Below, in pieces: positions 1-64,000 of a stretch of 64,000 nt of DNA; positions within the stretch are counted from its first letter, which is position 1; each line of letters begins with the position of its first letter. The stretch lies in the NCBI GenBank assembly GCA_018303405.1, contig JAGVYD010000015.1:1-64000 (forward strand). The letters are read 5' to 3'. The notes under the pieces are model-generated. The model was not told the origin of the DNA. It made no database searches and was given only the letters and a program-made list of their open reading frames with translations. The position numbers and the translations under genes are program-made. This DNA is from Candidatus Woesearchaeota archaeon. Its GTDB lineage: Archaea; Nanobdellota; Nanobdellia; Woesearchaeales; JABMPP01.

Positions 1-52
1 CAAAAATACACTTTTGAAGAATACCAAAGTGTAAGGAATCAGAGTCGGCTTA

Positions 53-103
53 CAGATTTCAACTAAACGCTGTGGGCTTCAGCCCACGGTAGTTTACAAG
101 CAA
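53..103 (+). mobile_element. IS200/IS605-like right-end hairpin (remnant or element edge)
   Basis: A perfect hairpin (GTGGGC, two-base loop region, GCCCAC) is followed by GGTAGTTTAC. This resembles the subterminal hairpin and tail of IS200/IS605 (TnpB) right ends as I remember them; no transposase is visible because the window begins just upstream. The hairpin coincides with the 3' end of the minus-strand nuclease gene, whose last seven codons read through it, so an insertion there is a reasonable inference. Confidence 0.4.
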
Positions 104-689
104 AACAATAATCAATATGGTAAGGTTTATTCTTTCGATGGTACATATAAAGGGTTGACTTAGTTTCTTTACCAAATTCATCTTTAGTATGTTGATGATA
201 TGTACTAAAAACATGTTTATTTTTGAGAATTGAGATTGTATCTCCAAGAGTTCCACACAAAGGGTAATCTGGTTTTTTATCCCAAATAACATTCCAGTTA
301 AAATCTCCAACTATAATAATCGGTTTCTCCAACAGATTCTTATAATAATTAATCGCAGAATAAACTTGCCCGATGTATCTTTGCTTCACATTTGTTGTAT
401 CATTCATTGCCCAAATTGCCAGCAAATTGAATTCAATTTTACCCATAACCTTTATCAAAATTACATATCGAAAAAGAGGATTATATTGAGGGTGAATTTC
501 GAGTTCATAATCCTTGTATGAAAAAATGCCTAACCCTTTATTTTTATTATCACCAAACCATAATTGCTTAGTTGTTTGCTCTCCAAATTTTTCGCATTCT
601 GGAACAACGACTATATCTGGCTGATATTGTTTTATATGCTCGGCTTTATTGCGATAAGCCATTTTACAATTCCAAGTTATAATCCTCAT
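63..689 (-). CDS. Endonuclease/exonuclease/phosphatase (EEP) family protein, probably 3'-truncated
   Basis: About 208 residues of the EEP (DNase I-like) fold, which hydrolyses phosphodiesters or phosphomonoesters with a divalent metal. Visible motifs in order are ITWNCK at the N terminus, VVPECE (metal-binding Glu), GDFNWN in the middle and HIDYCF near the C terminus. I chose the Met of MRIITWNC; an upstream Met would overlap the HEPN gene. The tail (PWAEAHSV) is encoded by the IS-like hairpin, so the natural C terminus is probably lost a few residues after the catalytic His. Substrate unknown. It follows the HEPN/MNT pair on the same strand. Confidence 0.75.
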   Translation of the reverse strand: MRIITWNCKMAYRNKAEHIKQYQPDIVVVPECEKFGEQTTKQLWFGDNKNKGLGIFSYKDYELEIHPQYNPLFRYVILIKVMGKIEFNLLAIWAMNDTTNVKQRYIGQVYSAINYYKNLLEKPIIIVGDFNWNVIWDKKPDYPLCGTLGDTISILKNKHVFSTYHQHTKDEFGKETKSTLYMYHRKNKPYHIDYCFACKLPWAEAHSV

Positions 690-703
690 TGTGGTTCTCT
701 GGT

Positions 704-1168
704 TTAACAAAGCATATTCATATTCTTGAAGAATGTCTTTGCATGTTCTATGCTTTCTTTTGCAGGCTCTTTGTTTGCTTGTGGCATTGTTCTATAAGTA
801 AATTCTCCTCGTTTCTTTTTCTCCTCTTTGAAGAGCCCAAGTAGATATTCTGCTCGAACCAAAGCTTCTTGGTATATCTTCAGAAGTTCAACATCAAGTT
901 CTCCGCTTTCAACAAATTTTTTGAATTCTGCGAATGATTTTTTGTGTTCTTCTGGCGCAGAAACTTCAACTCCTTTCTTGGCAAGATATGCTTTCGCACC
1001 ATAGAATATACTATAATAGCTATGTGCGATGACTGCACTGTAATATGTTTCTGGATCATTGACTTTGAAAGTTTCTTTCTGAATGTTTGGTTCTTCGCTT
1101 ATCACAAATATTATTTCTGCAAGTTTTATTTCATTTTCAGCCCTATGAATATACAATTTTAAATCCAT
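704..1168 (-). CDS. HEPN-domain toxin of a HEPN/MNT pair
   Basis: 154 residues, all-helical, resembling HEPN proteins: an SYYSIFYGAKAYL helix, then a second helical block with an Arg-rich stretch and IEHAKTFF at the end. HEPN toxins of this class are RNases paired with an MNT nucleotidyltransferase antitoxin that can AMPylate them (HepT/MntA logic). The canonical RxxxxxH is not sharply recognisable, so activity is uncertain. It overlaps the 3' end of the MNT gene by 26 bp, the usual order with the antitoxin-like gene first. Confidence 0.75.
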   Translation of the reverse strand: MDLKLYIHRAENEIKLAEIIFVISEEPNIQKETFKVNDPETYYSAVIAHSYYSIFYGAKAYLAKKGVEVSAPEEHKKSFAEFKKFVESGELDVELLKIYQEALVRAEYLLGLFKEEKKKRGEFTYRTMPQANKEPAKESIEHAKTFFKNMNMLC

Positions 1169-1769
1169 TGTTTATTCCCTCCTGAATTATTGAATAAAAT
1201 ATCACTGGATTATATATTGCAAGATGTTTGTATGCTATCTGTTTTCCCAAATTTTCATGTTTGTCTTTTAACATCTGGAGCATCTCATCTTTTGTAATAA
1301 TATGGGCATCTATCTTTAAAATAGATTTGAGCTCAGCAGATTTCATAGATAATTCACAATTCTTTTTGTCTTCCACTGAATTTACGAAGAGTGCAATATC
1401 TAAATCGGATTTTTCTTTTTGTTTCCCTTCCGCATATGATCCGAAAATTACAATAGATACAAATTCTATATTTGATAGTTCTTCTCTAATTATTTTTAAA
1501 CTGCTTTTAACCAGGTTAGAGCGTTTCTCTTTCATAATTATATCAAAATATGAAAAAACCGTGCTATTATCTAAATTTATAGCATATAAAATTATATTTC
1601 CAACTTCTCTTTTTCTCACAAGGTCTTCAGTGAGAAATTTTATTATTGCTTTTTGAATTATGGAGTTTGAGTTTTCTTTCGAATAGTCCTTTATTTCTTT
1701 ATAAGTCAGCTCTTTATACGGTCTTCTCAAGAATGCTTCAAATATTTTTATCTGCTTTGGAGTTAACAT
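1143..1769 (-). CDS. MNT-type nucleotidyltransferase with N-terminal winged helix
   Basis: 208 residues. Residues 1-70 look like a winged-helix DNA-binding domain. The minimal nucleotidyltransferase core follows near residues 108-130, with FGSYAEGKQKEKSDLDIAL holding the GS...SDLD catalytic signature, and a third acidic strand at DAHIIT. By analogy to MntA it would modify and silence the HEPN partner, while the winged helix may autoregulate the operon. A TATA-like element lies near 1810-1821 on the minus strand, implying a short leader. Overlap with the HEPN gene suggests translational coupling. Confidence 0.8.
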   Translation of the reverse strand: MLTPKQIKIFEAFLRRPYKELTYKEIKDYSKENSNSIIQKAIIKFLTEDLVRKREVGNIILYAINLDNSTVFSYFDIIMKEKRSNLVKSSLKIIREELSNIEFVSIVIFGSYAEGKQKEKSDLDIALFVNSVEDKKNCELSMKSAELKSILKIDAHIITKDEMLQMLKDKHENLGKQIAYKHLAIYNPVIFYSIIQEGINNGFKIVYS

Positions 1770-2100
1770 TCAAATACCTTTTTTCTAGTATGAACATACC
1801 TAAATAGAGGTATTATATAAAGGTTCCGATTGAAAAAAGAAAAAATGCAGGCTAGTTATCCTGCTTTTTGAGTGCAACGCCCTAAGTTTTCTCCTTAGGA
1901 AGGGCAGTTTTTACTAGCCGCAACAACGCTTTCTCTACCGTCGCAATTCAGTCACTTTACTGCCTCGGGGCATAATAACGAATTTTAGAAAAAGCGTTTA
2001 TGCTACTGCTTAGTAGCGAAACATTTATAATGGCGGAAATGTTATTCTATCGTTGTGAAGACAGAAAAATCCGGAACTCCCTGTGATGAATAGTCTCATT
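1770..2100. other. Gene-free 331-bp stretch with structured sequence
   Basis: No supportable ORF. GGCTAGT (1850-1856) pairs perfectly with ACTAGCC (1913-1919), enclosing a second stem (CCTAAG 1881-1886 with CTTAGG 1894-1899). This could be a small structured RNA or a decayed mobile-element end. Further on is the first copy of a 28-bp repeat with a TATA box (2003-2030), pointing towards no recognisable gene. Confidence 0.5.
2003..2030 (+). repeat. 28-bp direct repeat, copy 1 (orphan promoter)
   Basis: Identical to 3278-3305. It contains an imperfect palindrome (CTACT/AGTAG) followed by a BRE/TATA-like CGAAACATTTATAA. In this copy no gene starts at the expected distance. Confidence 0.8.
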
Positions 2101-2574
2101 TTAATCCTCTTTTTCTAATCTCTTTTCAATCTCTTTTTTTAGTGCATTTATGTGCAGTTCAAACTTTAATTTCAGCATTTTCCAATCTTCATACTTTAAT
2201 AATTGTCCTCTGTAGTTGATTGCGTTTCTTTTTAGCCTAATGGTTTCAAGGAATTCCCAGCCGAGTTCTAGGTCTGGATGTTTGAAACAGATGTATGCGT
2301 TTTTACATTGATGGTTGTCTGCTTCAATTCCTTCAAACAAGAGATATGTTTCAATTAATCCCCTGAGTGATTCATAATGGTCTCGAAAGACAAATGTCCA
2401 ATCTGTGCTGTCTTTTGGAATATCTTTTGATTTGCTGTTTATGAATTCAAGTCCTTTTTCCGCGACAATTTTTAATGATTTTATAAGTTCAATATCTACA
2501 TATTTTTCTTTTATGCTTCCAGTGCTCATGCAAAATTTGTAAGTTTTGTCAAGATTGTCAATTGTAAGCTTCAT
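2101..2574 (-). CDS. HEPN-like protein of a second HEPN/MNT pair
   Basis: 157 residues, predicted helical. The helix around RDHYESLRGLIETYLL and the later RLKRNAINYRG resemble the two core helices of HEPN proteins, with RNxxxY in place of the usual RNxxxH. Its start codon directly abuts the stop of the MNT gene (2575), the expected operon arrangement. If the last catalytic residue is really Tyr rather than His, RNase activity may be altered. Assignment rests mostly on context and helical pattern. Confidence 0.65.
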   Translation of the reverse strand: MKLTIDNLDKTYKFCMSTGSIKEKYVDIELIKSLKIVAEKGLEFINSKSKDIPKDSTDWTFVFRDHYESLRGLIETYLLFEGIEADNHQCKNAYICFKHPDLELGWEFLETIRLKRNAINYRGQLLKYEDWKMLKLKFELHINALKKEIEKRLEKED

Positions 2575-3126
2575 TTATGCAACCTCTGCAAAATCTTGTA
2601 TCTGTCCCTTTAAGATATATCCATTAACGATGTTCTTTATGAGCCCTGTTTTGACTTCTTTTATCTCTTCTTTATTCTCAAAGATATGCAGCTCAATATT
2701 CTTGTGGAGTTTTAGTTCATAAAATTTTTTATCAAAATCCGAAATATCTCCGAAAACAAAAATATCAATATCTGAGTCTTTGTACCAATCACCTTTTATT
2801 ATGCTGCCAAAAATAATTATTGTTCTGGCTTTTGAAAGGGATAAAAGTTTTGGAATGAGTCCACTTTTGTGAAGTTGCTCCAAGGCATAGATTCTTTTTA
2901 TTGAATAGTAATTTGAGTTATTACTTCCAACAGTATAATATGGAAATCTATTTTTTTCTTTCACATATTCTAGCAATCCTTCAGAAACATATTTCTTCAG
3001 CCATTTGTTTGCTACTAATCTTGCAACTTTTGCAGATTTGACTATCTCTTCAAAGTGCCATTCTTTTAAAGGGCTGTTTTCCAATATTAGTTTCAATATA
3101 TTTTCTTCTTTGCTCGGGCTTGCCAT
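2575..3126 (-). CDS. MNT-type nucleotidyltransferase with N-terminal winged helix
   Basis: 183 residues. The N-terminal ~75 residues look like a winged helix (EEIVKSAKVARLVANKWLKKY). The nucleotidyltransferase signature is IIFGSIIKGDWYKDSDIDIF (GS...DSDID), with a further acidic strand at ELHIF. It is the likely antitoxin partner of the HEPN-like gene, with zero spacing between stop and start. Sequence is distant from the MNT at 1143-1769, so this is a second, independent module rather than a recent duplication. A TATA-like AT-rich patch precedes the start. Confidence 0.8.
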   Translation of the reverse strand: MASPSKEENILKLILENSPLKEWHFEEIVKSAKVARLVANKWLKKYVSEGLLEYVKEKNRFPYYTVGSNNSNYYSIKRIYALEQLHKSGLIPKLLSLSKARTIIIFGSIIKGDWYKDSDIDIFVFGDISDFDKKFYELKLHKNIELHIFENKEEIKEVKTGLIKNIVNGYILKGQIQDFAEVA

Positions 3127-3277
3127 AAATTAGTATAACTGAGATATACTATTTAAATGTTTCGGTTAAGGTGCCGTCTAATCTGCGGGACTTTTCCCCA
3201 TTTTTTGCATCTCCATCGCTAACCAGCTCTTTCACCACTTAGTGACCTTGTAGCGCTTTTTTGAAAATCAGTCACAA

Positions 3278-3305
3278 CTACTGCTTAGTAGCGAAACATT
3301 TATAA
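3278..3305 (+). repeat. 28-bp direct repeat, copy 2, carrying the promoter of the 3329 gene
   Basis: Identical to 2003-2030. Here the TATA box (ACATTTATAA, 3296-3305) sits about 25 nt before the ATG at 3329, the classic spacing for a leaderless archaeal transcript. The two copies bracket the second HEPN/MNT module. Confidence 0.8.
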
Positions 3306-3328
3306 CAGCGGGATTAATCCAACCCGTA

Positions 3329-4321
3329 ATGCCATATGAAACTACTATCGGCACTGCCAGTCCGGGCAAGGCCGAAACACTGTCGCAAAAAATCTATCTT
3401 TTTACAGACAAGGCTCTTCGTTTTCTTGCGCCTGGCATTGACAGGTACAGGAAATTTGGAAAAGAAGCTGAATTGCAAAGGCTGGAAATGCTGGGCAATC
3501 CTGAAATATTTCCTGAACCGGCACGGCCTTTTCTCGCGAAAAATCTTGGCAATGAGTCTTTAAGGGATTACTGGCACGTCATGGCGCAGCAGTCGCTCAT
3601 AGTCTTGGATTATTTCAATTATGACCATTCAACCAGGAAAATCCAGGAGGCAGCAGGAGAAGTCGGGAGGGCTTTCCATCTTCTAAAGGCAGCTGACATG
3701 CGCATTGAAACTTCAGGCGCGGGAAGGATGTCAACGCTCCAGGATATTGTGCAGACGGCCAGTACCCATCCAAGGCACCTGGCCATGCCTATTGACAAAT
3801 TCATAGCATCAGAATACCAAAGATATGAGCAGGAAATGCCGGAAGTTTCTGTGGCAATCGACGAATTGCACTTAATCCACCTTAAATACATGCTTGCAAC
3901 ATTCAGCAAATCCTCAAGCCTGCCCGAAGACCTGGAAAAAATGGCCTGGCGCGCAAGGTTTGGCAGGAAAGCCGGTGAAATCCAATATCAAATCCTGAAG
4001 CATTACGTCCCTTCACTGCCCGAAGCCTCGCGGGAAGTATTTGAAAGCCTCGGCGAAGCAGGCGCAATCAGGGATGACTGGGCAGATTTCCGTGAAGACA
4101 GAAAAGAGGGGCATGGCTATAACCATGCAATATCCAAATATATTCTCGGAGCAGATAAGGATGCCAAGGCATTTCAGACCTTTGGCTCACTGGAAAACCT
4201 GTCCCAATGGAGAAAGCACGCTGCATTCCTGGCCCTTGCGTGGCTGTACAACAGAAGAAGGAAAATTGGCTTGACAGATGATATTGCTGCTGGAAATTCA
4301 GATTCTCAATGGGCAAAATAA
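3329..4321 (+). CDS. Unknown helical protein with an Asp-rich motif like class I isoprenoid synthases
   Basis: 330 residues, soluble, mostly helical by composition; I do not recognise the family. One suggestive feature is RDDWADFREDRKEG (residues 248-261). It has the DDxxDxxxDxxxG spacing of the second Asp-rich motif of class I prenyltransferases and squalene/phytoene synthases. A possible first acidic motif, LDYFNYD, lies about 155 residues earlier. This is inference only. The leaderless start is supported by the TATA box at 3296-3305. The 3' end overlaps the convergent gene by 16 bp. Confidence 0.75.
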   Translation: MPYETTIGTASPGKAETLSQKIYLFTDKALRFLAPGIDRYRKFGKEAELQRLEMLGNPEIFPEPARPFLAKNLGNESLRDYWHVMAQQSLIVLDYFNYDHSTRKIQEAAGEVGRAFHLLKAADMRIETSGAGRMSTLQDIVQTASTHPRHLAMPIDKFIASEYQRYEQEMPEVSVAIDELHLIHLKYMLATFSKSSSLPEDLEKMAWRARFGRKAGEIQYQILKHYVPSLPEASREVFESLGEAGAIRDDWADFREDRKEGHGYNHAISKYILGADKDAKAFQTFGSLENLSQWRKHAAFLALAWLYNRRRKIGLTDDIAAGNSDSQWAK

Positions 4322-5343
4322 GCTTCCTTGAAAGCACCTATGAAGCTTGCGGCAGATGACTCAGAAATTCTCCCTTCCATTGCAGCAGTCCCGAGGCTGG
4401 ATTTGGCCAGCCTTAAGTCAAGATTTAGCAAGTCCTGTTTCAATTTACGGGCATCTTCCCTTGCGAATTCCTCCTGCTGTGCCATCAGGCCTTTGACTTG
4501 TATGTCTTGCCGGGCCAAGTCATATGATAATTTTGTAATTGGATCCATGCTCAATATTGCCCTGACTTCCTGGAGGCTGAATTCCGGCGCCTTGGAAATG
4601 TCAACAGCCACTCCAAAATCAATAAGCCTGGCGTCATCCCCTGTTGATGTAATGACGTGGGACTTTGTTGGCAAAACTTGTATAAGCGCATCCGCATAAA
4701 TCACATCTGCCTTGTGCAAGTCCGCATATTTTTTGCCAATCGCATGGCCTGCTTTCCCTGCCATGCCAGGCTTGGCCCTAAGCACTTCATGCAGTTCAAA
4801 TCCAGGGACGTAATCCTCAACAAGATAGCCGTCAATGCTTGGATGCTGCGCCGGGCCTGCGCCCAGTATGCTCGCCACTGTTGCGATTTTTGCCTCGTCA
4901 CTTGACTGGACAGGCTTGATTACTCTTGGCCCATGCCACCCTTTCATGTCATATAACGTGATAAGCCCCCTATTAACGCCTGCCATGATTGGCTCGCTTC
5001 CATTCATCTGGCCAGCATCAATCTTTTCCATGATTTCAGGAAAGAAATAGTAAGGCCCAAACTTTTTTACCCTGTCATCATTTAAAATTTTTTGATAAAG
5101 CTCGGGATCTGACGTTGCCAATGGTGCCAGCGGAAACCGCAAGTCAAATGGCTTGCCAAATGTTCCCTGTGGCTCGTGCGGGGCTAGGGCAGAATCATCG
5201 CCATATTCCTGCTGGCCTTTCCATATCTCCAATGCCTTCACATAAGAACTGTCCATAGTCAAATCTGCAGGGCTGCCTACTTTTATGTTGCCTGACAAGG
5301 TCTGCCTGATTCTGCTGATTTCCGCGCCTGAATATTTTATCAT
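4306..5343 (-). CDS. Protein-kinase-like (divergent) protein
   Basis: About 345 residues. The middle part has kinase-fold hallmarks: RVIKPV (candidate VAIK lysine), EDYVPGFELHEVL (hinge-like), a degenerate catalytic loop around VIYADALIQVL, and RLIDFGVAV (DFG metal-binding loop). The C-terminal 80 residues are a charged helical region. It may act as an atypical Ser/Thr or small-molecule kinase; the weak HRD-loop equivalent leaves activity uncertain. I chose ATG 5343 because a TATA-like TTTAAAA lies about 25 nt upstream; a longer reading frame continues upstream but through hairpin sequence. Confidence 0.65.
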   Translation of the reverse strand: MIKYSGAEISRIRQTLSGNIKVGSPADLTMDSSYVKALEIWKGQQEYGDDSALAPHEPQGTFGKPFDLRFPLAPLATSDPELYQKILNDDRVKKFGPYYFFPEIMEKIDAGQMNGSEPIMAGVNRGLITLYDMKGWHGPRVIKPVQSSDEAKIATVASILGAGPAQHPSIDGYLVEDYVPGFELHEVLRAKPGMAGKAGHAIGKKYADLHKADVIYADALIQVLPTKSHVITSTGDDARLIDFGVAVDISKAPEFSLQEVRAILSMDPITKLSYDLARQDIQVKGLMAQQEEFAREDARKLKQDLLNLDLRLAKSSLGTAAMEGRISESSAASFIGAFKEAYFAH

Positions 5344-5424
5344 ATCAATATGCAATGTCGCATCCTTTTTAAAGATTTGTAGTGTAACTACTTTGTGAAA
5401 GTGAAAATAGAAGATGAAATAAAC

Positions 5425-5449
5425 AAACCTTTTTTGATAAAAAAGGTTT
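5425..5449. terminator. AT-rich hairpin, probable terminator
   Basis: An 11-bp perfect stem AAACCTTTTTT / AAAAAAGGTTT with loop GAT. It has T-runs on both strands and could stop EF-2 transcription. It resembles the first hairpin of the tRNA-cluster repeats. Confidence 0.5.
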
Positions 5450-5482
5450 GACCAAAAAATATGCCCAAAATAAGGACGAAAG

Positions 5483-5509
5483 CTTACCTTTTTTTGTAAA
5501 AAAGGTAAG
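5483..5509. terminator. Second AT-rich hairpin after EF-2
   Basis: Stem CTTACCTTTTTT / AAAAAAGGTAAG directly after the EF-2 stop codon, followed like its neighbour by CCAAAAAA. Arm sequences differ from the first hairpin but pairing is kept. Confidence 0.5.
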
Positions 5510-5523
5510 GCCAAAAAACTACT

Positions 5524-7695
5524 CTACTCATTCGGCCCCAATCCCTTCCTTTCCCTGATGCGCCTGATAACATCCGGCTGTTTTTCGCCCGGCAGCCTCT
5601 CGAATGCCTGGTCTGCAAGCGAGGAAACTCCCTTGCCTTCAGTCGTGCTTCTTAGGTCAGAAGCCCAGCCTATCATTTCCATGACTGGAATCTTGGCCTT
5701 GACTGTTACGCCAAAATCATCCATCACAACATCCAAAAGCTGGCCCCTTTTTGAGCTGACAAGCTTTGACACGCTGCCCATGTGCTCCTGCGGCGCCTCA
5801 ATCAGATGGGTCTGGATTGGCTCGTAGATCACAGGCCCGGCTGTCATCATTGCCGCCCTTATGCCTTCCCTTACTGCAGGATAGACCTGTGCCGGCCCCC
5901 TGTGGATGGCGTCTTCGTGCAATGACATATCAGTCAGGATAACCTTGACATTGATGCACGGCTCCCTTGCCTGGGGCCCCCTTTCCATTACATCCTCAAA
6001 CATGTCCAGGATCATTTCTATGACTTCAATCATGTGGATTTGGCCTTTTGTAGCGTCCATGAACACGCAGCCCCTGAAAATGTCCTTGACCTGGTCTGCC
6101 TCTTTTGTGTCCATGCCGGTCTGCATTAATTTTTCCCTGAGGTCAAGGTTTCTCTTCTTGATCCTGCCTTCAGGAACAATATCGTCCCTGATCGCATTGG
6201 CCAATGCCTCGTTTATAGGCTCTACCTTGAAGTAGAATTTGTTGTGCTTGTTCGGGGATTTGCCCTCTGCTTCCTGGGACAGCCTGGTTATGGATTCCCT
6301 GAACACCACAATGGGCGAAGATGTCTTTATGTCAACGCCTTTTTCAGTCTTAATCCTGTTTTCAATGATTTCAAGATGAAGCTCGCCCATTCCCGACATG
6401 AGGTTTTCGCCGGTTTCTTCATTAATCTCAATCTTGATTGACGGGTCTTCCTTGGAAACTTTCCTAAGCACTTCAACTACCTTTGGCAGGTCCTGTGGCT
6501 TTGCAGGCTCAACAGCCTTTGTAATGACTGGCTCGAAAATGTGCTTCAGTTCCTGGAATGGCTCTTCAACATCAGATGTTATTGTTTCGCCCGCGCTCCC
6601 GACAAGGCCTCCAATAGCAAGGACATTTCCTGCCGGAACTTCCTCTATAAGCTCTGGCTTGATGCCATTGTAGACATAGACAGTCTGGATTCTCTGCCTG
6701 CTTTTTGCAAGGTTCAGGTAGACTTCCTGGCCCTGCTTGACCGTGCCGCTGAAAAGCCTGCCTGCGGCGAGCTCCTTCCCGCTCCTCGGGTCGATGACAA
6801 TCCTTGTGATGACAAATGCGAGCCTGCCTTCCTTGTTGCATGTAATAAGGTCCTTCCCGAATTCAGTTTCAGCATCGCCGTGCCATATCTTGGGAATCCT
6901 GTAGACCTGCGCCTGGACCGGGTCAGGATGGTGCTTGATAACCATGTCAAGGATGACTTCGAACAATGGGGCATTTTCCCAAACCCATTTTTTCTGGTCT
7001 TCATCATTCATCTGGTAGATTTTCTCAATATCTGCAAATTTCACATTTTTTTTCTGCATGTAAGCAAATGAAAGCGCCCAGTTGTCCCTTGCGCTCCCGA
7101 ATGCCACGCTTCCCTTGACAATGTCAACTTTCCACGACTGCTTGAACTGCGGCTCTGCCAGTTGCTCGATGAGGTTATTGAATCTCTTAATCAAATCCAG
7201 AAACCTTTCCTGGATTTTGTCAGGGGTCAATTTCAGCTCCTTGATAAGCCTGTCAACCTTGTTGATGAAAAGCACTGGCTTGACCCTTTCCCTGATTGCC
7301 TGCTTCAGCACTGTTTCTGTCTGCGGCATGATGCCTTCGACTGCGCAGACAAGCACTATAGTCCCGTCAATTGCCCTCATTGCCCTGGTAACGTTTCCGC
7401 CAAAGTCAATGTGGCCTGGCGTGTCAATGAGATTGATAAGGTATTCATGGCCGCCGAATTCGTGCACCATGGAAACATTTGCGGCATCAACTGTAAGAAG
7501 CCTTTCCTGCTCGTCCTTGTGCTGCCATGTTGCCATGCCTTCTTCAAGGTCGCCCGCATTCTTGGATGCCATGTGGCCTGATGCTGCCAGGAGGTTGTCA
7601 GTAAATGCTGTTTTTCCGTGATGAATGTGCGCACTTGTGCAAATGTTCCTGATATTTTTCGGAGCTCCTGCGAGCCTCCTTACCTTGTCAACCAT
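5524..7695 (-). CDS. fusA: Translation elongation factor EF-2
   Basis: 723 residues, normal for archaeal EF-2, the GTPase that translocates tRNA-mRNA on the ribosome. The G domain shows DTPGHIDF (G3) and NKVD (G4). Domain IV has SLHEDAIHRGPAQ, whose second His is the diphthamide target. The P-loop reads AHIHHGKT where translational GTPases have an Asp (xHxDHGKT). I chose MVDKVRRL at 7695; a Met seven residues upstream is possible. It lies downstream of the L7Ae-Ndk cluster but has its own 158-bp upstream region. Confidence 0.97.
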   Translation of the reverse strand: MVDKVRRLAGAPKNIRNICTSAHIHHGKTAFTDNLLAASGHMASKNAGDLEEGMATWQHKDEQERLLTVDAANVSMVHEFGGHEYLINLIDTPGHIDFGGNVTRAMRAIDGTIVLVCAVEGIMPQTETVLKQAIRERVKPVLFINKVDRLIKELKLTPDKIQERFLDLIKRFNNLIEQLAEPQFKQSWKVDIVKGSVAFGSARDNWALSFAYMQKKNVKFADIEKIYQMNDEDQKKWVWENAPLFEVILDMVIKHHPDPVQAQVYRIPKIWHGDAETEFGKDLITCNKEGRLAFVITRIVIDPRSGKELAAGRLFSGTVKQGQEVYLNLAKSRQRIQTVYVYNGIKPELIEEVPAGNVLAIGGLVGSAGETITSDVEEPFQELKHIFEPVITKAVEPAKPQDLPKVVEVLRKVSKEDPSIKIEINEETGENLMSGMGELHLEIIENRIKTEKGVDIKTSSPIVVFRESITRLSQEAEGKSPNKHNKFYFKVEPINEALANAIRDDIVPEGRIKKRNLDLREKLMQTGMDTKEADQVKDIFRGCVFMDATKGQIHMIEVIEMILDMFEDVMERGPQAREPCINVKVILTDMSLHEDAIHRGPAQVYPAVREGIRAAMMTAGPVIYEPIQTHLIEAPQEHMGSVSKLVSSKRGQLLDVVMDDFGVTVKAKIPVMEMIGWASDLRSTTEGKGVSSLADQAFERLPGEKQPDVIRRIRERKGLGPNE

Positions 7696-7757
7696 CTTTT
7701 CGCCGATTTTTATCACCTTTGCAATTATTCCGTGCCAACGCCCATATTCTCATTCAA

Positions 7758-7787
7758 TGCCAATATTATTATTGCCAATATTATTAT
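7758..7787. repeat. Two tandem copies of a 15-bp AT-rich repeat upstream of EF-2
   Basis: TGCCAATATTATTAT occurs twice head to tail in the EF-2 upstream region. On the minus strand it could provide duplicated BRE/TATA-like sites for EF-2. Confidence 0.6.
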
Positions 7788-7853
7788 TGATTGGTTACCG
7801 CTAATGCTCCTGCTGTTTCGTTTCTTTAATGCAAATTAATGCAAATCAGAAAC

Positions 7854-8333
7854 TCACAGGACATGGTCCTCATGCGAAGACCTGTAGCTGTGCAATTCAT
7901 CATCCTTGAACCACAGGCTGATTTCCTGTGCCGCAGTTTCCGGCTTGTCAGAAGCATGGATCAGGTTTCTGCCGCCCTTTTTATTCGCATCAGCATATGC
8001 AAGGCTGAGGTGCGCAAAGTCTCCCCTGATTGTGCCCGGCAAGGCATCATGGGGTGAGGTGGAGCCAACCATTTTCCTGACATTCTGGATCGCATGGACT
8101 CCTTCTATTGCCATTGCAACAATGGGGCCCTGGGTCACATAGTCAACTGTGACATCGAAAAATTTCTTGCCCCTATGCGCTTTGTAATGCTCTTCTGCGA
8201 ACTTCTTGTCTGCCCAGACCATCTTCAAGCCCACTATCTTTAGCCCTGTTTTTTCAAACCTGGCCAAAATTTCTCCGATCAGGCCCCTAAAGACTCCATC
8301 TGGCTTGATTAACACCAATGTTCTTTCAATCAT
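7854..8333 (-). CDS. ndk: Nucleoside diphosphate kinase
   Basis: 159 residues. It transfers the gamma phosphate of ATP to NDPs through a phospho-His. Seen: LVLIKPDG at the start, KFFDVTVDYVTQGP, the substrate loop around SPHDALPGTIRGDF, and NLIHASD with the catalytic His. Slightly longer than bacterial enzymes through a C-terminal tail. It is the last gene of the rpl7ae-rps28e-rpl24e-ndk group, an order conserved in archaea. Confidence 0.97.
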   Translation of the reverse strand: MIERTLVLIKPDGVFRGLIGEILARFEKTGLKIVGLKMVWADKKFAEEHYKAHRGKKFFDVTVDYVTQGPIVAMAIEGVHAIQNVRKMVGSTSPHDALPGTIRGDFAHLSLAYADANKKGGRNLIHASDKPETAAQEISLWFKDDELHSYRSSHEDHVL

Positions 8334-8353
8334 GCTTCCACCTTCTTTTGGGT

Positions 8354-8563
8354 TTATTGGTCCTGCGCTTCTGCTGCTGCGCCGGCCTGCTTGACTTTTG
8401 CGTATTCAGCAGTCCATCTTGTGGTTCTTGGATTCCGGCCAAGCTTTATCATATTCTTTTCGCACTTGTTGCTGCAAAAATAAAGCACCTTGGTGTCCTT
8501 CTTGACATACATTTTGCCGGTTCCCGGACTGATGTTGTTGTGGCAAAAACTGCATTTTGTCAT
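8354..8563 (-). CDS. rpl24e: 50S ribosomal protein L24e
   Basis: 69 residues. A treble-clef zinc protein: CSFCHN near the N terminus and CSNKCEKN form the C2-C2 site, then NPRTTRWTAEY, typical of L24e. The start at MTKCSFC is clear; the longer upstream frame is within S28e. The C-terminal tail is Ala/Gln-rich. It is 17 nt downstream of the S28e gene. Confidence 0.95.
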   Translation of the reverse strand: MTKCSFCHNNISPGTGKMYVKKDTKVLYFCSNKCEKNMIKLGRNPRTTRWTAEYAKVKQAGAAAEAQDQ

Positions 8564-8580
8564 ATTAATCACTTCCCTGA

Positions 8581-8895
8581 TTAGCCATTGCCCCTGCCGC
8601 CCTTGGCGAGCTGCCTGGCTTCGAATTCTGTTTCTCTCAGCATCAGAATGTCGCCTATCTGCACAGGCCCCTTGACATTCCTTCTTATGATTTTGTTGGC
8701 ATCCCTTCCTTCCAGGACTTTGCACCTGACCTGGATAACTTCTCCCCTCATGCCTGTCCTGCCAATGAGCTCTTCAACCCTAGCCGGGAATCCGGGAGTG
8801 AACTGGGTTTCGCCCTTCCCGCCTGTTGCGGCTGTTTCTGTGCCTGCTTCGCGGGCTGCTTTTTTCCTTCTTTGGTCCTTGTTGATTTGTCCCAT
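8581..8895 (-). CDS. rps28e: 30S ribosomal protein S28e
   Basis: 104 residues with the S28e core in the C-terminal 70: [44 protein letters not shown]. The N-terminal 35 residues are a charged, low-complexity extension ([17 protein letters not shown]...) not normally present. An internal start would give a standard-length protein, but the extension is open and in frame 11 nt after L7Ae. Confidence 0.95.
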
Positions 8896-8906
8896 GTGTC
8901 ACACCA

Positions 8907-9251
8907 TTACTTCTTGAGCTTATTAGCCAATTCTTCTATAAGTCCCTTGGCATCGCCTTCAACTACAATCGCAACGCTGGATGTGGGCAAGTCAAGGCCC
9001 GCGGCTGCGCCGAGCTCCTCTCTGCTGCCGACTATTGCACAGACAACTCCCTTTTCCTCTGCGATCAGGGGGATGTGCATAATAATCTCTGGAGGAGAAA
9101 CATCCTTGGCAATTGCAACCAATTTTGCCTGGCCTTTTTCCAAGGCCTTTGTAACTTCATTTGTACCCTTCCTGAGCTTGCCTGTTGCTTTTGCTGTCTC
9201 TATTGCTTCAAAAACCTTTTCCTGCATTTCCTTTGGTAATTCTTCTACCAT
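8907..9251 (-). CDS. rpl7ae: 50S ribosomal protein L7Ae (also box C/D, H/ACA and RNase P component)
   Basis: 114 residues. L7Ae binds kink-turns in 23S rRNA, guide RNAs and RNase P RNA. Seen: GTNEVTKALEKGQAKLV (RNA-binding helix), AKDVSPPEI, HIPLIAEEK and the LGAAAGLD loop. It is the first gene of the ribosomal protein cluster. Upstream (9252-9300) is the likely promoter region, divergent from the structured repeat at 9387. Confidence 0.97.
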   Translation of the reverse strand: MVEELPKEMQEKVFEAIETAKATGKLRKGTNEVTKALEKGQAKLVAIAKDVSPPEIIMHIPLIAEEKGVVCAIVGSREELGAAAGLDLPTSSVAIVVEGDAKGLIEELANKLKK

Positions 9252-9360
9252 GTTATTCCACCCCGAGTTAAGACTTTAGGACAAGATAATTAAGAATCTG
9301 TCCCTCGTTCAGGCCATTTGGCCGTCATCAGTCACTGGTATCTAAAATGGAAAAATACAG

Positions 9361-9370
9361 GGTTTATAAA
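9361..9370 (+). promoter_or_regulatory. TATA box in front of the structured element at 9387
   Basis: GGTTTATAAA, with predicted start of transcription near 9390, right at the outer stem of the nested-hairpin element and far from any start codon. Confidence 0.5.
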
Positions 9371-9386
9371 TGTTGCGGGAGTGGCA

Positions 9387-9550
9387 GGCTTTGCCCGAAA
9401 ACTCGCCTTTCGGCCCGGTTTGGGCATCCGCTCAGCATTGCAGCTTCCCATGCATTGCATTTTTCTCCTCTACAACCCCGAAAAATGCATAATCCCTCCG
9501 GGAATGGGCTTCGCAAAATTGATGCCCAAACTCACTTTTCAGACAAAGCC
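9387..9550 (+). ncRNA. Candidate structured RNA / palindromic repeat, family 1 copy A
   Basis: Nested stems read directly. Outer P1 is GGCTTTG (9387-9393) with CAAAGCC (9544-9550), extended by GAAAA/TTTTC. A small hairpin GCC-TTTC-GGC spans 9405-9414. P2 is an 11-bp stem (9418-9428 with 9521-9531). P3 is TGCATTTTTC (9456-9465) with GAAAAATGCA (9480-9489). The same architecture and near-identical length recur at 22481-22642, with compensatory changes in P1 and P2. A TATA box sits just upstream. It could be a trans-acting RNA, a leader, or a MITE-like repeat; strand is a guess from the promoter. Confidence 0.65.
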
Positions 9551-9559
9551 GAAGTGGAA

Positions 9560-9582
9560 TGCCAATTTGGCAAATATTTATT
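9560..9582 (+). promoter_or_regulatory. Palindrome plus TATA box for the 9609 gene
   Basis: TGCCAA-T-TTGGCA (9560-9572) abuts AATATTTATTA (9573-9583), about 30 nt before ATG 9609. The palindrome overlaps the BRE position and could be an operator. Confidence 0.45.
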
Positions 9583-9608
9583 AATTGCCAGCCAGAGCTT
9601 GGTGGCAC

Positions 9609-10196
9609 ATGCCAGAACCTATAACACACCAAGAAGTTTTGCAGGGCCTTACAATAGACGGCTTTGTCAGCTACCTGAATGACATGCTGCATACAAACGA
9701 GGGAACAGTTTTCCTTGGCGAAGCAATGATAGACCCTATGCTGATGCGCAATCTGATTAGGCATGCAACCAGGCATTTACTGGGTGAGCCGATTGTGGTT
9801 GCAAAGAGCAAGGGCTTCTACGATATCCGGCAGGAAACCCCTGATTCCGTCAACATGCTTGGCCGCGGCATGCAGGATTCAAGAAGCATAGGGCATATAA
9901 TTGTGACTCATCATACAGATGAAGTCCTGGGCAGGGGCATTCCTGTTTATGAAAACATTGACATAAGCATCCGTGATTCCCTGCAGCTTAAAGATGGCTC
10001 AACACTGTCACCGTCGACAATCAGGGTGTCCGGGATTTATGACTATGGCTGGCATCTTCACAGGGACGATAAAGGCAAGGCAGGGCTGGTCAATCTTCGC
10101 ATCATGGACACACTAAAGCTTTTTCCAAATGAGATATTCTACAGGGGAGGCTATCCTCTCACTGCAAATTACTGGGAACCCGGCCAGAATGAATAA
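9609..10196 (+). CDS. Hypothetical protein, 195 aa
   Basis: Not recognised. Soluble, no membrane segment or signal peptide. Several His-containing stretches are visible (RHATRHLL, IIVTHHTDE, GWHLHRDD), but no metal-binding signature I can name. Start at MPEPITHQ is favoured over an upstream TTG because the TATA box at 9573-9583 gives a leaderless ATG. The following gene is convergent. Confidence 0.7.
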   Translation: MPEPITHQEVLQGLTIDGFVSYLNDMLHTNEGTVFLGEAMIDPMLMRNLIRHATRHLLGEPIVVAKSKGFYDIRQETPDSVNMLGRGMQDSRSIGHIIVTHHTDEVLGRGIPVYENIDISIRDSLQLKDGSTLSPSTIRVSGIYDYGWHLHRDDKGKAGLVNLRIMDTLKLFPNEIFYRGGYPLTANYWEPGQNE

Positions 10197-10222
10197 TTTT
10201 TTTGCCTTCAGGATGCGCAACA

Positions 10223-10747
10223 TCAGAAAGTGTCCCAGTATTCCTGGAGATGGTCAACCTGTTCCTTTGGCCCCAGCCAGGTAAGCAGTTTTGACCTTTT
10301 TTTATGGTCATCTTCCGCACCCCACTCATAAAGCACCTCAATCATGCCCACATCAGGCATGCCAGTCAGCTCAGCTATCTGGCGTATATCTGGCTCGGCC
10401 CAGACAACACCGCCTGAATCAAATGCATATGCCGGAAAAATGCCCTCTTTTTCGAGATAGGAAAGTATATTCTGAATGTAGGGGAGATGGTGCTCTATGA
10501 GAGAATGGACTGTAGCAGCCCTGGCTTCGCGGATTTGGGAATGGGAATATGACTCATCCATCACTGACAGCTGTTCCAGCCTATCCTGGAGCGATGAATT
10601 TTCAGGGACAACTATCTTTACAGGTATTTTTCCATCACCCCTGCCATTGCCCGGCATCTCTATTTTTTCCCTTAGGCCCGGACCCAGCTTTAGCAGGCTT
10701 GACGCGCCAAATACCGGTTTCTCTATGGTGTTTGCCATCAATGCCAT
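10223..10747 (-). CDS. Hypothetical protein, 174 aa
   Basis: Not recognised. Predicted soluble alpha/beta; the C-terminal half (VWAEPDIRQIAELTGMP...LLTWLGPKEQVDHLQEYWD) looks like a helical bundle. The start at MALMANTIEK matches a TATA-like TTTTAAAG about 28 nt upstream on the minus strand. Convergent with the 9609 gene and divergent from the 10828 gene. Confidence 0.65.
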   Translation of the reverse strand: MALMANTIEKPVFGASSLLKLGPGLREKIEMPGNGRGDGKIPVKIVVPENSSLQDRLEQLSVMDESYSHSQIREARAATVHSLIEHHLPYIQNILSYLEKEGIFPAYAFDSGGVVWAEPDIRQIAELTGMPDVGMIEVLYEWGAEDDHKKRSKLLTWLGPKEQVDHLQEYWDTF

Positions 10748-10827
10748 ATAAAATTCCAAGGGCGTTGGCTTTAAAACTTTTGGCGTTAATCATTAGGCTA
10801 ATAAACCAGGCTGAATATCCAGCGAAT

Positions 10828-11226
10828 ATGTCATTTGTCAGAAAATATTATGAGTATTCAACACAGCCAACATTGCCTGTCCAGTCAGCCTACAAGCTGC
10901 TTTGGAAACTCTCGACGGAGAATGGCTCAAAGAGGGCAACAGCCTATGCTTATGTCGGCGAAACCAACTACCAGTCACACGCCATCCAGTATGCTTTGCT
11001 TACAAGGCAGTGCAACCAGGACGATATTCTGTTAGGCGATATAAATCCGCATACAAGGCAATTTGAGGAATATGACAGGAGAATGCCTGCAAGGGTAAAG
11101 CATGATGGCAATGGAAATATAATCGCAATGGATGTTCCAGAGGGCCAGATCCAAAGGCTGAAGACACTGGATCAATTATTGGGCATTGGAAATATTGAAA
11201 TTGTGCAGCAAATATCTGCAGCATAG
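10828..11226 (+). CDS. Hypothetical protein, 132 aa
   Basis: Not recognised. Starts MSFVRKYYEYSTQPTLPVQSAY; soluble, Gln- and Tyr-rich N-terminal half, with LDQLLGIGNIEIVQQ near the end. I prefer ATG 10828 because GGCTAATAAACC about 27 nt upstream is a plausible TATA element; longer upstream frames run through the divergent gene. Confidence 0.6.
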   Translation: MSFVRKYYEYSTQPTLPVQSAYKLLWKLSTENGSKRATAYAYVGETNYQSHAIQYALLTRQCNQDDILLGDINPHTRQFEEYDRRMPARVKHDGNGNIIAMDVPEGQIQRLKTLDQLLGIGNIEIVQQISAA

Positions 11227-11318
11227 CAGAAACAATTTTTCTTGAGACTGGATAATTCGGGCAGAGAAAAAATAAAACAAAATATCTTCCCAAGGAAAAT
11301 CTGCCTTAAGATATACAT

Positions 11319-11732
11319 TCATGGCCAGGCAGTAATTATTATCCCCATCACGAGCATCACAATCAGGTAATGGAAAGCATTTATCATGAACAGCCTAAGC
11401 GGCTTTCCTTCCCACAGCACCATTCCCATCAGGACTGTTGCTATAAACCCAAGCCAGGCCCAGAAAGCGATTTGCATGCCAAGCAAGACTGTGGATGCCC
11501 TGGTGTAATAAATGAACAGGGAAAGCATGTATGCCATTACCAATGCGCCGATAAACGCCATGATATAAGACTTGGCCATGCCTTTTTGCTTGTTCTTCTT
11601 CAGCTGCTTCGGCGTCAATCCGGCATCCTTTGTCCAGGCACTGCCAAACAAAGGCCCGTACCATATCGATCCTATCACAATATTAGCAATTGCGCAAACC
11701 AACACTGCATAGATATTTACAGATCCGCCCAT
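11319..11732 (-). CDS. DUF1761-like small membrane protein
   Basis: 137 residues with four predicted membrane segments. The IGSIWYGPLFGSAW motif after the first segment, followed by a Lys-rich cytoplasmic loop, matches the DUF1761 pattern; function unknown. A G-rich Shine-Dalgarno-like run (GGGGGG) precedes the ATG by a few nt, so this gene probably has a leader; a TATA-like TATATAAAA is near 11789-11799. Confidence 0.75.
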   Translation of the reverse strand: MGGSVNIYAVLVCAIANIVIGSIWYGPLFGSAWTKDAGLTPKQLKKNKQKGMAKSYIMAFIGALVMAYMLSLFIYYTRASTVLLGMQIAFWAWLGFIATVLMGMVLWEGKPLRLFMINAFHYLIVMLVMGIIITAWP

Positions 11733-11875
11733 GTTATCCCCCCGCTGCATTGCAATATGCAGCCATTTGACATTCCTTTGCTTTAAGTTTTATATACTTT
11801 GTTGTTTTCAACACGCCAGTTTCCAGGGCAAGACTTTTAAATTGAACATTTTTCCATAGCGTCAAGGGGTGTATA

Positions 11876-12355
11876 ATGATGAAAAAAGAAATGATGTTTT
11901 TTTGGACAGCCTTTATCGCATTGCTTGTGCTGTTTTTTTCAGGATGCACGGCATCGATTGCGCCAAATCCAGATGACAGCGCACTTGGAGGGGGCACACC
12001 TGTTAATCAGGGCCAGGCAGATGCAGCGTCTCCAGATGACGGGACAGCAGATTCTGCAGCACCGGATGCCACTACGCCAGTCAAGCAATTTTCAGTTGAA
12101 GCCAAGCAGTTTGAGTTCGTGCCTGGAACACTTATCGTCAATAAAGGCGACTTTGTCAAACTGACAGTCACAAGCACAGATGTTGAGCATGGATTTGCAA
12201 TCCCCGAGTTCGGCGTGAATGTCAAGCTGCCTCCGAATGAGCCACAGCAGGTTGAATTTATTGCTGACAAGTCCGGCGAGTTCACGATAATGTGCAGCGT
12301 CTACTGCGGGTCAGGCCACAGGGAGATGAAGGGACTGCTGATTGTGAATGAATAA
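11876..12355 (+). CDS. CuA-type cupredoxin lipoprotein (COX2/NosZ C-terminal-like)
   Basis: 159 residues. Signal peptide with a lipobox-like LVLFFSGC (Cys ~24), an Ala/Asp/Pro-rich linker to about residue 68, then a cupredoxin domain. EHGFAIPEF supplies a His ligand and CSVYCGSGHREMKG contains the CxxxCxxxHxxM ligand set of the binuclear CuA centre. The protein should sit on the outer face of the membrane as an electron carrier or copper-binding protein. No oxidase subunit I or N2O reductase is nearby. Preceded by TATA (ACTTTTAAAT) and SD-like AAGGGGTG. Confidence 0.88.
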   Translation: MMKKEMMFFWTAFIALLVLFFSGCTASIAPNPDDSALGGGTPVNQGQADAASPDDGTADSAAPDATTPVKQFSVEAKQFEFVPGTLIVNKGDFVKLTVTSTDVEHGFAIPEFGVNVKLPPNEPQQVEFIADKSGEFTIMCSVYCGSGHREMKGLLIVNE

Positions 12356-12399
12356 AATTTCTTGGAATTTATTTTTTTATTTTAAATTTCTGCCGAATT

Positions 12400-13422
12400 T
12401 TAAGATGCTTTTGCAGTTATTGCTGAAGATATGGGCTTGTAAAAATTGCCGTCAGGCCCTTTTGTGAACCCAAGGCGCCCTGCAGTTCTGTCATACCTTC
12501 TTATGGCGAATTCCTTTTCAATCTTATGGCCGCCTGAGGCATGAACCCACATATTGTTTTCTGCTGATTGTATCCCCAAAGTTTCAATGCCTTGCTTAAC
12601 GGCCCATGCAGTTGTGTAATCGACAAGGAAAGCTTCCCAATCAAGAGGGGCCAGGGCCCAGGAATCTCCAAAAACTTGCCTCCGGGGCGTTCGCATTTCT
12701 GCGTACTCAGGCCTTATCCCCTGAATCTGCTTAATAAGCAGGGTTTTGGAATCCGTGAAGTCAAACCCTGCAAGGCCCTGCAATATCTGATCAAAATGCA
12801 AGCCAAAGCCAAATTTTCCGTCCAGATACACTTCAAAAATCAAGCCATCCTGATAGCGAGCTCCCCATTCTTTTTCAGGGCCATCGGTTTCTGCATATTC
12901 GGGGTTAATGCTACTCAGTTTTCCTATTTGATATCTTGCTTTTGTGGCATTGCGCATTTTATTTTCCGGCTTAACATACTTGGCGAACAAATTGTCATTT
13001 TCCAATCCTGCTAGTTCATGGCCAGCAAATTCAAGCATTTTATCGTGGAGAAGCAGCATATATTCCGTATCTGGGCCCGCATTGTAATTTGCTGCTTTTC
13101 GTTGCGCCAAAGCAACTGCCCTGACCAGTTCATGCATTTCCAGCCCACCTGAGTCCCTTATGTCTTTTGGAGGTATTCTCAAAACCTCACTGAAAGGCAG
13201 ATTGTTCACATGCCATGCAACAAAATTGCGACCAAAGGCGCGATAAATTTCCGGCAAGGGCACTGCCCGCAGCATTCCAACAAGCTGATCCTTTCTTTGA
13301 TATTGGTCCAATCCACTTAGTGAATTGTCCACTGGGGGATTCTTGTGCAAGAAATCCACAATTGCATCTATCGTAATTTCTGGCTTGTGTACTGTTTCTG
13401 CAATAACTTCAGGTGCTGCCAT
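12400..13422 (-). CDS. Hypothetical protein, 340 aa
   Basis: Not recognised. Soluble, no repeats; C-terminal part contains ASGGHKIEKEFAIRRYDR. Two starts are possible: ATG 13422 (MAAPEVIAE), about 28 nt after GATTTAAAAG, or TTG 13494, preceded by its own TATA-like ATATTTAAAT. I prefer the ATG. Confidence 0.65.
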   Translation of the reverse strand: MAAPEVIAETVHKPEITIDAIVDFLHKNPPVDNSLSGLDQYQRKDQLVGMLRAVPLPEIYRAFGRNFVAWHVNNLPFSEVLRIPPKDIRDSGGLEMHELVRAVALAQRKAANYNAGPDTEYMLLLHDKMLEFAGHELAGLENDNLFAKYVKPENKMRNATKARYQIGKLSSINPEYAETDGPEKEWGARYQDGLIFEVYLDGKFGFGLHFDQILQGLAGFDFTDSKTLLIKQIQGIRPEYAEMRTPRRQVFGDSWALAPLDWEAFLVDYTTAWAVKQGIETLGIQSAENNMWVHASGGHKIEKEFAIRRYDRTAGRLGFTKGPDGNFYKPISSAITAKAS

Positions 13423-13822
13423 GTTGTCGTGCTGTGAATAAATCTTGGCCGCTTTTAAATCTTTGTTTTTTTTGTCACTATTAAGATACGACAAAAATAT
13501 GAAAATGCAAAGATTTAAATATTCCCGATGCTTGGTAAATTTTCTGATAAAAATGGCACGAGATGGTTTCCTTCATCGAATGGAGAACTGATTCTGTTTC
13601 ATTTAGTCTTACTGCCAAAAAAATTCTTCCAGAATTCCATTGGTAGCTTGCCTGCTGCCAAAAAACCAAAACAACAATTCTATGTTCCCTGAAAGGGAAA
13701 GCAAGCATTATTCGGGCCCGGAAATTCTTTGTTTTTCCGACGGCAAAAATGGCAAAATGAAATAGCGAGAGCTGTGAGTAGAAATCAATCGATAAACCTA
13801 TAATAAATATGGAGGAATAAAA
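13423..13822. other. Gene-free 400-bp stretch
   Basis: Only short frames, such as a 27-codon frame from ATG 13563. It holds the promoter of the 12400 gene, and GGAGGAAT just before 13823 is a clear Shine-Dalgarno for the next gene. No repeat or RNA recognised. Confidence 0.5.
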
Positions 13823-14146
13823 ATGAGAGATGACAAACCTGAAGTTTTTGATAAGGCAGAAGTTCAGTACAATCTGATGATGGGGGTATTGGGCCAAATA
13901 AATAGGGAGAACCCCCACTCGTTAATTCCGCTTAGGCTACTTGTCTACGTAAAGGACTATGAAGAACGGCTGAGTTACTGCACCAGCATGGATTTGAGCG
14001 ATGCGCTGAAGAGGTATTGGAAGGACTTCGATGTGCCAAAAGAGTATAGGTCGCGGCTGGAGGATATCGCTACGATTACCCCGGCTAAGGCAGATCGACT
14101 GATGACAAAAATCGAAAAGAACCGGAGAAAATCTGGTTTAGTTTAG
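13823..14146 (+). CDS. Hypothetical protein, 107 aa, in operon with a radical SAM gene
   Basis: Not recognised. Small, charged, helical (MRDDKPEVFDKAEVQYNLMM; DALKRYWKDF; TPAKADRLMTKIEKNRRK). A strong SD (GGAGG, seven nt upstream) fixes the start. It ends 12 nt before the radical SAM gene, which also has a strong SD, so the two probably form an operon. Small helical partners are common next to radical SAM enzymes, but no partner role can be shown here. Confidence 0.7.
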   Translation: MRDDKPEVFDKAEVQYNLMMGVLGQINRENPHSLIPLRLLVYVKDYEERLSYCTSMDLSDALKRYWKDFDVPKEYRSRLEDIATITPAKADRLMTKIEKNRRKSGLV

Positions 14147-14158
14147 GAGGGATGTAAA

Positions 14159-15347
14159 ATGACAAAAGACAAAAGAATAACATACGAAGACTACCAGAAG
14201 GGAAGGTTTGTTGGAGAAGGAGTAGGAGCGCCTGAATTTAAGCTGAACATTGCCAAACCAGACCCAATTCAAAATAATTTTCTTCATTGAAGGCAAACTT
14301 AAGGCAGCCAAGCTTTTGCTCCAAAAAGAAGGGGTAAAATCGCAGTTTGATATCCCTATTGCCCCAAACAGAATCTCAACCTGCAATGGGATATTCCTAA
14401 GGCTAAATGAGGGTGACAAATACGAATGGCTAAAAGTAAACCTGCGGGATAATTCGCCATATTACCTTGTAAAAAGCAAAGAAGGCTTTGCGGTTACAAA
14501 TGAAGCAGGCGATAAGCTCACGGATTCAGTTGGGCTTTTTAATCCCTACGGGGGCAGCAGGATTTTTACACCGCAGCTTTCAGGGGTTTATGCCGTCTCA
14601 CTTTTTGGCTGCGAGCTGATTAACCTTGGCACGGATTGCAAGTTCTGCGCATCTCCTGCGTACCAGGGAATGAAGTATTCGCGAACGGAATTTGGTGATG
14701 AACTGCGGAGAATCAATGCTGTAAGGCAAATAGATTCTGTTACTGTAAATGCAGGTAGCATTGTAACAAAAAAGGACAGGGGCTATGCCATGATGGCGCC
14801 TTATATCCAAATTTTAAAGCAGGAAAGAGTCAAGTCTGTTAATTTGGAACTTATGCCGCCGACATTTCAGGGAAGGGATCTTGATTCTTTTCTGGAAAAT
14901 GCAAGGGAAGATGGCGTAACCTCCCTTCAATTCAATATTGAGGTATGGGACAAGGATAAGAGATTGCAGATAATGCCATACAAGGGCAAAATCCCAACAG
15001 AAGATTATTTAGCCACCATAAACCGAACGGCAGTAATTTTTGGACCAGGAAAAGCGTCTTCTGGGCTAATAGCGTGCCTAAATGATATAGATGAGCTTAG
15101 GATTGGGGCCAATGCTATTATTGACGCAGATGGCATACCTACAATTGACATGTTCAGATCGCTATCCGGGACCAAGCTTGCAAACCTAAACCCGACTGTG
15201 AACTATAAACCATTATTGGTGCTGGAAAAGGAAATAAATCAGCGCCTGATAGACAGATATGGCACTAATTTTTCCAAGACATTGGAAGGCTGCCTAAAAT
15301 GCGGAGGATGCAATACATATGGGGAAAACCTTCCAACAGGATTTTAG
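14159..15347 (+). CDS. Radical SAM-like protein, interrupted by a frameshift
   Basis: Two frames together make one protein of about 395 residues. Frame one begins at ATG 14159 with SD GGAGGGATG, encodes MTKDKRITYEDYQKGRF... and stops at 14290. The other frame is open to 15347, but its only early start is a TTG at 14250. The switch (one surplus base) lies at about 14250-14285. The body has GCELINLGTDCKFC (C-x8-C-x2-C), a spaced-out radical SAM-like cluster. It also has FNIEVWDKD and GPGKASSGLIACL, as in radical SAM TIM barrels, and a C-terminal CLKCGGC that could bind an auxiliary cluster. Reaction unknown. The frameshift may be real decay or a sequence error. Confidence 0.7.
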
Positions 15348-15429
15348 GAACAATACTTTGCCAGATCTTGATTTTATTTTTTTCTTTTTTCCACAAATTA
15401 TATAAATTCGCTTAGGGTCGTGATACACA

Positions 15430-16707
15430 ATGAAACTCGAGAATGCGCGCGGGACAAGGGATTACCTCCCGGAGGAGAAGATTGCAAGGGACAGGATAGT
15501 TGACACGCTGAGGAATGTTTTTGAGACATTTGGCTATTCCCCTCTGGAAACGCCGGCGCTGGAAAGGTTTGATGTGCTGTCATCAAAATACGCAGGCGGC
15601 TCAGAAATCCTGAAGGAGACTTTCAAGCTCATAGACCAGGGAAAAAGGGAACTGGGCATGAGGTATGACCTTACCGTGCCTCTATCGAGAGTGGTTGGCC
15701 AGAATCCAAACCTGAAATTCCCGTTTAAACGGTACCAAATTGAAAAAGTGTGGAGGGACGGCCCTGTCGGGCCGGGAAGATACCGTGAATTCCTCCAGGC
15801 GGATGTCGATATCATCGGCGTCAAAAATGTCGCAGCAGAGGCAGAGCTGATAGAAATTGCCCTGGTGGCATTTGAAAGGCTCGGGCTGGACATTGTTGTC
15901 AAATTCAACAACAGGAAAATACTCAATGCAATACTGGATTTTGCAGGCGTGCCTCAGGAAAAGCATGATGCAACCATCCTGACAATAGACAAGCTTGACA
16001 AAATCGGCAAGGATGAGCTGAAAAAGGAGCTCGAACAGGCTGTAAGGCTTGACGAGGGGCAAGTAAAGAAATTGCTGGAGCTCATAATCCAGCCAGGCAA
16101 GAATGAGCAGAAGGTTGTTGCGCTTAGGCTGAAGCTAAAGGGGGCCGAGGCTGAAGAGGCAATAAAGGAAATCGAGGATTTGCTTGCAATTGCGGACTTT
16201 GAGAATGTGATTTTTGATGTCTCTCTGGCGAGGGGCCTTTCATATTACACCGGGACTGTCTTTGAGGCTGTGCTGAATGACAATAAAATAAAAAGCTCAG
16301 TTGCAGGCGGAGGAAGGTATGACAGGATGATAGGGGCCCTGCTCGGCCAGGCCAGGGAATATCCTGCAGTTGGAATCAGTTTCGGCGTTGACAGGATTTT
16401 TGCCGCGCTTGACAAAGGAGAAAAGGACAAGACTGTCACAAAAATATTTGTCATTCCAATCAAGACTTACAAGGAATCACTTGAGATAACGAGAAAGCTG
16501 AGGGAAGCCGGAATCAAGGCAGACATGGACATGCAGGGCAAAGGGCCTTCGCGGAATCTAGACTATGCAAACTCCCTTGGCATCCCTTATGCCCTGTTTG
16601 TCGGCGGGCAGGAAATACAAGAGAAAAAATTCAAGCTAAAGGACATGAAGTCAGGAAAGGAGGAGCTTCTCGGAATAAATGAAGTTATCGATAGGCTAAA
16701 ATCCTGA
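15430..16707 (+). CDS. hisS: Histidyl-tRNA synthetase
   Basis: 425 residues, normal length for a class II enzyme charging tRNA-His. Seen: GTRDYLPEE at the start, motif 2 region (YQIEKVWRDGPVGPGRYREFLQ), the His-specific GLSYYTGTVFEA, motif 3 (PAVGISFGVDRI), and a C-terminal anticodon-binding domain (residues ~330-425). TATA (ATTATATAAAT near 15398) puts transcription start at the ATG, a leaderless mRNA. Confidence 0.97.
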   Translation: MKLENARGTRDYLPEEKIARDRIVDTLRNVFETFGYSPLETPALERFDVLSSKYAGGSEILKETFKLIDQGKRELGMRYDLTVPLSRVVGQNPNLKFPFKRYQIEKVWRDGPVGPGRYREFLQADVDIIGVKNVAAEAELIEIALVAFERLGLDIVVKFNNRKILNAILDFAGVPQEKHDATILTIDKLDKIGKDELKKELEQAVRLDEGQVKKLLELIIQPGKNEQKVVALRLKLKGAEAEEAIKEIEDLLAIADFENVIFDVSLARGLSYYTGTVFEAVLNDNKIKSSVAGGGRYDRMIGALLGQAREYPAVGISFGVDRIFAALDKGEKDKTVTKIFVIPIKTYKESLEITRKLREAGIKADMDMQGKGPSRNLDYANSLGIPYALFVGGQEIQEKKFKLKDMKSGKEELLGINEVIDRLKS

Positions 16708-16742
16708 AGCAATCATCCTGCTTCGCAGTTTAGAGGAATAAC

Positions 16743-17489
16743 ATGGAACTCGCGGTTCTTTATGCCATCCTATTTTTCACTGGAGTTATTTCCAGTTTTG
16801 TGGGCACGATTGTTGGCGGTGGTGGGTTGATAAGCCTCCCTATTCTTATCCTGCTCGGCTTGCCGCCGAAGACTGCAGTTGCGACAAATTCATTTGGCTC
16901 TCTGGGATTGTCAGCGGGCGCTCTTACAAAATTCTGGTCTTCCGGCAAAATAAACTGGAAATATACCCTGCCTTTTTCAATTATCAGCATCATTGGCGCT
17001 TTTTTCGGCGTAAAGCTATTAATATCAGTGAATGAGGAATTATTGCCAAAAATAATCGGAATAATCATCTTGGCTGTAATCCCATTTCTCTACATGAAAC
17101 CAGACCTGGGAATAAAAAAAAGGCAAACTGGCAAATTCATGAAAATTTTGGGTTATGCAACATACTTTATAATTGCAGTTTACGGCGCCTTTATCAGCGC
17201 CGGCGGGGCAATATTCCTTTTTTTCATTCTAATGTATTTTTTTGGCTTCTCATTTATCGAGGGGAATGCAACGGCGAGGATTCCAGCTTTGTTTTCAAAG
17301 TCACTGGCAATAATACTTTTTTTCATTGCAGGCTTGATTGATTTCAAGTTCGGGCCTGTTCTTTTTGCAGGCATGCTGGTTGGCGGGTACCTGGGTGCAC
17401 ACACAACACTCAGGCTGGGAGAATCCATTGCCAAGAAAATTTATATGCTGGCGGCACTTGCCCTGGGAATAAAGCTTCTGTTTTTCTGA
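16743..17489 (+). CDS. TauE/SafE-family membrane permease
   Basis: 248 residues with about eight membrane segments in two homologous halves. Family hallmarks: SFVGTIVGGGGLISLPIL in the first helix region and GAFISAGGAIFLF in the second half. The family exports or imports small anions such as sulfite, sulfoacetate or sulfate; substrate not deducible. GAGGAATAAC before the ATG serves as SD; it may be cotranscribed with hisS, 35 nt upstream. Confidence 0.9.
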   Translation: MELAVLYAILFFTGVISSFVGTIVGGGGLISLPILILLGLPPKTAVATNSFGSLGLSAGALTKFWSSGKINWKYTLPFSIISIIGAFFGVKLLISVNEELLPKIIGIIILAVIPFLYMKPDLGIKKRQTGKFMKILGYATYFIIAVYGAFISAGGAIFLFFILMYFFGFSFIEGNATARIPALFSKSLAIILFFIAGLIDFKFGPVLFAGMLVGGYLGAHTTLRLGESIAKKIYMLAALALGIKLLFF

Positions 17490-17551
17490 AGACAGTCCAT
17501 TCACCGATATATTTATATATATAATTTCTACAGTAACCCTAAATAAAAAGT

Positions 17552-20293
17552 TTGGTGGGTTATTTGGGAACAAAAAGAGGAAATTCCAAAGTTAATTACA
17601 TTTTCTTATACACAATATTATTTGCAGGACTACTTTTTTTCCTGAATTCCTCTGAAAGGGCCAATGCCCAATGCACTGCCTGCAACGGTGTAGAAGTATG
17701 CGGTGGGTTTAACAGGTGTTGCACGGATATTTTCTCTGACAGCATCTGCCCTGAGGATTTTGGCGATTGGGCCGCAGCCAACTGCGCTTTTGGATGCCAG
17801 ACTGAAGACATGGACTGCTGCACCGGGCTTGGAATGCAGTGGACAGCTGCAACGGGCTGGCCGGGCAAGAAACTAAGACAGCCATACACCATAGCACCGG
17901 TCTTGCCGGTAACAATCAACTATTGCTGTGGAAATGATGCCGGGGAAACTGTAATCTCCTGCCGAAATAATTCAGCATCTTTTCCAATTTGCGCAGATGC
18001 GCCATGCATGGATGCGGCTTGCAACTATCTTGCGACAAAGGGATGCTGCGGGGCCACTAATTGCTTTGATTCCAGGCCAGCACCACTGGGTGGAGAGACG
18101 TGTGTAGCTGATGGGGGAACCCGCAGTATCGATGGGATACTGGTCATATGCAATGCGGGCGTATGGGAAAAATCTATTGTTTCCTGTGCATCTGGCTCTG
18201 ATTGCACAAGCGGCCAGGTTTGCATTGATACTGATAATAACGGGATAATCAACGCGGCCAATCAGGGAGAATGCGGCACCTGCGACGGCACGCATGGGGA
18301 AATCTGCGGGACAATTGCGCACGGCGACCCGACTTTATCCGGAACAAATTCATGGCATGTATGCAATGGGGCTTCGCCGTACAAATGCTATGACCAAACT
18401 GTTAATTTTGCAGCGGTGCCAGCTGATTTGCCATGCTATTCATTTCCAAGCCCATCCGACATGAGCGAGACTTCTTCATCAGCAGGAGGCAGGATGCCTG
18501 TAAGTGCAGACCAAACCAGAAATTATGTGCGGTGTGCAGGCGGAAGCGTTTGCAGGGGAACAACTGCTTTGCCGTGGATTGGCGCGGGAAATGCAATTGG
18601 CGGAGGCGCATGCGCGAGCATTGACGCTTCAGGCTCATCTGTCGCATTAACTGACCTTAGCGACGCTTCCCCGAATACACTCGCAATTACACATATCCTC
18701 CGCATAAGCACAACAGCGTCCCACCTGAATACCCCTAACACTCCCAACTGGAAATTCCTTTTTAGCTGCCTAATAAATCCAGGAATTCCTTATGGCGCCA
18801 TAACAAGAAGGGCATGCGACCAGGCTGGCAACAACCCACTTGACAATTCGCAATACATGTGGGGCATAGAAGGCTTGGTCGGGCCAGGCATCAGCACACA
18901 TGCTGATTACTTATTTGAGCCAAGGTGCAATCAAAGCTATATCGGCGCCAGGGCAGTTAGCGGAATTAACACTTATACTACCTGGGGCACTTCAGGAGGC
19001 TGGATTACATCAGTAACAGGCAATCCTCCGGGAGGAAATTTCAATGTTGTCTCCTGTGAAACAGACCAGGATGCAAGGGCGGTAGCGAATTTCAACACAA
19101 GCAACAACTGCAATGGCGCGCTTGGCCAGGCATGCGACAACTCATATTGCTCAGCCACGCAACACAGCATAGCCTGCCCGACAGACCTTGACAACACCAA
19201 CCAATGCAGGGCATCTGACAACATTGGATGCTGCGCCAAGGCTGGCAGCTTCTGGCTTAAGGAAGGCGAAGACGGGGCAGTTGGATTTGGCAGCTATGGC
19301 GATGGCGCTGGAAACATCATGTATTATCCAAACCCAGACACCGGCACCATAAATGGTGTTGAAGTGGCTGAATGCTGCGGCGATGATGCAAATGAAAATT
19401 CCGGGCACACAGAAGCTTATGATAATCCCATGGCATTTGCAGGGGACCTTTGCTGCTCAAGCCCCAACCAATGCCTTGCGCTGGGCAAATGCAATGACAG
19501 GTCATCCAATAATGGGCATGAAGCATGCAATTACCTGGGAGATTGCACAGGCGTGAATACCGCAGGAGGGTCATCATGCTTTGACAGCGTTGACAATGAC
19601 TGCGATGACACCACAGATTTCTGCGATGGGACAAAGATTGTCTGCACAATTAATGGCGGCTTCCCTGGTGACAGGAGGGATGATGACTGCGTGGCCACAA
19701 TCACCGGGGCAGTCACAGACAGCACATCGGGCCTTCCAATCAATGGGGCAAATGTCAAGGCCATCCAAAGGGGCTCACTCATCTACAGCGGAAATACCTA
19801 TTCATCACTGGAATGGACTGCGCAGACCAATGCAGCAGGGCAATACACCCTGCGCGTCAATGCAGGGCTGAGCTATGACATAATTGCCAGCGCTGTTGAT
19901 TATGATTTCATGCAGACATTAAATGTGCCGGCAGGCTTCAGGGAGCCAATAACGCGAAACTTTGTGCTTGATCCGGCAATGACGAGCGAATGCAAGGATG
20001 ACTGCACGACAATCGGCAGCCCGCTGTGCAATCCAGCGTGCGACAACAGGAATGGGTGCCTGTTCCATGACGCGATTACCAGAAACCTTTGCGACGGCAA
20101 GCAGCCAGGGTTTAGGGCTTCCTATTCCCTATCAGAGGATGTCATTTGCTGCGAAGGCGCACCATTTGAAAAGGAATCCATAAGAAAAGTGGAAAACAAG
20201 CTGAGCACGAACAAAAAGAATCTTGTAAGGATAACCAAGCCGCTGGTGCTGGACGGCCAGCAGGTCAACATGGTAATTGACATCTTCTCCTGA
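17552..20293 (+). CDS. Large secreted cysteine-rich protein with a carboxypeptidase-regulatory-like domain
   Basis: About 913 residues. N-terminal signal peptide (YIFLYTILFAGLLFFLNSS...ANAQ), then many Cys-rich blocks (CCTGLG, YCCGND, GCCGATNC, ECCGDDANEN), suggesting disulfide- or metal-stabilised extracellular modules. SSCFDSVDNDCDD resembles the MopE/calcium-type DxDNDCD motif. Near residues 715-800, ITGAVTDSTSGLPINGANV starts a CarboxypepD_reg-like Ig fold. No C-terminal anchor is seen. A TATA box (ATATATTTATATATA) ends near 17523, pointing to TTG 17552 or GTG 17555 as a leaderless start. It opens the filament/secretion locus and is translationally coupled to the next frame. Confidence 0.85.
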   Translation: MVGYLGTKRGNSKVNYIFLYTILFAGLLFFLNSSERANAQCTACNGVEVCGGFNRCCTDIFSDSICPEDFGDWAAANCAFGCQTEDMDCCTGLGMQWTAATGWPGKKLRQPYTIAPVLPVTINYCCGNDAGETVISCRNNSASFPICADAPCMDAACNYLATKGCCGATNCFDSRPAPLGGETCVADGGTRSIDGILVICNAGVWEKSIVSCASGSDCTSGQVCIDTDNNGIINAANQGECGTCDGTHGEICGTIAHGDPTLSGTNSWHVCNGASPYKCYDQTVNFAAVPADLPCYSFPSPSDMSETSSSAGGRMPVSADQTRNYVRCAGGSVCRGTTALPWIGAGNAIGGGACASIDASGSSVALTDLSDASPNTLAITHILRISTTASHLNTPNTPNWKFLFSCLINPGIPYGAITRRACDQAGNNPLDNSQYMWGIEGLVGPGISTHADYLFEPRCNQSYIGARAVSGINTYTTWGTSGGWITSVTGNPPGGNFNVVSCETDQDARAVANFNTSNNCNGALGQACDNSYCSATQHSIACPTDLDNTNQCRASDNIGCCAKAGSFWLKEGEDGAVGFGSYGDGAGNIMYYPNPDTGTINGVEVAECCGDDANENSGHTEAYDNPMAFAGDLCCSSPNQCLALGKCNDRSSNNGHEACNYLGDCTGVNTAGGSSCFDSVDNDCDDTTDFCDGTKIVCTINGGFPGDRRDDDCVATITGAVTDSTSGLPINGANVKAIQRGSLIYSGNTYSSLEWTAQTNAAGQYTLRVNAGLSYDIIASAVDYDFMQTLNVPAGFREPITRNFVLDPAMTSECKDDCTTIGSPLCNPACDNRNGCLFHDAITRNLCDGKQPGFRASYSLSEDVICCEGAPFEKESIRKVENKLSTNKKNLVRITKPLVLDGQQVNMVIDIFS

Positions 20294-20349
20294 TGACAAG
20301 GGGATTGCGAGCTGATTTTGAATTTCCTGCCCGGAGGGCAAGAGCAACC

Positions 20350-20862
20350 ATGGCATTAAAGCACAAGGGATATTTCTACAGCATGGACGCATTCATTGCA
20401 ATGATAATTGTCGCAGTGGGCGTATTTGTTGTGATGCAGGCGCAGTCAAAGGAGCTTCCGAGGACCAGCGTTTTCCTTCTTGCAGATGACTTGAGCAATT
20501 ACCTGACTCATACCAAGATTTACGACCTGAATGAGGATTATTACCCAGACAGCATCAAGGCATGGAAGCAAAACCAGACAATAGCCCACATAGACAACAC
20601 CCTTTTGGAACAGGCAGGGGAGTTTTATGCAAAAGGCAAGCCTGAGCTGGCAAATACATTCCTCAGCAATGTCACAATTGCAACAGCGCAGAGCCAATAC
20701 AATTTTGAGATTCGGATCGACGATGTTGTAATGTTCAGCTCTTACACCTCAACGCAGGACAATGCAAAAAGCCTGATATCGAGCAAGTCAATCATTTCCG
20801 GGGTTATAGACAACAGCAATTTTTGGGGGCCGTACAAGGCTGAAATAAGGGTGTGGCAATGA
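20350..20862 (+). CDS. Pilin-like membrane-anchored protein
   Basis: 170 residues. The N terminus has a short basic stretch then one hydrophobic helix (DAFIAMIIVAVGVFVVMQAQ), followed by an extracellular domain, the plan of type IV pilin-like proteins, though no clear class III signal cleavage motif is seen. I prefer ATG 20350 (MALKHKGYFYSMDAF) with an upstream GGAGG; an alternative ATG at 20293 overlaps the preceding stop (ATGA) and adds 19 residues. It overlaps the next gene by 4 bp. Confidence 0.75.
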   Translation: MALKHKGYFYSMDAFIAMIIVAVGVFVVMQAQSKELPRTSVFLLADDLSNYLTHTKIYDLNEDYYPDSIKAWKQNQTIAHIDNTLLEQAGEFYAKGKPELANTFLSNVTIATAQSQYNFEIRIDDVVMFSSYTSTQDNAKSLISSKSIISGVIDNSNFWGPYKAEIRVWQ

Positions 20863-22445
20863 GCAGCAAAAAGGCCAATAAAGCATTTATCGGGAACAAA
20901 GGCATAGGGGGAAAAAGCATCGGGAAAAAAGGGGTTTTTTTCACCTTGACCGCCATACTTATTGTGGGAATAATATTTGCATGGTACTCGAAGACAGAAA
21001 TTGTGACAGGCGCTGACAAGATAAGCCTGACCCGGCTAAGGGTTGAAAAAACTGATGACATTGTGAGGGACATAAACACAAACTACATGCAAAGAATTAG
21101 CAGGGTGGCAAGCTATAATGCACTGAGCGCCATTGCGAATTATGAAATCCAGCAGGAAAAATTCATGACACAGGGCGAGTTTGAATGCGCGCTTAAAACT
21201 GTGCCGCTTTATGGAGCCCTGCTGAACGGCACATGGCTTGAACCGTTTGGCGCTGGAAAAGACCTTTATTTTGAAACCAGCCCTGATTTGGCCAGCAACT
21301 CCAATACAGGCGGCAATTTCAGGGAGTATTTTGGGGCAGGGGCAGGAGTTGTTTCGACTCTTGCACAGGGATTCCAGCCAACCAGTACCGATTCCCTGCA
21401 CAATGCAACATTTCGATTTTGCACAGTCTTGCCAGGAAATAAAAAAGTGGTTATCCAAATCAGGGACCAGGAATGCGGAAGGCCTGGCCCGCGCATCCTT
21501 GCGGAAGACAGCGTGAATTTTACCACCGTCTGCACACCTGGAAACAGCTTCGATACAAGGACAGTAAAATTTTCAAATAAGCCCGGGCTCATAGCCGGCA
21601 GGCAATATTACTTTGTCATGAACTCGTCCAATGGCGTTGTCGGCATCAAGAAAAGCCCAAACCCTTATTTTGAAGGCGACCTTAATGTAACCTACAATAC
21701 GCCAATCTCATATCCGATTGACGACAAGCTTTCATCGCCTGTCATGAAAAAATCCGGCATTGTTGGCAAAATGGATGAGCTTGTTGGCCTGCTTGATGAG
21801 GTTTACCATGTTAACATGTCCTATGATGTCCTGAAGTTTAACCTGTCGCAGAACAATGAGTCCGGCCCCTGGTTTGCAATCCTGGAATTCCACATCAACT
21901 ACACGATAAATTCATCAACTGCCTATTGGCAGGCAAACAGGTCAGCGTCAACAAAAGTCAGCCTGCTTGGGCTGCCTGACCCATACATCACCATCATGAC
22001 AAGGCTGGATGGCCTGGATTACCAAAACACCATAACCTATGAGTTTGCCAATGGCAGTGCAGTTGACACCACTTACGCCAATGTCTGGCAATTTTTCAAT
22101 GTGACAGAATTCCTGAAATACCACCCTTACAACCACGAAACAAGGGCCCCGAGCTATTTCATGAGGTTTTTCAATGACATGACAAGCTCCCTATGCTGCG
22201 GAATTGAGTCGCCAATCTGGTTCCAGAACTACATAACCAACATAACTTTTTTTGACTACTGCTTCTGGTCAGGCATTTGCCCGTCAAGCATACCCTTTGG
22301 CGAGGTCAGCCTTTATACAGTCAATGGCATAACGAACTCATCTTACATTTTCCTCATTGAGCCATACCATGCTGTAAAGTATAATCTGACCGGATATCTC
22401 AGTTTCTATACAGATGAGTCAACAGGGGACCGCATAATCACCTGA
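20859..22445 (+). CDS. Membrane-anchored extracellular protein of the filament locus
   Basis: 528 residues. A basic N terminus, one hydrophobic helix (residues ~28-45, FFTLTAILIVGIIFAWY), then a large predicted extracellular domain with many N-x-S/T sites, Trp and Tyr. It resembles pilin-like/minor-pilin architecture but is much larger; family not recognised. ATG 20859 overlaps the upstream stop (ATGA), indicating translational coupling; a GTG at 20853 is possible. It is followed by the structured element at 22481. Confidence 0.75.
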   Translation: MSSKKANKAFIGNKGIGGKSIGKKGVFFTLTAILIVGIIFAWYSKTEIVTGADKISLTRLRVEKTDDIVRDINTNYMQRISRVASYNALSAIANYEIQQEKFMTQGEFECALKTVPLYGALLNGTWLEPFGAGKDLYFETSPDLASNSNTGGNFREYFGAGAGVVSTLAQGFQPTSTDSLHNATFRFCTVLPGNKKVVIQIRDQECGRPGPRILAEDSVNFTTVCTPGNSFDTRTVKFSNKPGLIAGRQYYFVMNSSNGVVGIKKSPNPYFEGDLNVTYNTPISYPIDDKLSSPVMKKSGIVGKMDELVGLLDEVYHVNMSYDVLKFNLSQNNESGPWFAILEFHINYTINSSTAYWQANRSASTKVSLLGLPDPYITIMTRLDGLDYQNTITYEFANGSAVDTTYANVWQFFNVTEFLKYHPYNHETRAPSYFMRFFNDMTSSLCCGIESPIWFQNYITNITFFDYCFWSGICPSSIPFGEVSLYTVNGITNSSYIFLIEPYHAVKYNLTGYLSFYTDESTGDRIIT

Positions 22446-22480
22446 GGAGGCTAAACATGGATTTGCTCCAATCCTCCACA

Positions 22481-22642
22481 GGCTCTGCCCAGAATCTCGC
22501 CTTCGGCTCGAGTTTTGGCATCTGTTCGTCTTCAACTCCAGGAAAAATTGCATTTTTCTCTCTGGAACCGCGAAAAATGCTTTATGTAAAGATTGACAAG
22601 CCTCACAAAATTGATGCCAAAACCAAGTCTCTGGGCAGAGCC
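22481..22642. ncRNA. Candidate structured RNA / palindromic repeat, family 1 copy B
   Basis: P1 is a perfect 13-bp stem, GGCTCTGCCCAGA (22481-22493) with TCTGGGCAGAGCC (22630-22642). A small hairpin GCC-TTC-GGC lies at 22499-22507. P2 is TTTTGGCATC (22513-22522) with GATGCCAAAA (22613-22622). P3 is GCATTTTTC (22550-22558) with GAAAAATGC (22572-22580). Layout and length match copy A. An AT-rich element at 22656-22667 reads as a TATA box on both strands. On the minus strand it would start a transcript inside the P1 arm; on the plus strand it could drive the next gene. Confidence 0.65.
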
Positions 22643-22790
22643 TCCTCCGCAGTAACTTTTATATATGACTGCAGCATATGGAAGGCCAGGAACAGGTTGA
22701 ATCATATTCAGTGGAGACATATACTGTCAGGGAAAGTTTAGAGCGAAACTATTGTCCGAAACTGAACAAAAAAGAGGTAACCACAGTAAC

Positions 22791-25460
22791 ATGGCTGTTC
22801 AGCCCGAAACGGTTAAGACAGATGTAGATGCATTGCTTGAGCTTATCCGCCGCAGGAAAGAGATTAGCTTTGAGGAAGCATCCAAGACCTTAGTCCTTCC
22901 GCCGCCAACCATAGAGGCATGGGCGACTTTTCTTGAGGAGGAAGGGCTGGTCACAATCAAGTACAAGTTTACCACTCCATTCTTCGTTTACAAGGCTGTG
23001 ACTGACAAGGACCTTGCAACAGTCACCCCTTATGCAATTGTGGATGATGCCATGAATGTGCACCGCGAATTGTCATTGTACATCAAGGGCAAGGATTTTG
23101 CCAGGGCAAGGCAGAAGGCAGGGGAAGTCAGGGACAAGCTCGGATCGCTTCCAGCTTCATTTATGTCAGAGCACAATGACCTGATTAATGGCATTGGCGA
23201 CACTGAAAAGAAAATGAACGATCTTTTGTTCGAATTCTTCATGAATAAAAATACCAGCGTGGAAAAGGGCAGTGAAATGGAGTACCTGCTTTCAGAGTTC
23301 AGCAGGAAGCTCGATGTCCTGAAAAAGCTCGCTGGCCTCGCAACAGAGAGCATGGACCGCAAAAAGGGGACAGAATATGATGAAATGGGGATTGAGCGGC
23401 TCAGCGAAAAAAAGGACACCAAGAGGATGATTCTGGGGCTGACTGGCCTGATGTCGAAATATGACGCTGCATGGAAAAATAATGACGTGGGCGCGGCACA
23501 GCAGCTTTACATGGACATAAACAGGCATCTGCGTGAGCTGAGGGATGAGGTACAAAAAGAGGCCGGGATTGAGCCTGCTGTGCAGAAGAAATTTGACAGG
23601 GGAATCTCATCGGCCGACCAGCTTATTGAAGCCGCGGCAGCTGCCCTGAAGGCAGGGGACACCAAAAAAGTCACTGACAGCCTCATGCGGACTGGCCATG
23701 TCCTGCACGAAATCCTTTTTGTCATGCGCACCATCTATGATGAGAAGCAGCTGATTGAGAAAAAGGAGATTTTGCGCAGCGAGGTCGAAAACATTGAGCC
23801 GCTGCTGGCCCGCGTTTACTCATACATCAAGGAAGGGAAGCTTGACAGCGCAAAGGACCTGTACAGGGACCTTGAGGAAAAATATGTCATGCTGCCAACT
23901 GAGTTCATTGAGAAGAAAAATACCCTGAAAAAAGACCTGATCAAGCTGAACCGGGACCTTGCACTGAGCATAGCTGAAAAATCCAGGATTGAGATGGATG
24001 CCAAATCCAGGGTGATAAAAAAGCTGATGAACCAGGCATTGTCGGCATTAACGAGGAATGACATAACGCCAGCAGGCGAAGCATATGACAAGATTGAGCA
24101 GGTCTTCAGGGACCTGCCTGACGGGTTTGTGGATGAGCGGACAACGCTCCAGCACACTATCCTTGAACTGCAGAGAAAGCTCATAAACAGGAAGATGGCA
24201 TTGTACAGCGGCGACCTCAGGCTCAAGACTGAAAGGATAAATGCCTACCTTTCCCATATCTCAAAGCTGATTGAGCAGAAAAAGCCTGATGAGGCCATAG
24301 AGGCGTATGAAAAGGTGAGGGAGCTTTTCGGCATGCTTCCCGACGGCTATCTCGAGGAAAAAACAGCGCTGCAAAACAGGATTCTTGCCCTGCACAAGGA
24401 AGTCCTTGTCCTGAAAATGACCCTGCAGGTTGATGCGATGAGGGAAAAAAGCGGCCAGATAAACGAGCTGCTGAAAAAGGCCAACCAGCTGGTAAGGCAG
24501 AATGACATCAAGGGCGCTAACCAGCTTTTTGACCAGATTGAGGACATCTACATCACATTGCCGGACGGATTCCTTGTAATGAAAACCCAGCTCCAGAACA
24601 AGATACTTGCGATTTCAGATGAAATATCGCGCAGGCTGGACAGGATTGCAGCAGCGGAATTCCAGACAAAGCAGGAGCAGCTCAAGGAAAAAGTGAAAAA
24701 AGTCAATGCGTATGTGAAGTCCAAGAACCATGACCTTGCCTTTGCGGAATACGAGGAGATTATCAACCTGTACAACCAGTTCCCAACAGGATTTATTGAG
24801 CAGCGCACCAAAGTCAGGGCCGAGCTGCTGAACCTTTACAGGATAATAATAGGGAGCACGGACGCGTTCCTGATCAATACACTTGATGACCCGACAAAGA
24901 AAAAATACGAGGAAATCCTGAAGCTCCTTGTAAGGATGCACGAGCACATCGACCACAGGGAGTTTGACATGCTTCAAACGCTCTATGACAGGATTGCCGT
25001 GCTGTACCAGGACCTTCCTGTTGGCTTTGTGCAGAAAAAAAGCAAGATAGTCTCTGACATAAACATCATGTTCACAAAAATCAGGATGTTCCAGCTTTGC
25101 CAGGGCATGCAGGACATGGTCCGTGACAGGGATTTTGCCGGGCTCAGGGACAGGCTCAATGAGATTTACAGCTTATATAACCAGTCGGTAGACCAGAGCT
25201 ATGAGGATATCGAGCTTTTCAATTTTATCTACAACAAGTATTTCACATACCACAAGATTTTGCTGGAGGAGCAGAGGATTAGGGGCGGCATACTCATGCC
25301 CAGGATTCCCGATGAGCTGTTAAGAAGAATGCCGACAGGGGAAGGGGGGCAGATCAGCCAGCTGAGGCAACGGCTCGACAAGGCAGAAGCACATGTTTCA
25401 GACCTGAATTTTGATTTTGTCAAGCCATTGAAGGATATTTCACGCATACAATTCAAATGA
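22791..25460 (+). CDS. Repeat-containing coiled-coil scaffold protein with N-terminal winged helix
   Basis: 889 residues. Residues 1-70 look like a winged helix (EISFEEASKTLVLPPPTIEAWATFLEEEGLV). The rest is helical and charged. From about 23890 to 25080 a ~74-residue unit repeats six times in tandem, each marked by LPxGF-hxxK/R-x4-L-x7-L (LPTEFIEKK, LPDGFVDER, LPDGYLEEK, LPDGFLVMK, FPTGFIEQR, LPVGFVQKK); an earlier degenerate copy is LPASFMSEH. I do not know the family. Sitting directly before the filament ATPase, it may be a cytoplasmic adaptor. ATG 22791 with upstream GAGGT is preferred over TTG 22752. Confidence 0.8.
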   Translation: MAVQPETVKTDVDALLELIRRRKEISFEEASKTLVLPPPTIEAWATFLEEEGLVTIKYKFTTPFFVYKAVTDKDLATVTPYAIVDDAMNVHRELSLYIKGKDFARARQKAGEVRDKLGSLPASFMSEHNDLINGIGDTEKKMNDLLFEFFMNKNTSVEKGSEMEYLLSEFSRKLDVLKKLAGLATESMDRKKGTEYDEMGIERLSEKKDTKRMILGLTGLMSKYDAAWKNNDVGAAQQLYMDINRHLRELRDEVQKEAGIEPAVQKKFDRGISSADQLIEAAAAALKAGDTKKVTDSLMRTGHVLHEILFVMRTIYDEKQLIEKKEILRSEVENIEPLLARVYSYIKEGKLDSAKDLYRDLEEKYVMLPTEFIEKKNTLKKDLIKLNRDLALSIAEKSRIEMDAKSRVIKKLMNQALSALTRNDITPAGEAYDKIEQVFRDLPDGFVDERTTLQHTILELQRKLINRKMALYSGDLRLKTERINAYLSHISKLIEQKKPDEAIEAYEKVRELFGMLPDGYLEEKTALQNRILALHKEVLVLKMTLQVDAMREKSGQINELLKKANQLVRQNDIKGANQLFDQIEDIYITLPDGFLVMKTQLQNKILAISDEISRRLDRIAAAEFQTKQEQLKEKVKKVNAYVKSKNHDLAFAEYEEIINLYNQFPTGFIEQRTKVRAELLNLYRIIIGSTDAFLINTLDDPTKKKYEEILKLLVRMHEHIDHREFDMLQTLYDRIAVLYQDLPVGFVQKKSKIVSDINIMFTKIRMFQLCQGMQDMVRDRDFAGLRDRLNEIYSLYNQSVDQSYEDIELFNFIYNKYFTYHKILLEEQRIRGGILMPRIPDELLRRMPTGEGGQISQLRQRLDKAEAHVSDLNFDFVKPLKDISRIQFK

Positions 25461-25544
25461 TTTGCGCGTTTTGCGCAAGCACTTTGATTAACTCGGGACC
25501 AGGGCGGACGACTCGCCGCAAGATGGGCATAGAGCCGGATTAAA

Positions 25545-27011
25545 ATGGAAAAGGATGAAAGCCTAACAACACTCGATTCATACAAGCTGAATGTCTTTGA
25601 TACTATTGTGGACATCACAGTATCCCGCAGTTTTTCCGGGTTTTCCTTCTACAACATCACAATCCAAAACATCACGCCGACGACAAATGTGATACTGCAG
25701 AAAATCAGGGATGAATTCGTCACAAAGGTAAACCTGGCGGATGTCCAAATCACGGATGAGTCGGGATTTGACGCAATGCGCGGCCAGTTCAAGAAGGAGA
25801 TCCTGGTCCTGATCAGGAAATACTTTCCAAATGCCAACAGGAAAACAATGGACCTCCTGATGAACCAGATAATCAGGCAGAACATCGGGCTCGGGGACAT
25901 TGAGATCCTGCTCAAGGATGCCAACCTTGAGGAGATTGCAATCAACACAAGCAAAGAGCCGCTATGGGTTTACCACAAAAAATACGGGTGGCTGAAGACC
26001 AACATCCTCATCCCGGAGGAAAACCGAATCAGGCACTATGCAACAATGATTGGAAGGGATGTCGGCAAGGAAATTACCCTGCTTAAGCCCCTCCTGGACG
26101 CCCATCTCCTGACTGGCGACAGGGTCAATGCAACACTATACCCTATTTCCACAAAAGGCAACACAATCACCATCAGGAAATTCGCGGAAAAGCCCTGGAC
26201 AATCACTGACTTCATCAAGTCAAAAACAATTGACTATGAGACCTCTGCGATGATATGGCTGGCTGTGCAGAATGAGCTGTCGCTTTTGATATCCGGGGGC
26301 ACAGGCTCAGGAAAAACAAGCATGCTGAATGTCTGCAGCGCATTCATCCCCATAAACCAGAGAATCATCTCAATAGAGGACACCCGCGAAATAACCCTGC
26401 CAAGCGACCTGCACTGGGTGCCACTGGAAACAAGGCTTCCGAATCCTGAAGGCAAGGGGGAAATCACAATGCTCGACCTTGTTGTCAACAGCCTCAGGAT
26501 GAGGCCAGACAGGATAATCATGGGCGAAATCAGGAGAAAAAGGGAAGCTGAAGTTCTTTTCGAGGCCATGCACACGGGCCATTCAGTATATGGCACGCTC
26601 CACGCAAACAATGTCGAGGAAACTATCCAGAGGCTGACGAACCCGCCGATTGACGTGCCTAAGATGGTCCTGCCTGCCTTGCACATGATTGTCGTGCAGA
26701 ACAGGAACAGGCGGACCGGGTTCAGGAGGACGCTGCAGCTTGCTGAAATCACAAAAAATGGAGATGCCAGCATCATCAAGCAGCTGGACATGGCAAAGGA
26801 CCAGCTTGTGGACGTGAACGAGCCGCAGGCAATCATGGACACCATCAAGCTTTACACAGGCATGACAAAGGAGCAGATTGTCGAGGACCTCAGGGAAAAG
26901 ATGAGCATTCTTAAGTGGATTGTTGAGAAGAATATCAACAATGTGGACAGGGTTGGTGACATTTTCAGGAAGTATTACGCGCGCAGGTCTGTCCAGGGTG
27001 ATTCTAAATGA
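25545..27011 (+). CDS. Type II/IV secretion ATPase (FlaI/TadA/VirB11-like)
   Basis: 488 residues. This hexameric ATPase powers assembly of type IV filaments. An N-terminal domain (to ~residue 200) is followed by the core: Walker A SGGTGSGKTS, Asp box IEDTREI, Walker B region RPDRIIMGEIR, and the His box with AMHTGHSVYGTLHANN. All catalytic elements are intact. It overlaps the first TadC-like gene by 4 bp (ATGA), so the motor and platform are translationally coupled. Confidence 0.95.
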   Translation: MEKDESLTTLDSYKLNVFDTIVDITVSRSFSGFSFYNITIQNITPTTNVILQKIRDEFVTKVNLADVQITDESGFDAMRGQFKKEILVLIRKYFPNANRKTMDLLMNQIIRQNIGLGDIEILLKDANLEEIAINTSKEPLWVYHKKYGWLKTNILIPEENRIRHYATMIGRDVGKEITLLKPLLDAHLLTGDRVNATLYPISTKGNTITIRKFAEKPWTITDFIKSKTIDYETSAMIWLAVQNELSLLISGGTGSGKTSMLNVCSAFIPINQRIISIEDTREITLPSDLHWVPLETRLPNPEGKGEITMLDLVVNSLRMRPDRIIMGEIRRKREAEVLFEAMHTGHSVYGTLHANNVEETIQRLTNPPIDVPKMVLPALHMIVVQNRNRRTGFRRTLQLAEITKNGDASIIKQLDMAKDQLVDVNEPQAIMDTIKLYTGMTKEQIVEDLREKMSILKWIVEKNINNVDRVGDIFRKYYARRSVQGDSK

Positions 27012-27814
27012 TCCAGTATTTTGCCGCGCAAATGTTTCCCCATCTTAAAAAAGATTTAAGGGTTGCGCACATAAAGGAAGACCCGAGGGCGTTCATAAAA
27101 AAAATGGCCTTGGGATCAACCTACCTCTCCCTGGCACTCTTTGCCATAGTTTTTTTTGCGTTCGGCCGGACAACCCTCCCAAAATACCTGCTGATTGCAA
27201 TTTTTCCATTCCTGTATTTTGTCTCTTTTTTTTTCATGATGCAGTACCCTCAGGTCGTGAAGAGGAGGAGGCAGAAGGAAATTGACAGGGAAGTGCTTTT
27301 TGCAGGTCGCTACCTTCTTGTCAAGATTGAAAGCGGCGTGCCGCTCTTCAATGCCCTGATTGACGGCTCAAAAAGCTACGGGGTCATGGCAAAATACTTC
27401 AGGGAAATTGTTGAGGATATCAGGACAGGCGTCCCCATAGAGATAGCCCTGGAAAACAGCAGGGAGTTCAGCTCTTCCAGGCAGTTCAGGAAGATTTTGT
27501 CAGAGCTTGTGACCTCGCTCAAGACAGGTGTGGATGTCGGGCAGAGCCTGAAAAGCATCCTGAAGAGCATTTCCAATGAACAGATGATTGAAATCAAGGA
27601 TTATTCAAAAAAGCTCAACGGCTACATAATGATTTACATGATACTTGCTGTTGTGCTTCCCTCTCTCGGGATGACAATGCTGGTTGTGGTCGCGTCGTTC
27701 CTCGCTCTGGAACTTTCCCTGACATTTATTCTGATTGCGGCCGGCATTCTCATCTTTGTACAATTTATTTTCCTGACTTTGTTCAGGTCAATCAGGCCAA
27801 ATGTGAACATTTAG
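27008..27814 (+). CDS. TadC/GspF-like membrane platform protein 1
   Basis: 268 residues. Two membrane segments near residues 35-80, a cytoplasmic four-helix T2SSF-like domain (EIDREVLFAGRYLLVKIESGVPLFNAL ... TSLKTGVDVGQSL) and two further segments at the C terminus. This is the inner-membrane platform that couples the ATPase to the filament. Only one T2SSF repeat is present, as in Tad systems, and it is followed by a second such gene. Confidence 0.9.
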   Translation: MIQYFAAQMFPHLKKDLRVAHIKEDPRAFIKKMALGSTYLSLALFAIVFFAFGRTTLPKYLLIAIFPFLYFVSFFFMMQYPQVVKRRRQKEIDREVLFAGRYLLVKIESGVPLFNALIDGSKSYGVMAKYFREIVEDIRTGVPIEIALENSREFSSSRQFRKILSELVTSLKTGVDVGQSLKSILKSISNEQMIEIKDYSKKLNGYIMIYMILAVVLPSLGMTMLVVVASFLALELSLTFILIAAGILIFVQFIFLTLFRSIRPNVNI

Positions 27815-27951
27815 GCGGATATCAAATCCACTGCAATGGGCAGAAGCATGGTTAGCCATGAAACAAAAAAATGAAAGTGATTAAGAGATGAAAGTGATAA
27901 AGAAAATGACAATGATTGAGAAGCGCGTAACTGACGGGCAAGGGATTGCAT

Positions 27952-28986
27952 ATGAAATTTGTGCTGCTTGAGGAATTCGGAAAGGCATTTGTGCCGAGGA
28001 AGGTGAGGCCCAAGCTAAGGTCTTACCTTCTCAAGGCAGGCGTGGAGGAAACGCCATACAAGCTTTTTGGCGGATTGTTTTACCTTAGCCTTGCAATCAC
28101 TGCCATAATCTACATTGTCTATGTCCTGCCTTACCTTAACAAGACATTCGGCTCAACCGCAGTCCTAATCTGGACCTTTATTGCCTGGATAACAATACAA
28201 TTGGCCATTATCGGCGTGATTATGCTTGGCATTTACTCATACCTTGACATGGTCATATTCAACCGCACCAAGAAAATCGAGGAAATCCTGCCCGAGTTCC
28301 TGAAATACATAAGCGAAAACCTGAGAGGCGGAATGTCATTCGACCGCGCCCTGTTTTCATCAATAAGGCCCGAGTACGGCATTCTCAGCAATGAAGTCAG
28401 CCTAGTTGCCAAGAGGGTAATGTCCGGCGAGGATGTTGAAGACGCGCTTGAGGATTTCATGGACAAGTATGACTCCCCGATGCTGAAAAGGAGCTTCGGC
28501 CTTGTGATTGAAGGCATGAAAGGCGGGGCGCCGCTGGCCGATCTCATGGACAGGATACAGGCAGACCTTGTTGAGACCATGGAATTGAAAAGCGAGATGG
28601 CCGCAACCAACTCAACTTATGTGATCTTCCTTACATCAATCGTGCTTTTCATTGCGCCCGGCCTCTTCGGGCTGTCATTCAACCTTCTTCTCGTATTCCA
28701 GAAAATAGCAGGCACATTGAGCGCTTCAACCGCAGGGTCGCAGTCCAGCCTGCCAATTCGAATCAGCAGCATCCAGGTTGACCCTGAAGGGTTCAAGACA
28801 TTTTCAATGATAGCGCTGGGGATAATCGCTGTTTTCACGTCAATGATTATCTCAATAATCAGGAAAGGGAATGTGAAGCAGGGAATCAAGTACATCCCTG
28901 TATTCGCGGTTGTCAGCATCTCCATGTACATAATCTTCAGACTTATTTTCTTGGCTGTCTTTGGCGGCCTTGTCGGGGTGACTTAA
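27952..28986 (+). CDS. TadC/GspF-like membrane platform protein 2
   Basis: 344 residues. Membrane segments near 45-95, a cytoplasmic T2SSF-like domain (IEEILPEFLKYISENLRGGMSFDRAL; GLVIEGMKGGAPLADLMDRI) and three to four C-terminal segments. Two TadC-type proteins (TadB/TadC arrangement) are usual in Tad-like loci. ATG 27952 is preferred over TTG 27946. The 137-bp gap upstream contains three imperfect copies of ATGAAAGTGATTAAG-like sequence without an obvious function. Confidence 0.9.
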   Translation: MKFVLLEEFGKAFVPRKVRPKLRSYLLKAGVEETPYKLFGGLFYLSLAITAIIYIVYVLPYLNKTFGSTAVLIWTFIAWITIQLAIIGVIMLGIYSYLDMVIFNRTKKIEEILPEFLKYISENLRGGMSFDRALFSSIRPEYGILSNEVSLVAKRVMSGEDVEDALEDFMDKYDSPMLKRSFGLVIEGMKGGAPLADLMDRIQADLVETMELKSEMAATNSTYVIFLTSIVLFIAPGLFGLSFNLLLVFQKIAGTLSASTAGSQSSLPIRISSIQVDPEGFKTFSMIALGIIAVFTSMIISIIRKGNVKQGIKYIPVFAVVSISMYIIFRLIFLAVFGGLVGVT

Positions 28987-29026
28987 AATAAATCCATCAT
29001 GGATTGGATGGGCATTGGAGTTGCCT

Positions 29027-30226
29027 TCACAAAATTCCCCACTCTTTCTTCAGCCTCTGGAACCTTTTTTCCTGGATGGACTGCCTGATATCCCTCATCA
29101 AAGCCATGAAAAAATGCACATTGTGGTAGCTCGCAAGGCTGTATGCCAAAAGCTCGTCTGAATTGAACAGGTGGCAGACATAAGCCCTTGAATGATTCAT
29201 GCAAACCCTGCACTGGCAATTTGGGTCAAGGGGCCCGGGATCAGCTGCAAATTTTCCAGCAGTAATCTTGAACTTGAACTTGTTTTGAACATTGCCTAGA
29301 GGGGGGCGTGCATAAATATAGCCTGCCCGTGCCTGCCGTGTTGGGCCGACACAGTCAAAAAGGTCAATGCCCCTTTCAACTGCCTCAAAAATATCCTCGA
29401 CAACACCTATGCCAAGAAGATGCCTGGGCTTGCTTTCAGGAAGCAATGGGACAGTCCATTCAAGGATTTTGTGCATGTCATTCTTTGACTTTCCAAGCGA
29501 GCCTCCTATTGCAAGGCTGTCAAAGCCAAGGGATGCAATGTATTTTGCGCTTTTTTTCCTAAGGTCTTTCCAGTGGCCGCCCTGCACAATCCCTGCGATT
29601 GCCTGGCCTGTCACATGGGCATCCAGCGACTCTTTTGCCCATCTGTGGGTCCTGGCAAGGCTTTTTGCCGTGTATTCCCTGCCCGACATGGGGGAGGTGC
29701 ATTCATCCAATGCCAAAATCATGTCAGCCCCAAGCTGCTCCTGGATTCTAATCGATGATGCCGGAGTCAAAAAATGCCTTGAGTTGTCATAAACAGACCT
29801 GAAGCTGATTCCCTTGTCAGAAATATAGGTTGTTGACTTGCCCGGCTTTCTTGAGCCTTTATTGTCCTCAGGAAAATACAGGGACATCTTGCCAGTTGCA
29901 TGCTCGATCCCCAGGCCAAGGGAGAATGCCTGGAAGCCGCCGCTGTCGGTGAGCAGGGGCCTGCCCCAGTTCATAAACTTATGAAGCCCTCCCATTTTTT
30001 CAACTATTGCCGGGCCGGGCTTGAGCATCAGGTGGTAGGTATTGCAGATGAGAGCCTGCGCTCCCAATCCCTTCAGGTCATCGGAAGAAAGCGCCTTCAC
30101 AGTCGCCTTGGTTGCCACAGGAATCAGCTCCGGCGTCCTGATTGTCCCGTGCTTAAGCTTCAACAGCCCTGTACGGGCAGAGGATTTCGCATCCCCTGAT
30201 TTTAGGCTAAACTTTAAATACCCCAT
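29027..30226 (-). CDS. tgt: Queuine/7-deazaguanine tRNA-ribosyltransferase, bacterial type
   Basis: 399 residues. It exchanges guanine in tRNA for a 7-deazaguanine base. Sequence is of the bacterial/eukaryotic type rather than archaeal ArcTGT, which has extra C-terminal PUA-type domains. Hallmarks are CNTYHLMLKPG, FMNWGRPLLTDSGGFQAFSL, ADMILALDECTSP, GIVQGG, the nucleophile Asp in LFDCVGPTRQARAGYIY, and a zinc site CQCRVC plus a later His in SYHNVHF. One ~20-residue insertion follows FSLGLG. A minus-strand TATA (TTTTTATTTATCC) gives a leaderless start at 30226. Divergent from yhhQ. Confidence 0.92.
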   Translation of the reverse strand: MGYLKFSLKSGDAKSSARTGLLKLKHGTIRTPELIPVATKATVKALSSDDLKGLGAQALICNTYHLMLKPGPAIVEKMGGLHKFMNWGRPLLTDSGGFQAFSLGLGIEHATGKMSLYFPEDNKGSRKPGKSTTYISDKGISFRSVYDNSRHFLTPASSIRIQEQLGADMILALDECTSPMSGREYTAKSLARTHRWAKESLDAHVTGQAIAGIVQGGHWKDLRKKSAKYIASLGFDSLAIGGSLGKSKNDMHKILEWTVPLLPESKPRHLLGIGVVEDIFEAVERGIDLFDCVGPTRQARAGYIYARPPLGNVQNKFKFKITAGKFAADPGPLDPNCQCRVCMNHSRAYVCHLFNSDELLAYSLASYHNVHFFMALMRDIRQSIQEKRFQRLKKEWGIL

Positions 30227-30313
30227 GGCCCGGAATAAAAGCAGGATAAATAAAAAGGTTGGGGATTAAATTAAAATTGTGCTTTTGAGGGTGTGCTTTT
30301 GAGGGGACTGGAT
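30227..30313. promoter_or_regulatory. Shared divergent promoter region of tgt and yhhQ
   Basis: Minus-strand TATA for tgt near 30245-30255 and plus-strand AT-rich TATA (GGATTAAATTAAAATT) near 30262-30277. A 13-bp direct repeat GTGCTTTTGAGGG (30279-30291, 30293-30305) lies just before yhhQ; the second copy provides its SD (GAGGGG). Confidence 0.5.
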
Positions 30314-30997
30314 ATGCAGAATGAACTCTTATTCGCAGCTGAAATCATTGCCAGCTTCCTGCTTATAATACTTGCCTACAAGCTCTTTGGCAAGATTGGG
30401 CTTTATGTCTGGACCGCAATGGCAGTGCTGCTCGCAAACCTGCAGGTCTACAAGACAATAGAGATTTTCGGAATGGTGACCGCTTTAGGCAATGTCATCT
30501 ATTCTTCCACATTCCTGGTCACTGATATCCTTGAGGAGAAGCATAAGGTTAGGGATGCCCAAAAAGCTGTTTGGATTGGCTTTTTTGTGCTAATAACAAC
30601 CACCCTTCTCATGCAGCTTGCACTGATGTTCATTGCCCATGAGTCCGACCAGACGGGCAGCCACCTTCAGGCGCTTTTCCAGCTGTTCCCCAGGATTGCA
30701 TTTGCCAGCCTGACCGCATACTTCATTTCGCAGTTCCATGATGTCTGGGTTTTCAATACCATGCGAAACTTGACCAACGGCAAGTATCTCTGGCTGCGAA
30801 ACAATGTCTCAACTATCCTGAGCCAGCTGATAGACAATACCACATTCACATTAATCGCATTCTGGGGCGTGCTCGAATGGCAGATTATTTGGGAAATTTG
30901 GCTGACATCAATAATACTAAAAATAATTATTTCTATATCAGACACCCCCTTCCTGTACTGGGCGAAAAGAATGAAGAAAGTGGGAATCCTGTCGTAG
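30314..30997 (+). CDS. yhhQ: YhhQ/QPTR-family queuosine precursor transporter
   Basis: About 227 residues with six predicted membrane segments. Family signature is clear: ANLQVYKTIEIFGMVTALGNVIYSSTFLVTDILEE, then KAVWIGFF, and later FHDVWVFNTMRN and a polar helix SQLIDNTTFT. YhhQ proteins import 7-deazaguanine precursors (preQ0, preQ1 or queuine). Divergent pairing with a bacterial-type Tgt supports a base-salvage role. ATG 30314 follows GAGGGG at SD distance; a GTG at 30293 is the longer alternative. Confidence 0.92.
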   Translation: MQNELLFAAEIIASFLLIILAYKLFGKIGLYVWTAMAVLLANLQVYKTIEIFGMVTALGNVIYSSTFLVTDILEEKHKVRDAQKAVWIGFFVLITTTLLMQLALMFIAHESDQTGSHLQALFQLFPRIAFASLTAYFISQFHDVWVFNTMRNLTNGKYLWLRNNVSTILSQLIDNTTFTLIAFWGVLEWQIIWEIWLTSIILKIIISISDTPFLYWAKRMKKVGILS

Positions 30998-31136
30998 GCA
31001 ATAATAAATGATTAAAAATCAAACAGCCACTCTTTAACTGATTTGTGAAGGTTTATAAACCTCAAGCCCTGTCTCCAAATTACACCATCAGTTTATGATA
31101 TATACATGTCACTGAACAAATTAGGGGGGTCTTAGC

Positions 31137-31442
31137 ATGAAAATGATAAGAGAATTCATGGAATTTCTGAATGAGTATAAGGTGATTGGCGTTGCCGTAG
31201 CCTTCATAATGGCAGCAGCCGTGACAACACTGGTCCAGAGCCTGGTGAACAGCATCATCATGCCAATTGTGACGCCTTTCATACCTGGCGGGGCATGGCA
31301 GACTGCAACTTTTGCCATGGGCCCGGTAATCCTGAGCTGGGGCGCATTCCTGGCCGCACTGCTCAACTTTGTGATAATCGCATTGGTTGTGTTTATCATA
31401 GCAAAAAAAGTCCTTAAAGAGGAGAAAGTCACAAAGAAGTGA
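31137..31442 (+). CDS. mscL: Large-conductance mechanosensitive channel
   Basis: 101 residues. MscL homopentamers open under membrane tension and release solutes. Seen: an N-terminal amphipathic stretch (IREFMEFLNEYKVIGVAVAF), TM1 with AAAVTTLVQSLVNSIIMPIVTP, a short periplasmic loop, TM2 (WGAFLAALLNFVIIALVVFII) and a basic tail KKVLKEEK. Shorter than bacterial MscL through a trimmed loop and C terminus. GGGGGG precedes the ATG as SD. Confidence 0.92.
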   Translation: MKMIREFMEFLNEYKVIGVAVAFIMAAAVTTLVQSLVNSIIMPIVTPFIPGGAWQTATFAMGPVILSWGAFLAALLNFVIIALVVFIIAKKVLKEEKVTKK

Positions 31443-31524
31443 TTTTCCTTTGGTTTTGTTTTTTATTTTTTTAATTCAATCCTTTTCAAATAAACTTTAT
31501 ATATATGCAAAATTTCCCAGGTGC

Positions 31525-32355
31525 ATGGTGGAGAGGGCTTATTTTCTATGTGTGGCAATGGCGCTGATATTGATTGCAGCAGGCTGCACGCAGGAAGGGC
31601 AGAACAACGGGGCCGCGGGCCCCGGGACCTTTACAATAACGCAACAACCTGATGATTCAAAAACTGATGTTGGCGCAAAGAGCACAACGGATGAAAATGG
31701 GAGTGTGAAACCAATGGAAAGAGTCTCATTCTTGACTTCAGACAATGTAAAAATAATCGGAAATTACTGGCCAGGCCGTGAAGGCGCTGTCCTGCTTCTT
31801 CACATGATGCCTTCGACCAAGGAATCCTGGAATGGATTTGCAGCGTTATTGCAGAAACAGGGCTATTCTGTCCTGGCAATTGACTTAAGGGGGCACGGCG
31901 AAAGCACAAAGCAGAATGGCCAGGCAATTGACTATAAGAGATTCAATGATTACGACCACCAGCAGTCTATCCATGATGTTGAGGCAGCTGCTGAATTCCT
32001 GGTTGAAAAGAGTGGCGATGAAATCAGCATTGTCGGCGCATCAATAGGCGCCAATCTTGCCCTGCGGTACCAGTCCGTGCACCCTGAAATCAGGAAAGCG
32101 GCATTGCTTTCAGCAGGAGCCAACTACAGAGGCATAATTACGGGGGATGCTGCACGGGAGCTGGCTGATGCACAGCAGGTTTTCATGGCAGCAGGCTCAA
32201 AGGATGGCAACACGGTTGCTGATGCCAATGCCATTTCCAAGGCAATGAAAGGCCAGTCAATTGTCAAGAGCTATAACACTGAATTGCATGGGACCAGCCT
32301 GTTTGACAGGTTCCCGGAGCTCCAGCTTGAGATAATATCGTGGCTTAAGGATTAG
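31525..32355 (+). CDS. Alpha/beta-hydrolase lipoprotein
   Basis: 276 residues. Signal peptide with lipobox IAAGC (Cys ~21), a low-complexity linker, then an alpha/beta hydrolase: LLLHMMPSTKESW (oxyanion region), IDLRGHGES, nucleophile Ser in IVGASIGANLAL, candidate acid Asp in AAGSKDGNTV and His in TELHGTSLFD. Probably an esterase or peptidase-like enzyme on the outer face of the membrane. TATA (ACTTTATATATA, near 31497) supports a leaderless ATG 31525. Confidence 0.9.
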   Translation: MVERAYFLCVAMALILIAAGCTQEGQNNGAAGPGTFTITQQPDDSKTDVGAKSTTDENGSVKPMERVSFLTSDNVKIIGNYWPGREGAVLLLHMMPSTKESWNGFAALLQKQGYSVLAIDLRGHGESTKQNGQAIDYKRFNDYDHQQSIHDVEAAAEFLVEKSGDEISIVGASIGANLALRYQSVHPEIRKAALLSAGANYRGIITGDAARELADAQQVFMAAGSKDGNTVADANAISKAMKGQSIVKSYNTELHGTSLFDRFPELQLEIISWLKD

Positions 32356-32391
32356 AAAATCTTTTTATAGGGATTGGGGTTTCATCTTATC

Positions 32392-32646
32392 ATGGAATAT
32401 GACCTTGAAATGGGGAAAGCACTTGCTGAAATCAGGAAAGCAAAGCCTAAGATCCTCCTAATCCAGCTGCCTGACGGATTAAAGCCGGAGGCCAAGGCAA
32501 TACAGGATGAAATTGAAAGGGAAACTGATTCAAAAGTCCTGATCTGGGGCGGTTCCTGCTTTGGGGCATGCGATGTGCCGGTGGAAGTTGAAAGGGTCGG
32601 CGTTGACATGATAATACAATGGGGGCATGCAGAATGGCGATGGTAA
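32392..32646 (+). pseudogene. Dph2 N-terminal fragment (diphthamide synthesis)
   Basis: 84 residues matching the start of archaeal Dph2, the Fe-S radical enzyme that begins diphthamide formation on EF-2: ILLIQLPDGLKPEAKAIQDEI and WGGSCFGACDVPVE with the first cluster Cys, then MIIQWGHAEWRW and stop. Full Dph2 is about 330 residues with three cluster Cys; two are missing here. Its end overlaps the start of rpiB by 13 bp. It has a good promoter (CTTTTTATAGG near 32361) and leaderless ATG, so it may still be transcribed. Confidence 0.75.
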
Positions 32647-33080
32647 TTTACCTTGGTGCGGACCATGGCGGATTTGAATTGAAAGAAAAAATCAAGAGGC
32701 TGCTGGCATCAATGAACCTGCATTTTGAGGATTTGGGCACGCATACGCCAGACAGTGTTGATTACCCGGAATATGGGGCCAAGGTTGCAAAGGCTGTTGC
32801 GAAAAAGAAGGATGCATGCGGAATAGCAGTCTGCGGAACAGGGATTGGGATCTGCATGGCCGCGAACAAGGTGCCTGGCGCAAGGGCTACTTTGGCTTAT
32901 AACAATGAATCTGCAAAAATGTCAAAAGAGCACAATAATTCCAACATACTCTGCCTGGGCGGAAGGACCATGGAGCACGATGCAGCACTTGAGATGGTCA
33001 AAATCTGGCTAACAACGCCTTACAGCAACGAGGACAGGCATAACCGAAGGCTCAGGGAGATAGCTGAGCTGGAAAAATAA
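32634..33080 (+). CDS. rpiB: Ribose 5-phosphate isomerase B
   Basis: About 148 residues. It interconverts ribose 5-P and ribulose 5-P. Seen: YLGADHGGFELKEKIK, DYPEYGAKVAKAV, CGTGIGICMAANKVPGARA with the catalytic Cys, and NEDRHNRRL near the end. RpiB is the bacterial-type isomerase; archaea more often use RpiA. Starts at 32634 or 32640 are both possible inside the Dph2 fragment, suggesting the gene displaced the rest of dph2. Confidence 0.95.
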   Translation: MAMVIYLGADHGGFELKEKIKRLLASMNLHFEDLGTHTPDSVDYPEYGAKVAKAVAKKKDACGIAVCGTGIGICMAANKVPGARATLAYNNESAKMSKEHNNSNILCLGGRTMEHDAALEMVKIWLTTPYSNEDRHNRRLREIAELEK

Positions 33081-33081
33081 G

Positions 33082-33372
33082 ATGGATTTTACAATTGTTT
33101 TCATTCTTGCCTTATTATTTTCTGTAGGTGTTGGTGTGCCCTCAGGCTGGATAATAGCCAGGTACACGCTCAAGGAAATTCAGGACGGGAAAAAATACCT
33201 GCGCGCACTAAAATTGGTTTTGGAGCTTTCATGCCTGGGATTTTTTGTTTATTATTATTTTAACAGGGATAATGAAGTACTGACAGTTGCCTTTTCGCTG
33301 CTTTTTGTGTTTTCTATTTCTGCAGGAAGCCTGGAGTATGAAAGAAGGCATGGCACGAAGGGGAAACCCTAA
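33082..33372 (+). CDS. Small membrane protein, 96 aa
   Basis: Starts one base after the rpiB stop. Three predicted membrane segments (FTIVFILALLFSVGVGVPSGWII; LVLELSCLGFFVYYYF; VLTVAFSLLFVFSISAG) and a charged C-terminal tail. No family recognised. Tight coupling to rpiB suggests cotranscription. Confidence 0.7.
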   Translation: MDFTIVFILALLFSVGVGVPSGWIIARYTLKEIQDGKKYLRALKLVLELSCLGFFVYYYFNRDNEVLTVAFSLLFVFSISAGSLEYERRHGTKGKP

Positions 33373-33409
33373 AGAGAAATTTTTTATACCCTTATTGCTT
33401 GACAATGAC

Positions 33410-34072
33410 ATGCTTGAACTGCTTCCCTATCTCGGCCTTGCGCTGCTGCTTGGATTTAAGCATAGCTATGACGCTGACCATTTGATTGCAGTCTCAACAT
33501 TTTTGCGAAGGTCAAAATCATTTGCCACTTCGTCGAGGATTAGCCTGTTTTGGGCGATTGGCCACATGGTTACGGCAACAATAATCACTGCAGTGCTGTA
33601 TTATTTCAGGGAATCTTATTTGGCATCATGGCTGGGTTATTTTGAAATGATGGTTGGTGTAATGCTGGTTGCATTAGGCTTGTGGAGCCTTAGGGATTTT
33701 TTTATGTTTCACAGGCATGAGCACGAGCATGGCAGCGGGAAGCATGTGCACTATCACCTGCACTTCAGGAAATCAGGACACAGGCACGACCACAGGCACA
33801 TGCTTGGCATAGGTATTGTGCACGGCCTGGCAAGCAATGACGAGCTGCTCATTTTGCTGACTGCTGCGCTCGGAGTTTCAACATTTGGCATGATATTGCT
33901 GGGTATTGGGATTTTCAGCATTGGCGTTGTGCTCGGGATGCTTGTTTTTTCAGCTGTATTTTCGTATCCGCTTATTAAGGCGAAGAGCGACAGGATATTT
34001 AGATATTTTTCATTGGGAACAGGGGTGGTAAGCGTTATTTATGGATTTACAATGCTCCTGCAATTTCTTTGA
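33410..34072 (+). CDS. NiCoT/UreH-like nickel/cobalt transporter
   Basis: 220 residues, about six membrane segments. GFKHSYDADHLIAVST in the first helix is the HxxxxDH metal signature of NiCoT and related permeases, and GIVHGLASNDELLILL is the matching motif of the second half. Between them is a His-rich loop (FHRHEHEHGSGKHVHYHLHF) able to bind metal. TATA (TTTTTTATACC near 33380) supports leaderless ATG 33410, after the preceding gene. Confidence 0.88.
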   Translation: MLELLPYLGLALLLGFKHSYDADHLIAVSTFLRRSKSFATSSRISLFWAIGHMVTATIITAVLYYFRESYLASWLGYFEMMVGVMLVALGLWSLRDFFMFHRHEHEHGSGKHVHYHLHFRKSGHRHDHRHMLGIGIVHGLASNDELLILLTAALGVSTFGMILLGIGIFSIGVVLGMLVFSAVFSYPLIKAKSDRIFRYFSLGTGVVSVIYGFTMLLQFL

Positions 34073-34189
34073 GAGTAACCAAGATATCCGCAAATAGCCC
34101 CTTCAAACTCGGGCATTTTTCGGCATTTACGTGAGATTTCCTGGAATGCATCGGTAATGCACATTAATAAAAACTATTTTTTGCATGGC

Positions 34190-34357
34190 ATGGCAGCTGA
34201 TTCAGTTTTGTGGGAAGTCACAATCATGGAGTTGAAGAATGGCACTGGCAAAAAATACAAAGTCACACGGCGCCTGCCAGAAATGAGCGTAGCTGAAACT
34301 GGATTTTTTGCATCAAAGGAAAGTGCATTAAAACAGTTCAAGGAATGGCTAAACTAA
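34190..34357 (+). CDS. Small hypothetical protein, ~55 aa
   Basis: Compact charged sequence ending ...SVAETGFFASKESALKQFKEWLN, which looks like a folded small domain (beta hairpin plus helix). Start uncertain: ATG 34190 (fits a TATA at 34163-34172) or ATG 34226 (MELKNGTGKKYKV), which would give 43 residues. Overlaps the convergent phosphatase gene by 9 bp. Confidence 0.55.
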   Translation: MAADSVLWEVTIMELKNGTGKKYKVTRRLPEMSVAETGFFASKESALKQFKEWLN

Positions 34358-34654
34358 GGATTCGACCTTGTTGTTTAGAAGCCCTATAAGTTCTGGGTCA
34401 TTATAGCGGAAAATGTCTGGTATATCCCAGGAAATAATCCTTTTCTTAAGGTACTCCTTGGGGAATCTCCTGGCAATTTCACTTCTCTGCCTTTCTTCCA
34501 TAACCACAATTGAGTCAGCCCAGAGAATTTGGCTTTTTGTGAGCAGGTTTCCACTGTAAAGGCCTGCAGATTTTGTGGCAAATCTATCTTTGAACAGCAT
34601 CTCAGCTGTTTTGCTTCTGTTCTGATTCAGGTTGCAAACAAAAAGGACCTTCAT
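34349..34654 (-). CDS. Low-molecular-weight protein tyrosine phosphatase-like protein
   Basis: 101 residues. FVCNLNQNRSKTAE holds the C-x5-R-S phosphatase loop directly at the N terminus, as in LMW-PTPs and arsenate reductases. The WDIPDIFRYND segment supplies a likely general-acid Asp. Short compared with the ~150-residue family norm. Substrate unknown: a phosphoprotein, arsenate or small phosphate ester. Confidence 0.85.
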   Translation of the reverse strand: MKVLFVCNLNQNRSKTAEMLFKDRFATKSAGLYSGNLLTKSQILWADSIVVMEERQRSEIARRFPKEYLKKRIISWDIPDIFRYNDPELIGLLNNKVESLV

Positions 34655-34704
34655 GTAAAATTGTGAGCATTTGTGGAATATATATTTTACGAAAAAAGAA
34701 GGAT

Positions 34705-34725
34705 ATGGCCCCGCCGTGATTTGAA
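34705..34725 (-). repeat. Duplicate of the tRNA-Ile 3' end
   Basis: 21 nt identical to 34837-34857 (T-loop to acceptor end of tRNA-Ile). The match stops inside the T-loop and twin-hairpin copy E1 begins at the next base. Confidence 0.85.
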
Positions 34726-34784
34726 GAGATTTTTAAGAAAAATCTCGTAAAAACAAAGGGAACATAAAGTTCCCCGACGCGATT
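34726..34784 (+). repeat. Twin-hairpin element E1
   Basis: Hairpin 1 is GAGATTTTT-AAG-AAAAATCTC (34726-34746), followed by an 11-nt A-rich linker. Hairpin 2 is GGGAAC-ATAAA-GTTCCC (34758-34774), then CGACGCGATT. Same plan as E2-E6 with different arm bases but conserved pairing. Confidence 0.8.
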
Positions 34785-34837
34785 TTTCTCAAAACATAAT
34801 AATCGCTATAATTGATATATATGTTAAAGAAGTATGA

Positions 34838-34932
34838 TGGCCCCGCCGTGATTTGAACACGGGACCTCACGATTTCTTCGCCTTTTGCAGGGCGTATCAG
34901 TCGTGCGCTCCACCAGACTAAGCTACGGGGCC
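34838..34932 (-). tRNA. tRNA-Ile (GAT) with a 21-nt intron
   Basis: Acceptor GGCCCCG/CGGGGCC, D-arm GCTT...GAGC, anticodon stem CACGA/TCGTG, T-arm CCGTG-TTCAAAT-CACGG. The anticodon loop is C-T-G-A-T-A followed by an intron (34874-34894, containing a CGCC/GGCG hairpin) at the canonical 37/38 site, then A38. CCA is not encoded. Confidence 0.93.
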
Positions 34933-34982
34933 AATGTATATCATGTTCTGGTTTACAGTCCTTCGCTTTCCGCAGGAAAGCT

Positions 34983-35034
34983 GTCCTTTCGGAGAAAGGA
35001 CGTTTTTGGGCTCAATCCTTTTTTTAAGGGATTG
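34983..35034 (-). repeat. Twin-hairpin element E6 (divergent)
   Basis: On the minus strand, hairpin 1 is at 35013-35034 (9 bp with one wobble) and hairpin 2 is GTCCTTT/AAAGGAC (34983-35001) with a 5-nt loop. An extra 7-bp hairpin (GCTTTCC/GGAAAGC, 34965-34981) follows. Confidence 0.65.
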
Positions 35035-35056
35035 CTACGGTTAAGCTATGGTGCCA
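35034..35056 (-). repeat. tRNA 5'-end fragment (acceptor arm plus D-arm)
   Basis: Read on the minus strand it begins GGCACCATAGCTTAACCGTAG, like the first 21 nt of a tRNA, then breaks off at the start of E6. No matching 3' part nearby. Confidence 0.55.
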
Positions 35057-35066
35057 ATGAATGCAA

Positions 35067-35139
35067 CGCCCCGGGCCAGGATCGAACTGGCGACCTCACG
35101 GTTAACAGCCGTGCGCTCTAACCGCTGAGCTACCGGGGC
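35067..35139 (-). tRNA. tRNA-Asn (GTT)
   Basis: Acceptor GCCCCGG/CCGGGGC with discriminator G, D-arm GCTC...GAGC, anticodon stem CACGG/CCGTG with loop CTGTTAA (anticodon GTT), T-arm GCCAG-TTCGATC-CTGGC. No intron. Hairpin 1 of element E2 overlaps its first two bases. Confidence 0.95.
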
Positions 35140-35195
35140 AATTTTTTAACAAAAAATTGCATAAAAAATTGAGGAACACAAGGTTCCTCGACGCG
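35138..35195 (+). repeat. Twin-hairpin element E2
   Basis: Hairpin 1 GCAATTTTTT-AAC-AAAAAATTGC (35138-35160), hairpin 2 GAGGAAC-ACAAG-GTTCCTC (35171-35189), then GACGCG. It starts exactly at the 5' end of tRNA-Asn. Confidence 0.8.
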
Positions 35196-35255
35196 TTTTA
35201 CATGCAATTCTGATAAACGCTATCGGACCTGTATACGACGCTTACTATCAAATCA

Positions 35256-35313
35256 CCGAGCGAATAGGGCTTTATGCCCTATCTGTTTCTATGCAATCTT
35301 TGTTAAAGATTGC
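35256..35313 (-). repeat. Twin-hairpin element E4 (inverted)
   Basis: On the minus strand, hairpin 1 is GCAATCTTT-AAC-AAAGATTGC (35293-35313), linker ATAGAAACAG, hairpin 2 ATAGGGC-ATAAA-GCCCTAT (35264-35282), then TCGCTCGG. Faces E2, with a ~60-nt centre between them. Confidence 0.8.
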
Positions 35314-35317
35314 CTGT

Positions 35318-35333
35318 CTGAGCTACCGGGGCA
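35318..35333 (-). repeat. Duplicate of the tRNA-Asn 5' end
   Basis: 16 nt identical to 35125-35140. With the adjoining bases it reads GCCCCGGTAGCTCAGACAGG on the minus strand, ending right after the D-loop GG, where E4 begins. E3 starts on the other side. Confidence 0.8.
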
Positions 35334-35390
35334 GATTTTTTAGCAAAAAATCTGGTAAAAAACAAGGGAGACATAAAGTCTCCCGACGCG
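35332..35390 (+). repeat. Twin-hairpin element E3
   Basis: Hairpin 1 CAGATTTTTT-AGC-AAAAAATCTG (35332-35354), linker GTAAAAAACAA, hairpin 2 GGGAGAC-ATAAA-GTCTCCC (35366-35384), then GACGCG. Confidence 0.8.
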
Positions 35391-35449
35391 ATTAAATGCC
35401 AATCATCAAATCTCTGCCGTGAATGTTTGCGACAATCATGTTCGAATCA

Positions 35450-35506
35450 CCGAGCGAATAGGGCTTTATGCCCTCACTGTGCCCACTTTTCTTTTTTAAA
35501 CACTAC
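35450..35506 (-). repeat. Twin-hairpin element E5 (inverted, partly decayed)
   Basis: Hairpin 2 AGGGC-ATAAA-GCCCT (35460-35474) and its flank are nearly identical to E4; the AT-rich hairpin 1 is degenerate. It is followed by CTGTCTGACCGAGGCAG, a shortened version of the tRNA 5' fragment next to E4. Confidence 0.65.
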
Positions 35507-35533
35507 CTGTCTGACCGAGGCAGAGGTGACACA

Positions 35534-35558
35534 GAGGGATTATAAACCGTTTATAAAA
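35534..35558 (-). promoter_or_regulatory. Promoter of the tRNA cluster
   Basis: On the minus strand two TTTATAA boxes occur in tandem. The inner one lies about 20 nt before the start of the repeated region, so tRNA-Asn and tRNA-Ile would share one transcript containing the twin hairpins. Confidence 0.5.
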
Positions 35559-35584
35559 CTTTTGACATTCTGCCTGGCCAGGAA

Positions 35585-36175
35585 TTAGACAAGGCTGGCA
35601 ATAATGCCTGAAATGCCCTTGGCCATCATCTCAATGGCAACAGCTGTCAGGAACAATCCAAGTATCCTGGAGCTAATGTCAATCAAAGTCGTGTTAATCT
35701 TGCTGATTGCAAAGCCAAACAGGATGAACAACAGCCCAACTATTATGAAAGCATAAGTTATGTTGAAAAAAAGGTGGGAAAACCCAAGCTCATAAGTCTT
35801 TATCGTGATGAAAGATATGGTTGCCGGGCCGGTCAGCATCGGGGTGGCAATGATAGAAATGGTGCTTTCGACACCAGTCACTTCCCTGTCCCCATTTTTC
35901 TGGGGCCTGATGGTGCTAAGGCCAAGCAGGAGCAGGACAATGCCGCCGGCAATACGGAATGCATCGAGGGATACGCCAAATACCTTGAAAAGCACAGGCC
36001 CGAACATCGCGATTATCAGCGCAACAACATATGCCGTGATGACTGCGCCAACAGCTATCTTGCGGACGTGCATTTTTCTCTTGAATGCAGACATCAAAAT
36101 CGGAAAGGAGGACAACGGATTCAACAATACAAAAATCTGAAGCACGAGCGCAGGATTGAGGAAAATGCTATCCAT
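35585..36175 (-). CDS. MarC-family integral membrane protein
   Basis: 196 residues, six membrane segments. Begins MDSIFLNPALVLQIFVLLNPLSSFPIL, the MarC N-terminal signature, with FRIAGGIVLLLLGL and TPMLTGPATISFITI in the middle. Transport role is uncertain despite the 'multiple antibiotic resistance' name. SD GGGAGG lies seven to ten nt before the ATG at 36175. Confidence 0.92.
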   Translation of the reverse strand: MDSIFLNPALVLQIFVLLNPLSSFPILMSAFKRKMHVRKIAVGAVITAYVVALIIAMFGPVLFKVFGVSLDAFRIAGGIVLLLLGLSTIRPQKNGDREVTGVESTISIIATPMLTGPATISFITIKTYELGFSHLFFNITYAFIIVGLLFILFGFAISKINTTLIDISSRILGLFLTAVAIEMMAKGISGIIASLV

Positions 36176-36308
36176 AAGATAACATCCCTCCCCTGTCCAA
36201 TATTTAAACTTATCCAACTGCAATACCAAACTAATTTATTTCATATAGAAAATCTTTATAAATTGCGCAGGCATCTTATCACTATTGTCATGCAGGACGG
36301 TGGATTTT

Positions 36309-36464
36309 ATGGACCAGGCAACTTGGATGAGGCTTTTCATTTATTTTTGCGTATTTTCAATAGGAATCATAGTTGGCAGGATTAGCATGGCCATGCAATA
36401 TGCAGCCATGGGGCCGGACAAAAACAAGGATAAGCAAGGCAATAGGCCAGCCAAGAAATCATAA
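36309..36464 (+). CDS. Small single-span membrane protein, 51 aa
   Basis: ATG 36309 opens MDQATWMRLFIYFCVFSIG..., one membrane helix followed by a hydrophilic tail (GPDKNKDKQGNRPAKKS). A TATA box (CTTTATAAAT, ~36250) gives a start about 25 nt before the ATG. Not recognised; it sits just upstream of the truncated Hel308 gene. Confidence 0.55.
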   Translation: MDQATWMRLFIYFCVFSIGIIVGRISMAMQYAAMGPDKNKDKQGNRPAKKS

Positions 36465-36490
36465 GCACTTCTTCATTCGGTTTCATTAAA

Positions 36491-38074
36491 ATGCAAAAGA
36501 CAAAGAAAATCGATATCATAAGCCAGGATGGCTCAATCAACCTTGCGCTTGACACGATAAAAATCGGAAAGCAGGCTTTTGTCTTTGTAAATACAAAAAG
36601 GTCAGCTGAAAAATCTGCCGAGGACATCTCCAAGAAAATCAAGGCGCAATCGCCACAGCTTGACCAAATTGCTGAAAAGGCGTTAAAAGCCCTCTCCAGG
36701 CCAACACATCAATGCGAACGCCTGGCGTTCTGCCTGAAAAAAGGCATTGCATTCCACCATGCGGGCCTTGCCGCGGCGCAGCGTGAACTGATAGAGGACG
36801 AATTCAGGAAAGGAACGGTTAAAATCATCTGCTGCACCCCCACTTTGGCCGCTGGAGTTGACCTGCCTGCATTCAGGGCCATAATCCGCGACCTGAAAAG
36901 GTACGGGCACATGGGGCTGAATTATATCCCAGTCCTTGAATACCTTCAGCAGTCAGGACGGGCAGGAAGGCCGAAGTTTGACAGCTATGGCGAATCCGTG
37001 GTTGTCACATCCTCCCAGGCAGAAAAGGAAAGGATTATTGAAAAGTATGTGAAAGGGGAGCCGGAGGAAATTTACTCCAAGCTTGCTGTTGAGCCTGTTC
37101 TAAGGACATACCTCCTCAGCCTAATCTCTGCAAATTTCATGAGCAACAAGTCGCGGATCTATGAATTTTTCTCAAAGACATTTTGGGCAATGCAGTATTC
37201 TGACATTGAAAAGCTGAACGCAATAATTGACCGAATGCTTGACCAGCTGGAGGAGTGGGATTTTATCCTCGCCAGCACAAGCAAAAAGGATGATTTTATT
37301 TCAGCATCCGACCTGGGCGCCAATGACGGGAGAATCACAGCAACACCCATTGGAAAAAGGGTAGCAGAGCTTTACATTGACCCGTACACTGCAAATTACA
37401 TCATTACGAACCTCAAGAAAAGCAATTCCATTAAGCCCAATGATTTTTCACTCCTGCACCTGGTGTGCAATACCCTGGAAATGCGGCCGCTATTGAGGGC
37501 CAGGAACAAGGATATTGAGATAATCAATGAAACCCTGGTCAAGTTCCAGAACAGCCTGCTGGAAAAAGAGCCGAGCCTTTTCGAGCCGGAATACGAGGAT
37601 TACCTTTCGTCAATTAAGACAGCCATGTTCATGAATGACTGGATTGATGAAAAGGATGAAGAGCATCTGCTGGAATCCTATGACATCAGGCCGGGGGAAA
37701 TAAAGGCAAAGCTGGACACGGGCGATTGGCTGTTGTACGCAACAGAGGAGCTTTCGAGGATGCTGCAATTCAACGAAGCCCTGCGCCAGGTCAGGAAAAC
37801 AAGATACAGGCTAAGATATGGGATAAAGGAGGAATTATTCTCCCTTGTCAGGCTGCAGGGAATTGGCAGGGCAAGGGCGCGGCTGCTTTTCAACAACAAG
37901 ATAAAGGACCTTCTGGATGTCCGGAATGCCGACCTTTCCACCATGAAATACCTGCTAGGCGAGAAAATCGCACTGAGCGTCAAAAAGCAGGTTGGCCAGG
38001 ACTTTGAAAAATTGCCTGTAAAAGGGGGGAAGCGAAAAGGGCAGATAGCGCTTCAGGATTATAACGAGAAATAA
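36491..38074 (+). CDS. Hel308-like helicase lacking the first RecA domain
   Basis: 527 residues covering Hel308 domains 2-5. RecA2 begins at once (FVFVNTKRSAEKSA), with motif V (CTPTLAAGVDLPA) and motif VI (QQSGRAGRP). The winged helix, ratchet helices and C-terminal helix-hairpin-helix (LQGIGRARARLLF) follow. Complete Hel308 is ~700-750 residues: the Q motif, Walker A and DExH box are absent here and not encoded upstream. It is either a truncated gene or half of a split helicase that needs a partner for ATP hydrolysis. No clear TATA precedes it. Confidence 0.88.
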   Translation: MQKTKKIDIISQDGSINLALDTIKIGKQAFVFVNTKRSAEKSAEDISKKIKAQSPQLDQIAEKALKALSRPTHQCERLAFCLKKGIAFHHAGLAAAQRELIEDEFRKGTVKIICCTPTLAAGVDLPAFRAIIRDLKRYGHMGLNYIPVLEYLQQSGRAGRPKFDSYGESVVVTSSQAEKERIIEKYVKGEPEEIYSKLAVEPVLRTYLLSLISANFMSNKSRIYEFFSKTFWAMQYSDIEKLNAIIDRMLDQLEEWDFILASTSKKDDFISASDLGANDGRITATPIGKRVAELYIDPYTANYIITNLKKSNSIKPNDFSLLHLVCNTLEMRPLLRARNKDIEIINETLVKFQNSLLEKEPSLFEPEYEDYLSSIKTAMFMNDWIDEKDEEHLLESYDIRPGEIKAKLDTGDWLLYATEELSRMLQFNEALRQVRKTRYRLRYGIKEELFSLVRLQGIGRARARLLFNNKIKDLLDVRNADLSTMKYLLGEKIALSVKKQVGQDFEKLPVKGGKRKGQIALQDYNEK

Positions 38075-38117
38075 GCCACAAAACAAAAGATAAAAGAAAA
38101 AATGAAAAGTCCCTCAA

Positions 38118-38405
38118 TCAGAAACTTCTTTCCGGCCTGTGCTTGGGAAAGCACTCCTTGCAATAAACTGGCCTGCCTTCTGTTGGCTTGAATGGCACTT
38201 CTGCTTCATTGCCGCAATCAGAGCAAGTGACTTTATGCATTTCCCTTGGGCCTCTGTTGAATCCGCCGCCCCGGCCTCCGCCGCCAAATCCGCCTGGTCC
38301 TCTTGAACCGCCTCTGAATCCTCCACCACCATGGCTTCGGCCTCCGCCAAATCCACCGCCTCTGGAGCCTCCGCCCCTATGTCCTTCGCTATTTCCAAAT
38401 CCCAT
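38118..38405 (-). CDS. Gly/Arg-rich protein with a C-terminal CxxC-CxxC zinc ribbon
   Basis: 95 residues. Residues 1-52 are RGG/GGG-rich and disordered, typical of RNA-binding tails. The C-terminal part, CSDCGNEAEVPFKP...RPVYCKECF, has four Cys as CxxC-x16-CxxC, a small treble-clef/zinc-ribbon type seen in DPANN and CPR genomes. Likely nucleic-acid binding. The start is MGFGNSEGH; the opposite-strand Pro-rich frame is its shadow. Confidence 0.85.
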   Translation of the reverse strand: MGFGNSEGHRGGGSRGGGFGGGRSHGGGGFRGGSRGPGGFGGGGRGGGFNRGPREMHKVTCSDCGNEAEVPFKPTEGRPVYCKECFPKHRPERSF

Positions 38406-38556
38406 CTTATATCACTTGTTCCTCCTAGCAATGGGCATACTGTGCCCTGCTGTGCAGAATTTGCATTATTCAATTGCATTATTCCGCTATATTCGGCTAG
38501 TTGTGCTTCGGATATTTAAAGGATATCTTTTTATACCAGTTATCGAGAATAATCTT

Positions 38557-39171
38557 ATGGAAAAAAGGCCAACTGCTATAAAAGGGATTATCTTTGACTG
38601 GGGAGGGGTGCTTTACAAATCCCCTGCATATACCAGGGACATGTATATTGCAAGGAAACTGAAATTGGATTTTCGCTCTGTGCAATCGGCCGTGGCTGCA
38701 AATTATCCTGGCCTCGGCACCGGCAGGCTGACAATTAAGGAGTTTTGGAAACGCGTTGCAAGAGAAATCCCAAATGCGCCCTCTCTGAATTTTTCATGGG
38801 CGAAGGCAACCAGATATAATTTTCCCACTATTCCTGCGATGCATAGACTTGTGGCAAGCCTAAGGAAAAAAGGATACACCGTGGCATTGCTCTCAAATAC
38901 GGAAAGGGCCTTAGTTCGCATTTATGCAAAAAAACTCAGAAAAATGTTTGACCAGGTTTTCTTTTCATGCAATCTCGGCCTGATAAAGCCTGATCCGCGG
39001 ATATATCAGCTGGCATTGAAAAAGCTGAACATAAGTCCATCAGAGGCTGTTTTTATCGATGACAAAAAGGAGTGCACTGATGGCGCAGCGAGAATTGGCA
39101 TCAAAACCATTCTCTACAAGAGTCCGAGGCAGGTCAAAAGGCTGCTTAAGGCTTGTGGAGTAAAATTCTGA
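38557..39171 (+). CDS. HAD-superfamily hydrolase
   Basis: 204 residues. Motif I is IIFDWGGVL (the second Asp is replaced by Gly, as in haloacid dehalogenase/epoxide-hydrolase-like subgroups). Motif II is LLSNTE, the motif III Lys is in LIKPDPRIY and motif IV is VFIDDKKECTDGA. Cap residues ~20-90. Probably a phosphatase of unknown substrate. TATA (TCTTTTTATACC, ~38527) fits leaderless ATG 38557. Confidence 0.9.
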   Translation: MEKRPTAIKGIIFDWGGVLYKSPAYTRDMYIARKLKLDFRSVQSAVAANYPGLGTGRLTIKEFWKRVAREIPNAPSLNFSWAKATRYNFPTIPAMHRLVASLRKKGYTVALLSNTERALVRIYAKKLRKMFDQVFFSCNLGLIKPDPRIYQLALKKLNISPSEAVFIDDKKECTDGAARIGIKTILYKSPRQVKRLLKACGVKF

Positions 39172-39202
39172 AAATACAAGAAATTATTTTTTCCATATTA
39201 TC

Positions 39203-40330
39203 TCATGTGCATACACTATCAATTTTTCCCTGCTTTATCGCTTCCTTGATTTCCATTGCTATCCTGTCGCCGAAGCTGATTTCCCTTCGATGCAGGTATT
39301 CCCCATAGGGCGTGAATTTTGTCCCCGGGCTTCCAGGCATTCGCATGGAAACGTCAAAAATAACGAAATCCTCTTTGCCTTCCTCGGCAATGACCGCGCC
39401 CTGCAGGGCGAATGGCCCGATTATGCCAGGCGGGCTGGCCTTCTTGGTCGCTGCCACAAACCTTTCCCCCAATCCAAATGCCTTTTCGAGAAGGGATTCC
39501 TTCATTGTGACTGCTATGTGGCCAGTCTCAATGTATTTGGGCCTCATGTACTTGAGCACTTCAAGCTGCTCTTCCGCAGGCAGCCTTAAAATGCCATCGA
39601 GATTTGTCTGCCTTCTCGTGTCTGTGCCCAGCAATTCAAGCTCATCTGAAAGCGGCGAATAGAAGAAATTCAGGTTTATATGCGCGCCGACAATGTATTC
39701 CTCAATGACCGCAAGGTCAAGAGCTTTCTTGGTTATCACCCTGTTCCTGATAAGGTCTTCTGACTTTTTCCTGAAGTCCTGCGCATCCTTCACAAAAAAG
39801 AATGCCCTTTCATAGCCTCTCGCCGCTTCTGCGACCTTCACGATTGCAAGCCTGTCAATCTGTTCCGGGCTGTCAAATATTTTTGGAATCCTGATATTGG
39901 CCTGCCTCAGAATCTCATACTGGTTATTGGGCACATGGCGCTCCTCGAGCCTTACCATTGGCCTTGTGCCGAAAATCGGTACCTTGAAGTCATTCATAAT
40001 ATCCTCAAATTTGCAGTACACCCAAAAATACCTGTTGTGGATGAAAATTGTGTTGAGCTTCCGGAGCTTTTCCTGGACTTCAGGCATTGTTATGTCGGAA
40101 AACTTGTCAACAAGAATTATTTCGTCGATGATTCCCCTGCTGTCCCGCGCCCTGAAATACTTTGAATAAGTCTTTTCCCTTCCTCTCTGGCAAACAGCCA
40201 CTGTCCTGAAGCCGAGCTTTTTTGCCCCTGAGGAAATGTCAAGGGCTGAGTGCCCGCCAAGAACGCCAATGCTGATGTTATTTTTATCGTACTTTGCAAG
40301 AACCTGCTTAATGTCTTCATGCCTTATCAT
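39203..40330 (-). CDS. purP: PurP-like formate-dependent FAICAR synthetase, paralogue 1
   Basis: 375 residues, ATP-grasp family. Archaeal PurP converts AICAR, formate and ATP to FAICAR in purine synthesis. Seen: ISIGVLGGHSALDISSGAKKLGF at the N terminus, IFGTRPMVRLEER, PPGIIGPFALQGAV, and FDVSMRMPGSPGTKFTPYGEYLHRR near the end. It overlaps the upstream paralogue by 4 bp. Two paralogues are common, and one may have diverged in substrate. Confidence 0.9.
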   Translation of the reverse strand: MIRHEDIKQVLAKYDKNNISIGVLGGHSALDISSGAKKLGFRTVAVCQRGREKTYSKYFRARDSRGIIDEIILVDKFSDITMPEVQEKLRKLNTIFIHNRYFWVYCKFEDIMNDFKVPIFGTRPMVRLEERHVPNNQYEILRQANIRIPKIFDSPEQIDRLAIVKVAEAARGYERAFFFVKDAQDFRKKSEDLIRNRVITKKALDLAVIEEYIVGAHINLNFFYSPLSDELELLGTDTRRQTNLDGILRLPAEEQLEVLKYMRPKYIETGHIAVTMKESLLEKAFGLGERFVAATKKASPPGIIGPFALQGAVIAEEGKEDFVIFDVSMRMPGSPGTKFTPYGEYLHRREISFGDRIAMEIKEAIKQGKIDSVCT

Positions 40331-41355
40331 CCCAGCACCTCTTTTAGCCTGCCCTGCTGGATGGCTGTCTTGATTTCCCTGGCAATCCTCCTTCCTGTGC
40401 TCATTGGCTCCTTATACCTAAGCTGAGTGTATGGGGAGCCCATGATATAGGGGTTTGTGCCAGCCACAATCCTGGCCGAAATCTCAAATATGACAAAATG
40501 CATTTCAGGGGTGATGACGCCTTCGAGCGCAAATGGCCCGAACAGGCCGGGCGCGGCTATTTTCTTGGAACGGGCAACGACTTTCTCCCCCATCTCGAAA
40601 ATCTCGGGCAAAAGGCTTTCCCGGACAACAACCGGCGTGTTCCCAACAACAACATAGCTTGGGTCGACTTTGGGCAAGGCAATCTGGTCTCTCGCCGAGA
40701 TGCGGCCTATTGAATCCACATTGCTTTCATACCTTACATCAAACCCCATGACTTCCAATTCATTGGTCAGCTGCGAATGAAAATAATGGGTGTACATTGG
40801 AACGCCGATAATGTATTCCTGGATAACATATTTCCTTGTTTCCGGGTGCTGCGCTATTTTTGCCCTGAAATCCTTTTCATCCTTGGCCAGGAAATATCCC
40901 TTGCCTCCGGCCGCGCCGTGGAACTTGACTATTACCGCCCTGTCAATGTCCCTGGGGTCGCGAAAAATCTTGGGTATTTTGATTCCAGCGTCCTTGAGCC
41001 ATTTTCTCTGCATATCCCTGTCAGCTTCCCAGTCCAACACATGCTTGTTCCCATAATATGGCAGCTTGAGCTTTTTCACATTGTCCATGCCGACATATTC
41101 TATAAATGACGCATGCGGGACTAAGATTGCATTTTTTTTCTCAAGCTGCGGGACTATTTTCAGGAAATCCTTGTAAGAATCAAGCATGATGTATTCATCA
41201 GCCACATTGAATGACTTGTACGGCCTTTCCTTGCCCTTGACACAGATGCAGATATTTTTGAAGCCTTCGTCCCTGGCACCTTTCAGGATCTGCAGGGCGG
41301 AATGAGAACCAAGCGTTGCTATCCTATAATCCTTAAAACTCTTTTTCTGCACCAT
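40327..41355 (-). CDS. purP: PurP-like formate-dependent FAICAR synthetase, paralogue 2
   Basis: 342 residues, ATP-grasp. Seen: IATLGSHSALQILKGARDEGF, FHGAAGGKGYFLAKDEKDF (Gly-rich ATP loop, better preserved than in the neighbour), APGLFGPFALEGVI and FEISARIVAGTNPY. This copy looks closer to canonical PurP. It is first in the two-gene operon and translationally coupled to the second. Confidence 0.92.
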   Translation of the reverse strand: MVQKKSFKDYRIATLGSHSALQILKGARDEGFKNICICVKGKERPYKSFNVADEYIMLDSYKDFLKIVPQLEKKNAILVPHASFIEYVGMDNVKKLKLPYYGNKHVLDWEADRDMQRKWLKDAGIKIPKIFRDPRDIDRAVIVKFHGAAGGKGYFLAKDEKDFRAKIAQHPETRKYVIQEYIIGVPMYTHYFHSQLTNELEVMGFDVRYESNVDSIGRISARDQIALPKVDPSYVVVGNTPVVVRESLLPEIFEMGEKVVARSKKIAAPGLFGPFALEGVITPEMHFVIFEISARIVAGTNPYIMGSPYTQLRYKEPMSTGRRIAREIKTAIQQGRLKEVLG

Positions 41356-41512
41356 ATCGGAAAGAAGGGCGCTTTATTTATAAAGATTGCTCTGGCTTGA
41401 ACCACACCCTGGGGCCCATAATCAATCAAATCATGTTTGTCTCATACAATGGGGGGCATGGCTTGGTTGAGTTGGAAACTTTTATATACAAACCCGAAAA
41501 ACAATTGTTATC

Positions 41513-41995
41513 ATGGTGGACACATTTGCGCACGGGCTTTGGAGCTTCATAATCTTCAGGAAACTTCCCAATCCACAGATGTGGCTGGCCATATTCTTTG
41601 GTGTCATGCCTGACCTGTTGTCCTGGACTATTTACCTGTTCCATAACCTGTTTACAAAAGGGTTCAGGTTCGGCCCGCCGAATCTCGCGCAAATCCCGCA
41701 TTGGGTTTTTGTGCTCTATGGCATCACACACAGCTTGTTCGTGTTCGGCGCAACAATCGGTATTGTTTACTTGGTATTGGGGAGCATTCCAGCATTTCTC
41801 TGGGCCTGGCTGATCCATATACTTATTGACATACCGACGCACAGCAGGGAATTCCTGCCAACACCTTTCCTATGGCCTGTTTCTGACTGGTATTTCCCGG
41901 GCATAAGCTGGGGCACTCCGTGGATAATGGCGCTGAACTGGGGAGGCATTATTGTTGCATTAATCTATATTTATTTTTTCCAGAAATTGGCGTAA
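41513..41995 (+). CDS. YdjM/LexA-regulated-type membrane-bound metal-dependent hydrolase-like protein
   Basis: 160 residues, four membrane segments. Conserved polar residues within the membrane (HGLW, VMPDL, THSLFVF, HILIDIPTHSREFLPTPFLWPVS) match the membrane-bound putative metal hydrolase family. Function unproven. TATA (ACTTTTATATACA, ~41480) about 30 nt upstream. Confidence 0.8.
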   Translation: MVDTFAHGLWSFIIFRKLPNPQMWLAIFFGVMPDLLSWTIYLFHNLFTKGFRFGPPNLAQIPHWVFVLYGITHSLFVFGATIGIVYLVLGSIPAFLWAWLIHILIDIPTHSREFLPTPFLWPVSDWYFPGISWGTPWIMALNWGGIIVALIYIYFFQKLA

Positions 41996-42033
41996 CAAAA
42001 AGAAATTGGTGTAACAAAATTTCGAGCTCTGGA

Positions 42034-42378
42034 TCATTTCCTTGTCTTTCTTCTCGCCTTCCGCTCTTTCACGTAGGGAAACCGCATGATGTTCTTGCAT
42101 TTCATGCAGAAATAGACAACCTTGCCTTCATGGGTCCGTATTCTGCAGTTCTTGCCTGGCATGAAAAAGCTGTGGCATCTTCTGCAGAACTTTCGCTTGA
42201 GCTCGTTGGGCAGCCTGACCTTGTATTTCATGGCGATTTTCCTGGCAAGGAAAACATAGCGGTCTGATAGTTTTGGGTCATAACTGAATATATTTTTAGC
42301 CTCGCCAAATAGGATGATAATCCTTTCCAATGCGATTTTCCTGAATTTTGCGGCCTTGTCTTTGTATGCTCGTTTCAT
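42034..42378 (-). CDS. rnp4: Ribonuclease P protein component 4 (Rpp21/Rpr2)
   Basis: 114 residues. Helical N-terminal half, then a zinc ribbon with CRRC and CMKC pairs (KFCRRCHSFFMPGKNCRIR; VVYFCMKCKNIMRFPY), and a basic C-terminal tail. Rpp21 pairs with Rpp29 on the RNase P RNA specificity domain. Upstream on the minus strand are a TATA (TATAAATTAG) and a palindrome at 42435-42451. Confidence 0.95.
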   Translation of the reverse strand: MKRAYKDKAAKFRKIALERIIILFGEAKNIFSYDPKLSDRYVFLARKIAMKYKVRLPNELKRKFCRRCHSFFMPGKNCRIRTHEGKVVYFCMKCKNIMRFPYVKERKARRKTRK

Positions 42379-42434
42379 ATTGTCCTATATGCCTAATTCT
42401 CCCCTCCTCCAAACCAAGAGGGGGGAAAAATTTA

Positions 42435-42451
42435 GTCGTTCAAGGAACGAC
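42435..42451. promoter_or_regulatory. Palindrome GTCGTTC-AAG-GAACGAC in the rnp4 upstream region
   Basis: Perfect 7-bp inverted repeat between the minus-strand TATA (about 42454-42464) and the predicted start of transcription. Could be an operator or a hairpin at the very 5' end of the leader. Confidence 0.35.
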
Positions 42452-42572
42452 CACTAATTTATAGATAGCACCTTGATTCCGCGATGCTCGCAGATTGGCG
42501 GCGCAACTTTATTTTTGCACAAGGCTCAAATAACTGCTAAACTATTTAAATTATTGTCTTATCTATTCTCTC

Positions 42573-43835
42573 ATGGGGTGGATGGACAAATTTAAGGGGA
42601 TCTTCCAGGCCAAAAAAGAGGTCCAGGAGAAGCGCGCAGGGATTGATGAAATAGAGATGTGGATTTCTGACTTAAGGAATATCAAGCTTGGCGCTGTAAA
42701 CAGGGAGCTTAAGAATTACAGGGCGAGGATTCTTACAAAACAGCAGGAGATCCATGATGCCATTGAGAGGCTCGAAAAGGCAGAGCTGCCCAACCCAAAT
42801 ATACCCTCAAGGGCAAAGAACCTGCTGGATGGCAACAAGAACTCATATGTGCGCATTACGCGAAAGCTGGCGGAAGGAATAAAGCCACCTGAAAAATACG
42901 AGGATTTGGAATATTTCATAGCAAAATTTGACAATGACCTTAGCGAGCTGACAAAGTCAACGCAAAGGGCCTATTTTATCCTGCAGGAATTTCTGGCCAT
43001 AGAATCCAGGGAAATAGCGCTCGCCATTAAGGGAATGGAAACCATAGTCAATGACTTAAGGGAGTTCATACGCAGGGAAGGCTTTGAGACTATTGGCCAC
43101 ATTGAGGATAACATCAAGGCATTGCGAAAATCCCTTACGCTTAGGAAGGAGTCGGAATCAAAACTGGCAGAGCTTGAAAGCCTGCTTTATGAGCAAAAGC
43201 AATTGCGTGACAAGGAAGCTGCTGAAATACAGGCCATCAAGAACAGCAGGGATTTCAAGAAGTACTTTGACCTTGAAAACAGGAAAGCTGACATAGAAGC
43301 ACAGATTAAGGCCCTGGATGCGGAGATGCACCATAATTTCTCGTCAATTGACGCGGCTATGCGAAAATTCGAGCGCATAACAACCAATGAGGCAAAAGTC
43401 GCAGTAATAAACCAGGATGCAGTAAGCGCAGTGATAAATGATGCTGATGGGCAGGTCCCGATTGTGCTGGACCAGCTCAGGCAATCTGTTGAAACAAATG
43501 CTATTGAGCTCAAGCCGGACAAAAAGCTGCGCACACTGGAGGCGCTTGGCAAATTTTCCCCTGAAATGCTGAAAGAATTCAGGCGGTCAAGAAAATCATT
43601 GCTGGAAGAGGAGGCAAAAATCGAGCAGGAGAAAGACAGGCACGACCAGACTGAAAAAATTGCCCGGCATTTGGAGGAGCAAAAGAAGGCAGAGCACAAG
43701 ATTGCCAGCCTTCAGGCAAGAATTGCCGAAGTAGTTGCTGAAAGGGACAAGATAGACACGGCCAGCCAAAGAAAGAAAATTGAGGACATGATAAACCAGC
43801 TGGATGATTCAAATGTTGTAATTTTACTGCCATAA
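42573..43835 (+). CDS. Long coiled-coil protein, 420 aa
   Basis: Not recognised by family. Almost entirely charged helix with heptad-like patterns (residues ~15-75, 130-245, 330-410), no membrane segment. ESELEAL-type stretches such as RDFKKYFDLENRKADIEAQI are typical of structural or SMC-like coiled coils, but no ATPase head is present. TATA (ACTATTTAAATT, ~42541) gives a leaderless ATG. Confidence 0.75.
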   Translation: MGWMDKFKGIFQAKKEVQEKRAGIDEIEMWISDLRNIKLGAVNRELKNYRARILTKQQEIHDAIERLEKAELPNPNIPSRAKNLLDGNKNSYVRITRKLAEGIKPPEKYEDLEYFIAKFDNDLSELTKSTQRAYFILQEFLAIESREIALAIKGMETIVNDLREFIRREGFETIGHIEDNIKALRKSLTLRKESESKLAELESLLYEQKQLRDKEAAEIQAIKNSRDFKKYFDLENRKADIEAQIKALDAEMHHNFSSIDAAMRKFERITTNEAKVAVINQDAVSAVINDADGQVPIVLDQLRQSVETNAIELKPDKKLRTLEALGKFSPEMLKEFRRSRKSLLEEEAKIEQEKDRHDQTEKIARHLEEQKKAEHKIASLQARIAEVVAERDKIDTASQRKKIEDMINQLDDSNVVILLP

Positions 43836-43972
43836 TCTGTTGTAAGTCTGGCCACAACCTAAGACATTTCTTTAGCTCTTGGGCTTTTCACATAGGATTC
43901 CAAAGAAGTTGCCTAATACAATAGCAAAGCCCTTGCATGCCTGAATTAGTCCGGCAGCAAAACAAAAACAAA

Positions 43973-44305
43973 CTAGTACTCGCCGTACAGGGAGTCTTTC
44001 TTGACTTTCTTATATTTTTCAACCCTGCTCCATGGAGCCGGCATCATTACCTCCCTTCTGGTAACTGGCCTTGCATAAACCCTTACCCTGGCAACAACTG
44101 TTGGCCTTGGGTTTCGGATTCGCCTCCTTCTCGGCGCCATTCTCAATGGCTTTGCCTGTTTCCTATGCTTTATTGCGTATTTCTTACTCATTTTTGGAGC
44201 GGAATCACTTGATATAAAGGTGCGGGATGGCTCATTTTCATGCACATCGCCAAAAACACCTACAAGAAAACTGCCAATCTTCTTCAAAAAACGTGTTTTG
44301 CCCAT
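43973..44305 (-). CDS. Small very basic hypothetical protein, 110 aa
   Basis: Not recognised. The middle (KYAIKHRKQAKPLRMAPRRRRIRNPRPTVVARVRVYARPV) is strongly Arg/Lys-rich, suggesting nucleic-acid binding. A TATA (TTTATATAG, ~44362-44372) lies between two TTCTAGAA palindromes upstream, supporting a real, regulated gene. Confidence 0.55.
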   Translation of the reverse strand: MGKTRFLKKIGSFLVGVFGDVHENEPSRTFISSDSAPKMSKKYAIKHRKQAKPLRMAPRRRRIRNPRPTVVARVRVYARPVTRREVMMPAPWSRVEKYKKVKKDSLYGEY

Positions 44306-44350
44306 CTTGAACCACTGTAATACTATTAGTCCCTCAAAATCCCCACTGGT

Positions 44351-44386
44351 TTCTAGAATCAGCCTACTATATAAACTTTTCTAGAA
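44351..44386. promoter_or_regulatory. Paired TTCTAGAA palindromes flanking a TATA box
   Basis: TTCTAGAA at 44351-44358 and 44379-44386, 28 bp apart centre to centre, on either side of the minus-strand TATA of the 43973 gene. Confidence 0.45.
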
Positions 44387-44550
44387 TTTTAATTAATTTC
44401 CATAATGCAAATAAATAAGCCTTTAGACGATAAAAGCAACTTAAGAGTGGTGAAAAATTCCCAGAATTTACAGATGAAAATATTTTGGAACCATAATGCT
44501 GGTAAGAATTTTTGCCAAACCCATTAATAGGCTTCATAACTACCTATTAA

Positions 44551-45723
44551 TCAACCAATTTCAAAATTTTCAGAATTTTCTTCAAGAGCTTTTATGCCCG
44601 GGAGGTCCTTTCCTTCAAGAAACTCAAGCGATGCGCCGCCTCCAGTTGAAATATGCGTGAATTTGTCCTGCAATCCGGTTTTCTCAATGGCTGATGCGCT
44701 GTCTCCGCCGCCAACAATGACTGCTGCGCCGTGAAGCCCTGCCAGGTATTTTGCAAGGCCAACTGTGCCGTGGGAAAACTTTTCGAATTCGAATACTCCC
44801 ATTGGCCCGTTCCATACAACTGTTTTTGCATTTGCCAGGATTTTTTGGTAATTTTCAACAGTCTTTGGGCCAATGTCCATCCCAATCCAATCGCCGATTC
44901 CCCTGACATCAACAACCTTGGCTTCCGCGCTTTCCTCAAATTTGTCTCCAACAACAATATCATCGGGAAGCACTATTTTTTTGTTGCCAAGCAGCTCCAT
45001 GACCTGGGTAACCATATTGTCCTCAACCAGGCTTTTGCCAACTTCAATGCCCAATGACTTGTAGAAAGTGAATATCATGGCACCGCCAAGCAGGAGCCTG
45101 TCAACGCGCGGCAAAAGGTTTTGGATCAATTCCAGCTTGTCTGAAATTTTTGCCCCGCCAAGGATGACAATGAACGGCCTTGCCGGGTTGTCCAATGCAC
45201 TGCCCATCACTGTGATCTCTCTCTCCAACAGCAATCCGGCGCATGATGGGATGAATTTTGTGATGCCAACCACGCTTGCCTGGGCCCTGTGCGAAACAGA
45301 AAAGGCGTCATTCACAAATATATCGCCATAGCTTGCAAGCTTTTCTGCGAACTCCTCATCATTGCCAGCCTCTTCCTTGTGAAACCTGAGGTTTTCCAGC
45401 AGAACAACCCTGTCTTCAGGAAGGTCAATGTCAATGCAGTCATCCAGCTTCTTCACTTCAATATTAAGGTGCTCGGAGATGCTCTTAGCCAGGGCATCAT
45501 GGTTAAGGTGCACATCATCCCTGCCTTTGGGCCTTCCCATGTGGTTGATTATGACTATTTGCTTTGCCTCATGGTCCAAAAGATATTGCAGGGTTGGCAG
45601 AGCCTCCTTTATTCTCTTGGCATTGGTAATATTGCCTTCCTTGTCAACCGGCACATCCATTCCAACCCTTACAAGGACCCGTTTGCCAGAAAAATCAAAA
45701 TCCTCCAAAGTGCGAAAAGCCAT
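44551..45723 (-). CDS. pgk: Phosphoglycerate kinase
   Basis: 390 residues. It interconverts 1,3-bisphosphoglycerate + ADP and 3-phosphoglycerate + ATP. Seen: NHMGRPKG, LENLRFHKEE, VVNDAFSVSHRAQAS-like FVNDAFSVSHRAQASV, ILGGAKISDKL, NGPMGVFEF, GGGDSASAIE and STGGGASLEFLEG. The N-terminal signature, usually RVDFNVP, reads RVGMDVP, changing two residues that contact 3-phosphoglycerate in well-studied PGKs. Otherwise intact. It stands alone. Confidence 0.96.
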   Translation of the reverse strand: MAFRTLEDFDFSGKRVLVRVGMDVPVDKEGNITNAKRIKEALPTLQYLLDHEAKQIVIINHMGRPKGRDDVHLNHDALAKSISEHLNIEVKKLDDCIDIDLPEDRVVLLENLRFHKEEAGNDEEFAEKLASYGDIFVNDAFSVSHRAQASVVGITKFIPSCAGLLLEREITVMGSALDNPARPFIVILGGAKISDKLELIQNLLPRVDRLLLGGAMIFTFYKSLGIEVGKSLVEDNMVTQVMELLGNKKIVLPDDIVVGDKFEESAEAKVVDVRGIGDWIGMDIGPKTVENYQKILANAKTVVWNGPMGVFEFEKFSHGTVGLAKYLAGLHGAAVIVGGGDSASAIEKTGLQDKFTHISTGGGASLEFLEGKDLPGIKALEENSENFEIG

Positions 45724-45980
45724 GAATGGCGAGAATAATAATTATTATAAAAAGGTTGTCATGGTGAAGGCATGCGCAGGCTCGTTGCAATTCAATTAAG
45801 CATAATCAGGATGCCATAAACTAGCATACATTTCTCGCCACAAAATATATATACTGCATGCCTAAACAAATTACCGTTACTCGGCCTGAGCGGACAGGAT
45901 TCAATAGGAATTCAGCGTTGCATCGTTGGATTAGTGTATTGGATAGTTGAATTAGTGTATCAGACTGTGGTGGAAATGAA

Positions 45981-47780
45981 ATGGCAGATGTGAGCGCAAT
46001 AACCAGCTTTTTTGCAGGGCTGCACCTGGAGAAATATTTTCTTAACCCCTCAGGGCTTTATGCCGTGCTGGCTGTGCTTCCGCTCATAGTATTCTACCTT
46101 ATCAGGCCAAAGCCAAAAGACAAGGTCATTCCCTCTTTAATGTTTATCCTCACAAAGGATGAGGCATTCCTTGACAATACCTTTTTCCGCAAGTTGCTGA
46201 ATGAACTGCTCTTCTTTTTGCAGCTTTTCACTTTACTCATCCTCGCTTCTGCCGCGGGCATGCCATATATGTATGCGCAGAAGGATGTAACTGCAGAGGA
46301 CACTGTGCTTGTCATGGACATCTCCGGCAGCATGAAGACACTTTCAGGCGCACGAATGCGCATTGATGTTGCCAAGGAAAAAATCTCAGGCTATTTGACA
46401 GACAGGAACACCATTGTATTCGCATCTGACATCCCTGAGCTTGTGCTGAAAGGAGGGTCGCGAGGGGATGCGAGCAAGCTGCTCGGCCAGGCAACAGCAA
46501 AAGACACAGCAACCAACCTTGGCGATGCCATATTCTTTGCAGCAGACCAGCTGGAGAATAAAAAAGGCAGGATAATAGTGATGAGCGATTTCATAAACAG
46601 CGAAACTGACCCATTGTCTGCCAAAAAGGTCCTGGAATCCAAGGAAATCAAGGTTGATTTTGTGGACGTCGGGGGAGCGGCAAGCAATGTGGGCATAATC
46701 GACCTGACGCTCGATGAAAAAAATTCTGTGGTCTTTATCAAGAACTACAAGGATTCAGATGAGCACATGACCGTAAGCCTTAGCGGCGTAGAACAGCCCT
46801 TGACCGTCAAGGGAAAATCAGTTGGCAGCCTTTCCTTTCCGCTTCCGTCAGGCGACAGCACTCTCAAAATATCCACCAAGGATGACTTTGAAACAGACAA
46901 CACCGCATATATAAGCGCGCCTGATGCGCAGAAAACAAAAGTCCTGTTCATCTCAAACCTGAACCAGAAGACGAACCTGTATTACGCATTTGCCGCCAAT
47001 CCCAACAACGAAATTGACACTGCAGTCCCGCCAATTGTCCCAAATGTCAATCATGATATCTACATATTGCAGGGTGTCAGCAAGGAGCTTCTGCTACCGG
47101 AAACCATGAGGAAAATCTCAGAAGGGCTGCAAACTGGCGCAGTCTTGATCATAGTGGGCCAGCAGGATATCTCTGACTTTGATTTGCAGGGTTTCATGCC
47201 AGTTGACCTTTCCCCGCAGAACGGGGAGGGATATGTCAAGGTTGAGCAGTTCAACAGCTTTACAAAGGATGTGGATTTTGGCCATGTGGTGTACAATCAT
47301 CGCGCCGTCCCCAAGCAGGGCGCAGTTGCCATTGCAACATCAGACACCGACAATTCAACATTGATTGCATATTCAACCCAGAAGGACGGAAAAGTCATAT
47401 TTTACAACGTTGATGATGACAAGTCCGAGTTCAAGTCCTCGCTGACTTACCCCCTGTTCTGGAACAATATGATTTCCTCATTAATCAACATGGACACTTT
47501 GCAAACCCTGAATTATCGCACAGGGCAGACGCTTGCAGGCAAGCGGCTGGAAACAGCAGGGTTTGTGCAGGTTGGTGGAAGAAACATAGCGGTCAATCTG
47601 CTCAATGACAAGGAGTCAGATGTTGGCAAGGCCATAGATGAAACTGAGCTTGGCGGCGCAACAGATGAGCTGACTTTCAGGGCATTGTCCCAAATACCTC
47701 TTGATGCCTACTTTGTGGTTGCGGCCATTATCTTCCTTTTCCTTGAATTCCTTTACATAAAAATCAGGGGTGACCTGTAA
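45981..47780 (+). CDS. BatA-like membrane protein with vWA domain
   Basis: 599 residues. N-terminal Aerotolerance/BatA-type region with two membrane helices (LAVLPLIVFYLI; LLFFLQLFTLLILASAAG), then a vWA domain from ~residue 108 with the MIDAS motif VMDISGSM. A long extracellular beta-rich region follows, with a C-terminal membrane helix (AYFVVAAIIFLFLEFLYI). Acts in the envelope, perhaps as a metal-dependent adhesion/chaperone scaffold for MoxR. A TATA at ~45845 implies a ~100-nt leader containing a repeated GAATTAGTGTAT. Stop and next start overlap (TAATG). Confidence 0.88.
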   Translation: MADVSAITSFFAGLHLEKYFLNPSGLYAVLAVLPLIVFYLIRPKPKDKVIPSLMFILTKDEAFLDNTFFRKLLNELLFFLQLFTLLILASAAGMPYMYAQKDVTAEDTVLVMDISGSMKTLSGARMRIDVAKEKISGYLTDRNTIVFASDIPELVLKGGSRGDASKLLGQATAKDTATNLGDAIFFAADQLENKKGRIIVMSDFINSETDPLSAKKVLESKEIKVDFVDVGGAASNVGIIDLTLDEKNSVVFIKNYKDSDEHMTVSLSGVEQPLTVKGKSVGSLSFPLPSGDSTLKISTKDDFETDNTAYISAPDAQKTKVLFISNLNQKTNLYYAFAANPNNEIDTAVPPIVPNVNHDIYILQGVSKELLLPETMRKISEGLQTGAVLIIVGQQDISDFDLQGFMPVDLSPQNGEGYVKVEQFNSFTKDVDFGHVVYNHRAVPKQGAVAIATSDTDNSTLIAYSTQKDGKVIFYNVDDDKSEFKSSLTYPLFWNNMISSLINMDTLQTLNYRTGQTLAGKRLETAGFVQVGGRNIAVNLLNDKESDVGKAIDETELGGATDELTFRALSQIPLDAYFVVAAIIFLFLEFLYIKIRGDL

Positions 47781-50305
47781 TGCCTTTTGATGAAATGTTC
47801 GGGCTGTTTACAGGCTACTGGAACAGCATACTGCTTTATGGCGTGGAATTCGAGCACCCGGAAAGGCTGTGGTACCTTGTCCCGATAATGCTGATCTTCG
47901 TGTTTTTCCTTAGGAAGTCTTTTGTGCTCCTCCAGGAAAAAAACAAGGTAAAGGATGTAAAGGTCCAGCGCAGGATGTGGATTTACAGGATTCTGATATT
48001 CATCAGCAGGACAATAATCTTCCTCCTGCTTGTAATTGCCCTTGCCGGCCCAATACTCAATGTAAAGGAGAAAATCTTTGGCGAAAGGAGCATCACAATA
48101 ATTGTGGACAAGTCAGATTCAATGCAGCTGTATGACACTTCATTCGTGCCAGGCCTGCAAGCTGAGCTGGAACAGCAGATTCCGGTTAAGGTGGCCACAG
48201 TAGGCTCGGGCTCGAGGTCAAACATAGGGGATGGCATACTGACCAATCTCGGCAAGAACAGGAACATCCTGCTGGTAACAGATGGAAATGCCAATGCCGG
48301 CTCGGACATTGGCGATGCAGCTCTCCTGGCCTCTGACTTAAATGCAAGCATAAGCAGCATACAAATACTTCCTGCAGAAAATGATTATTCAATTACAATT
48401 GACGGGCCAAGCAAGGTTCTATCGCATTCAGAAGCTGAATACCTGATTACTGTCAAATCTTCAAAGGGATTTGCTGAGAATTTTGAGCCAAAGGTCACAA
48501 TAGACGGCCAGCCCTATCCAGGCAAAATTACAACTGAGGACGAAACCAAAATCATGGCAATCAGGCCAAAACTGGATGATGGCCAGCACAGGATTGAAGC
48601 ATCCATAGCAGTGGATGATTATTTCCCAATCAACAACAAGTACTACAAAACAGTCAAATCCGTCCCCAAGCCAAAGGTCCTGCTTTTGTCCAAAAAGACA
48701 TCGCCTCTTGAGCAAATATTCACGAAGCTGTACGATGTTGAAAAGATGGACAGGCTGCCTGCAAAGCTGGATGAATTCTATACTGTGGTTATCAATGACA
48801 TGCCGGCCACATCATTTACCTCATCAGAAATACAAAGGCTCGGTGATTTTGTCAATGATGGCAACGGGCTTGTCGTGTTCGGAGGCGACAACAGCTTTGA
48901 ATATGGCAAGTACAAGGGAAGCGACCTGCTGTCCCTGCTTCCGGTTAACATAGGAGCTGGCGAAAAGCAGCCTCGCCCAGACCTCAATGCAGTTGTCATC
49001 ATTGATGTTTCAGAAGGCCAGGAAGGCTTTGATTCGCTTGGCCTGTCCAAGGCGCATTCTCTCAATGTCATGGACCAGTTCAGGCTCAATGACAATGTCG
49101 GCGTTGTTGCCTTTGCTGAGCAGTATTACACAGTGTCAGGCATGAACAAGATGACACCTGACCACATAGCTGATATCCAGGACAAGATACAGAGGCTCAA
49201 GTTTTACCCTGCATCAAGCTGCTCAAATGTCAGGACGTGCAGCAATATTGTGGCAGGCATAACCGGCGCAACAAAGCTTCTGGAGGGCGTAAGCGGCAAG
49301 AAATGGATTTTCCTGTACAGCGATGGCCAATACTTTGACTATCTCACTGGCTCATACCTGGATTATGCTGTCGAACTGCTGGAAAAGCAGAACATTGTGC
49401 TTTATTCCACAATGACAACCAAGACAAAACTGGGCGATATAACCTACACATTTGAAGGTGCTGAAAGGGCGCTTCGGGTTTTGGCAGAAAGGACAGGCGG
49501 AATCTATTTCCCTCCGTCAGATTCTGACAGGATGAGGCTTTTGTTTGGAAAGCAGGAGCAAAAAGAAACAAGCGAGGAAGGCGACACAAGAAGCATTATG
49601 GTCCTCAACAGGTATCATTTCATCACAGAAGCCATTGACCCAACTGCAAAAATCACCGGCTATAACCAAATAATCCCGAAAGCCAATGCAAGGCTTCTTA
49701 TGACAACAAGCCTGGGCGAGCCGCTGCTTGCGGTATGGAGATATGGACTTGGGAGGGTTGCCGTGCTGGGGACAGATGACGGCACTGCCTGGGCTGGCCA
49801 AATCCTCAACCAGGACAATTCAATGCTCATATCAAGAATCATGAACTGGGGCATCGGGGACCCAGAAAGAAAGCTGGATTATTACACGCAGATAGCAGAT
49901 GGCATTGAAGGCGAGCAGAATGAAATCCTGGTCAAGTCATCCAAATACCCTGTTGCAGAAGGCCTTGATTTCTACAAGATTGAGGAGAATGTCTATTCTG
50001 CAACCTTTAAGCCAGAGCAGCTTGGCTTTGGGACCCTGGCGAACAATATATATGCAACAAATTACAGGCCGGAGTATACTGAGCTCAGGCTCAACCCCCA
50101 GCTTGAGGACGTGGCGCTGGCCAGCGAAGGAAAATTATTTAAACCCGGCGACGCACAGGGAATCATAGATTTCGTCAGCAAACGGAGCGAAAGGGTTGAC
50201 ATACAGAAGAAGAAAGTATCCTGGCCATTTATTGTGGCCGCAATGATCTTATTTTTGATTGAAGTCCTAGCGAGAAGAGTGGAGGAGCAGACAAGAAAGG
50301 ACTGA
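47780..50305 (+). CDS. Large membrane protein with vWA and glutamine-amidotransferase-like domains
   Basis: 841 residues. Two N-terminal membrane helices, a short vWA-like domain (IIVDKSDSM; VTDGNANAG), then a class I GATase-like domain around residues 330-410 (GDFVNDGNGLVVFGGDNSFEYG...LLPVN). A second vWA-like segment (VIIDVSEGQE ... WIFLYSDG) is embedded in it, followed by a C-terminal helix (PFIVAAMILFLIEVLA). The embedded vWA MIDAS is degenerate (DVSEG). Partner of the preceding vWA protein by coupling. Confidence 0.85.
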   Translation: MPFDEMFGLFTGYWNSILLYGVEFEHPERLWYLVPIMLIFVFFLRKSFVLLQEKNKVKDVKVQRRMWIYRILIFISRTIIFLLLVIALAGPILNVKEKIFGERSITIIVDKSDSMQLYDTSFVPGLQAELEQQIPVKVATVGSGSRSNIGDGILTNLGKNRNILLVTDGNANAGSDIGDAALLASDLNASISSIQILPAENDYSITIDGPSKVLSHSEAEYLITVKSSKGFAENFEPKVTIDGQPYPGKITTEDETKIMAIRPKLDDGQHRIEASIAVDDYFPINNKYYKTVKSVPKPKVLLLSKKTSPLEQIFTKLYDVEKMDRLPAKLDEFYTVVINDMPATSFTSSEIQRLGDFVNDGNGLVVFGGDNSFEYGKYKGSDLLSLLPVNIGAGEKQPRPDLNAVVIIDVSEGQEGFDSLGLSKAHSLNVMDQFRLNDNVGVVAFAEQYYTVSGMNKMTPDHIADIQDKIQRLKFYPASSCSNVRTCSNIVAGITGATKLLEGVSGKKWIFLYSDGQYFDYLTGSYLDYAVELLEKQNIVLYSTMTTKTKLGDITYTFEGAERALRVLAERTGGIYFPPSDSDRMRLLFGKQEQKETSEEGDTRSIMVLNRYHFITEAIDPTAKITGYNQIIPKANARLLMTTSLGEPLLAVWRYGLGRVAVLGTDDGTAWAGQILNQDNSMLISRIMNWGIGDPERKLDYYTQIADGIEGEQNEILVKSSKYPVAEGLDFYKIEENVYSATFKPEQLGFGTLANNIYATNYRPEYTELRLNPQLEDVALASEGKLFKPGDAQGIIDFVSKRSERVDIQKKKVSWPFIVAAMILFLIEVLARRVEEQTRKD

Positions 50306-50312
50306 ACAGGTG

Positions 50313-50837
50313 ATGAATTTGGGCGACACTTTCATGAACAAAAATGTGAACATTATGCTGTTATTCCTGATAATACTTGTGGTTGGCATAATTGCCGCAG
50401 GCACTGTCTATTTCCAGGACATATTTTCAGGTCTTACAGGAAAATACAGCAGCACAACGGATGAATTAAAGCAGACAAGCGAAGAGCTGGCAAAATACAA
50501 GCAATTGTACACTGATGCAATGGCCCAGCTGAACAGGACAAATGCAATCACAGAGCAGGAAAAGGCAGACCTGCGCAAGGTTTACACAGTCAAGAAAGAC
50601 CTTGCTGACCAGCTCAATGACACACTTGTGGAAACCGAGCAGCAGCTGTCTGCGACCAAAACAATGCTGTTCGACACATCCCAGATGCTGACTGAAACAA
50701 CAAGCCAGTACAATGCTGCCAAGATAGATATCCAGAACAAGCAGGAAACAATTGACTCATTGAATACACAGGTAAAATCATTGAAGAACCAGCGGGACAG
50801 CCTCCAGGCACAGCTGGACGCATGCCAGGGACCATGA
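50313..50837 (+). CDS. Membrane-anchored coiled-coil protein of the Bat-like operon
   Basis: About 174 residues. One N-terminal membrane helix (IMLLFLIILVVGIIAAGTVYF), then a continuous coiled coil (residues ~45-170, e.g. TDELKQTSEELAKYKQLYTDA). No family recognised. Its stop overlaps the next ATG. It may bridge or space the vWA proteins at the membrane. Confidence 0.75.
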   Translation: MNLGDTFMNKNVNIMLLFLIILVVGIIAAGTVYFQDIFSGLTGKYSSTTDELKQTSEELAKYKQLYTDAMAQLNRTNAITEQEKADLRKVYTVKKDLADQLNDTLVETEQQLSATKTMLFDTSQMLTETTSQYNAAKIDIQNKQETIDSLNTQVKSLKNQRDSLQAQLDACQGP

Positions 50838-51571
50838 ACCCAATAGTCAAGATAATAAAGGAATTGCGCGGTGAAGTCTTTAAGGTAGTGATACTTGAAA
50901 GTTTCCTGGATGCAACCCTTGTCTTTCTTGGCGTTTTCATGGTGCTGAGCCTGCTCAACCTAAGGAATTTTTATGCGCTTGCGCCTGCTATCCTTGCCCT
51001 GTTTGTGCTCATGTGGTACAGGATTCGCCAGTTCAGGCTGAAGACAGTCGAGGAAAGGAATCCTGTGGTGAGGGAAATGCTGAGGACAGCGGCAGACAAT
51101 GCAAGCAGGGATAATTTTGTCGTCAGGGCGCTTAACATGGAACTGGTTGACAAAATGAGAAAGGTCAGCAGCAGCTCATTGATGAACACAGGCAACGTGG
51201 TCGGCAAGCTTATTGGCATAGTGGTCCTTGCTATCCTGACAGTCTATGTTTCAGCTACACAATTCCATTTATTTGACCTGAACAAGCTTCTTTACGGGAA
51301 TCTCAATCCAATAGCCACAGAAGGCAGCCTTTCTGACATTTACGGAGACAAAACTCCTGTGCCAAAAATCGGCAGCAACCCTGTGGACATCAAGCTGAAT
51401 CCCCTGAGCTATGAGATTAACATCAACAAGATAGACGAGGCCAAGAAAAAGGAGTTCAGGAGCGATTTCCCCGTGGAGGTCTTTGCCGCGCAGGAAAAAA
51501 GCTACGAGGAGAATATCCCAAGGGAACAGCAAATCATTGTCAGGAATTACTTTGCGAGCATCAAGAAATGA
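50834..51571 (+). CDS. Membrane protein of the Bat-like operon, 245 aa
   Basis: Three membrane segments (FLDATLVFLGVFMVLSLL; YALAPAILALFVLMWY; LIGIVVLAILTVYVSATQF) and a ~85-residue extracellular C-terminal domain ending in basic residues. Not recognised. ATG 50834 overlaps the previous stop (ATGA), so it is coupled to the coiled-coil gene. Confidence 0.75.
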   Translation: MNPIVKIIKELRGEVFKVVILESFLDATLVFLGVFMVLSLLNLRNFYALAPAILALFVLMWYRIRQFRLKTVEERNPVVREMLRTAADNASRDNFVVRALNMELVDKMRKVSSSSLMNTGNVVGKLIGIVVLAILTVYVSATQFHLFDLNKLLYGNLNPIATEGSLSDIYGDKTPVPKIGSNPVDIKLNPLSYEININKIDEAKKKEFRSDFPVEVFAAQEKSYEENIPREQQIIVRNYFASIKK

Positions 51572-51656
51572 TTTTCAGGGCAAATCATCAAAAAATTTAT
51601 ATTATAACATAAATAAGGGACATAGTTAATGAAAAACTGACTTGGAGGAAGGAAAT

Positions 51657-52625
51657 ATGACAGACAAGGATCTGGAAAGGGTAAAGAACATAGACAAGCT
51701 CAAGGATACATTCAAAAGTGTCCATGGCGAGATTTCGAAAATCATTGTCGGGCAGACTGAAGTGGTGGACCAGGTACTGATAGCCATCCTGTGCGACGCC
51801 AATGCGCTGCTGGAGAGCTACCCTGGCCTGGGGAAAACCCTGACAATCAGCACAATTTCAAAGGTGCTGGACCTCAAGTTCAAGAGAATCCAATCCACGC
51901 CTGACCTGATGCCATCGGATATCACAGGAACCTATGTTATCGAGGACAACAATGGCAAAAAAGTCTTCAAGTTCCAGCCGGGCCCGATTTTTGCGAACAT
52001 AGTGCTGGCAGACGAGCTGAACAGGGCAACGCCAAAAACACAGTCAGCCCTGCTTGAAGCAATGCAGGAAAAGCAGGTGACAGTCGGCAACCAGACTTTC
52101 CCCCTGGAAAGGCCGTTCTTTGTGCTTGCAACGCAAAACCCGATTGAGCAGGAAGGCACGTATCCCCTGCCCGAAGCGCAGACAGACAGGTTCTTGCTCA
52201 AGATTAAAGTCGATTATCCCTCATATGACGAGGAAATTGAGATTGTTGAAAGGTACACAAAAGACATTGAAATGCCAAGTGTCAAGCCATTGCTGAGCAA
52301 GAATTCCCTTTTGCTTCTTCAGAACCTGACAAGGCAGGTGCCGATTGCCAATGACATCAAGAAAAGGGCAGTTGACATTGTGACAAACACAAGAAAGTGG
52401 AAGGAAGCAATTGAGTACGGCGCGTCGCCAAGGGCATCCATTGGGCTGATACTCGCGGCAAAGGCAAGGGCATTGCTGGACGGCAGGAAATTCGTCAGCC
52501 AGAATGACATTGAGGCAATGGCCTATCCGGTGCTGAGGCACAGGTTAATCCTGAACTTTGAAACCGAAAGGCAAGGCAAGACAACAGATGACATTATCAA
52601 GGACCTGATTGAGAAAAAAAGGTAA
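51657..52625 (+). CDS. MoxR-family AAA+ ATPase
   Basis: 322 residues. Chaperone-like ATPase that usually works with vWA proteins. Seen: Walker A SYPGLGKT, LKFKRIQSTPDLMPSDITG, Walker B VLADELNRATPKTQSALLEAM, sensor 1 VLATQNPIEQEGTYPLPEAQTDRF, and a C-terminal lid with the sensor-2 Arg in YGASPRASIGL. SD GGAGG precedes ATG 51657. A TATA near 51596 suggests an internal promoter for moxR-DUF58. Confidence 0.96.
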   Translation: MTDKDLERVKNIDKLKDTFKSVHGEISKIIVGQTEVVDQVLIAILCDANALLESYPGLGKTLTISTISKVLDLKFKRIQSTPDLMPSDITGTYVIEDNNGKKVFKFQPGPIFANIVLADELNRATPKTQSALLEAMQEKQVTVGNQTFPLERPFFVLATQNPIEQEGTYPLPEAQTDRFLLKIKVDYPSYDEEIEIVERYTKDIEMPSVKPLLSKNSLLLLQNLTRQVPIANDIKKRAVDIVTNTRKWKEAIEYGASPRASIGLILAAKARALLDGRKFVSQNDIEAMAYPVLRHRLILNFETERQGKTTDDIIKDLIEKKR

Positions 52626-52628
52626 ATA

Positions 52629-53480
52629 ATGGCCATCAAAACAGATTTTCTGAGGCAGCTGGACAAATTCCAGCTGATTATCAAGAAAAAGGTCACATCA
52701 AGCTATTCAGGCCCGCGCGAATCCAGGGAGTATGGCAGGGGATTGGTGTTCAAGGACCACAAGGAATATGTGGCAGGCGATGACTTCAGGACCCTGGACT
52801 GGAATGTCTATGCAAGGACTGAGAATTTCTACATAAAAAGGTATGAGGAAGAGCGGAACCTGACCGTGCATATCATCATTGACGGCTCTGCCAGCATGAA
52901 TTATGGCAAGGACATAAAAAAATTCGAGTATGCCGCGATGATTGGCCTGGGATTTGCCTACATGGCGCTGAAAAACAATGAGAAATTCGTCTTTTCCCTT
53001 TTTTCGGACAAGCTGGAGCCGCTCAGGCCGCGCAAGGGCACCCAGCAGATGATGGAATTGCTGCAATACCTGAACAACCACAAGATAACGGGAAAGACAA
53101 AAATCGGCGATGCAATGCAGGCGTACAAGAAATTCATCAGCAGCAGGAGCCTCGTGGTGATAATATCAGATTTGCTGATAGATTCTGCCGAGCTGAAAGA
53201 GATATTGCCGCAGTTCAAGAAGCATGAACTAAAGGTCATCCAGGTACTGGACCCAATGGAAAAGGAACTGGACCTGACGGGCGATTTGGTGCTGCATGAT
53301 GCAGAGACGAACCTGCTGCTTCGGACATTTGTTTCCAGGAGATTGAGGGAGAAATACAAGGGAAGACTGATGGAGCACAGCCAGGAAGTGGAGAATGTGT
53401 GCGCGAAATTGAACGCAAAATTCATTTCTGTGACAACAGACACTCCTGTTTTCGACGTGTTTGCGAAGATATTGAGATAA
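52629..53480 (+). CDS. DUF58 protein
   Basis: 283 residues. The DUF58 signature GDDFRTLDWNVYARTENFYIKRYEEERNL is followed by a vWA-like fold with a MIDAS-type DGSASM. DUF58 proteins are consistently encoded after MoxR and before or after vWA membrane proteins. Three nt separate it from moxR. Cytoplasmic; no membrane helix. Confidence 0.95.
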   Translation: MAIKTDFLRQLDKFQLIIKKKVTSSYSGPRESREYGRGLVFKDHKEYVAGDDFRTLDWNVYARTENFYIKRYEEERNLTVHIIIDGSASMNYGKDIKKFEYAAMIGLGFAYMALKNNEKFVFSLFSDKLEPLRPRKGTQQMMELLQYLNNHKITGKTKIGDAMQAYKKFISSRSLVVIISDLLIDSAELKEILPQFKKHELKVIQVLDPMEKELDLTGDLVLHDAETNLLLRTFVSRRLREKYKGRLMEHSQEVENVCAKLNAKFISVTTDTPVFDVFAKILR

Positions 53481-53567
53481 AAAACATTAATCCATTCAAG
53501 AAAAGCCAATATTCCCAACGCCGCCACCCTTGGCATCTTCCATAGACAGCAGGGCCAATACTATTCC

Positions 53568-53939
53568 TCACCTAAATCTTCTAACGGCATCATCTATTGT
53601 CTGGCTCGAGTGCTGTAGCCACAATCCATTTATTCCAGCATCATAAGCTTCTATCTCTTTTGCAGCAATTCCGGAATACCCGACATTCAGACTCAACATG
53701 CCTGCCATACAATAGATTACAGGCAAGGCTGGCCTTTTTTTGTCCGATGAAAATTTGGAAAGATCAACAACAACGTTCTGAATGCCTGCGCGCATCAGGT
53801 CCTGCAGGACCGGCGGCAATGCATTCAAGTCATAGCTTTCATCCATCCCTTCAATCACTGCAGTGGCTTTCTGCCTTAACGGCCTGAAAACTACCAGGTC
53901 ATGCAAAGGCACATCCATTTGCATAATATTATAGAGCAT
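53568..53939 (-). CDS. STAS-like small protein 1 (tandem paralogue)
   Basis: 123 residues. Pattern shared with the next two genes: a central ALPPVLQDLMRAGIQNVVVDLSKF strand-helix unit, then NVGYSGIAAKEIEAYD and a C-terminal TIDDAVRR helix. The 'vDLS...G...tGIs' layout resembles STAS domains. This copy is the most divergent. TATA at ~53960 supports ATG 53939. Confidence 0.6.
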   Translation of the reverse strand: MLYNIMQMDVPLHDLVVFRPLRQKATAVIEGMDESYDLNALPPVLQDLMRAGIQNVVVDLSKFSSDKKRPALPVIYCMAGMLSLNVGYSGIAAKEIEAYDAGINGLWLQHSSQTIDDAVRRFR

Positions 53940-53980
53940 AGCAGGAATTATTTGGCGGTTCTTTATAAAATCTTGCCCAG

Positions 53981-54361
53981 CTAGTCTGACCTGAGCTCAA
54001 TCCTTCTCACGGCGTGGTCAATGGTTGGCTCAATTTTGCCATTGAAAACCTGGTCCAAATTGCCGAATCCAGTTGCGGCCTCCCGTTCAGAAACGCCGGT
54101 ATACATTGCATTGAATCCGGGAGTCACTACCAATCCTTCAAGATAAGCCATTGTAATCCTTTTTGTTTCAGGGGGGCAATGGGAAAGGTCAATAATCACA
54201 TTATGCTTGCCCATGTGCATTAAGTCCGTTAGAATTTCCCTCATTTCCCCAAAGCCGTGGGAGGCATCGAATCCCTGTATGATAGCAGTGCTGTCCTGGC
54301 CAGGCGGCGCTGACACAGGCAGGTTGTATTGTTTGCTGAGGTTAATTGGCACGTATTGCAT
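53981..54361 (-). CDS. STAS-like small protein 2 (tandem paralogue)
   Basis: 126 residues, starting MQYVPINLSKQYNLPVSAP. Close to copy 3: EMREILTDLMHMGKHNVIIDLS, GFNAMYTGVSEREAATGFG, GKIEPTIDHAVRR. TATA (TTATAAAT, ~54384) fits leaderless ATG 54361. Each paralogue seems to have its own promoter. Confidence 0.65.
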   Translation of the reverse strand: MQYVPINLSKQYNLPVSAPPGQDSTAIIQGFDASHGFGEMREILTDLMHMGKHNVIIDLSHCPPETKRITMAYLEGLVVTPGFNAMYTGVSEREAATGFGNLDQVFNGKIEPTIDHAVRRIELRSD

Positions 54362-54445
54362 TTTATCCTTTGGGCGATGGCGATTTATAACTCTTTGGCA
54401 GAGACTTTCGGCGGCCAAAGCAAGCTCGGGGAAATTCCTAAATAA

Positions 54446-54823
54446 TTATTGTGTTAACTTTTTCACAGCATCTTCGATTGTTGGCTCTATCCTGCCTTGA
54501 AACACAACCTCATGGCTGTTAAAGCCTGCTGCGGCATCTACATCAGAGATTCCTGTGTACCTGACATTAAATCCTGCCCGCTTGGCCACTTCGTCGAGAT
54601 AAGCAAGCCTGATCTTTTTGTCCCCGCCATAAAAAATAGAAAGGTCAATCACAGCATTGCGCTTTCCTAACTGCGCCAGTTCGGCAAGAAATTCTCTCAT
54701 GTCCTCAATCTTATGCCAATGGCCTGATTTAAGCCCGTGCACTATAACTGTGTTGGCATTGCCTTCCGGTGCTGTAACTGTCAAATTGTAATCTTTCCTT
54801 AGTTGAACTGGTTCGTATGCCAT
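54446..54823 (-). CDS. STAS-like small protein 3 (tandem paralogue)
   Basis: 125 residues, starting MAYEPVQLRKDYNLTVTAP. MREFLAELAQLGKRNAVIDLS is followed by LAYLDEVAKRAGFNVRYTGIS and GRIEPTIEDAVKKL. The conserved 'GxhEPTIxxAVxx' ending is shared with copy 2. Function unknown; anti-anti-sigma-like STAS folds mediate protein-protein contacts. TATA (GCTATAAAATG, ~54850). Confidence 0.65.
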   Translation of the reverse strand: MAYEPVQLRKDYNLTVTAPEGNANTVIVHGLKSGHWHKIEDMREFLAELAQLGKRNAVIDLSIFYGGDKKIRLAYLDEVAKRAGFNVRYTGISDVDAAAGFNSHEVVFQGRIEPTIEDAVKKLTQ

Positions 54824-54859
54824 TGTGATTTTCCTCATCAAAACATTTTATAGCTGAAT

Positions 54860-55726
54860 TTAATTCCCTCTTTTTTGGCCCAATGCCCTTTTCAAGGGAA
54901 TCGTTAATCTATCCTGTTCTTTCTTTATAAGTCCAGCCTTTCCGGCGGCCTTATTTTCAAGGGCTCTTTTGATAGCTCCCTTAATCTTGTTGTTTTCACT
55001 GCTTGCAGCTGCTGCTGCGTCGTCAAGACTCTCTGAATAGACGCGCTTCAACTCATCATTTTCCCATTGCAAAGGCTTGTGCAATAGATCATAAACTAGA
55101 GAGGAATCTCCAAGATAAACCCTGTCTCCTTCTATTTTCATGTTGCTTCTGTTGCCTTCAAAATCAAGGCCTCGCGGTGCATAATCCCAAATTGAAAGAA
55201 GCAAGTTTTTATCAGATGAGCCCGTGAGCTCTCTATAAAGGCCTGTTTCATTTGCTTCTGGCTCAACATTTCCCTTGAAAACCCTTGTATAAAGATAAGG
55301 GGAATCTCCAAACCTAAATCCTATGGCAACAGTACGGTCACTTTTCTTGTCATAATAATGCATTTGCCATGGCGAATCTTTCCCTTGCCCCCATTCTTCC
55401 CTCACATTTGCATTTGCCAAAATGGAGTCATAAAACGGCCTTAGCGCCTCATTATTTTCGACTGCATTCTCCAAGTCAACCTTTAATGTAAAATCCAAGT
55501 CCCTCATGGCCCAGGCGAGATTGTTTAATTTATGTTCAACTGTTGTGGTGTCTTCTTTTGGCACCGTGCTGGCCAAGCCGGGTGATTTTCCATCACTGCA
55601 ATGCAGCGCAACAAGAGCTGCTGCGCCAGCCAGAATTATTGCTGCCTTGTCTGCAGCTGCGTGATACAAAGATTGTGTTTCATTTTTTTGAACTGGGCCC
55701 GGATTGTACATGGGATTGAAGTCCAC
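54860..55726 (-). CDS. Hypothetical membrane-anchored or lipoprotein-like protein, 288 aa
   Basis: Not recognised. One hydrophobic segment near residues 28-43 (AAIILAGAAALVALHC), ending in a Cys that could be a lipobox, then a soluble domain (residues ~60-230) and an Ala/Lys-rich helical tail. The N-terminal 25 residues before the hydrophobic segment are long for a signal peptide. Confidence 0.65.
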   Translation of the reverse strand: MDFNPMYNPGPVQKNETQSLYHAAADKAAIILAGAAALVALHCSDGKSPGLASTVPKEDTTTVEHKLNNLAWAMRDLDFTLKVDLENAVENNEALRPFYDSILANANVREEWGQGKDSPWQMHYYDKKSDRTVAIGFRFGDSPYLYTRVFKGNVEPEANETGLYRELTGSSDKNLLLSIWDYAPRGLDFEGNRSNMKIEGDRVYLGDSSLVYDLLHKPLQWENDELKRVYSESLDDAAAAASSENNKIKGAIKRALENKAAGKAGLIKKEQDRLTIPLKRALGQKRGN

Positions 55727-55987
55727 CTCATACTATTTAAATTTATGTTTTTTTATTACTGTGGAATGGGTAAAAAGAAATCCAGTTATAAACAATTCCT
55801 CCCCTCTCTACCACTATGAATCAGGTCTTAGCGTTGAAAGTAAAATCCCACAAATGTTTGCACCATTGCGGATCGACCTCCAACTGCAATGCTGCGATAA
55901 AAGAAAGTATAAATCTTCTTAATATACTAACTTTCAAGTAGTAACTATTGGAAAGGCTTTTAAATTATGTGAAATAACATCGAATAT

Positions 55988-56656
55988 ATGGAAGGCGTTG
56001 CCAAAGTCGAAAAACTGGATAAGGATTTTTTAAGAGACATTAAAGCCCGTACTGTCAAAGTGACTTCTTCAGGCAGAGATGGTTCCCCCTCAGTTCATGT
56101 GGGCCACGGAATCCTGCTGAATAGGGAAGGCCACGTGCTAACCGCTGGCCATGTGCTTCGCTATTCCCCCTCACATATAGGGATAGAGGGCATCTATCGT
56201 CTTGGCAATCAAACAATCGAGAGATATAAGGTTGTCGGCATAAGTGAATATCTTGAACACCAGGACTTGGCTGTCATTCAAGCGGATTTTAATGATTCCA
56301 ATATGACATCGCAACTGATTATTCCTAAACAAGACTCTTTCAGCCTGGGAACTCCACTGCAGCTAATAACTATCATCGAGCCAGGTGATAAACCACTCTT
56401 ACTGGTTCAAAATGGCAAAATCATTCCGTGCCCTTATCTGGGATTTTATACACTGGCGAAAAAGCAGGAATTCCTAACTTCGCATAAATCCAAGGGAGGA
56501 GACAGCGGTGCTCCAATATTTAACCTGGGAAATGAACTCGTTGGGATTTTGCTCGGGGAATATGAACTGTATATAGGGGACATCGGCGCAAAGGACAATT
56601 TTTCAATATCCTCCAAAGTGCCTCCCATATATGCCCAGCTTTCAAAGTATGTATGA
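55988..56656 (+). CDS. Trypsin-like serine protease
   Basis: 222 residues, chymotrypsin-fold. Catalytic triad visible: His in VLTAGHVLRY, Asp in HQDLAVIQ, Ser in KGGDSGAPIF. No signal peptide or PDZ domain is seen, so it may be cytoplasmic or exported by another route. TATA (GGCTTTTAAATTATG, ~55957) about 25 nt before ATG 55988. Confidence 0.92.
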   Translation: MEGVAKVEKLDKDFLRDIKARTVKVTSSGRDGSPSVHVGHGILLNREGHVLTAGHVLRYSPSHIGIEGIYRLGNQTIERYKVVGISEYLEHQDLAVIQADFNDSNMTSQLIIPKQDSFSLGTPLQLITIIEPGDKPLLLVQNGKIIPCPYLGFYTLAKKQEFLTSHKSKGGDSGAPIFNLGNELVGILLGEYELYIGDIGAKDNFSISSKVPPIYAQLSKYV

Positions 56657-56814
56657 ATCAAGTGTTGACAATTATCGGTGTTTTTATTTGTTTCCAGAAT
56701 TTTTTCAAGATAAAAATGTTAATTATAGTTAAAATAGAAAAAATAGAGTAATGAATAAACTAATGGGTATTGGAACCATTAGGAGCAAATCAAAATCCAA
56801 TAGCATGTCTGACC

Positions 56815-57828
<1,014 letters not shown>

Positions 57829-57979
57829 TTAATTATTATGGAGGAGGGGATTAACGGCGATTTATATGCTTTTTGGTCTTCTTTTGTCCGGAGCTTTCGA
57901 AAAAACATGTTAGATTGCCGAAATAATATATATTTTGGAGGCATAACCAATTTAAGCAAAAATCCATGCGAATTGTCAA

Positions 57980-58399
57980 ATGGCTCAAAAGTTATACTTA
58001 GATACATCAATTTGGAGGGATTATTACGAGAACAGGTCAGACAAGTTCCGTCCTTTGGGAGAATGGGCTTTAGAACTGTTAAACAAAACCATCCATGAAA
58101 AGGGAACAATCCTATACTCTGATTTAGTAGTTGAGGAGCTTAATATCAAATATGCGCAACAGGAAATTGATAATATTTTTTCCTTTGTAAGAATGAAGGG
58201 GATTTTAGTCAAGGCAGATATCTCCAGGGAACAGGCAAATGAAGCCGTTTTATTGTGCAAAAAGAAAAAGGTGGCTTTTGGCGATGTATTGCACGCAATC
58301 TTGGCCAGGGATTATAAAGCTATAATGGTTACAAGAGACAAGCATTTCCAAGAGCTCTCCAACATTGTTGAAATAAAAAAGCCGGAAGAATTACTTTAG
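57980..58399 (+). CDS. PIN-domain ribonuclease (VapC-like toxin)
   Basis: 139 residues. PIN acidic residues visible: LDTSIW (first Asp), SDLVVEEL (Glu), FGDVLHAILA (Asp) and VTRDKHF (Asp). Likely a sequence-specific RNase. It is convergent with a ribbon-helix-helix gene rather than downstream of it; their 3' ends overlap by 9 bp. Confidence 0.88.
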   Translation: MAQKLYLDTSIWRDYYENRSDKFRPLGEWALELLNKTIHEKGTILYSDLVVEELNIKYAQQEIDNIFSFVRMKGILVKADISREQANEAVLLCKKKKVAFGDVLHAILARDYKAIMVTRDKHFQELSNIVEIKKPEELL

Positions 58400-58654
58400 A
58401 TTTACACCATATTTTCTGGCAAAATTCTTGCCAACAGCCTCCCTAATGATCCTTTCCTCATTTTCGCTAGTCTTGACTTTTGCCTTGCCGAAATGCTTTC
58501 TCAATTCTTCAATAACTTTCTCTTTTTTTATGGAGATTAACTTGTCTCTGATGGCTTCCCTGATGAACTCTGTCTTTGTGCTGTAATATTGCTTCATGGC
58601 TTTGTCAATTTCCTGTGACAGACCATTTTCAACCTTAATTGTTATAGATTCCAT
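58391..58654 (-). CDS. Ribbon-helix-helix antitoxin-like protein
   Basis: 87 residues. SITIKVENGLSQEIDKAMKQ (beta strand, helix 1) then YYSTKTEFIREAIRDKL (helix 2) is a standard RHH/CopG DNA-binding fold, with a C-terminal extension that could bind a toxin. ATG 58654 follows a TATA (ATTTAAATATT, ~58685) at leaderless distance. Probably the partner of the convergent PIN gene. Confidence 0.82.
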   Translation of the reverse strand: MESITIKVENGLSQEIDKAMKQYYSTKTEFIREAIRDKLISIKKEKVIEELRKHFGKAKVKTSENEERIIREAVGKNFARKYGVNLK

Positions 58655-58697
58655 GGTAAGCTTAAGTAAGACAAAGTAATATTTAAATGTTATGGTT

Positions 58698-59468
58698 TTA
58701 TGCCCCTCTCTTCTTACTCTCCCTGCATGCATCCCACATCAGGCGAAAAATGCGCTTGAAGGAGTCGGCAATTGCCTGGTTCTGGATCCTTATGAAAAAT
58801 TTCCTGTCATGCGCAGAGCTGAGTATGAACTTGTCGCCGGCAACCATGAACTGGGCTTCCATCTTCAATTCCTTGGGAAGGTACCTGACAACTTTTTCCC
58901 CGAGAAAATCCTTGATGTAAAATGGCTTGTCCTTCAGGTCATAATTGGCAAGCGTCCTTATGTCGACGCCTTTTGCCAGGTCAAACTTCTTTATCTTCCT
59001 GAGCAGGTATGGAATATAGTATTTCAGCAAAACATTGCTTTTAGGGGTTATGCTTATTGCATAATATTCCTTTATCCTGCCGGCAAGGGCCTCTGCAAAG
59101 CCCTGTTCATAAATGGCCCTTAGCCCTTCCTTGCCCTCAAAAACCTCAATGGTATAATTTTGGCCCCTGTCCTTGTACATTTTTTCCAGCTCAGGCATGG
59201 CATTCTTCAGGCTGTCCATCCTGCTGTCAAGAAGGGAATAAAACTGCTTTGGATGGGAGGCAATGAAATATTTCTTGCCTGATTTCTTCACAGAGCTGAC
59301 CAATCCCCTGTCAATGAGCTTCCGCAGCGTGTCATAGACATAAGGCCTGTATAATCCGCACTCCTCGGCCAGATTAGTGGCACCGCTTTCACCAAGTTTC
59401 AGCAGTGCCAAATAAACCTTAATTTCATTTTTTCCAAGCCCAAGCTGATACAATGCTGATTCTACCAT
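58698..59468 (-). CDS. TrmB-family transcriptional regulator
   Basis: 256 residues. N-terminal winged helix (residues 1-70: LGLGKNEIKVYLALLKLGESGATNLAEECGL) typical of TrmB, then a helical linker and a C-terminal effector-type domain (EVFEGKEGLRAIYE). TrmB proteins control sugar and central carbon genes in archaea. A perfect palindrome just upstream suggests autoregulation and control of the divergent gene. Confidence 0.92.
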   Translation of the reverse strand: MVESALYQLGLGKNEIKVYLALLKLGESGATNLAEECGLYRPYVYDTLRKLIDRGLVSSVKKSGKKYFIASHPKQFYSLLDSRMDSLKNAMPELEKMYKDRGQNYTIEVFEGKEGLRAIYEQGFAEALAGRIKEYYAISITPKSNVLLKYYIPYLLRKIKKFDLAKGVDIRTLANYDLKDKPFYIKDFLGEKVVRYLPKELKMEAQFMVAGDKFILSSAHDRKFFIRIQNQAIADSFKRIFRLMWDACRESKKRGA

Positions 59469-59499
59469 CCAGCCAACAAATCAGGCATGCTTTTTAAAG

Positions 59500-59520
59500 T
59501 TGTCGTAAAAATGACGACAA
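59500..59520. promoter_or_regulatory. Operator palindrome TTGTCGT-N7-ACGACAA between trmB and the divergent gene
   Basis: Perfect 7-bp inverted repeat immediately upstream of the trmB TATA (minus strand CTTTAAAAAGC, 59490-59499). On the plus side it lies just before the TATA of the next gene (TTCTTATTAAGG, 59522-59533). Confidence 0.7.
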
Positions 59521-59553
59521 ATTCTTATTAAGGGGAGAATAGCATAAGTGGGG

Positions 59554-60021
59554 ATGAGCATAGATGACATTGCAGAGCCATCTACACCAGAAACAAAAGA
59601 AAGCCTGATGGACTACATACGGATAGGCGGCAGATCCCAACCATTCCAGCTGAAGTACCTTAGAGAAAAAGGGGTTGACAACGGAGATTTTTACCAGACG
59701 AACAAGTATACACTGGCATCAATTGCCGCAAGTGCAGCATCAATCGGCCTTTTCTATGCCCTGCCGATAAACTGGGCAGCCTTGCCGATAATCGGCCCGG
59801 CCATGCCTTACATAAGAATGTACTTCAATTATATCCGGTTGCCGGTGCTGGCTTTCCGGTCATTGTATGTCACATTAATCAAGAAGCCAATCGGAAAAAT
59901 TGTGCCGTCCATTGAAAGCCTGGCAAGAAACATAGCCATGGGCATCTACAAGGGCATTTCTGCTGCCCTCTCCAGCAAAAGCCTGAAGCCAGAATACTCA
60001 AGAGTTGCGCAAGCTAATTAA
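59554..60021 (+). CDS. Hypothetical protein with a hydrophobic central region, 155 aa
   Basis: Not recognised. A hydrophobic stretch near residues 53-85 (TLASIAASAASIGLFYALPINWAALPIIG) could form one or two membrane helices. TATA at 59522-59533 fits leaderless ATG 59554. Convergent with ppsA, stop codons adjacent. Likely a target of the TrmB regulator. Confidence 0.65.
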   Translation: MSIDDIAEPSTPETKESLMDYIRIGGRSQPFQLKYLREKGVDNGDFYQTNKYTLASIAASAASIGLFYALPINWAALPIIGPAMPYIRMYFNYIRLPVLAFRSLYVTLIKKPIGKIVPSIESLARNIAMGIYKGISAALSSKSLKPEYSRVAQAN

Positions 60022-62448
60022 TTATCCGTGCCAGCCCAGTTGCTTTTCCTTCTGGAAAATCCTCAGCCTGGCCTTGACAACTGTGTCAGGATTCAATGAG
60101 ATGCTGTTTATGCCCTGCTCGACCAAGAACTCTGCAAACTCAGGATAATCTGACGGGGCCTGGCCGCAAATGCCTATTTTCCTGTTCTTGTCCCTGGCAA
60201 TCTTTATGACTTGGGAGATTAATTTCTTGACTGCATCATTTCTCTCATCATAAATGTGGGCAACCAGCTCAGAATCCCTGTCAACAGCAAGCGTCAATTG
60301 CGTCAAATCGTTCGAACCTATTGAGAACCCATCAAAGATTTCAGCAAATTCCTCGGCAAGTATGACATTAGATGGCACTTCGCACATGACATAAACCTCA
60401 AGGCCATTTTCCCCCCTTTTCAGGCCGTTCTTTTCCATCTCAGCCAGGACTTTTCTTCCTTCGGCAACTGTCCTGCAGACAGGAATCATCAATTTCAGGT
60501 TCCGCAGGCCAAATTCATTCCTTGCCTTCAGCATTGCCTTGCATTCAAGGGCAAATGCATCCTTGAAATCCTCAGAATAATATCTCGAGGCCCCTCGCCA
60601 GCCCAACATTGGGTTGTCCTCAACTGGCTCATAAAGCGTACCACCAATCAAATTCCTGTATTCATTTGTCTTGAAATCGCTGAACCTGACAATGACATCA
60701 TTTGGGTAGAATGCAGCAGCGATAACCCCTACACCCTCAGCCAGCTTGTCCACAAAATACTGTGCCTTGTCCTCATAGCTTTCAGTCAGCTTGGCAATCT
60801 GCTTTTTCAGCTTCCTGTCCTTGAGCTTGCTGAAATCAAGCAATGCCTTTGGGTGTATTTTGATATGTGAATTAATTATAAATTCCTCCCTTGCCAGCCC
60901 AACACCATCATTTGGAATGAAGCTTTCATCAAGGGCCTGGGCAGGTGAGCCAACATTCATCATTATCTTTGTCCTTGTGCGAGGCAGGTCCTTGAGGTCC
61001 ATCTGCTCAATTACAAAAGGTATAGCGCCCTTGTACACATAGGCATCTTCACCTTTGGAGCAGTCCAGTGTAATTGCCTTTTCATTCTCAAGAATCTTGA
61101 TTGCATCGGATGTGCCGACTGAGCAGGGAATGCCCAATTCCCTTGAGACTATGGCAGCATGGCATGTCCGGCCACCCCTTTCAGTTATGATGCCGGAGGC
61201 GATCTTCATGATTGGCTCCCAATCAGGGTCAGTCATTTCAGTCACAAGTATGTTGCCTTCCTTGAACTTGCTAAGGTGCCTTGCTTCGCGTATGACCTGG
61301 ACATCGCCGGAGGCAATCTTTTCACCTACGCTTTTGCCCTGCGCAAGCACACTGCCATTGCCTTTCAAAATCCATTTCTGTATCTTGTTCCTGTCTTTTG
61401 TTGCGTGGATGGTTTCAGGCCGTGCCTGGACAATAAACAACTGCCCGGTCTGGCCGTCCTTGGCCCATTCCATGTCCATTGGCTTGTAATAGCCAGCCTT
61501 CCAGCTGTAATGGTCCTCAATTGTCATGGCCCAGCTCGCCAATTTCAGTATCTCATCATTTGTAAGGACAAACCTGGCCCTTTCCTTCAATGGCACAACC
61601 TTGTTCTTGGTCATCTTGCCATCCTTGCCAAGCTCTGAAGAATAAACCATCCTGATTTTTTTTGAGCCAACCTCTTTTGAGATTATGGACCTGAATCCCA
61701 TGCGGTAAGTTGGCTTGAAAACATAATATTCATCCGGATTGACAGCTCCCTGGACAATATTCTCGCCAAGGCCATAGGATGCTGTGACAAAGACAACGTC
61801 CTTGAACCCCGATTCCGTGTCAATTGAGAACATGACTCCCGAGCATGCCAAATCGCTCCTGACCATCTTCTGCACGCCAATGCTCAGGCCGATAGAGAAA
61901 TGGTCAAAGCCCTTGTCCATCCTGTAGCTGATTGCCCTGTCAGTGAAGAGGGAGGCAAAGCATTTTTTGCAGGCATCAAGCAATAATTCGTCTCCGGTAA
62001 TATTCAGGTAGGTTTCCTGCTGCCCGGCAAAGCTTGCATCAGGCAGGTCTTCTGCAGTGGCAGAGCTGCGCACTGCAACATCAACTCCCTTTCCATATTG
62101 CAGCTGCAAATGATAATACCCTTCTTTTATAGCATTTTCAAGCTCTTCAGGGAATTTTGTTTTTAGGATTAGGTTCCTGACCTGCTTGCCCCTTTGCCTG
62201 AGGCCGACAATATCCCCTTTTTTCAGGCTGCCAAGGATTCTCCTTATATCATCCTTTATGCCTGCCTTTTCCAGCAGGTAATGGTAGGCCCGGGCAGTAA
62301 CAGAGAAGCCGTTTGGGATATTGACTCCCCTGGGAACAAGGTTTCGATACATCTCGCCGAGGCTGGCATTCTTTCCGCCGACGTATTTGACGTCTTCAAT
62401 GCCTACCTGGTCGAACCATAGAATAAATGCGCTCTCCTTGTCTACCAC
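60022..62448 (-). CDS. ppsA: Phosphoenolpyruvate synthase
   Basis: 808 residues, full length. Converts pyruvate + ATP to PEP + AMP + Pi, or runs towards pyruvate in some archaea. N-terminal ATP-binding domain (GGKNASLGEM; RSSATAEDLPDASFAGQQETYLN), phospho-His domain (GGRTCHAAIVSRELGIPC), C-terminal PEP barrel (MLGWRGASRYYS; FSIGSNDLTQLTLAVDRDS; ICGQAPSDYPEF with the catalytic Cys). TATA ~62477. Confidence 0.97.
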   Translation of the reverse strand: MVDKESAFILWFDQVGIEDVKYVGGKNASLGEMYRNLVPRGVNIPNGFSVTARAYHYLLEKAGIKDDIRRILGSLKKGDIVGLRQRGKQVRNLILKTKFPEELENAIKEGYYHLQLQYGKGVDVAVRSSATAEDLPDASFAGQQETYLNITGDELLLDACKKCFASLFTDRAISYRMDKGFDHFSIGLSIGVQKMVRSDLACSGVMFSIDTESGFKDVVFVTASYGLGENIVQGAVNPDEYYVFKPTYRMGFRSIISKEVGSKKIRMVYSSELGKDGKMTKNKVVPLKERARFVLTNDEILKLASWAMTIEDHYSWKAGYYKPMDMEWAKDGQTGQLFIVQARPETIHATKDRNKIQKWILKGNGSVLAQGKSVGEKIASGDVQVIREARHLSKFKEGNILVTEMTDPDWEPIMKIASGIITERGGRTCHAAIVSRELGIPCSVGTSDAIKILENEKAITLDCSKGEDAYVYKGAIPFVIEQMDLKDLPRTRTKIMMNVGSPAQALDESFIPNDGVGLAREEFIINSHIKIHPKALLDFSKLKDRKLKKQIAKLTESYEDKAQYFVDKLAEGVGVIAAAFYPNDVIVRFSDFKTNEYRNLIGGTLYEPVEDNPMLGWRGASRYYSEDFKDAFALECKAMLKARNEFGLRNLKLMIPVCRTVAEGRKVLAEMEKNGLKRGENGLEVYVMCEVPSNVILAEEFAEIFDGFSIGSNDLTQLTLAVDRDSELVAHIYDERNDAVKKLISQVIKIARDKNRKIGICGQAPSDYPEFAEFLVEQGINSISLNPDTVVKARLRIFQKEKQLGWHG

Positions 62449-62517
62449 GACAGTACACCTCTTTTTAGCTGATTTATATTAATCGGTCATATATATATTT
62501 TTTGATATAGGAAAAAA

Positions 62518-63132
62518 TTATGCAATCCTTCTCAAATGCCTTATCAGGTAATTCTCTTCTTCTGTCTCTGCCTGAGGCTCATCAGCCTTTTCCTCTTTCT
62601 TCTCTTCAGCCTTGGGCTCTTTTTTCCTCTCTTTGGCGCTCGAAATAATCTCCTCAGGCTTGCCGAGCACAATTGCCTCATCCTTTTTCTTGAGCTCAAA
62701 TGCGCCGATGCTTGCAGACTGCTCCTTGAGCACTATCTCAACTGTTGACATCTCCTCTTCGCTGAGATGCTTTGCCTGCCATTGGAAATTCAGGCCATCA
62801 CCTTCAGTCCTCGGGATTATATTGACCATGAAATGCGGAAGGTCCTGGCCAGCAGCAATCCCGTTGCTTACCAAAATGTTCGTGCCCTGAACCTTCAGCT
62901 CCTCAAATACAACAACGCTCAGCTTGTTCACAACCTGGAATACATGGTTGACAAGGTAATCAGGCGTTTCTTCAATAATTGGGTGATGTGATTTTGGGAT
63001 AACAGCCAAATGGCCATAGGCAGCAGGATTCTCATCCAGGTAGGCAACTACCTCATCGTCCTCATAGACCGCCATTCCCGTTCCGCTGGCAACCGCCTGG
63101 CACACCATGCAGGCTGCATTTTCGCTGCTCAT
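62518..63132 (-). CDS. HIT-family protein with degenerate active site, paralogue 1
   Basis: 204 residues. N-terminal HIT domain (residues 1-110): CMVCQAVASG, YLDENPAAYGHLAVIPKSHH, and the triad position PHFMVNIIPR, where the usual HxHxH has become H-x-M-x-N. A charged, Lys/Glu-rich C-terminal extension follows. Catalysis as a nucleotide hydrolase/transferase is doubtful. Coupled to the upstream paralogue by a 4-bp overlap. Confidence 0.88.
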   Translation of the reverse strand: MSSENAACMVCQAVASGTGMAVYEDDEVVAYLDENPAAYGHLAVIPKSHHPIIEETPDYLVNHVFQVVNKLSVVVFEELKVQGTNILVSNGIAAGQDLPHFMVNIIPRTEGDGLNFQWQAKHLSEEEMSTVEIVLKEQSASIGAFELKKKDEAIVLGKPEEIISSAKERKKEPKAEEKKEEKADEPQAETEEENYLIRHLRRIA

Positions 63133-63857
63133 TTTCTTCCAAGCACCCGCGCAATATCATCCAGGTCTATTGAGCCCTCATCATCTGATTGTTCAGGCCC
63201 CTTTGTTTCTTCAGCAGGCCTGATTTCAACAGAAGGCTTCGGCTTTTGCTTGTCAAACTTTATTGCAGGAGGCTGCTCTTTGGCCTCCAATTTCTCTGGC
63301 TCCTTCGGCGCTTCAAGAGAAAGAATCAGCTCAGCCTTGTTGCCTGGCATGGATTCCTTAGACCTTTTCAGGATAGCCTGCTGCACAGCCTGCAATTCCT
63401 CCTTTGCCATTTTTCTTCTCAGAAGGCCAAACCCTGCTATGCCATCATTTGCCTTTCTCGGGATGATGTGTATCATGAAATGCGGCGATTTCTGGCCAGC
63501 TGCAATACCATTTGCCACAAAGATATTCGAGCCTTCAGCTTTCAATGCCTTTAAGCCCGACTTGGACAGGCTTTTTGCAACCAGGAACAAATATCCGATA
63601 TCAATGTCACTGATCTGCGGCATAATTGTCGCATGTTCTTTAGGCATGAGAAGGACGTGGCCTGGATTGGCCGGGTTAATGTCCAGGATTGCAATTGACT
63701 TTTCATCCTCAAAGACTTTCTTGGATTGCACCTTGCCCGAAATAATCTGGCAGAAAATGCAGTTTTTTCTCTGCAGCTCGCGAAGCTGGTCAGGTGTCAT
63801 GTTTTTCAGGTCTTCCTCTGTAAGAGAAGCCAAATTCTGTTCCATGGAAGAATTCAT
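63129..63857 (-). CDS. HIT-family protein with degenerate active site, paralogue 2
   Basis: 242 residues. An N-terminal ~30-residue helix (LTEEDLKNMTPDQLRELQRKN), then the HIT domain with CIFCQIISG (zinc-type Cys pair), ILDINPANPGHVLLMPKEH, and SPHFMIHIIPR: H-x-M-x-H, so the nucleophilic middle His is Met. Long charged C-terminal tail. A TATA at ~63869-63876 fits an alternative start at 63845 (MEQNL) better than 63857. Confidence 0.9.
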   Translation of the reverse strand: MNSSMEQNLASLTEEDLKNMTPDQLRELQRKNCIFCQIISGKVQSKKVFEDEKSIAILDINPANPGHVLLMPKEHATIMPQISDIDIGYLFLVAKSLSKSGLKALKAEGSNIFVANGIAAGQKSPHFMIHIIPRKANDGIAGFGLLRRKMAKEELQAVQQAILKRSKESMPGNKAELILSLEAPKEPEKLEAKEQPPAIKFDKQKPKPSVEIRPAEETKGPEQSDDEGSIDLDDIARVLGRK

Positions 63858-64000
63858 TGCTTATTATTATATAAAATTTGCCTAATGCATCGGCACAGTG
63901 GAATTTTAATTTTCCTTACTTTGCAGTAGCATGTTATATATTCCTTTATAAATAGAAACTAGTGAATTAAGTAAACCAGTATACAAAAACGTAACATTTA

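What the first reader, a model, noticed from the sequence alone, without database searches (positions are those of the whole stretch)
9387..9550. Nested-stem ~163-nt element, copy A, with compensatory changes relative to copy B
Copies at 9387-9550 (164 nt) and 22481-22642 (162 nt) share the order outer stem, small GCC/GGC hairpin, 10-11-bp P2 and 9-10-bp P3. P1 changes C-G to T-A (GGCTCTG/CAGAGCC versus GGCTTTG/CAAAGCC). P2 changes T-A to G-C (TTTTGGCATC/GATGCCAAAA versus TTTGGGCATC/GATGCCCAAA). Both are intergenic with TATA-like sequence beside P1. No known archaeal RNA class fits: not RNase P, SRP, tRNA or C/D box by motifs. Candidate new non-coding RNA or structured mobile repeat.
Basis: seen in the sequence. 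Interest (0 to 1): 0.85.

Follow-up and report, generated by a model that had tools for sequence, protein, structure and literature searches.

The report
Promoter-targeting structured MITE in woesearchaeal archaea
The two look-alike sequences belong to a large family of small jumping elements in woesearchaeal archaea that land just upstream of gene promoters and carry an old internal fold whose paired bases change together, seemingly at the DNA level, and stay protected in resident copies.

Summary
The ~163-nt unit is no mere pair: the window's 1.6-Mb genome holds about 55 copies in several families, and 51 of 353 genomes of its order match the covariance model. Pairing is strongly supported: in copies from other genomes 35 of 36 pairs show changes on both sides. 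The outermost stem is a transposon terminal inverted repeat: copies carry a 9-bp target duplication (at least 8/9 identical in 97/151; 0.7% in shuffles), and autonomous IS5-family elements of the order share such ends and duplications. So it is a MITE. Two things are unusual. First, the target: about two thirds of copies sit with the duplication abutting BRE and TATA box, TATA mostly starting 14-17 nt from the element edge (random positions 3.6%); IS5 elements do the same. Second, the interior: stems P2 and P3 are almost purely Watson-Crick (0.8% G·U; tRNAs 12%), favouring a DNA-level or strand-symmetric structure over an ordinary ncRNA, and they are spared from single-copy mutations while the terminal repeats decay. 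No IS5 transposase was found in the window's own genome. What the interior does is inference.

The parts
9387..9550 (+). Copy A: MITE, family A, 164 nt
9387..9400 (+). P1 5' arm = left terminal inverted repeat GGCTTTGCCCGAAA
   Evidence: paired with 9537-9550
9537..9550 (+). P1 3' arm = right terminal inverted repeat TTTCAGACAAAGCC
9405..9414 (+). P1b small hairpin GCC-TTTC-GGC
   Evidence: GGC/GCC and AGC/GCT variants in other families
9419..9428 (+). P2 5' arm TTTGGGCATC
9521..9530 (+). P2 3' arm GATGCCCAAA
9431..9434 (+). YTCR motif (CTCA), 5' side of the internal loop; flanks short helix P2b in most families
9509..9515 (+). YTCRCA motif (CTTCGCA), 3' side of the internal loop
9457..9465 (+). 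P3 5' arm GCATTTTTC
9480..9488 (+). P3 3' arm GAAAAATGC
9378..9386 (.). Left target duplication of copy A, ggagtggca (7/9 match to right copy)
9551..9559 (.). Right target duplication of copy A, gaagtggaa
9365..9370 (-). TATA box TTTATA at offset 16 from the left edge of copy A, pointing away from the element towards the minus-strand gene 8907-9251 (reads as ribosomal protein L7Ae)
   Evidence: gene name by eye
22481..22642 (+). Copy B: MITE, family B, 162 nt
22472..22480 (.). Left target duplication of copy B, tcctccaca (8/9 match)
22643..22651 (.). Right target duplication of copy B, tcctccgca
22658..22663 (+). TATA box TTTATA at offset 15 from the right edge of copy B, pointing away towards the plus-strand gene that follows

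Best explanation
[quoted passage not shown] Stem P1 is its terminal inverted repeat. An IS5-family DDE transposase acting in trans (type NF033579; IS903-like ends by my recollection) inserts it with a 9-bp duplication at the upstream edge of an archaeal core promoter, so that the duplication touches BRE and the TATA box starts 14-17 nt from the element; the promoter is left intact and fires away from the element. Shown: copies, ends, duplications, target position, IS5 elements with such ends and the same target. Inferred: the transposase recognises promoter DNA or bound TBP/TFB, and an enzyme of this family mobilised these copies. The interior (P1b, P2, P2b, P3, YTCR motifs, P3 loop) is an old conserved fold. 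Because its stems are nearly pure Watson-Crick with no G-U excess, my preferred reading is that it acts as DNA, as a cruciform or single-strand hairpin recognised by a protein; because its stems and the P3 loop are spared from mutation in resident copies, it probably still acts where it sits, for instance as a bound, bent or insulating block just upstream of the promoter. That last step is inference, probability about 0.4; the stated confidence is for the MITE, IS5 and promoter-edge parts.
For: About 55 copies in the genome. TSD at least 8/9 in 97 of 151 copies against 0.7% in shuffles. TATA (TTTA[AT]A) within 5-27 nt outward on either side in 42/55 own and 63/99 other copies against 3.6% of random positions, 89 of the 105 at offsets 14-17; logo shows TSD, BRE-like A-rich stretch, TATA, with ATG enriched about 45 nt out. 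IS5-type transposases in 122 of 353 genomes of the order; ISs with MITE-like ends and 8-10-bp TSD, such as L184 GGCTCTGTTCAAAATC, L198 GGGTTTGTCCCAAA, L196 GGCTGCGTTGAAAA; seven of eleven such ISs have TTTA[AT]A at offset 14-17 on one side. In genome G045 both are present: IS L155 ends GGCTCAGTAGAAAATCTC and TTTTCTACAGAGCC, MITE L129 ends GGCTCTGTAGAAAATCTC and TTTTCTACAGAGCC; L155 transposase matches NF033579. Covariation; P2+P3 stems 2361 WC, 19 G-U, 13 A-C against 11.7% G-U in 11 tRNAs; private substitutions P2 5/1292, P3 12/1112, P3 loop 13/932, TIR 62/1802, other 193/4770, stems versus TIR p about 1e-10.
Against: No PF01609 or NF033579 transposase in the window's own genome, which is about 95% complete. 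MITE copies and IS5 genes co-occur only weakly across genomes (23 of 51 against 99 of 302, counted by eye). About a third of copies lack a TATA match at the expected place. The NF033579 match of L155 and most others is below the curated cut-off. The random-position control is genomic, not intergenic, though the sharp peak over neighbouring offsets does not depend on it. G-U rarity was measured on stems found by Watson-Crick search or by the model, and the tRNA control used MFE folds; both-strand RNA selection or hairpin-templated correction could give the same pattern. Private-mutation clusters are small and copies are not independent.
Confidence: 0.82

Rival explanations
1. The interior is a structured non-coding RNA gene or cis-acting RNA carried around by a MITE: it is transcribed by read-through or from a cryptic promoter and the fold works as RNA.
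For: Deep covariation with conserved unpaired motifs (YTCR pair, P3 loop) and a covarying short P2b helix, as in known structured RNAs; constraint on resident copies; 73 of 114 copies lie in tandem gene pairs where read-through is possible.
Against: G-U pairs 0.8% and not more frequent than A-C (19 v 13, p 0.38); insertion places the element upstream of promoters that fire away from it; 30 of 114 copies lie between divergent genes; no Rfam match even at E up to 1.
Confidence: 0.25
2. Stem pairing is kept by mutation, not selection: template switching in hairpins or conversion between copies makes the arms match, and the interior has no function.
For: Nearly perfect Watson-Crick arms; mismatches are rarer in the tightly spaced P3 and in P2 than in the widely spaced P1.
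Against: The unpaired P3 loop is also spared (13/932 v TIR 62/1802, p 0.002), and conserved unpaired YTCR motifs recur in most families; template switching does not explain those.
Confidence: 0.2
3. The interior is needed only for transposition (folding to bring the ends together or binding transposase), and copies look constrained because only recently active lineages are seen.
For: Several families in the same genome share the fold; C-family copies with the same 54-nt insert in the P3 loop were amplified.
Against: The terminal repeats, which transposition certainly needs, carry about five times more private substitutions than the internal stems.
Confidence: 0.25
4. The promoter association is a by-product of purifying selection: insertions elsewhere were harmful and were removed.
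For: Compact genomes; the elements are intergenic.
Against: Insertion is at one fixed distance (offset 14-17) rather than spread over intergenic DNA, on either side and in both element orientations; the autonomous ISs share it.
Confidence: 0.1

Closest known systems
Prokaryotic MITEs (e.g. Correia elements, MITEAba12; review PMC10969869)
   Same: Short, non-coding, multicopy, terminal inverted repeats, target duplications, intergenic, foldable
   Different: Fixed position at the edge of archaeal core promoters; deep covariation of internal stems across many genomes; internal stems more conserved than the terminal repeats
IS5 family, IS903-like insertion sequences (NF033579 transposase)
   Same: Inverted-repeat ends of the GGCTYTGTNNAAAA type, 9-bp duplication, same target; ends shared within genome G045
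   Different: The MITE lacks the transposase and has an unrelated, structured interior; the IS903 ends are recalled from memory
TnGBS / ISLre2 / ISKra4 elements (p-MULT transposases; PMC3942029)
   Same: Insert at a fixed short distance upstream of promoters (15-17 bp upstream of sigma-A promoters) and leave them intact
   Different: Different transposase superfamily (Mutator-like), bacterial sigma-A promoters, preferred orientation; here both orientations and archaeal BRE/TATA. That paper only speculated about archaeal ISH6
E. coli IS5 hot spots at destabilised DNA near promoters (PMC5493358)
   Same: Transposase of the same broad family; insertions favoured near promoters
   Different: Preference there is for a 4-bp target in easily melted DNA, not a fixed spacing to a core promoter element
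Integron attC sites (from memory)
   Same: DNA-level fold conserved in structure more than in sequence, with a variable terminal loop
   Different: No attC core motif was looked for; no cassette arrangement; resemblance only

Membership tests
MITE | Terminal inverted repeats | tested here: met
MITE | Target site duplication of constant length | tested here: met
   9 bp; 97/151 at 8/9 or better
MITE | Multiple dispersed copies too short for a transposase gene | tested here: met
   about 55 copies, mostly 143-219 nt
MITE | Related autonomous element with the same kind of ends | tested here: met
   IS5 elements in other genomes of the order, including G045 which has both
MITE | Autonomous partner in the window's own genome (usual, not required) | tested here: not met
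   no PF01609 or NF033579 match in G000; other transposase families not searched
MITE mobilised by IS5 (IS903-like) transposase | IS5-type DDE transposase in the partner element | tested here: met
   L155 transposase: NF033579 E 2.7e-34, 119 bits against cut-off 140; PF01609 over cut-off
MITE mobilised by IS5 (IS903-like) transposase | Transposase acts on the MITE ends | not testable with these tools
   needs a transposition assay
p-MULT promoter-targeting elements (TnGBS/ISLre2/ISKra4) | Mutator-like transposase | tested here: not met
   L155 transposase matches IS5/IS4-type models best
p-MULT promoter-targeting elements (TnGBS/ISLre2/ISKra4) | Fixed distance upstream of a promoter | tested here: met
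   (archaeal promoter)
Known structured ncRNA family (Rfam 15) | Match to a covariance model | tested here: not met
Structured RNA in general | G-U pairs tolerated in helices | tested here: not met
   0.8% in P2+P3 against 11.7% in tRNAs
Structured RNA in general | Discrete transcript | not testable with these tools
   no expression data

The most novel reading that the evidence does not exclude
Woesearchaeal genomes carry a widely shared module, spread by transposition to the upstream edge of many promoters, that works in place as a folded DNA element: a new kind of mobile, DNA-structure-based promoter-proximal element, moved by a transposase that reads the archaeal core promoter or its bound TBP/TFB.
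Probability: 0.3. Interest if true: 0.85.

Novelty: new variant of a known kind. Interest (0 to 1): 0.66.

Why it matters
It offers an archaeal, IS5-family case of promoter-edge targeting, a habit I found described only for bacterial Mutator-like elements, and makes testable whether a transposase can read BRE/TATA or bound TBP/TFB. It is also a warning that strong covariation need not mean RNA: here the pairing looks DNA-level. And it gives a natural tag for core promoters and leaderless start sites in uncultured archaea.

Tried and rejected
Known ncRNA: Rfam at gathering and at E up to 1, nothing. Transposase in own genome: none for PF01609 or NF033579; other transposase families were not searched. 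Terminal-repeat motif in own genome, looking for a long autonomous element: nine places, of which seven are known copies and two are further MITE copies with long inserts in the P3 loop (my first look, read the wrong strand). Viral contigs: no exact match to two P3 core patterns. A first private-mutation test chose families by intact stems and was biased; it was redone with clusters by overall identity. TIR-less copies in G130 looked like a different element but are contig-end truncations. Orthologous insertions between genomes: none clear. The seven PF01609 elements of G047 gave no MITE-like ends in a quick scan. Literature searches found no prior report, within the open-access library only.

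Full report
What is in the window. Both fold better than all shuffles. Neither matches any Rfam family.

Copy number and families. A DNA search of the window's own genome (1.605 Mb, 23 contigs, 95% complete) with copy A gave 36 matches and with copy B 40, many of them the same places. A covariance model built from 15 copies of that genome found about 55 distinct copies there (some rows are reverse-strand repeats of the same copy), in families that differ at all stems: P2 TTTGGGCATC, TTTTGGCATC, TTTTGCCATC, TTTTGCTGCC, TGTGCCGCC, TCTTGCCATC, GGCCAGCATC and others, each with the matching partner arm. In the order, 51 of 353 genomes match at E up to 0.001, with only the best 8 candidates scored per genome. 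In a phylum-wide sample of 371 genomes all 25 matching genomes belong to the same order. A public scan with the P3 core pattern returned only records titled Woesearchaeota or Nanoarchaeota; several of their contig lengths equal those of genomes G047, G146, G210 and G247 of this order, so the window is inferred to be woesearchaeal.

Pairing. On 104 aligned matches from other genomes, not used to build the model, 35 of 36 pairs have a change on both sides, covariation score 0.512 against 0.133 (sd 0.005) for shuffles and at most 0.081 for slid structures. A further 3-bp helix P2b lies just inside two conserved YTCR motifs: runs of at least 3 pairs in 91 of 118 elements against a mean of 33 and a maximum of 44 in 200 shuffles. 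Three main P3-loop classes occur: TCTCTGGAACTCC, TCCCCGTAAGGGACGTCCCCC and TTCCCATTGCAATTTCC.

It is a transposon. Flanks of the copies are 9-bp direct repeats; 97 of 151 copies have at least 8 of 9 identical, 0.7% in shuffled pairs. P1 is the terminal inverted repeat. The own genome has no PF01609 or NF033579 transposase, but 122 of 353 genomes of the order match NF033579. Several of these ISs have the MITE's kind of ends and 8-10-bp duplications. Genome G045 has both: IS L155 and MITE L129 share 17 of 18 terminal bases on the left and 14 of 14 on the right. The L155 transposase matches NF033579 at 2.7e-34, under the curated cut-off, and PF01609 over it. Similarity of the ends and of the 9-bp duplication to IS903 is from memory.

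Target. Reading outwards from the element edge, TTTA[AT]A peaks in one 5-nt bin, offsets 15-19, on both sides and in both sets of genomes; within offsets 5-27 it is found in 42/55 own and 63/99 other copies, against 3.6% of random positions. By single nucleotide, 89 of 105 matches lie at offsets 14-17. The logo is: 9-bp duplication, then A-rich BRE-like bases, then TTTAWAWA, then ATG enriched near 45 nt; in the gene table many start codons lie 44-48 nt from the element, as expected for leaderless genes. So the element sits at the upstream edge of the core promoter, which fires away from it. The TATA side is right in 58 and left in 47 copies, so orientation is free. Of eleven ISs with such ends, seven have TTTA[AT]A at offset 14-17 on one side and three more a near match by eye. 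The bacterial precedent is TnGBS/ISLre2/ISKra4, with Mutator-like transposases, 15-17 bp upstream of sigma-A promoters; its authors called this atypical and only speculated on archaea (PMC3942029).

What the interior is. Stems P2 and P3 hold 2361 Watson-Crick cells, 19 G-U and 13 A-C; G-U is 0.8%, against 11.7% in 11 tRNAs of the same loci, folded by MFE, which tends to add G-U. G-U is not commoner than A-C (p 0.38). An RNA helix would tolerate G-U; DNA, or RNA needed from both strands, would not. Substitutions seen in a single copy are rare in P2 (5/1292), P3 (12/1112; 11 of the 12 in three clusters of the second loop class) and the P3 loop (13/932), and common in the terminal repeats (62/1802) and elsewhere (193/4770). 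If resident copies were inert, all helices should decay alike. So the interior seems constrained in place, apart from mobility. Neighbouring genes are tandem in 73, divergent in 30 and convergent in 11 cases.

Mechanism. Shown: mobile element, ends, duplication, target spacing, fold, uneven decay. Inferred: trans mobilisation by an IS5-family enzyme that reads the promoter or its bound factors; DNA-level fold; some effect in place. My best guess for that effect is a protein-bound or bent block just upstream of the promoter; nothing here tests it.

Limits. Copies are related, so counts are not independent events. The random control is genomic. The literature search covers open-access papers only. 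One search was biased by selection on intact stems and is replaced.

Noticed in passing
L102, L103, L104, L105:3061-3279, L020:4270-4488, L037, L043, L220, L122, L132, L142, L153; also L169 and L171: The P3 loop of many copies, in different families and genomes, carries extra hairpin-like inserts at the same place, often with GAGYGAGTGAC; five copies share one 54-nt insert, so it was amplified with the element. L169 and L171 (own genome) are further copies with long inserts there.
   Followed up: partly
L150, L151, L270, L271, L272 (genomes G056 and G277): The P2-P3 core occurs with quite different outer arms (CCAGAGCTGTGGCT-like), as if the core can be combined with other ends.
   Followed up: partly
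L015:2831-3080 and L025:1388-3640: Elements of different families lie side by side (C next to a truncated A; B near A), suggesting repeated use of the same region.
   Followed up: no
window 34749-35480: tRNA-Asn region with repeated half-tRNA-like stretches and a neighbouring tRNA to which ARAGORN gives a four-base anticodon.
   Followed up: no

Follow-up and report, generated by a model that had tools for sequence, protein, structure and literature searches.

Probable insertions of small twin-hairpin DNA elements in a tRNA gene cluster of a Candidatus Woesearchaeota archaeon

The genome of a Candidatus Woesearchaeota archaeon carries a real family of structured, mobile and non-autonomous DNA elements that prefer the ends of tRNA genes in this genome. 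The mobility of these twin-hairpin elements is well supported by target-site duplications and dispersal, in line with an earlier note on this DNA that had likened facing hairpin pairs to the inverted ends of a mini mobile element. In the window, i.e., the whole 64,000-nucleotide stretch of contig JAGVYD010000015.1 analysed here, one cluster very probably consists of a tRNA-Ile and a tRNA-Asn gene that were hit by four insertions of this small element (Table 1). The earlier note had counted six equal copies at this place (E1 to E6), which we instead resolve into the inverted ends of one element type and a second end type that together make up four insertions, one of them decayed. The family can be viewed as a small-DNA parasite present across an archaeal order, whose repeated insertion into RNA genes leaves fragments of tRNAs in place. 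For DPANN archaea, it offers a tangible origin of fragmented and duplicated tRNA genes and possibly of intron-bearing ones.

The core of the cluster is formed by two minus-strand tRNA genes. A known structured RNA family can be discarded for the hairpins, as only these two tRNAs reach the gathering score in an Rfam search of the window. The two genes, the duplications of tRNA ends and a third helix (GCGAT...ATCGC) were absent from the earlier note. Insertion 1, whose boundaries are set by its flanking duplication, comprises hairpin 1 (hp1; 34726-34746), an A-rich linker (34747-34757), hairpin 2 (hp2; 34758-34774) with an ATAAA loop, and the third helix (34779-34806); it matches R1, a covariance model built from ten copies of this genome, with 90.3 bits. 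Insertion 3 has a twin-hairpin end (35138-35189), a central helix and an inverted twin-hairpin end (35264-35313) and is matched by R1 on both strands (82.1 and 45.4 bits). The adjoining insertion 4 is a ~71% repeat of this unit, with hp1 at 35332-35354, hp2 at 35366-35384 and an inverted end in which a single hairpin survives (35460-35474) and the outer one has decayed. Insertion 2 (hp1 35013-35034, hp2 34982-35002, third stem 34965-34981) shares its end type with copies at two other loci, L022 and L024. Its flanks match at 16 of 18 positions, which none of 300 shuffles equalled, and a pattern search found no separate parent gene for the outer fragment, so we read it as a decayed duplication of the adjoining tRNA-Ile 5' end.

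Table 1. Genes, duplicated gene ends and probable insertions of the cluster (positions in the window)
Feature	Positions	Strand	Remarks
tRNA-Ile 3' end fragment (T-loop to 3' end plus 1)	34705..34725	-	outer copy of 21-bp target-site duplication; identical to 34837-34857
Insertion 1 (= E1), 111 bp, at tRNA-Ile 3' end	34726..34836	+	
tRNA-Ile (GAT), intron-containing	34838..34932	-	ARAGORN and Rfam; target of insertions 1 and 2
Intact tRNA-Ile 5' end (CATTGGCCCCGTAGCTTA)	34919..34936	-	inner copy, decayed duplication of insertion 2
Insertion 2 (= E6), 5' of tRNA-Ile	34937..35041	-	different end type
tRNA-Ile 5' end fragment (CATTGGCACCATAGCTTA)	35042..35059	-	outer copy, duplication of insertion 2
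tRNA-Asn (GTT)	35067..35139	-	ARAGORN and Rfam; target of insertions 3 and 4
tRNA-Asn 5' end (-1 to +15)	35125..35140	-	inner copy of 16-bp target-site duplication of insertion 3; pairs with 35318-35333
Insertion 3 (= E2 + E4), 177 bp, at tRNA-Asn 5' end	35141..35317	+	
tRNA-Asn 5' end fragment	35318..35333	-	outer duplication copy of insertion 3; flank of insertion 4
Insertion 4 (= E3 + E5)	35334..35509 (end approximate)	+	older tandem unit
Decayed third copy, tRNA-Asn 5' fragment (CTGACCGAGGCAG on +)	35510..35523	-	aligned by eye with 35318-35333

The plan that the earlier note had ascribed to all six copies (a first hairpin, an A-rich linker, a second hairpin mostly with an ATAAA loop, and a CGACGCG tail) is present in E1 (34726), E2 (35138), E3 (35332) and E4 (35313 to ~35264, minus strand). 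Compared with dinucleotide shuffles, single-strand folding of these copies gave z-scores of -6.4, -4.7, -5.5 and -4.7, respectively, with the lowest-energy fold of E2 pairing the first hairpin differently. E6 does have paired hairpins (z -4.8) but departs from the shared plan in its second stem (GTCCTTTCTCCGAAAGGAC) and its third stem and lacks both the ATAAA loop and the CGACGCG tail. The twin hairpin described for E5 does not hold up, since a single hairpin is left, the outer one is unpaired, and the fold is no better than shuffles (z -0.4). Misassembly was ruled out by the presence of copies on about ten contigs with different flanks. An ordinary gene for a MarC family membrane protein adjoins the cluster (35585-36181, minus strand), and the named relatives of one protein encoded nearby come from Woesearchaeota and Nanoarchaeota.

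The element is a quasi-palindrome of hp1, an A-rich linker, hp2 and a short central helix that is usually followed by an inverted hp2, a T-rich linker and hp1, and it also occurs in shortened forms down to a single twin hairpin. Because one 73-bp insert between 25-bp repeats (locus L124) has nothing beyond two hairpins, we regard the twin hairpin as the minimal unit. The third helix follows it in E1 and most copies of this genome, the linker between hp1 and hp2 is most commonly 10 nt long, and the hp2 loop reads ATAAA in 51 of 104 matches. As the earlier note had remarked, hairpin arms differ between copies and their pairing is kept: ten copies of this genome showed 35 both-side vs 3 one-side changed cells, far more than by chance (0 of 500 shuffles reached the both-side figure), and over 92 distinct copies all 22 pairs covary, with 480 both-side vs 23 one-side changed cells and slid controls reaching at most 76. 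The 92-copy alignment was fitted to the structure, and the 10-copy MAFFT alignment agrees with it. Covariation in both sets strongly supports constraint on, or correction of, pairing, in keeping with the selection for structure that had been proposed.

In hp1 and hp2, 1.0% of the pairs are G-U (1.3% after removal of redundancy) vs 4.4% in the acceptor and T stems of tRNAs at the same loci (Fisher p 0.001 for the non-redundant set). This low share supports a constraint at the level of DNA but falls short of proof because model-based hit lists may be biased towards Watson-Crick pairs. With its two-sided covariation and low G-U share, this family makes a test case for telling DNA-hairpin from RNA-structure constraint, which may be mistaken for each other when new RNAs are sought by covariation. 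In several copies the outermost hp1 pairs include the tRNA's own bases, e.g., in E2, where hp1 borrows bases 1 and 2 of tRNA-Asn, or in the Leu copies at L033 and L103, which use GCA, so that the opposite arm matches the target. The borrowed bases may point to either microhomology at insertion or later self-correction of the hairpin.

Evidence for mobility comes from target-site duplications. For every copy we sought the longest exact direct repeat that brackets it, and this repeat reaches at least 14 bp around 19 of 75 copies vs 5 of 400 random positions. Five of these 19 repeats are internal to tandem elements (E3 of the window, L024 twice, L025 and L027) and were set aside, leaving 14 copies with inserts of 73-193 bp between repeats of 14-38 bp. 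Each repeat consists of the target gene's end plus adjoining bases; it is this gene end that is duplicated, and the intact gene therefore usually survives. Judged by eye, insertions at 5' ends break the tRNA at ca. +12 to +17 in the D-loop (Asn +15, Ala +15, Pro +17, L021 +17, L124 +14, and L063 +12 with a 12-bp repeat), and those at 3' ends break it in or beside the T-arm (Ile of the window, L105, L121, L125, L120 and L098). Two targets are no tRNAs, again by eye: a gene with C and D box motifs that resembles a C/D-box sRNA gene (L102) and the start of a protein-coding frame (L110). About a dozen copies were inspected by eye for polarity. In clear cases hp1 borders the fragment copy at its gene-internal break and the opposite end of the element is joined outside of the gene; for the Asn and L021 elements the polarity is unassignable because hairpins are present at both ends.

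Several loci deviate from this pattern or show further insertions. At L023 the fragment is present twice and an intact tRNA is missing from the stretch viewed, and at L141 the D-loop of a tRNA-Glu-like gene harbours the core without evident duplication, where the insert may be an intron. A tRNA-Ala-like gene between the 16S and 23S rRNA genes (L034 400-830, minus strand, contig C7) has a T-loop insertion resembling a non-canonical tRNA intron, and similar T-loop insertions occur in relatives at L123 and L141. Nested insertions are seen on contig C15 of this genome at ~70.3 kb (L030 700-1300), where the middle of a tRNA-Pro remnant is replaced by an element that itself contains another structured insert.

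Copies are dispersed well beyond the cluster, with 24 matches in this genome by DNA search and 22 by R1. Most of them adjoin tRNA genes or fragments (Ile, Asn, Ser, Glu, Pro, Ala, Leu and others). At least 14 of the 22 copies, counted by eye, lie beside tRNAs in a zone that covers 0.7% of the genome as a rough upper bound (60 tRNA genes with margins), which is therefore not chance. In the search of relatives that the earlier note had proposed, R1 detected the element in 21 of the 288 genomes that represented the order, and a phylum-wide sample of 371 genomes gave nine positives, all in that same order. Viral carriage was rejected after a search of viral_contigs with two exact patterns gave no match, and a partial literature search did not come across any account of an element like this from DPANN archaea.

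In some relatives the core lies inside larger miniature elements (MITEs). In genome G040 it is found within an intergenic MITE of ~350 bp, and shorter copies of that MITE have a few bases instead of the core, a comparison of paralogous sites only. This MITE family has ~40 copies whose terminal repeats begin GTAAGTAAAAAGTC, some of which carry the twin-hairpin core (L091, L092 and L093). The core of G063 and one copy in G163 reside in MITEs with terminal repeats resembling GGCTCTGTCCTAAAT, and a second G163 copy has different ends. As these outer MITEs differ, the core is not tied to one outer element, and inside larger MITEs with other terminal repeats it may hitchhike.

For the element itself, we propose that a recombinase acting in trans would recognise the folded single strand, i.e., hp1, the linker and hp2 with its ATAAA loop. 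Within the target gene, the hp1 end would be joined at a favoured cut site, the opposite element end would be joined at a less fixed cut outside of the gene, and filling in the stagger would copy the gene end so that the target gene survives. The arms could stay complementary either if movement is confined to folded copies or through self-correction of hairpins during replication. We tentatively raise the possibility of a new class of archaeal mobile DNA that combines a hairpin pair as substrate, loops of structured RNA genes (the D- or T-loop of tRNAs) as target, an undescribed recombinase and long, variable staggered cuts.

Which enzyme could move the elements was addressed by gene content. 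None of the copies that we read encloses a transposase-like gene. The enzyme presence tables stem from draft genomes with threshold-dependent carrier status (G136 passes at 0.001 and fails at 0.0001) and are therefore only leads. An rve integrase as common mover was rejected, being missing in 9 of 13 carriers (found in 4 of 13 carriers vs 1 of 9 non-carriers; the match in G056 is below the cut-off), and Y1 transposases and reverse transcriptases were discarded as universal movers, each being missing from several carriers.

Loops of tRNA genes are classic integrase sites, and the elements could be miniature integrative elements moved by a tyrosine recombinase (an integrase or XerA-like), with the repeats as attachment cores and crossover in the tRNA loops. 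The corresponding domain, PF00589, is encoded by all 13 carriers tested but also by 8 of 9 non-carriers, and its distribution therefore neither excludes nor singles out this enzyme. An integrase gene starts ~90 bp downstream of an element-bearing tRNA-Ser on contig C20, but related elements are found in many different tRNAs as well as in an sRNA gene and at the start of a protein gene, and every repeat matches that insertion's own target, which disfavours one fixed attachment core and leaves this origin rather unlikely. The C20 gene encodes a tyrosine integrase of 407 aa (L182 1198-2421, minus strand), the 5' end of the tRNA-Ser carries twin-hairpin copies, and an integrated element is possibly present at the same tRNA.

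Mobilisation of single-stranded, REP-like hairpins by a Y1 transposase of the IS200/IS605 or REP-associated type strikes us as similarly doubtful. The hairpin ends would suit such an enzyme, the avoidance of G-U pairs fits DNA hairpins, and Y1 genes occur in 8 of 12 carriers vs 2 of 9 non-carriers. However, Y1 was not found in the other four carriers (G051, G055, G163 and G085; as the genomes are drafts, an enzyme may have been present in the past), and elements are absent near the Y1 genes of eight genomes. Y1 systems are not known to leave a target duplication, whereas duplications of 14-38 bp are seen here. At the hp2 foot, 19 of 104 aligned matches have GACG (CGTC on the opposite strand), which recalls CGTC-tagged REPs (PMC3733652), but this tag is not kept across the order.

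Alternatively, the hairpins could act as RNA, i.e., as signals for the processing or stability of tRNA precursors, which the earlier note had offered as a second reading, or as parts of tRNA introns, with tRNA fragments as by-products. Most copies of this genome touch tRNA ends, the core of L141 is located in a tRNA-Glu-like D-loop, and L123 and L034 have intron-like T-loop insertions. Yet copies occur in either orientation and at either gene end, and others are found where a protein gene starts, within a C/D-box-like sRNA gene or inside intergenic MITEs. G-U pairs are at about a quarter of the tRNA level. Moreover, the duplications leave an intact tRNA, and for the copies in the window splicing is therefore unnecessary. 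A role in tRNA processing is unlikely, and we consider the RNA-level explanation as a whole quite improbable.

Insertion of RNA copies through target-primed reverse transcription would account for a precise end on one side and a variable end on the other, and indeed duplication lengths vary and one end is joined at a preferred position. This genome also has two reverse-transcriptase genes. However, such genes were found in only 5 of 12 carriers (vs 2 of 9 non-carriers) and not in the other seven, including G055 and G085 that are 98-99% complete; the reverse transcriptase of this genome looks like that of a diversity-generating retroelement by eye and lies at contig ends, and pairing at the RNA level is little evident, all of which makes retrotransposition very unlikely. 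The two genes are found at the end of contig C2 and the start of contig C3 (L167 and L156), and the retroelement-like one is perhaps a repeated element at which the assembly broke. Casposons target tRNA genes and produce duplications of ~14-15 bp, but insertion by a Cas1 integrase is hardly credible given duplications as long as 38 bp and Cas1 in 0 of 21 genomes, this one included; a casposase is refuted for these genomes unless Cas1 is extrachromosomal.

Taken as a mobile twin-hairpin DNA element, the family can be compared to several known systems. The closest descriptions that we found are double-hairpin elements (DHEs) of fungal mitochondrial DNA, e.g., in Allomyces (Paquin et al. 2000, as cited in PMC5910586), and repetitive hairpin-forming elements of sponge mitochondrial DNA (PMC2800124), which may work alike by analogy. 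The archaeal element has the features by which DHEs are recognised, i.e., a close hairpin pair, kept structure, variable sequence and mobility, and it shares with them two adjacent hairpins, divergent copies, suggested mobility, a non-coding nature and an unnamed mover. Unlike DHEs, it is chromosomal, inserts into tRNA loops with 14-38 bp target duplications, keeps its linker and ATAAA loop conserved, and in many cases has a paired inverted end.

CGTC- or GTAG-tagged REP and BIME palindromes and Rickettsia palindromic elements form a further comparison set of short dispersed palindromes, among which CGTC REPs are without a dedicated transposase and often inverted dimers (PMC3733652). Short dispersed palindromes are common to REPs or BIMEs and the archaeal element, and GACG/CGTC at the foot of hp2 is shared with CGTC REPs mainly by the copies of this genome. 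Membership in the CGTC-tagged REPs was rejected with an unpaired CGTC at the stem foot in only 19 of 104 aligned matches, and the archaeal element differs from REPs in its targeting of tRNAs, in its long target duplications and in ends that have two hairpins where REPs have one. Like prokaryotic MITEs it is small, gene-less and dispersed with inverted ends, but the copies of this genome are devoid of long perfect terminal repeats, and their duplications at tRNA sites are longer and variable; a classical MITE was discarded as their ends are inverted but sequence-divergent and no cognate transposon was seen. Finally, a mobile element of 1.8 kb that is predicted to encode a recombinase was proposed to have inserted at one archaeal tRNA gene of Caldiarchaeum (PMC3293823). 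That insertion would likewise have left a tRNA 5' fragment and a complete gene behind, whereas the elements studied here are gene-less, 73-193 bp long and found at many tRNAs.
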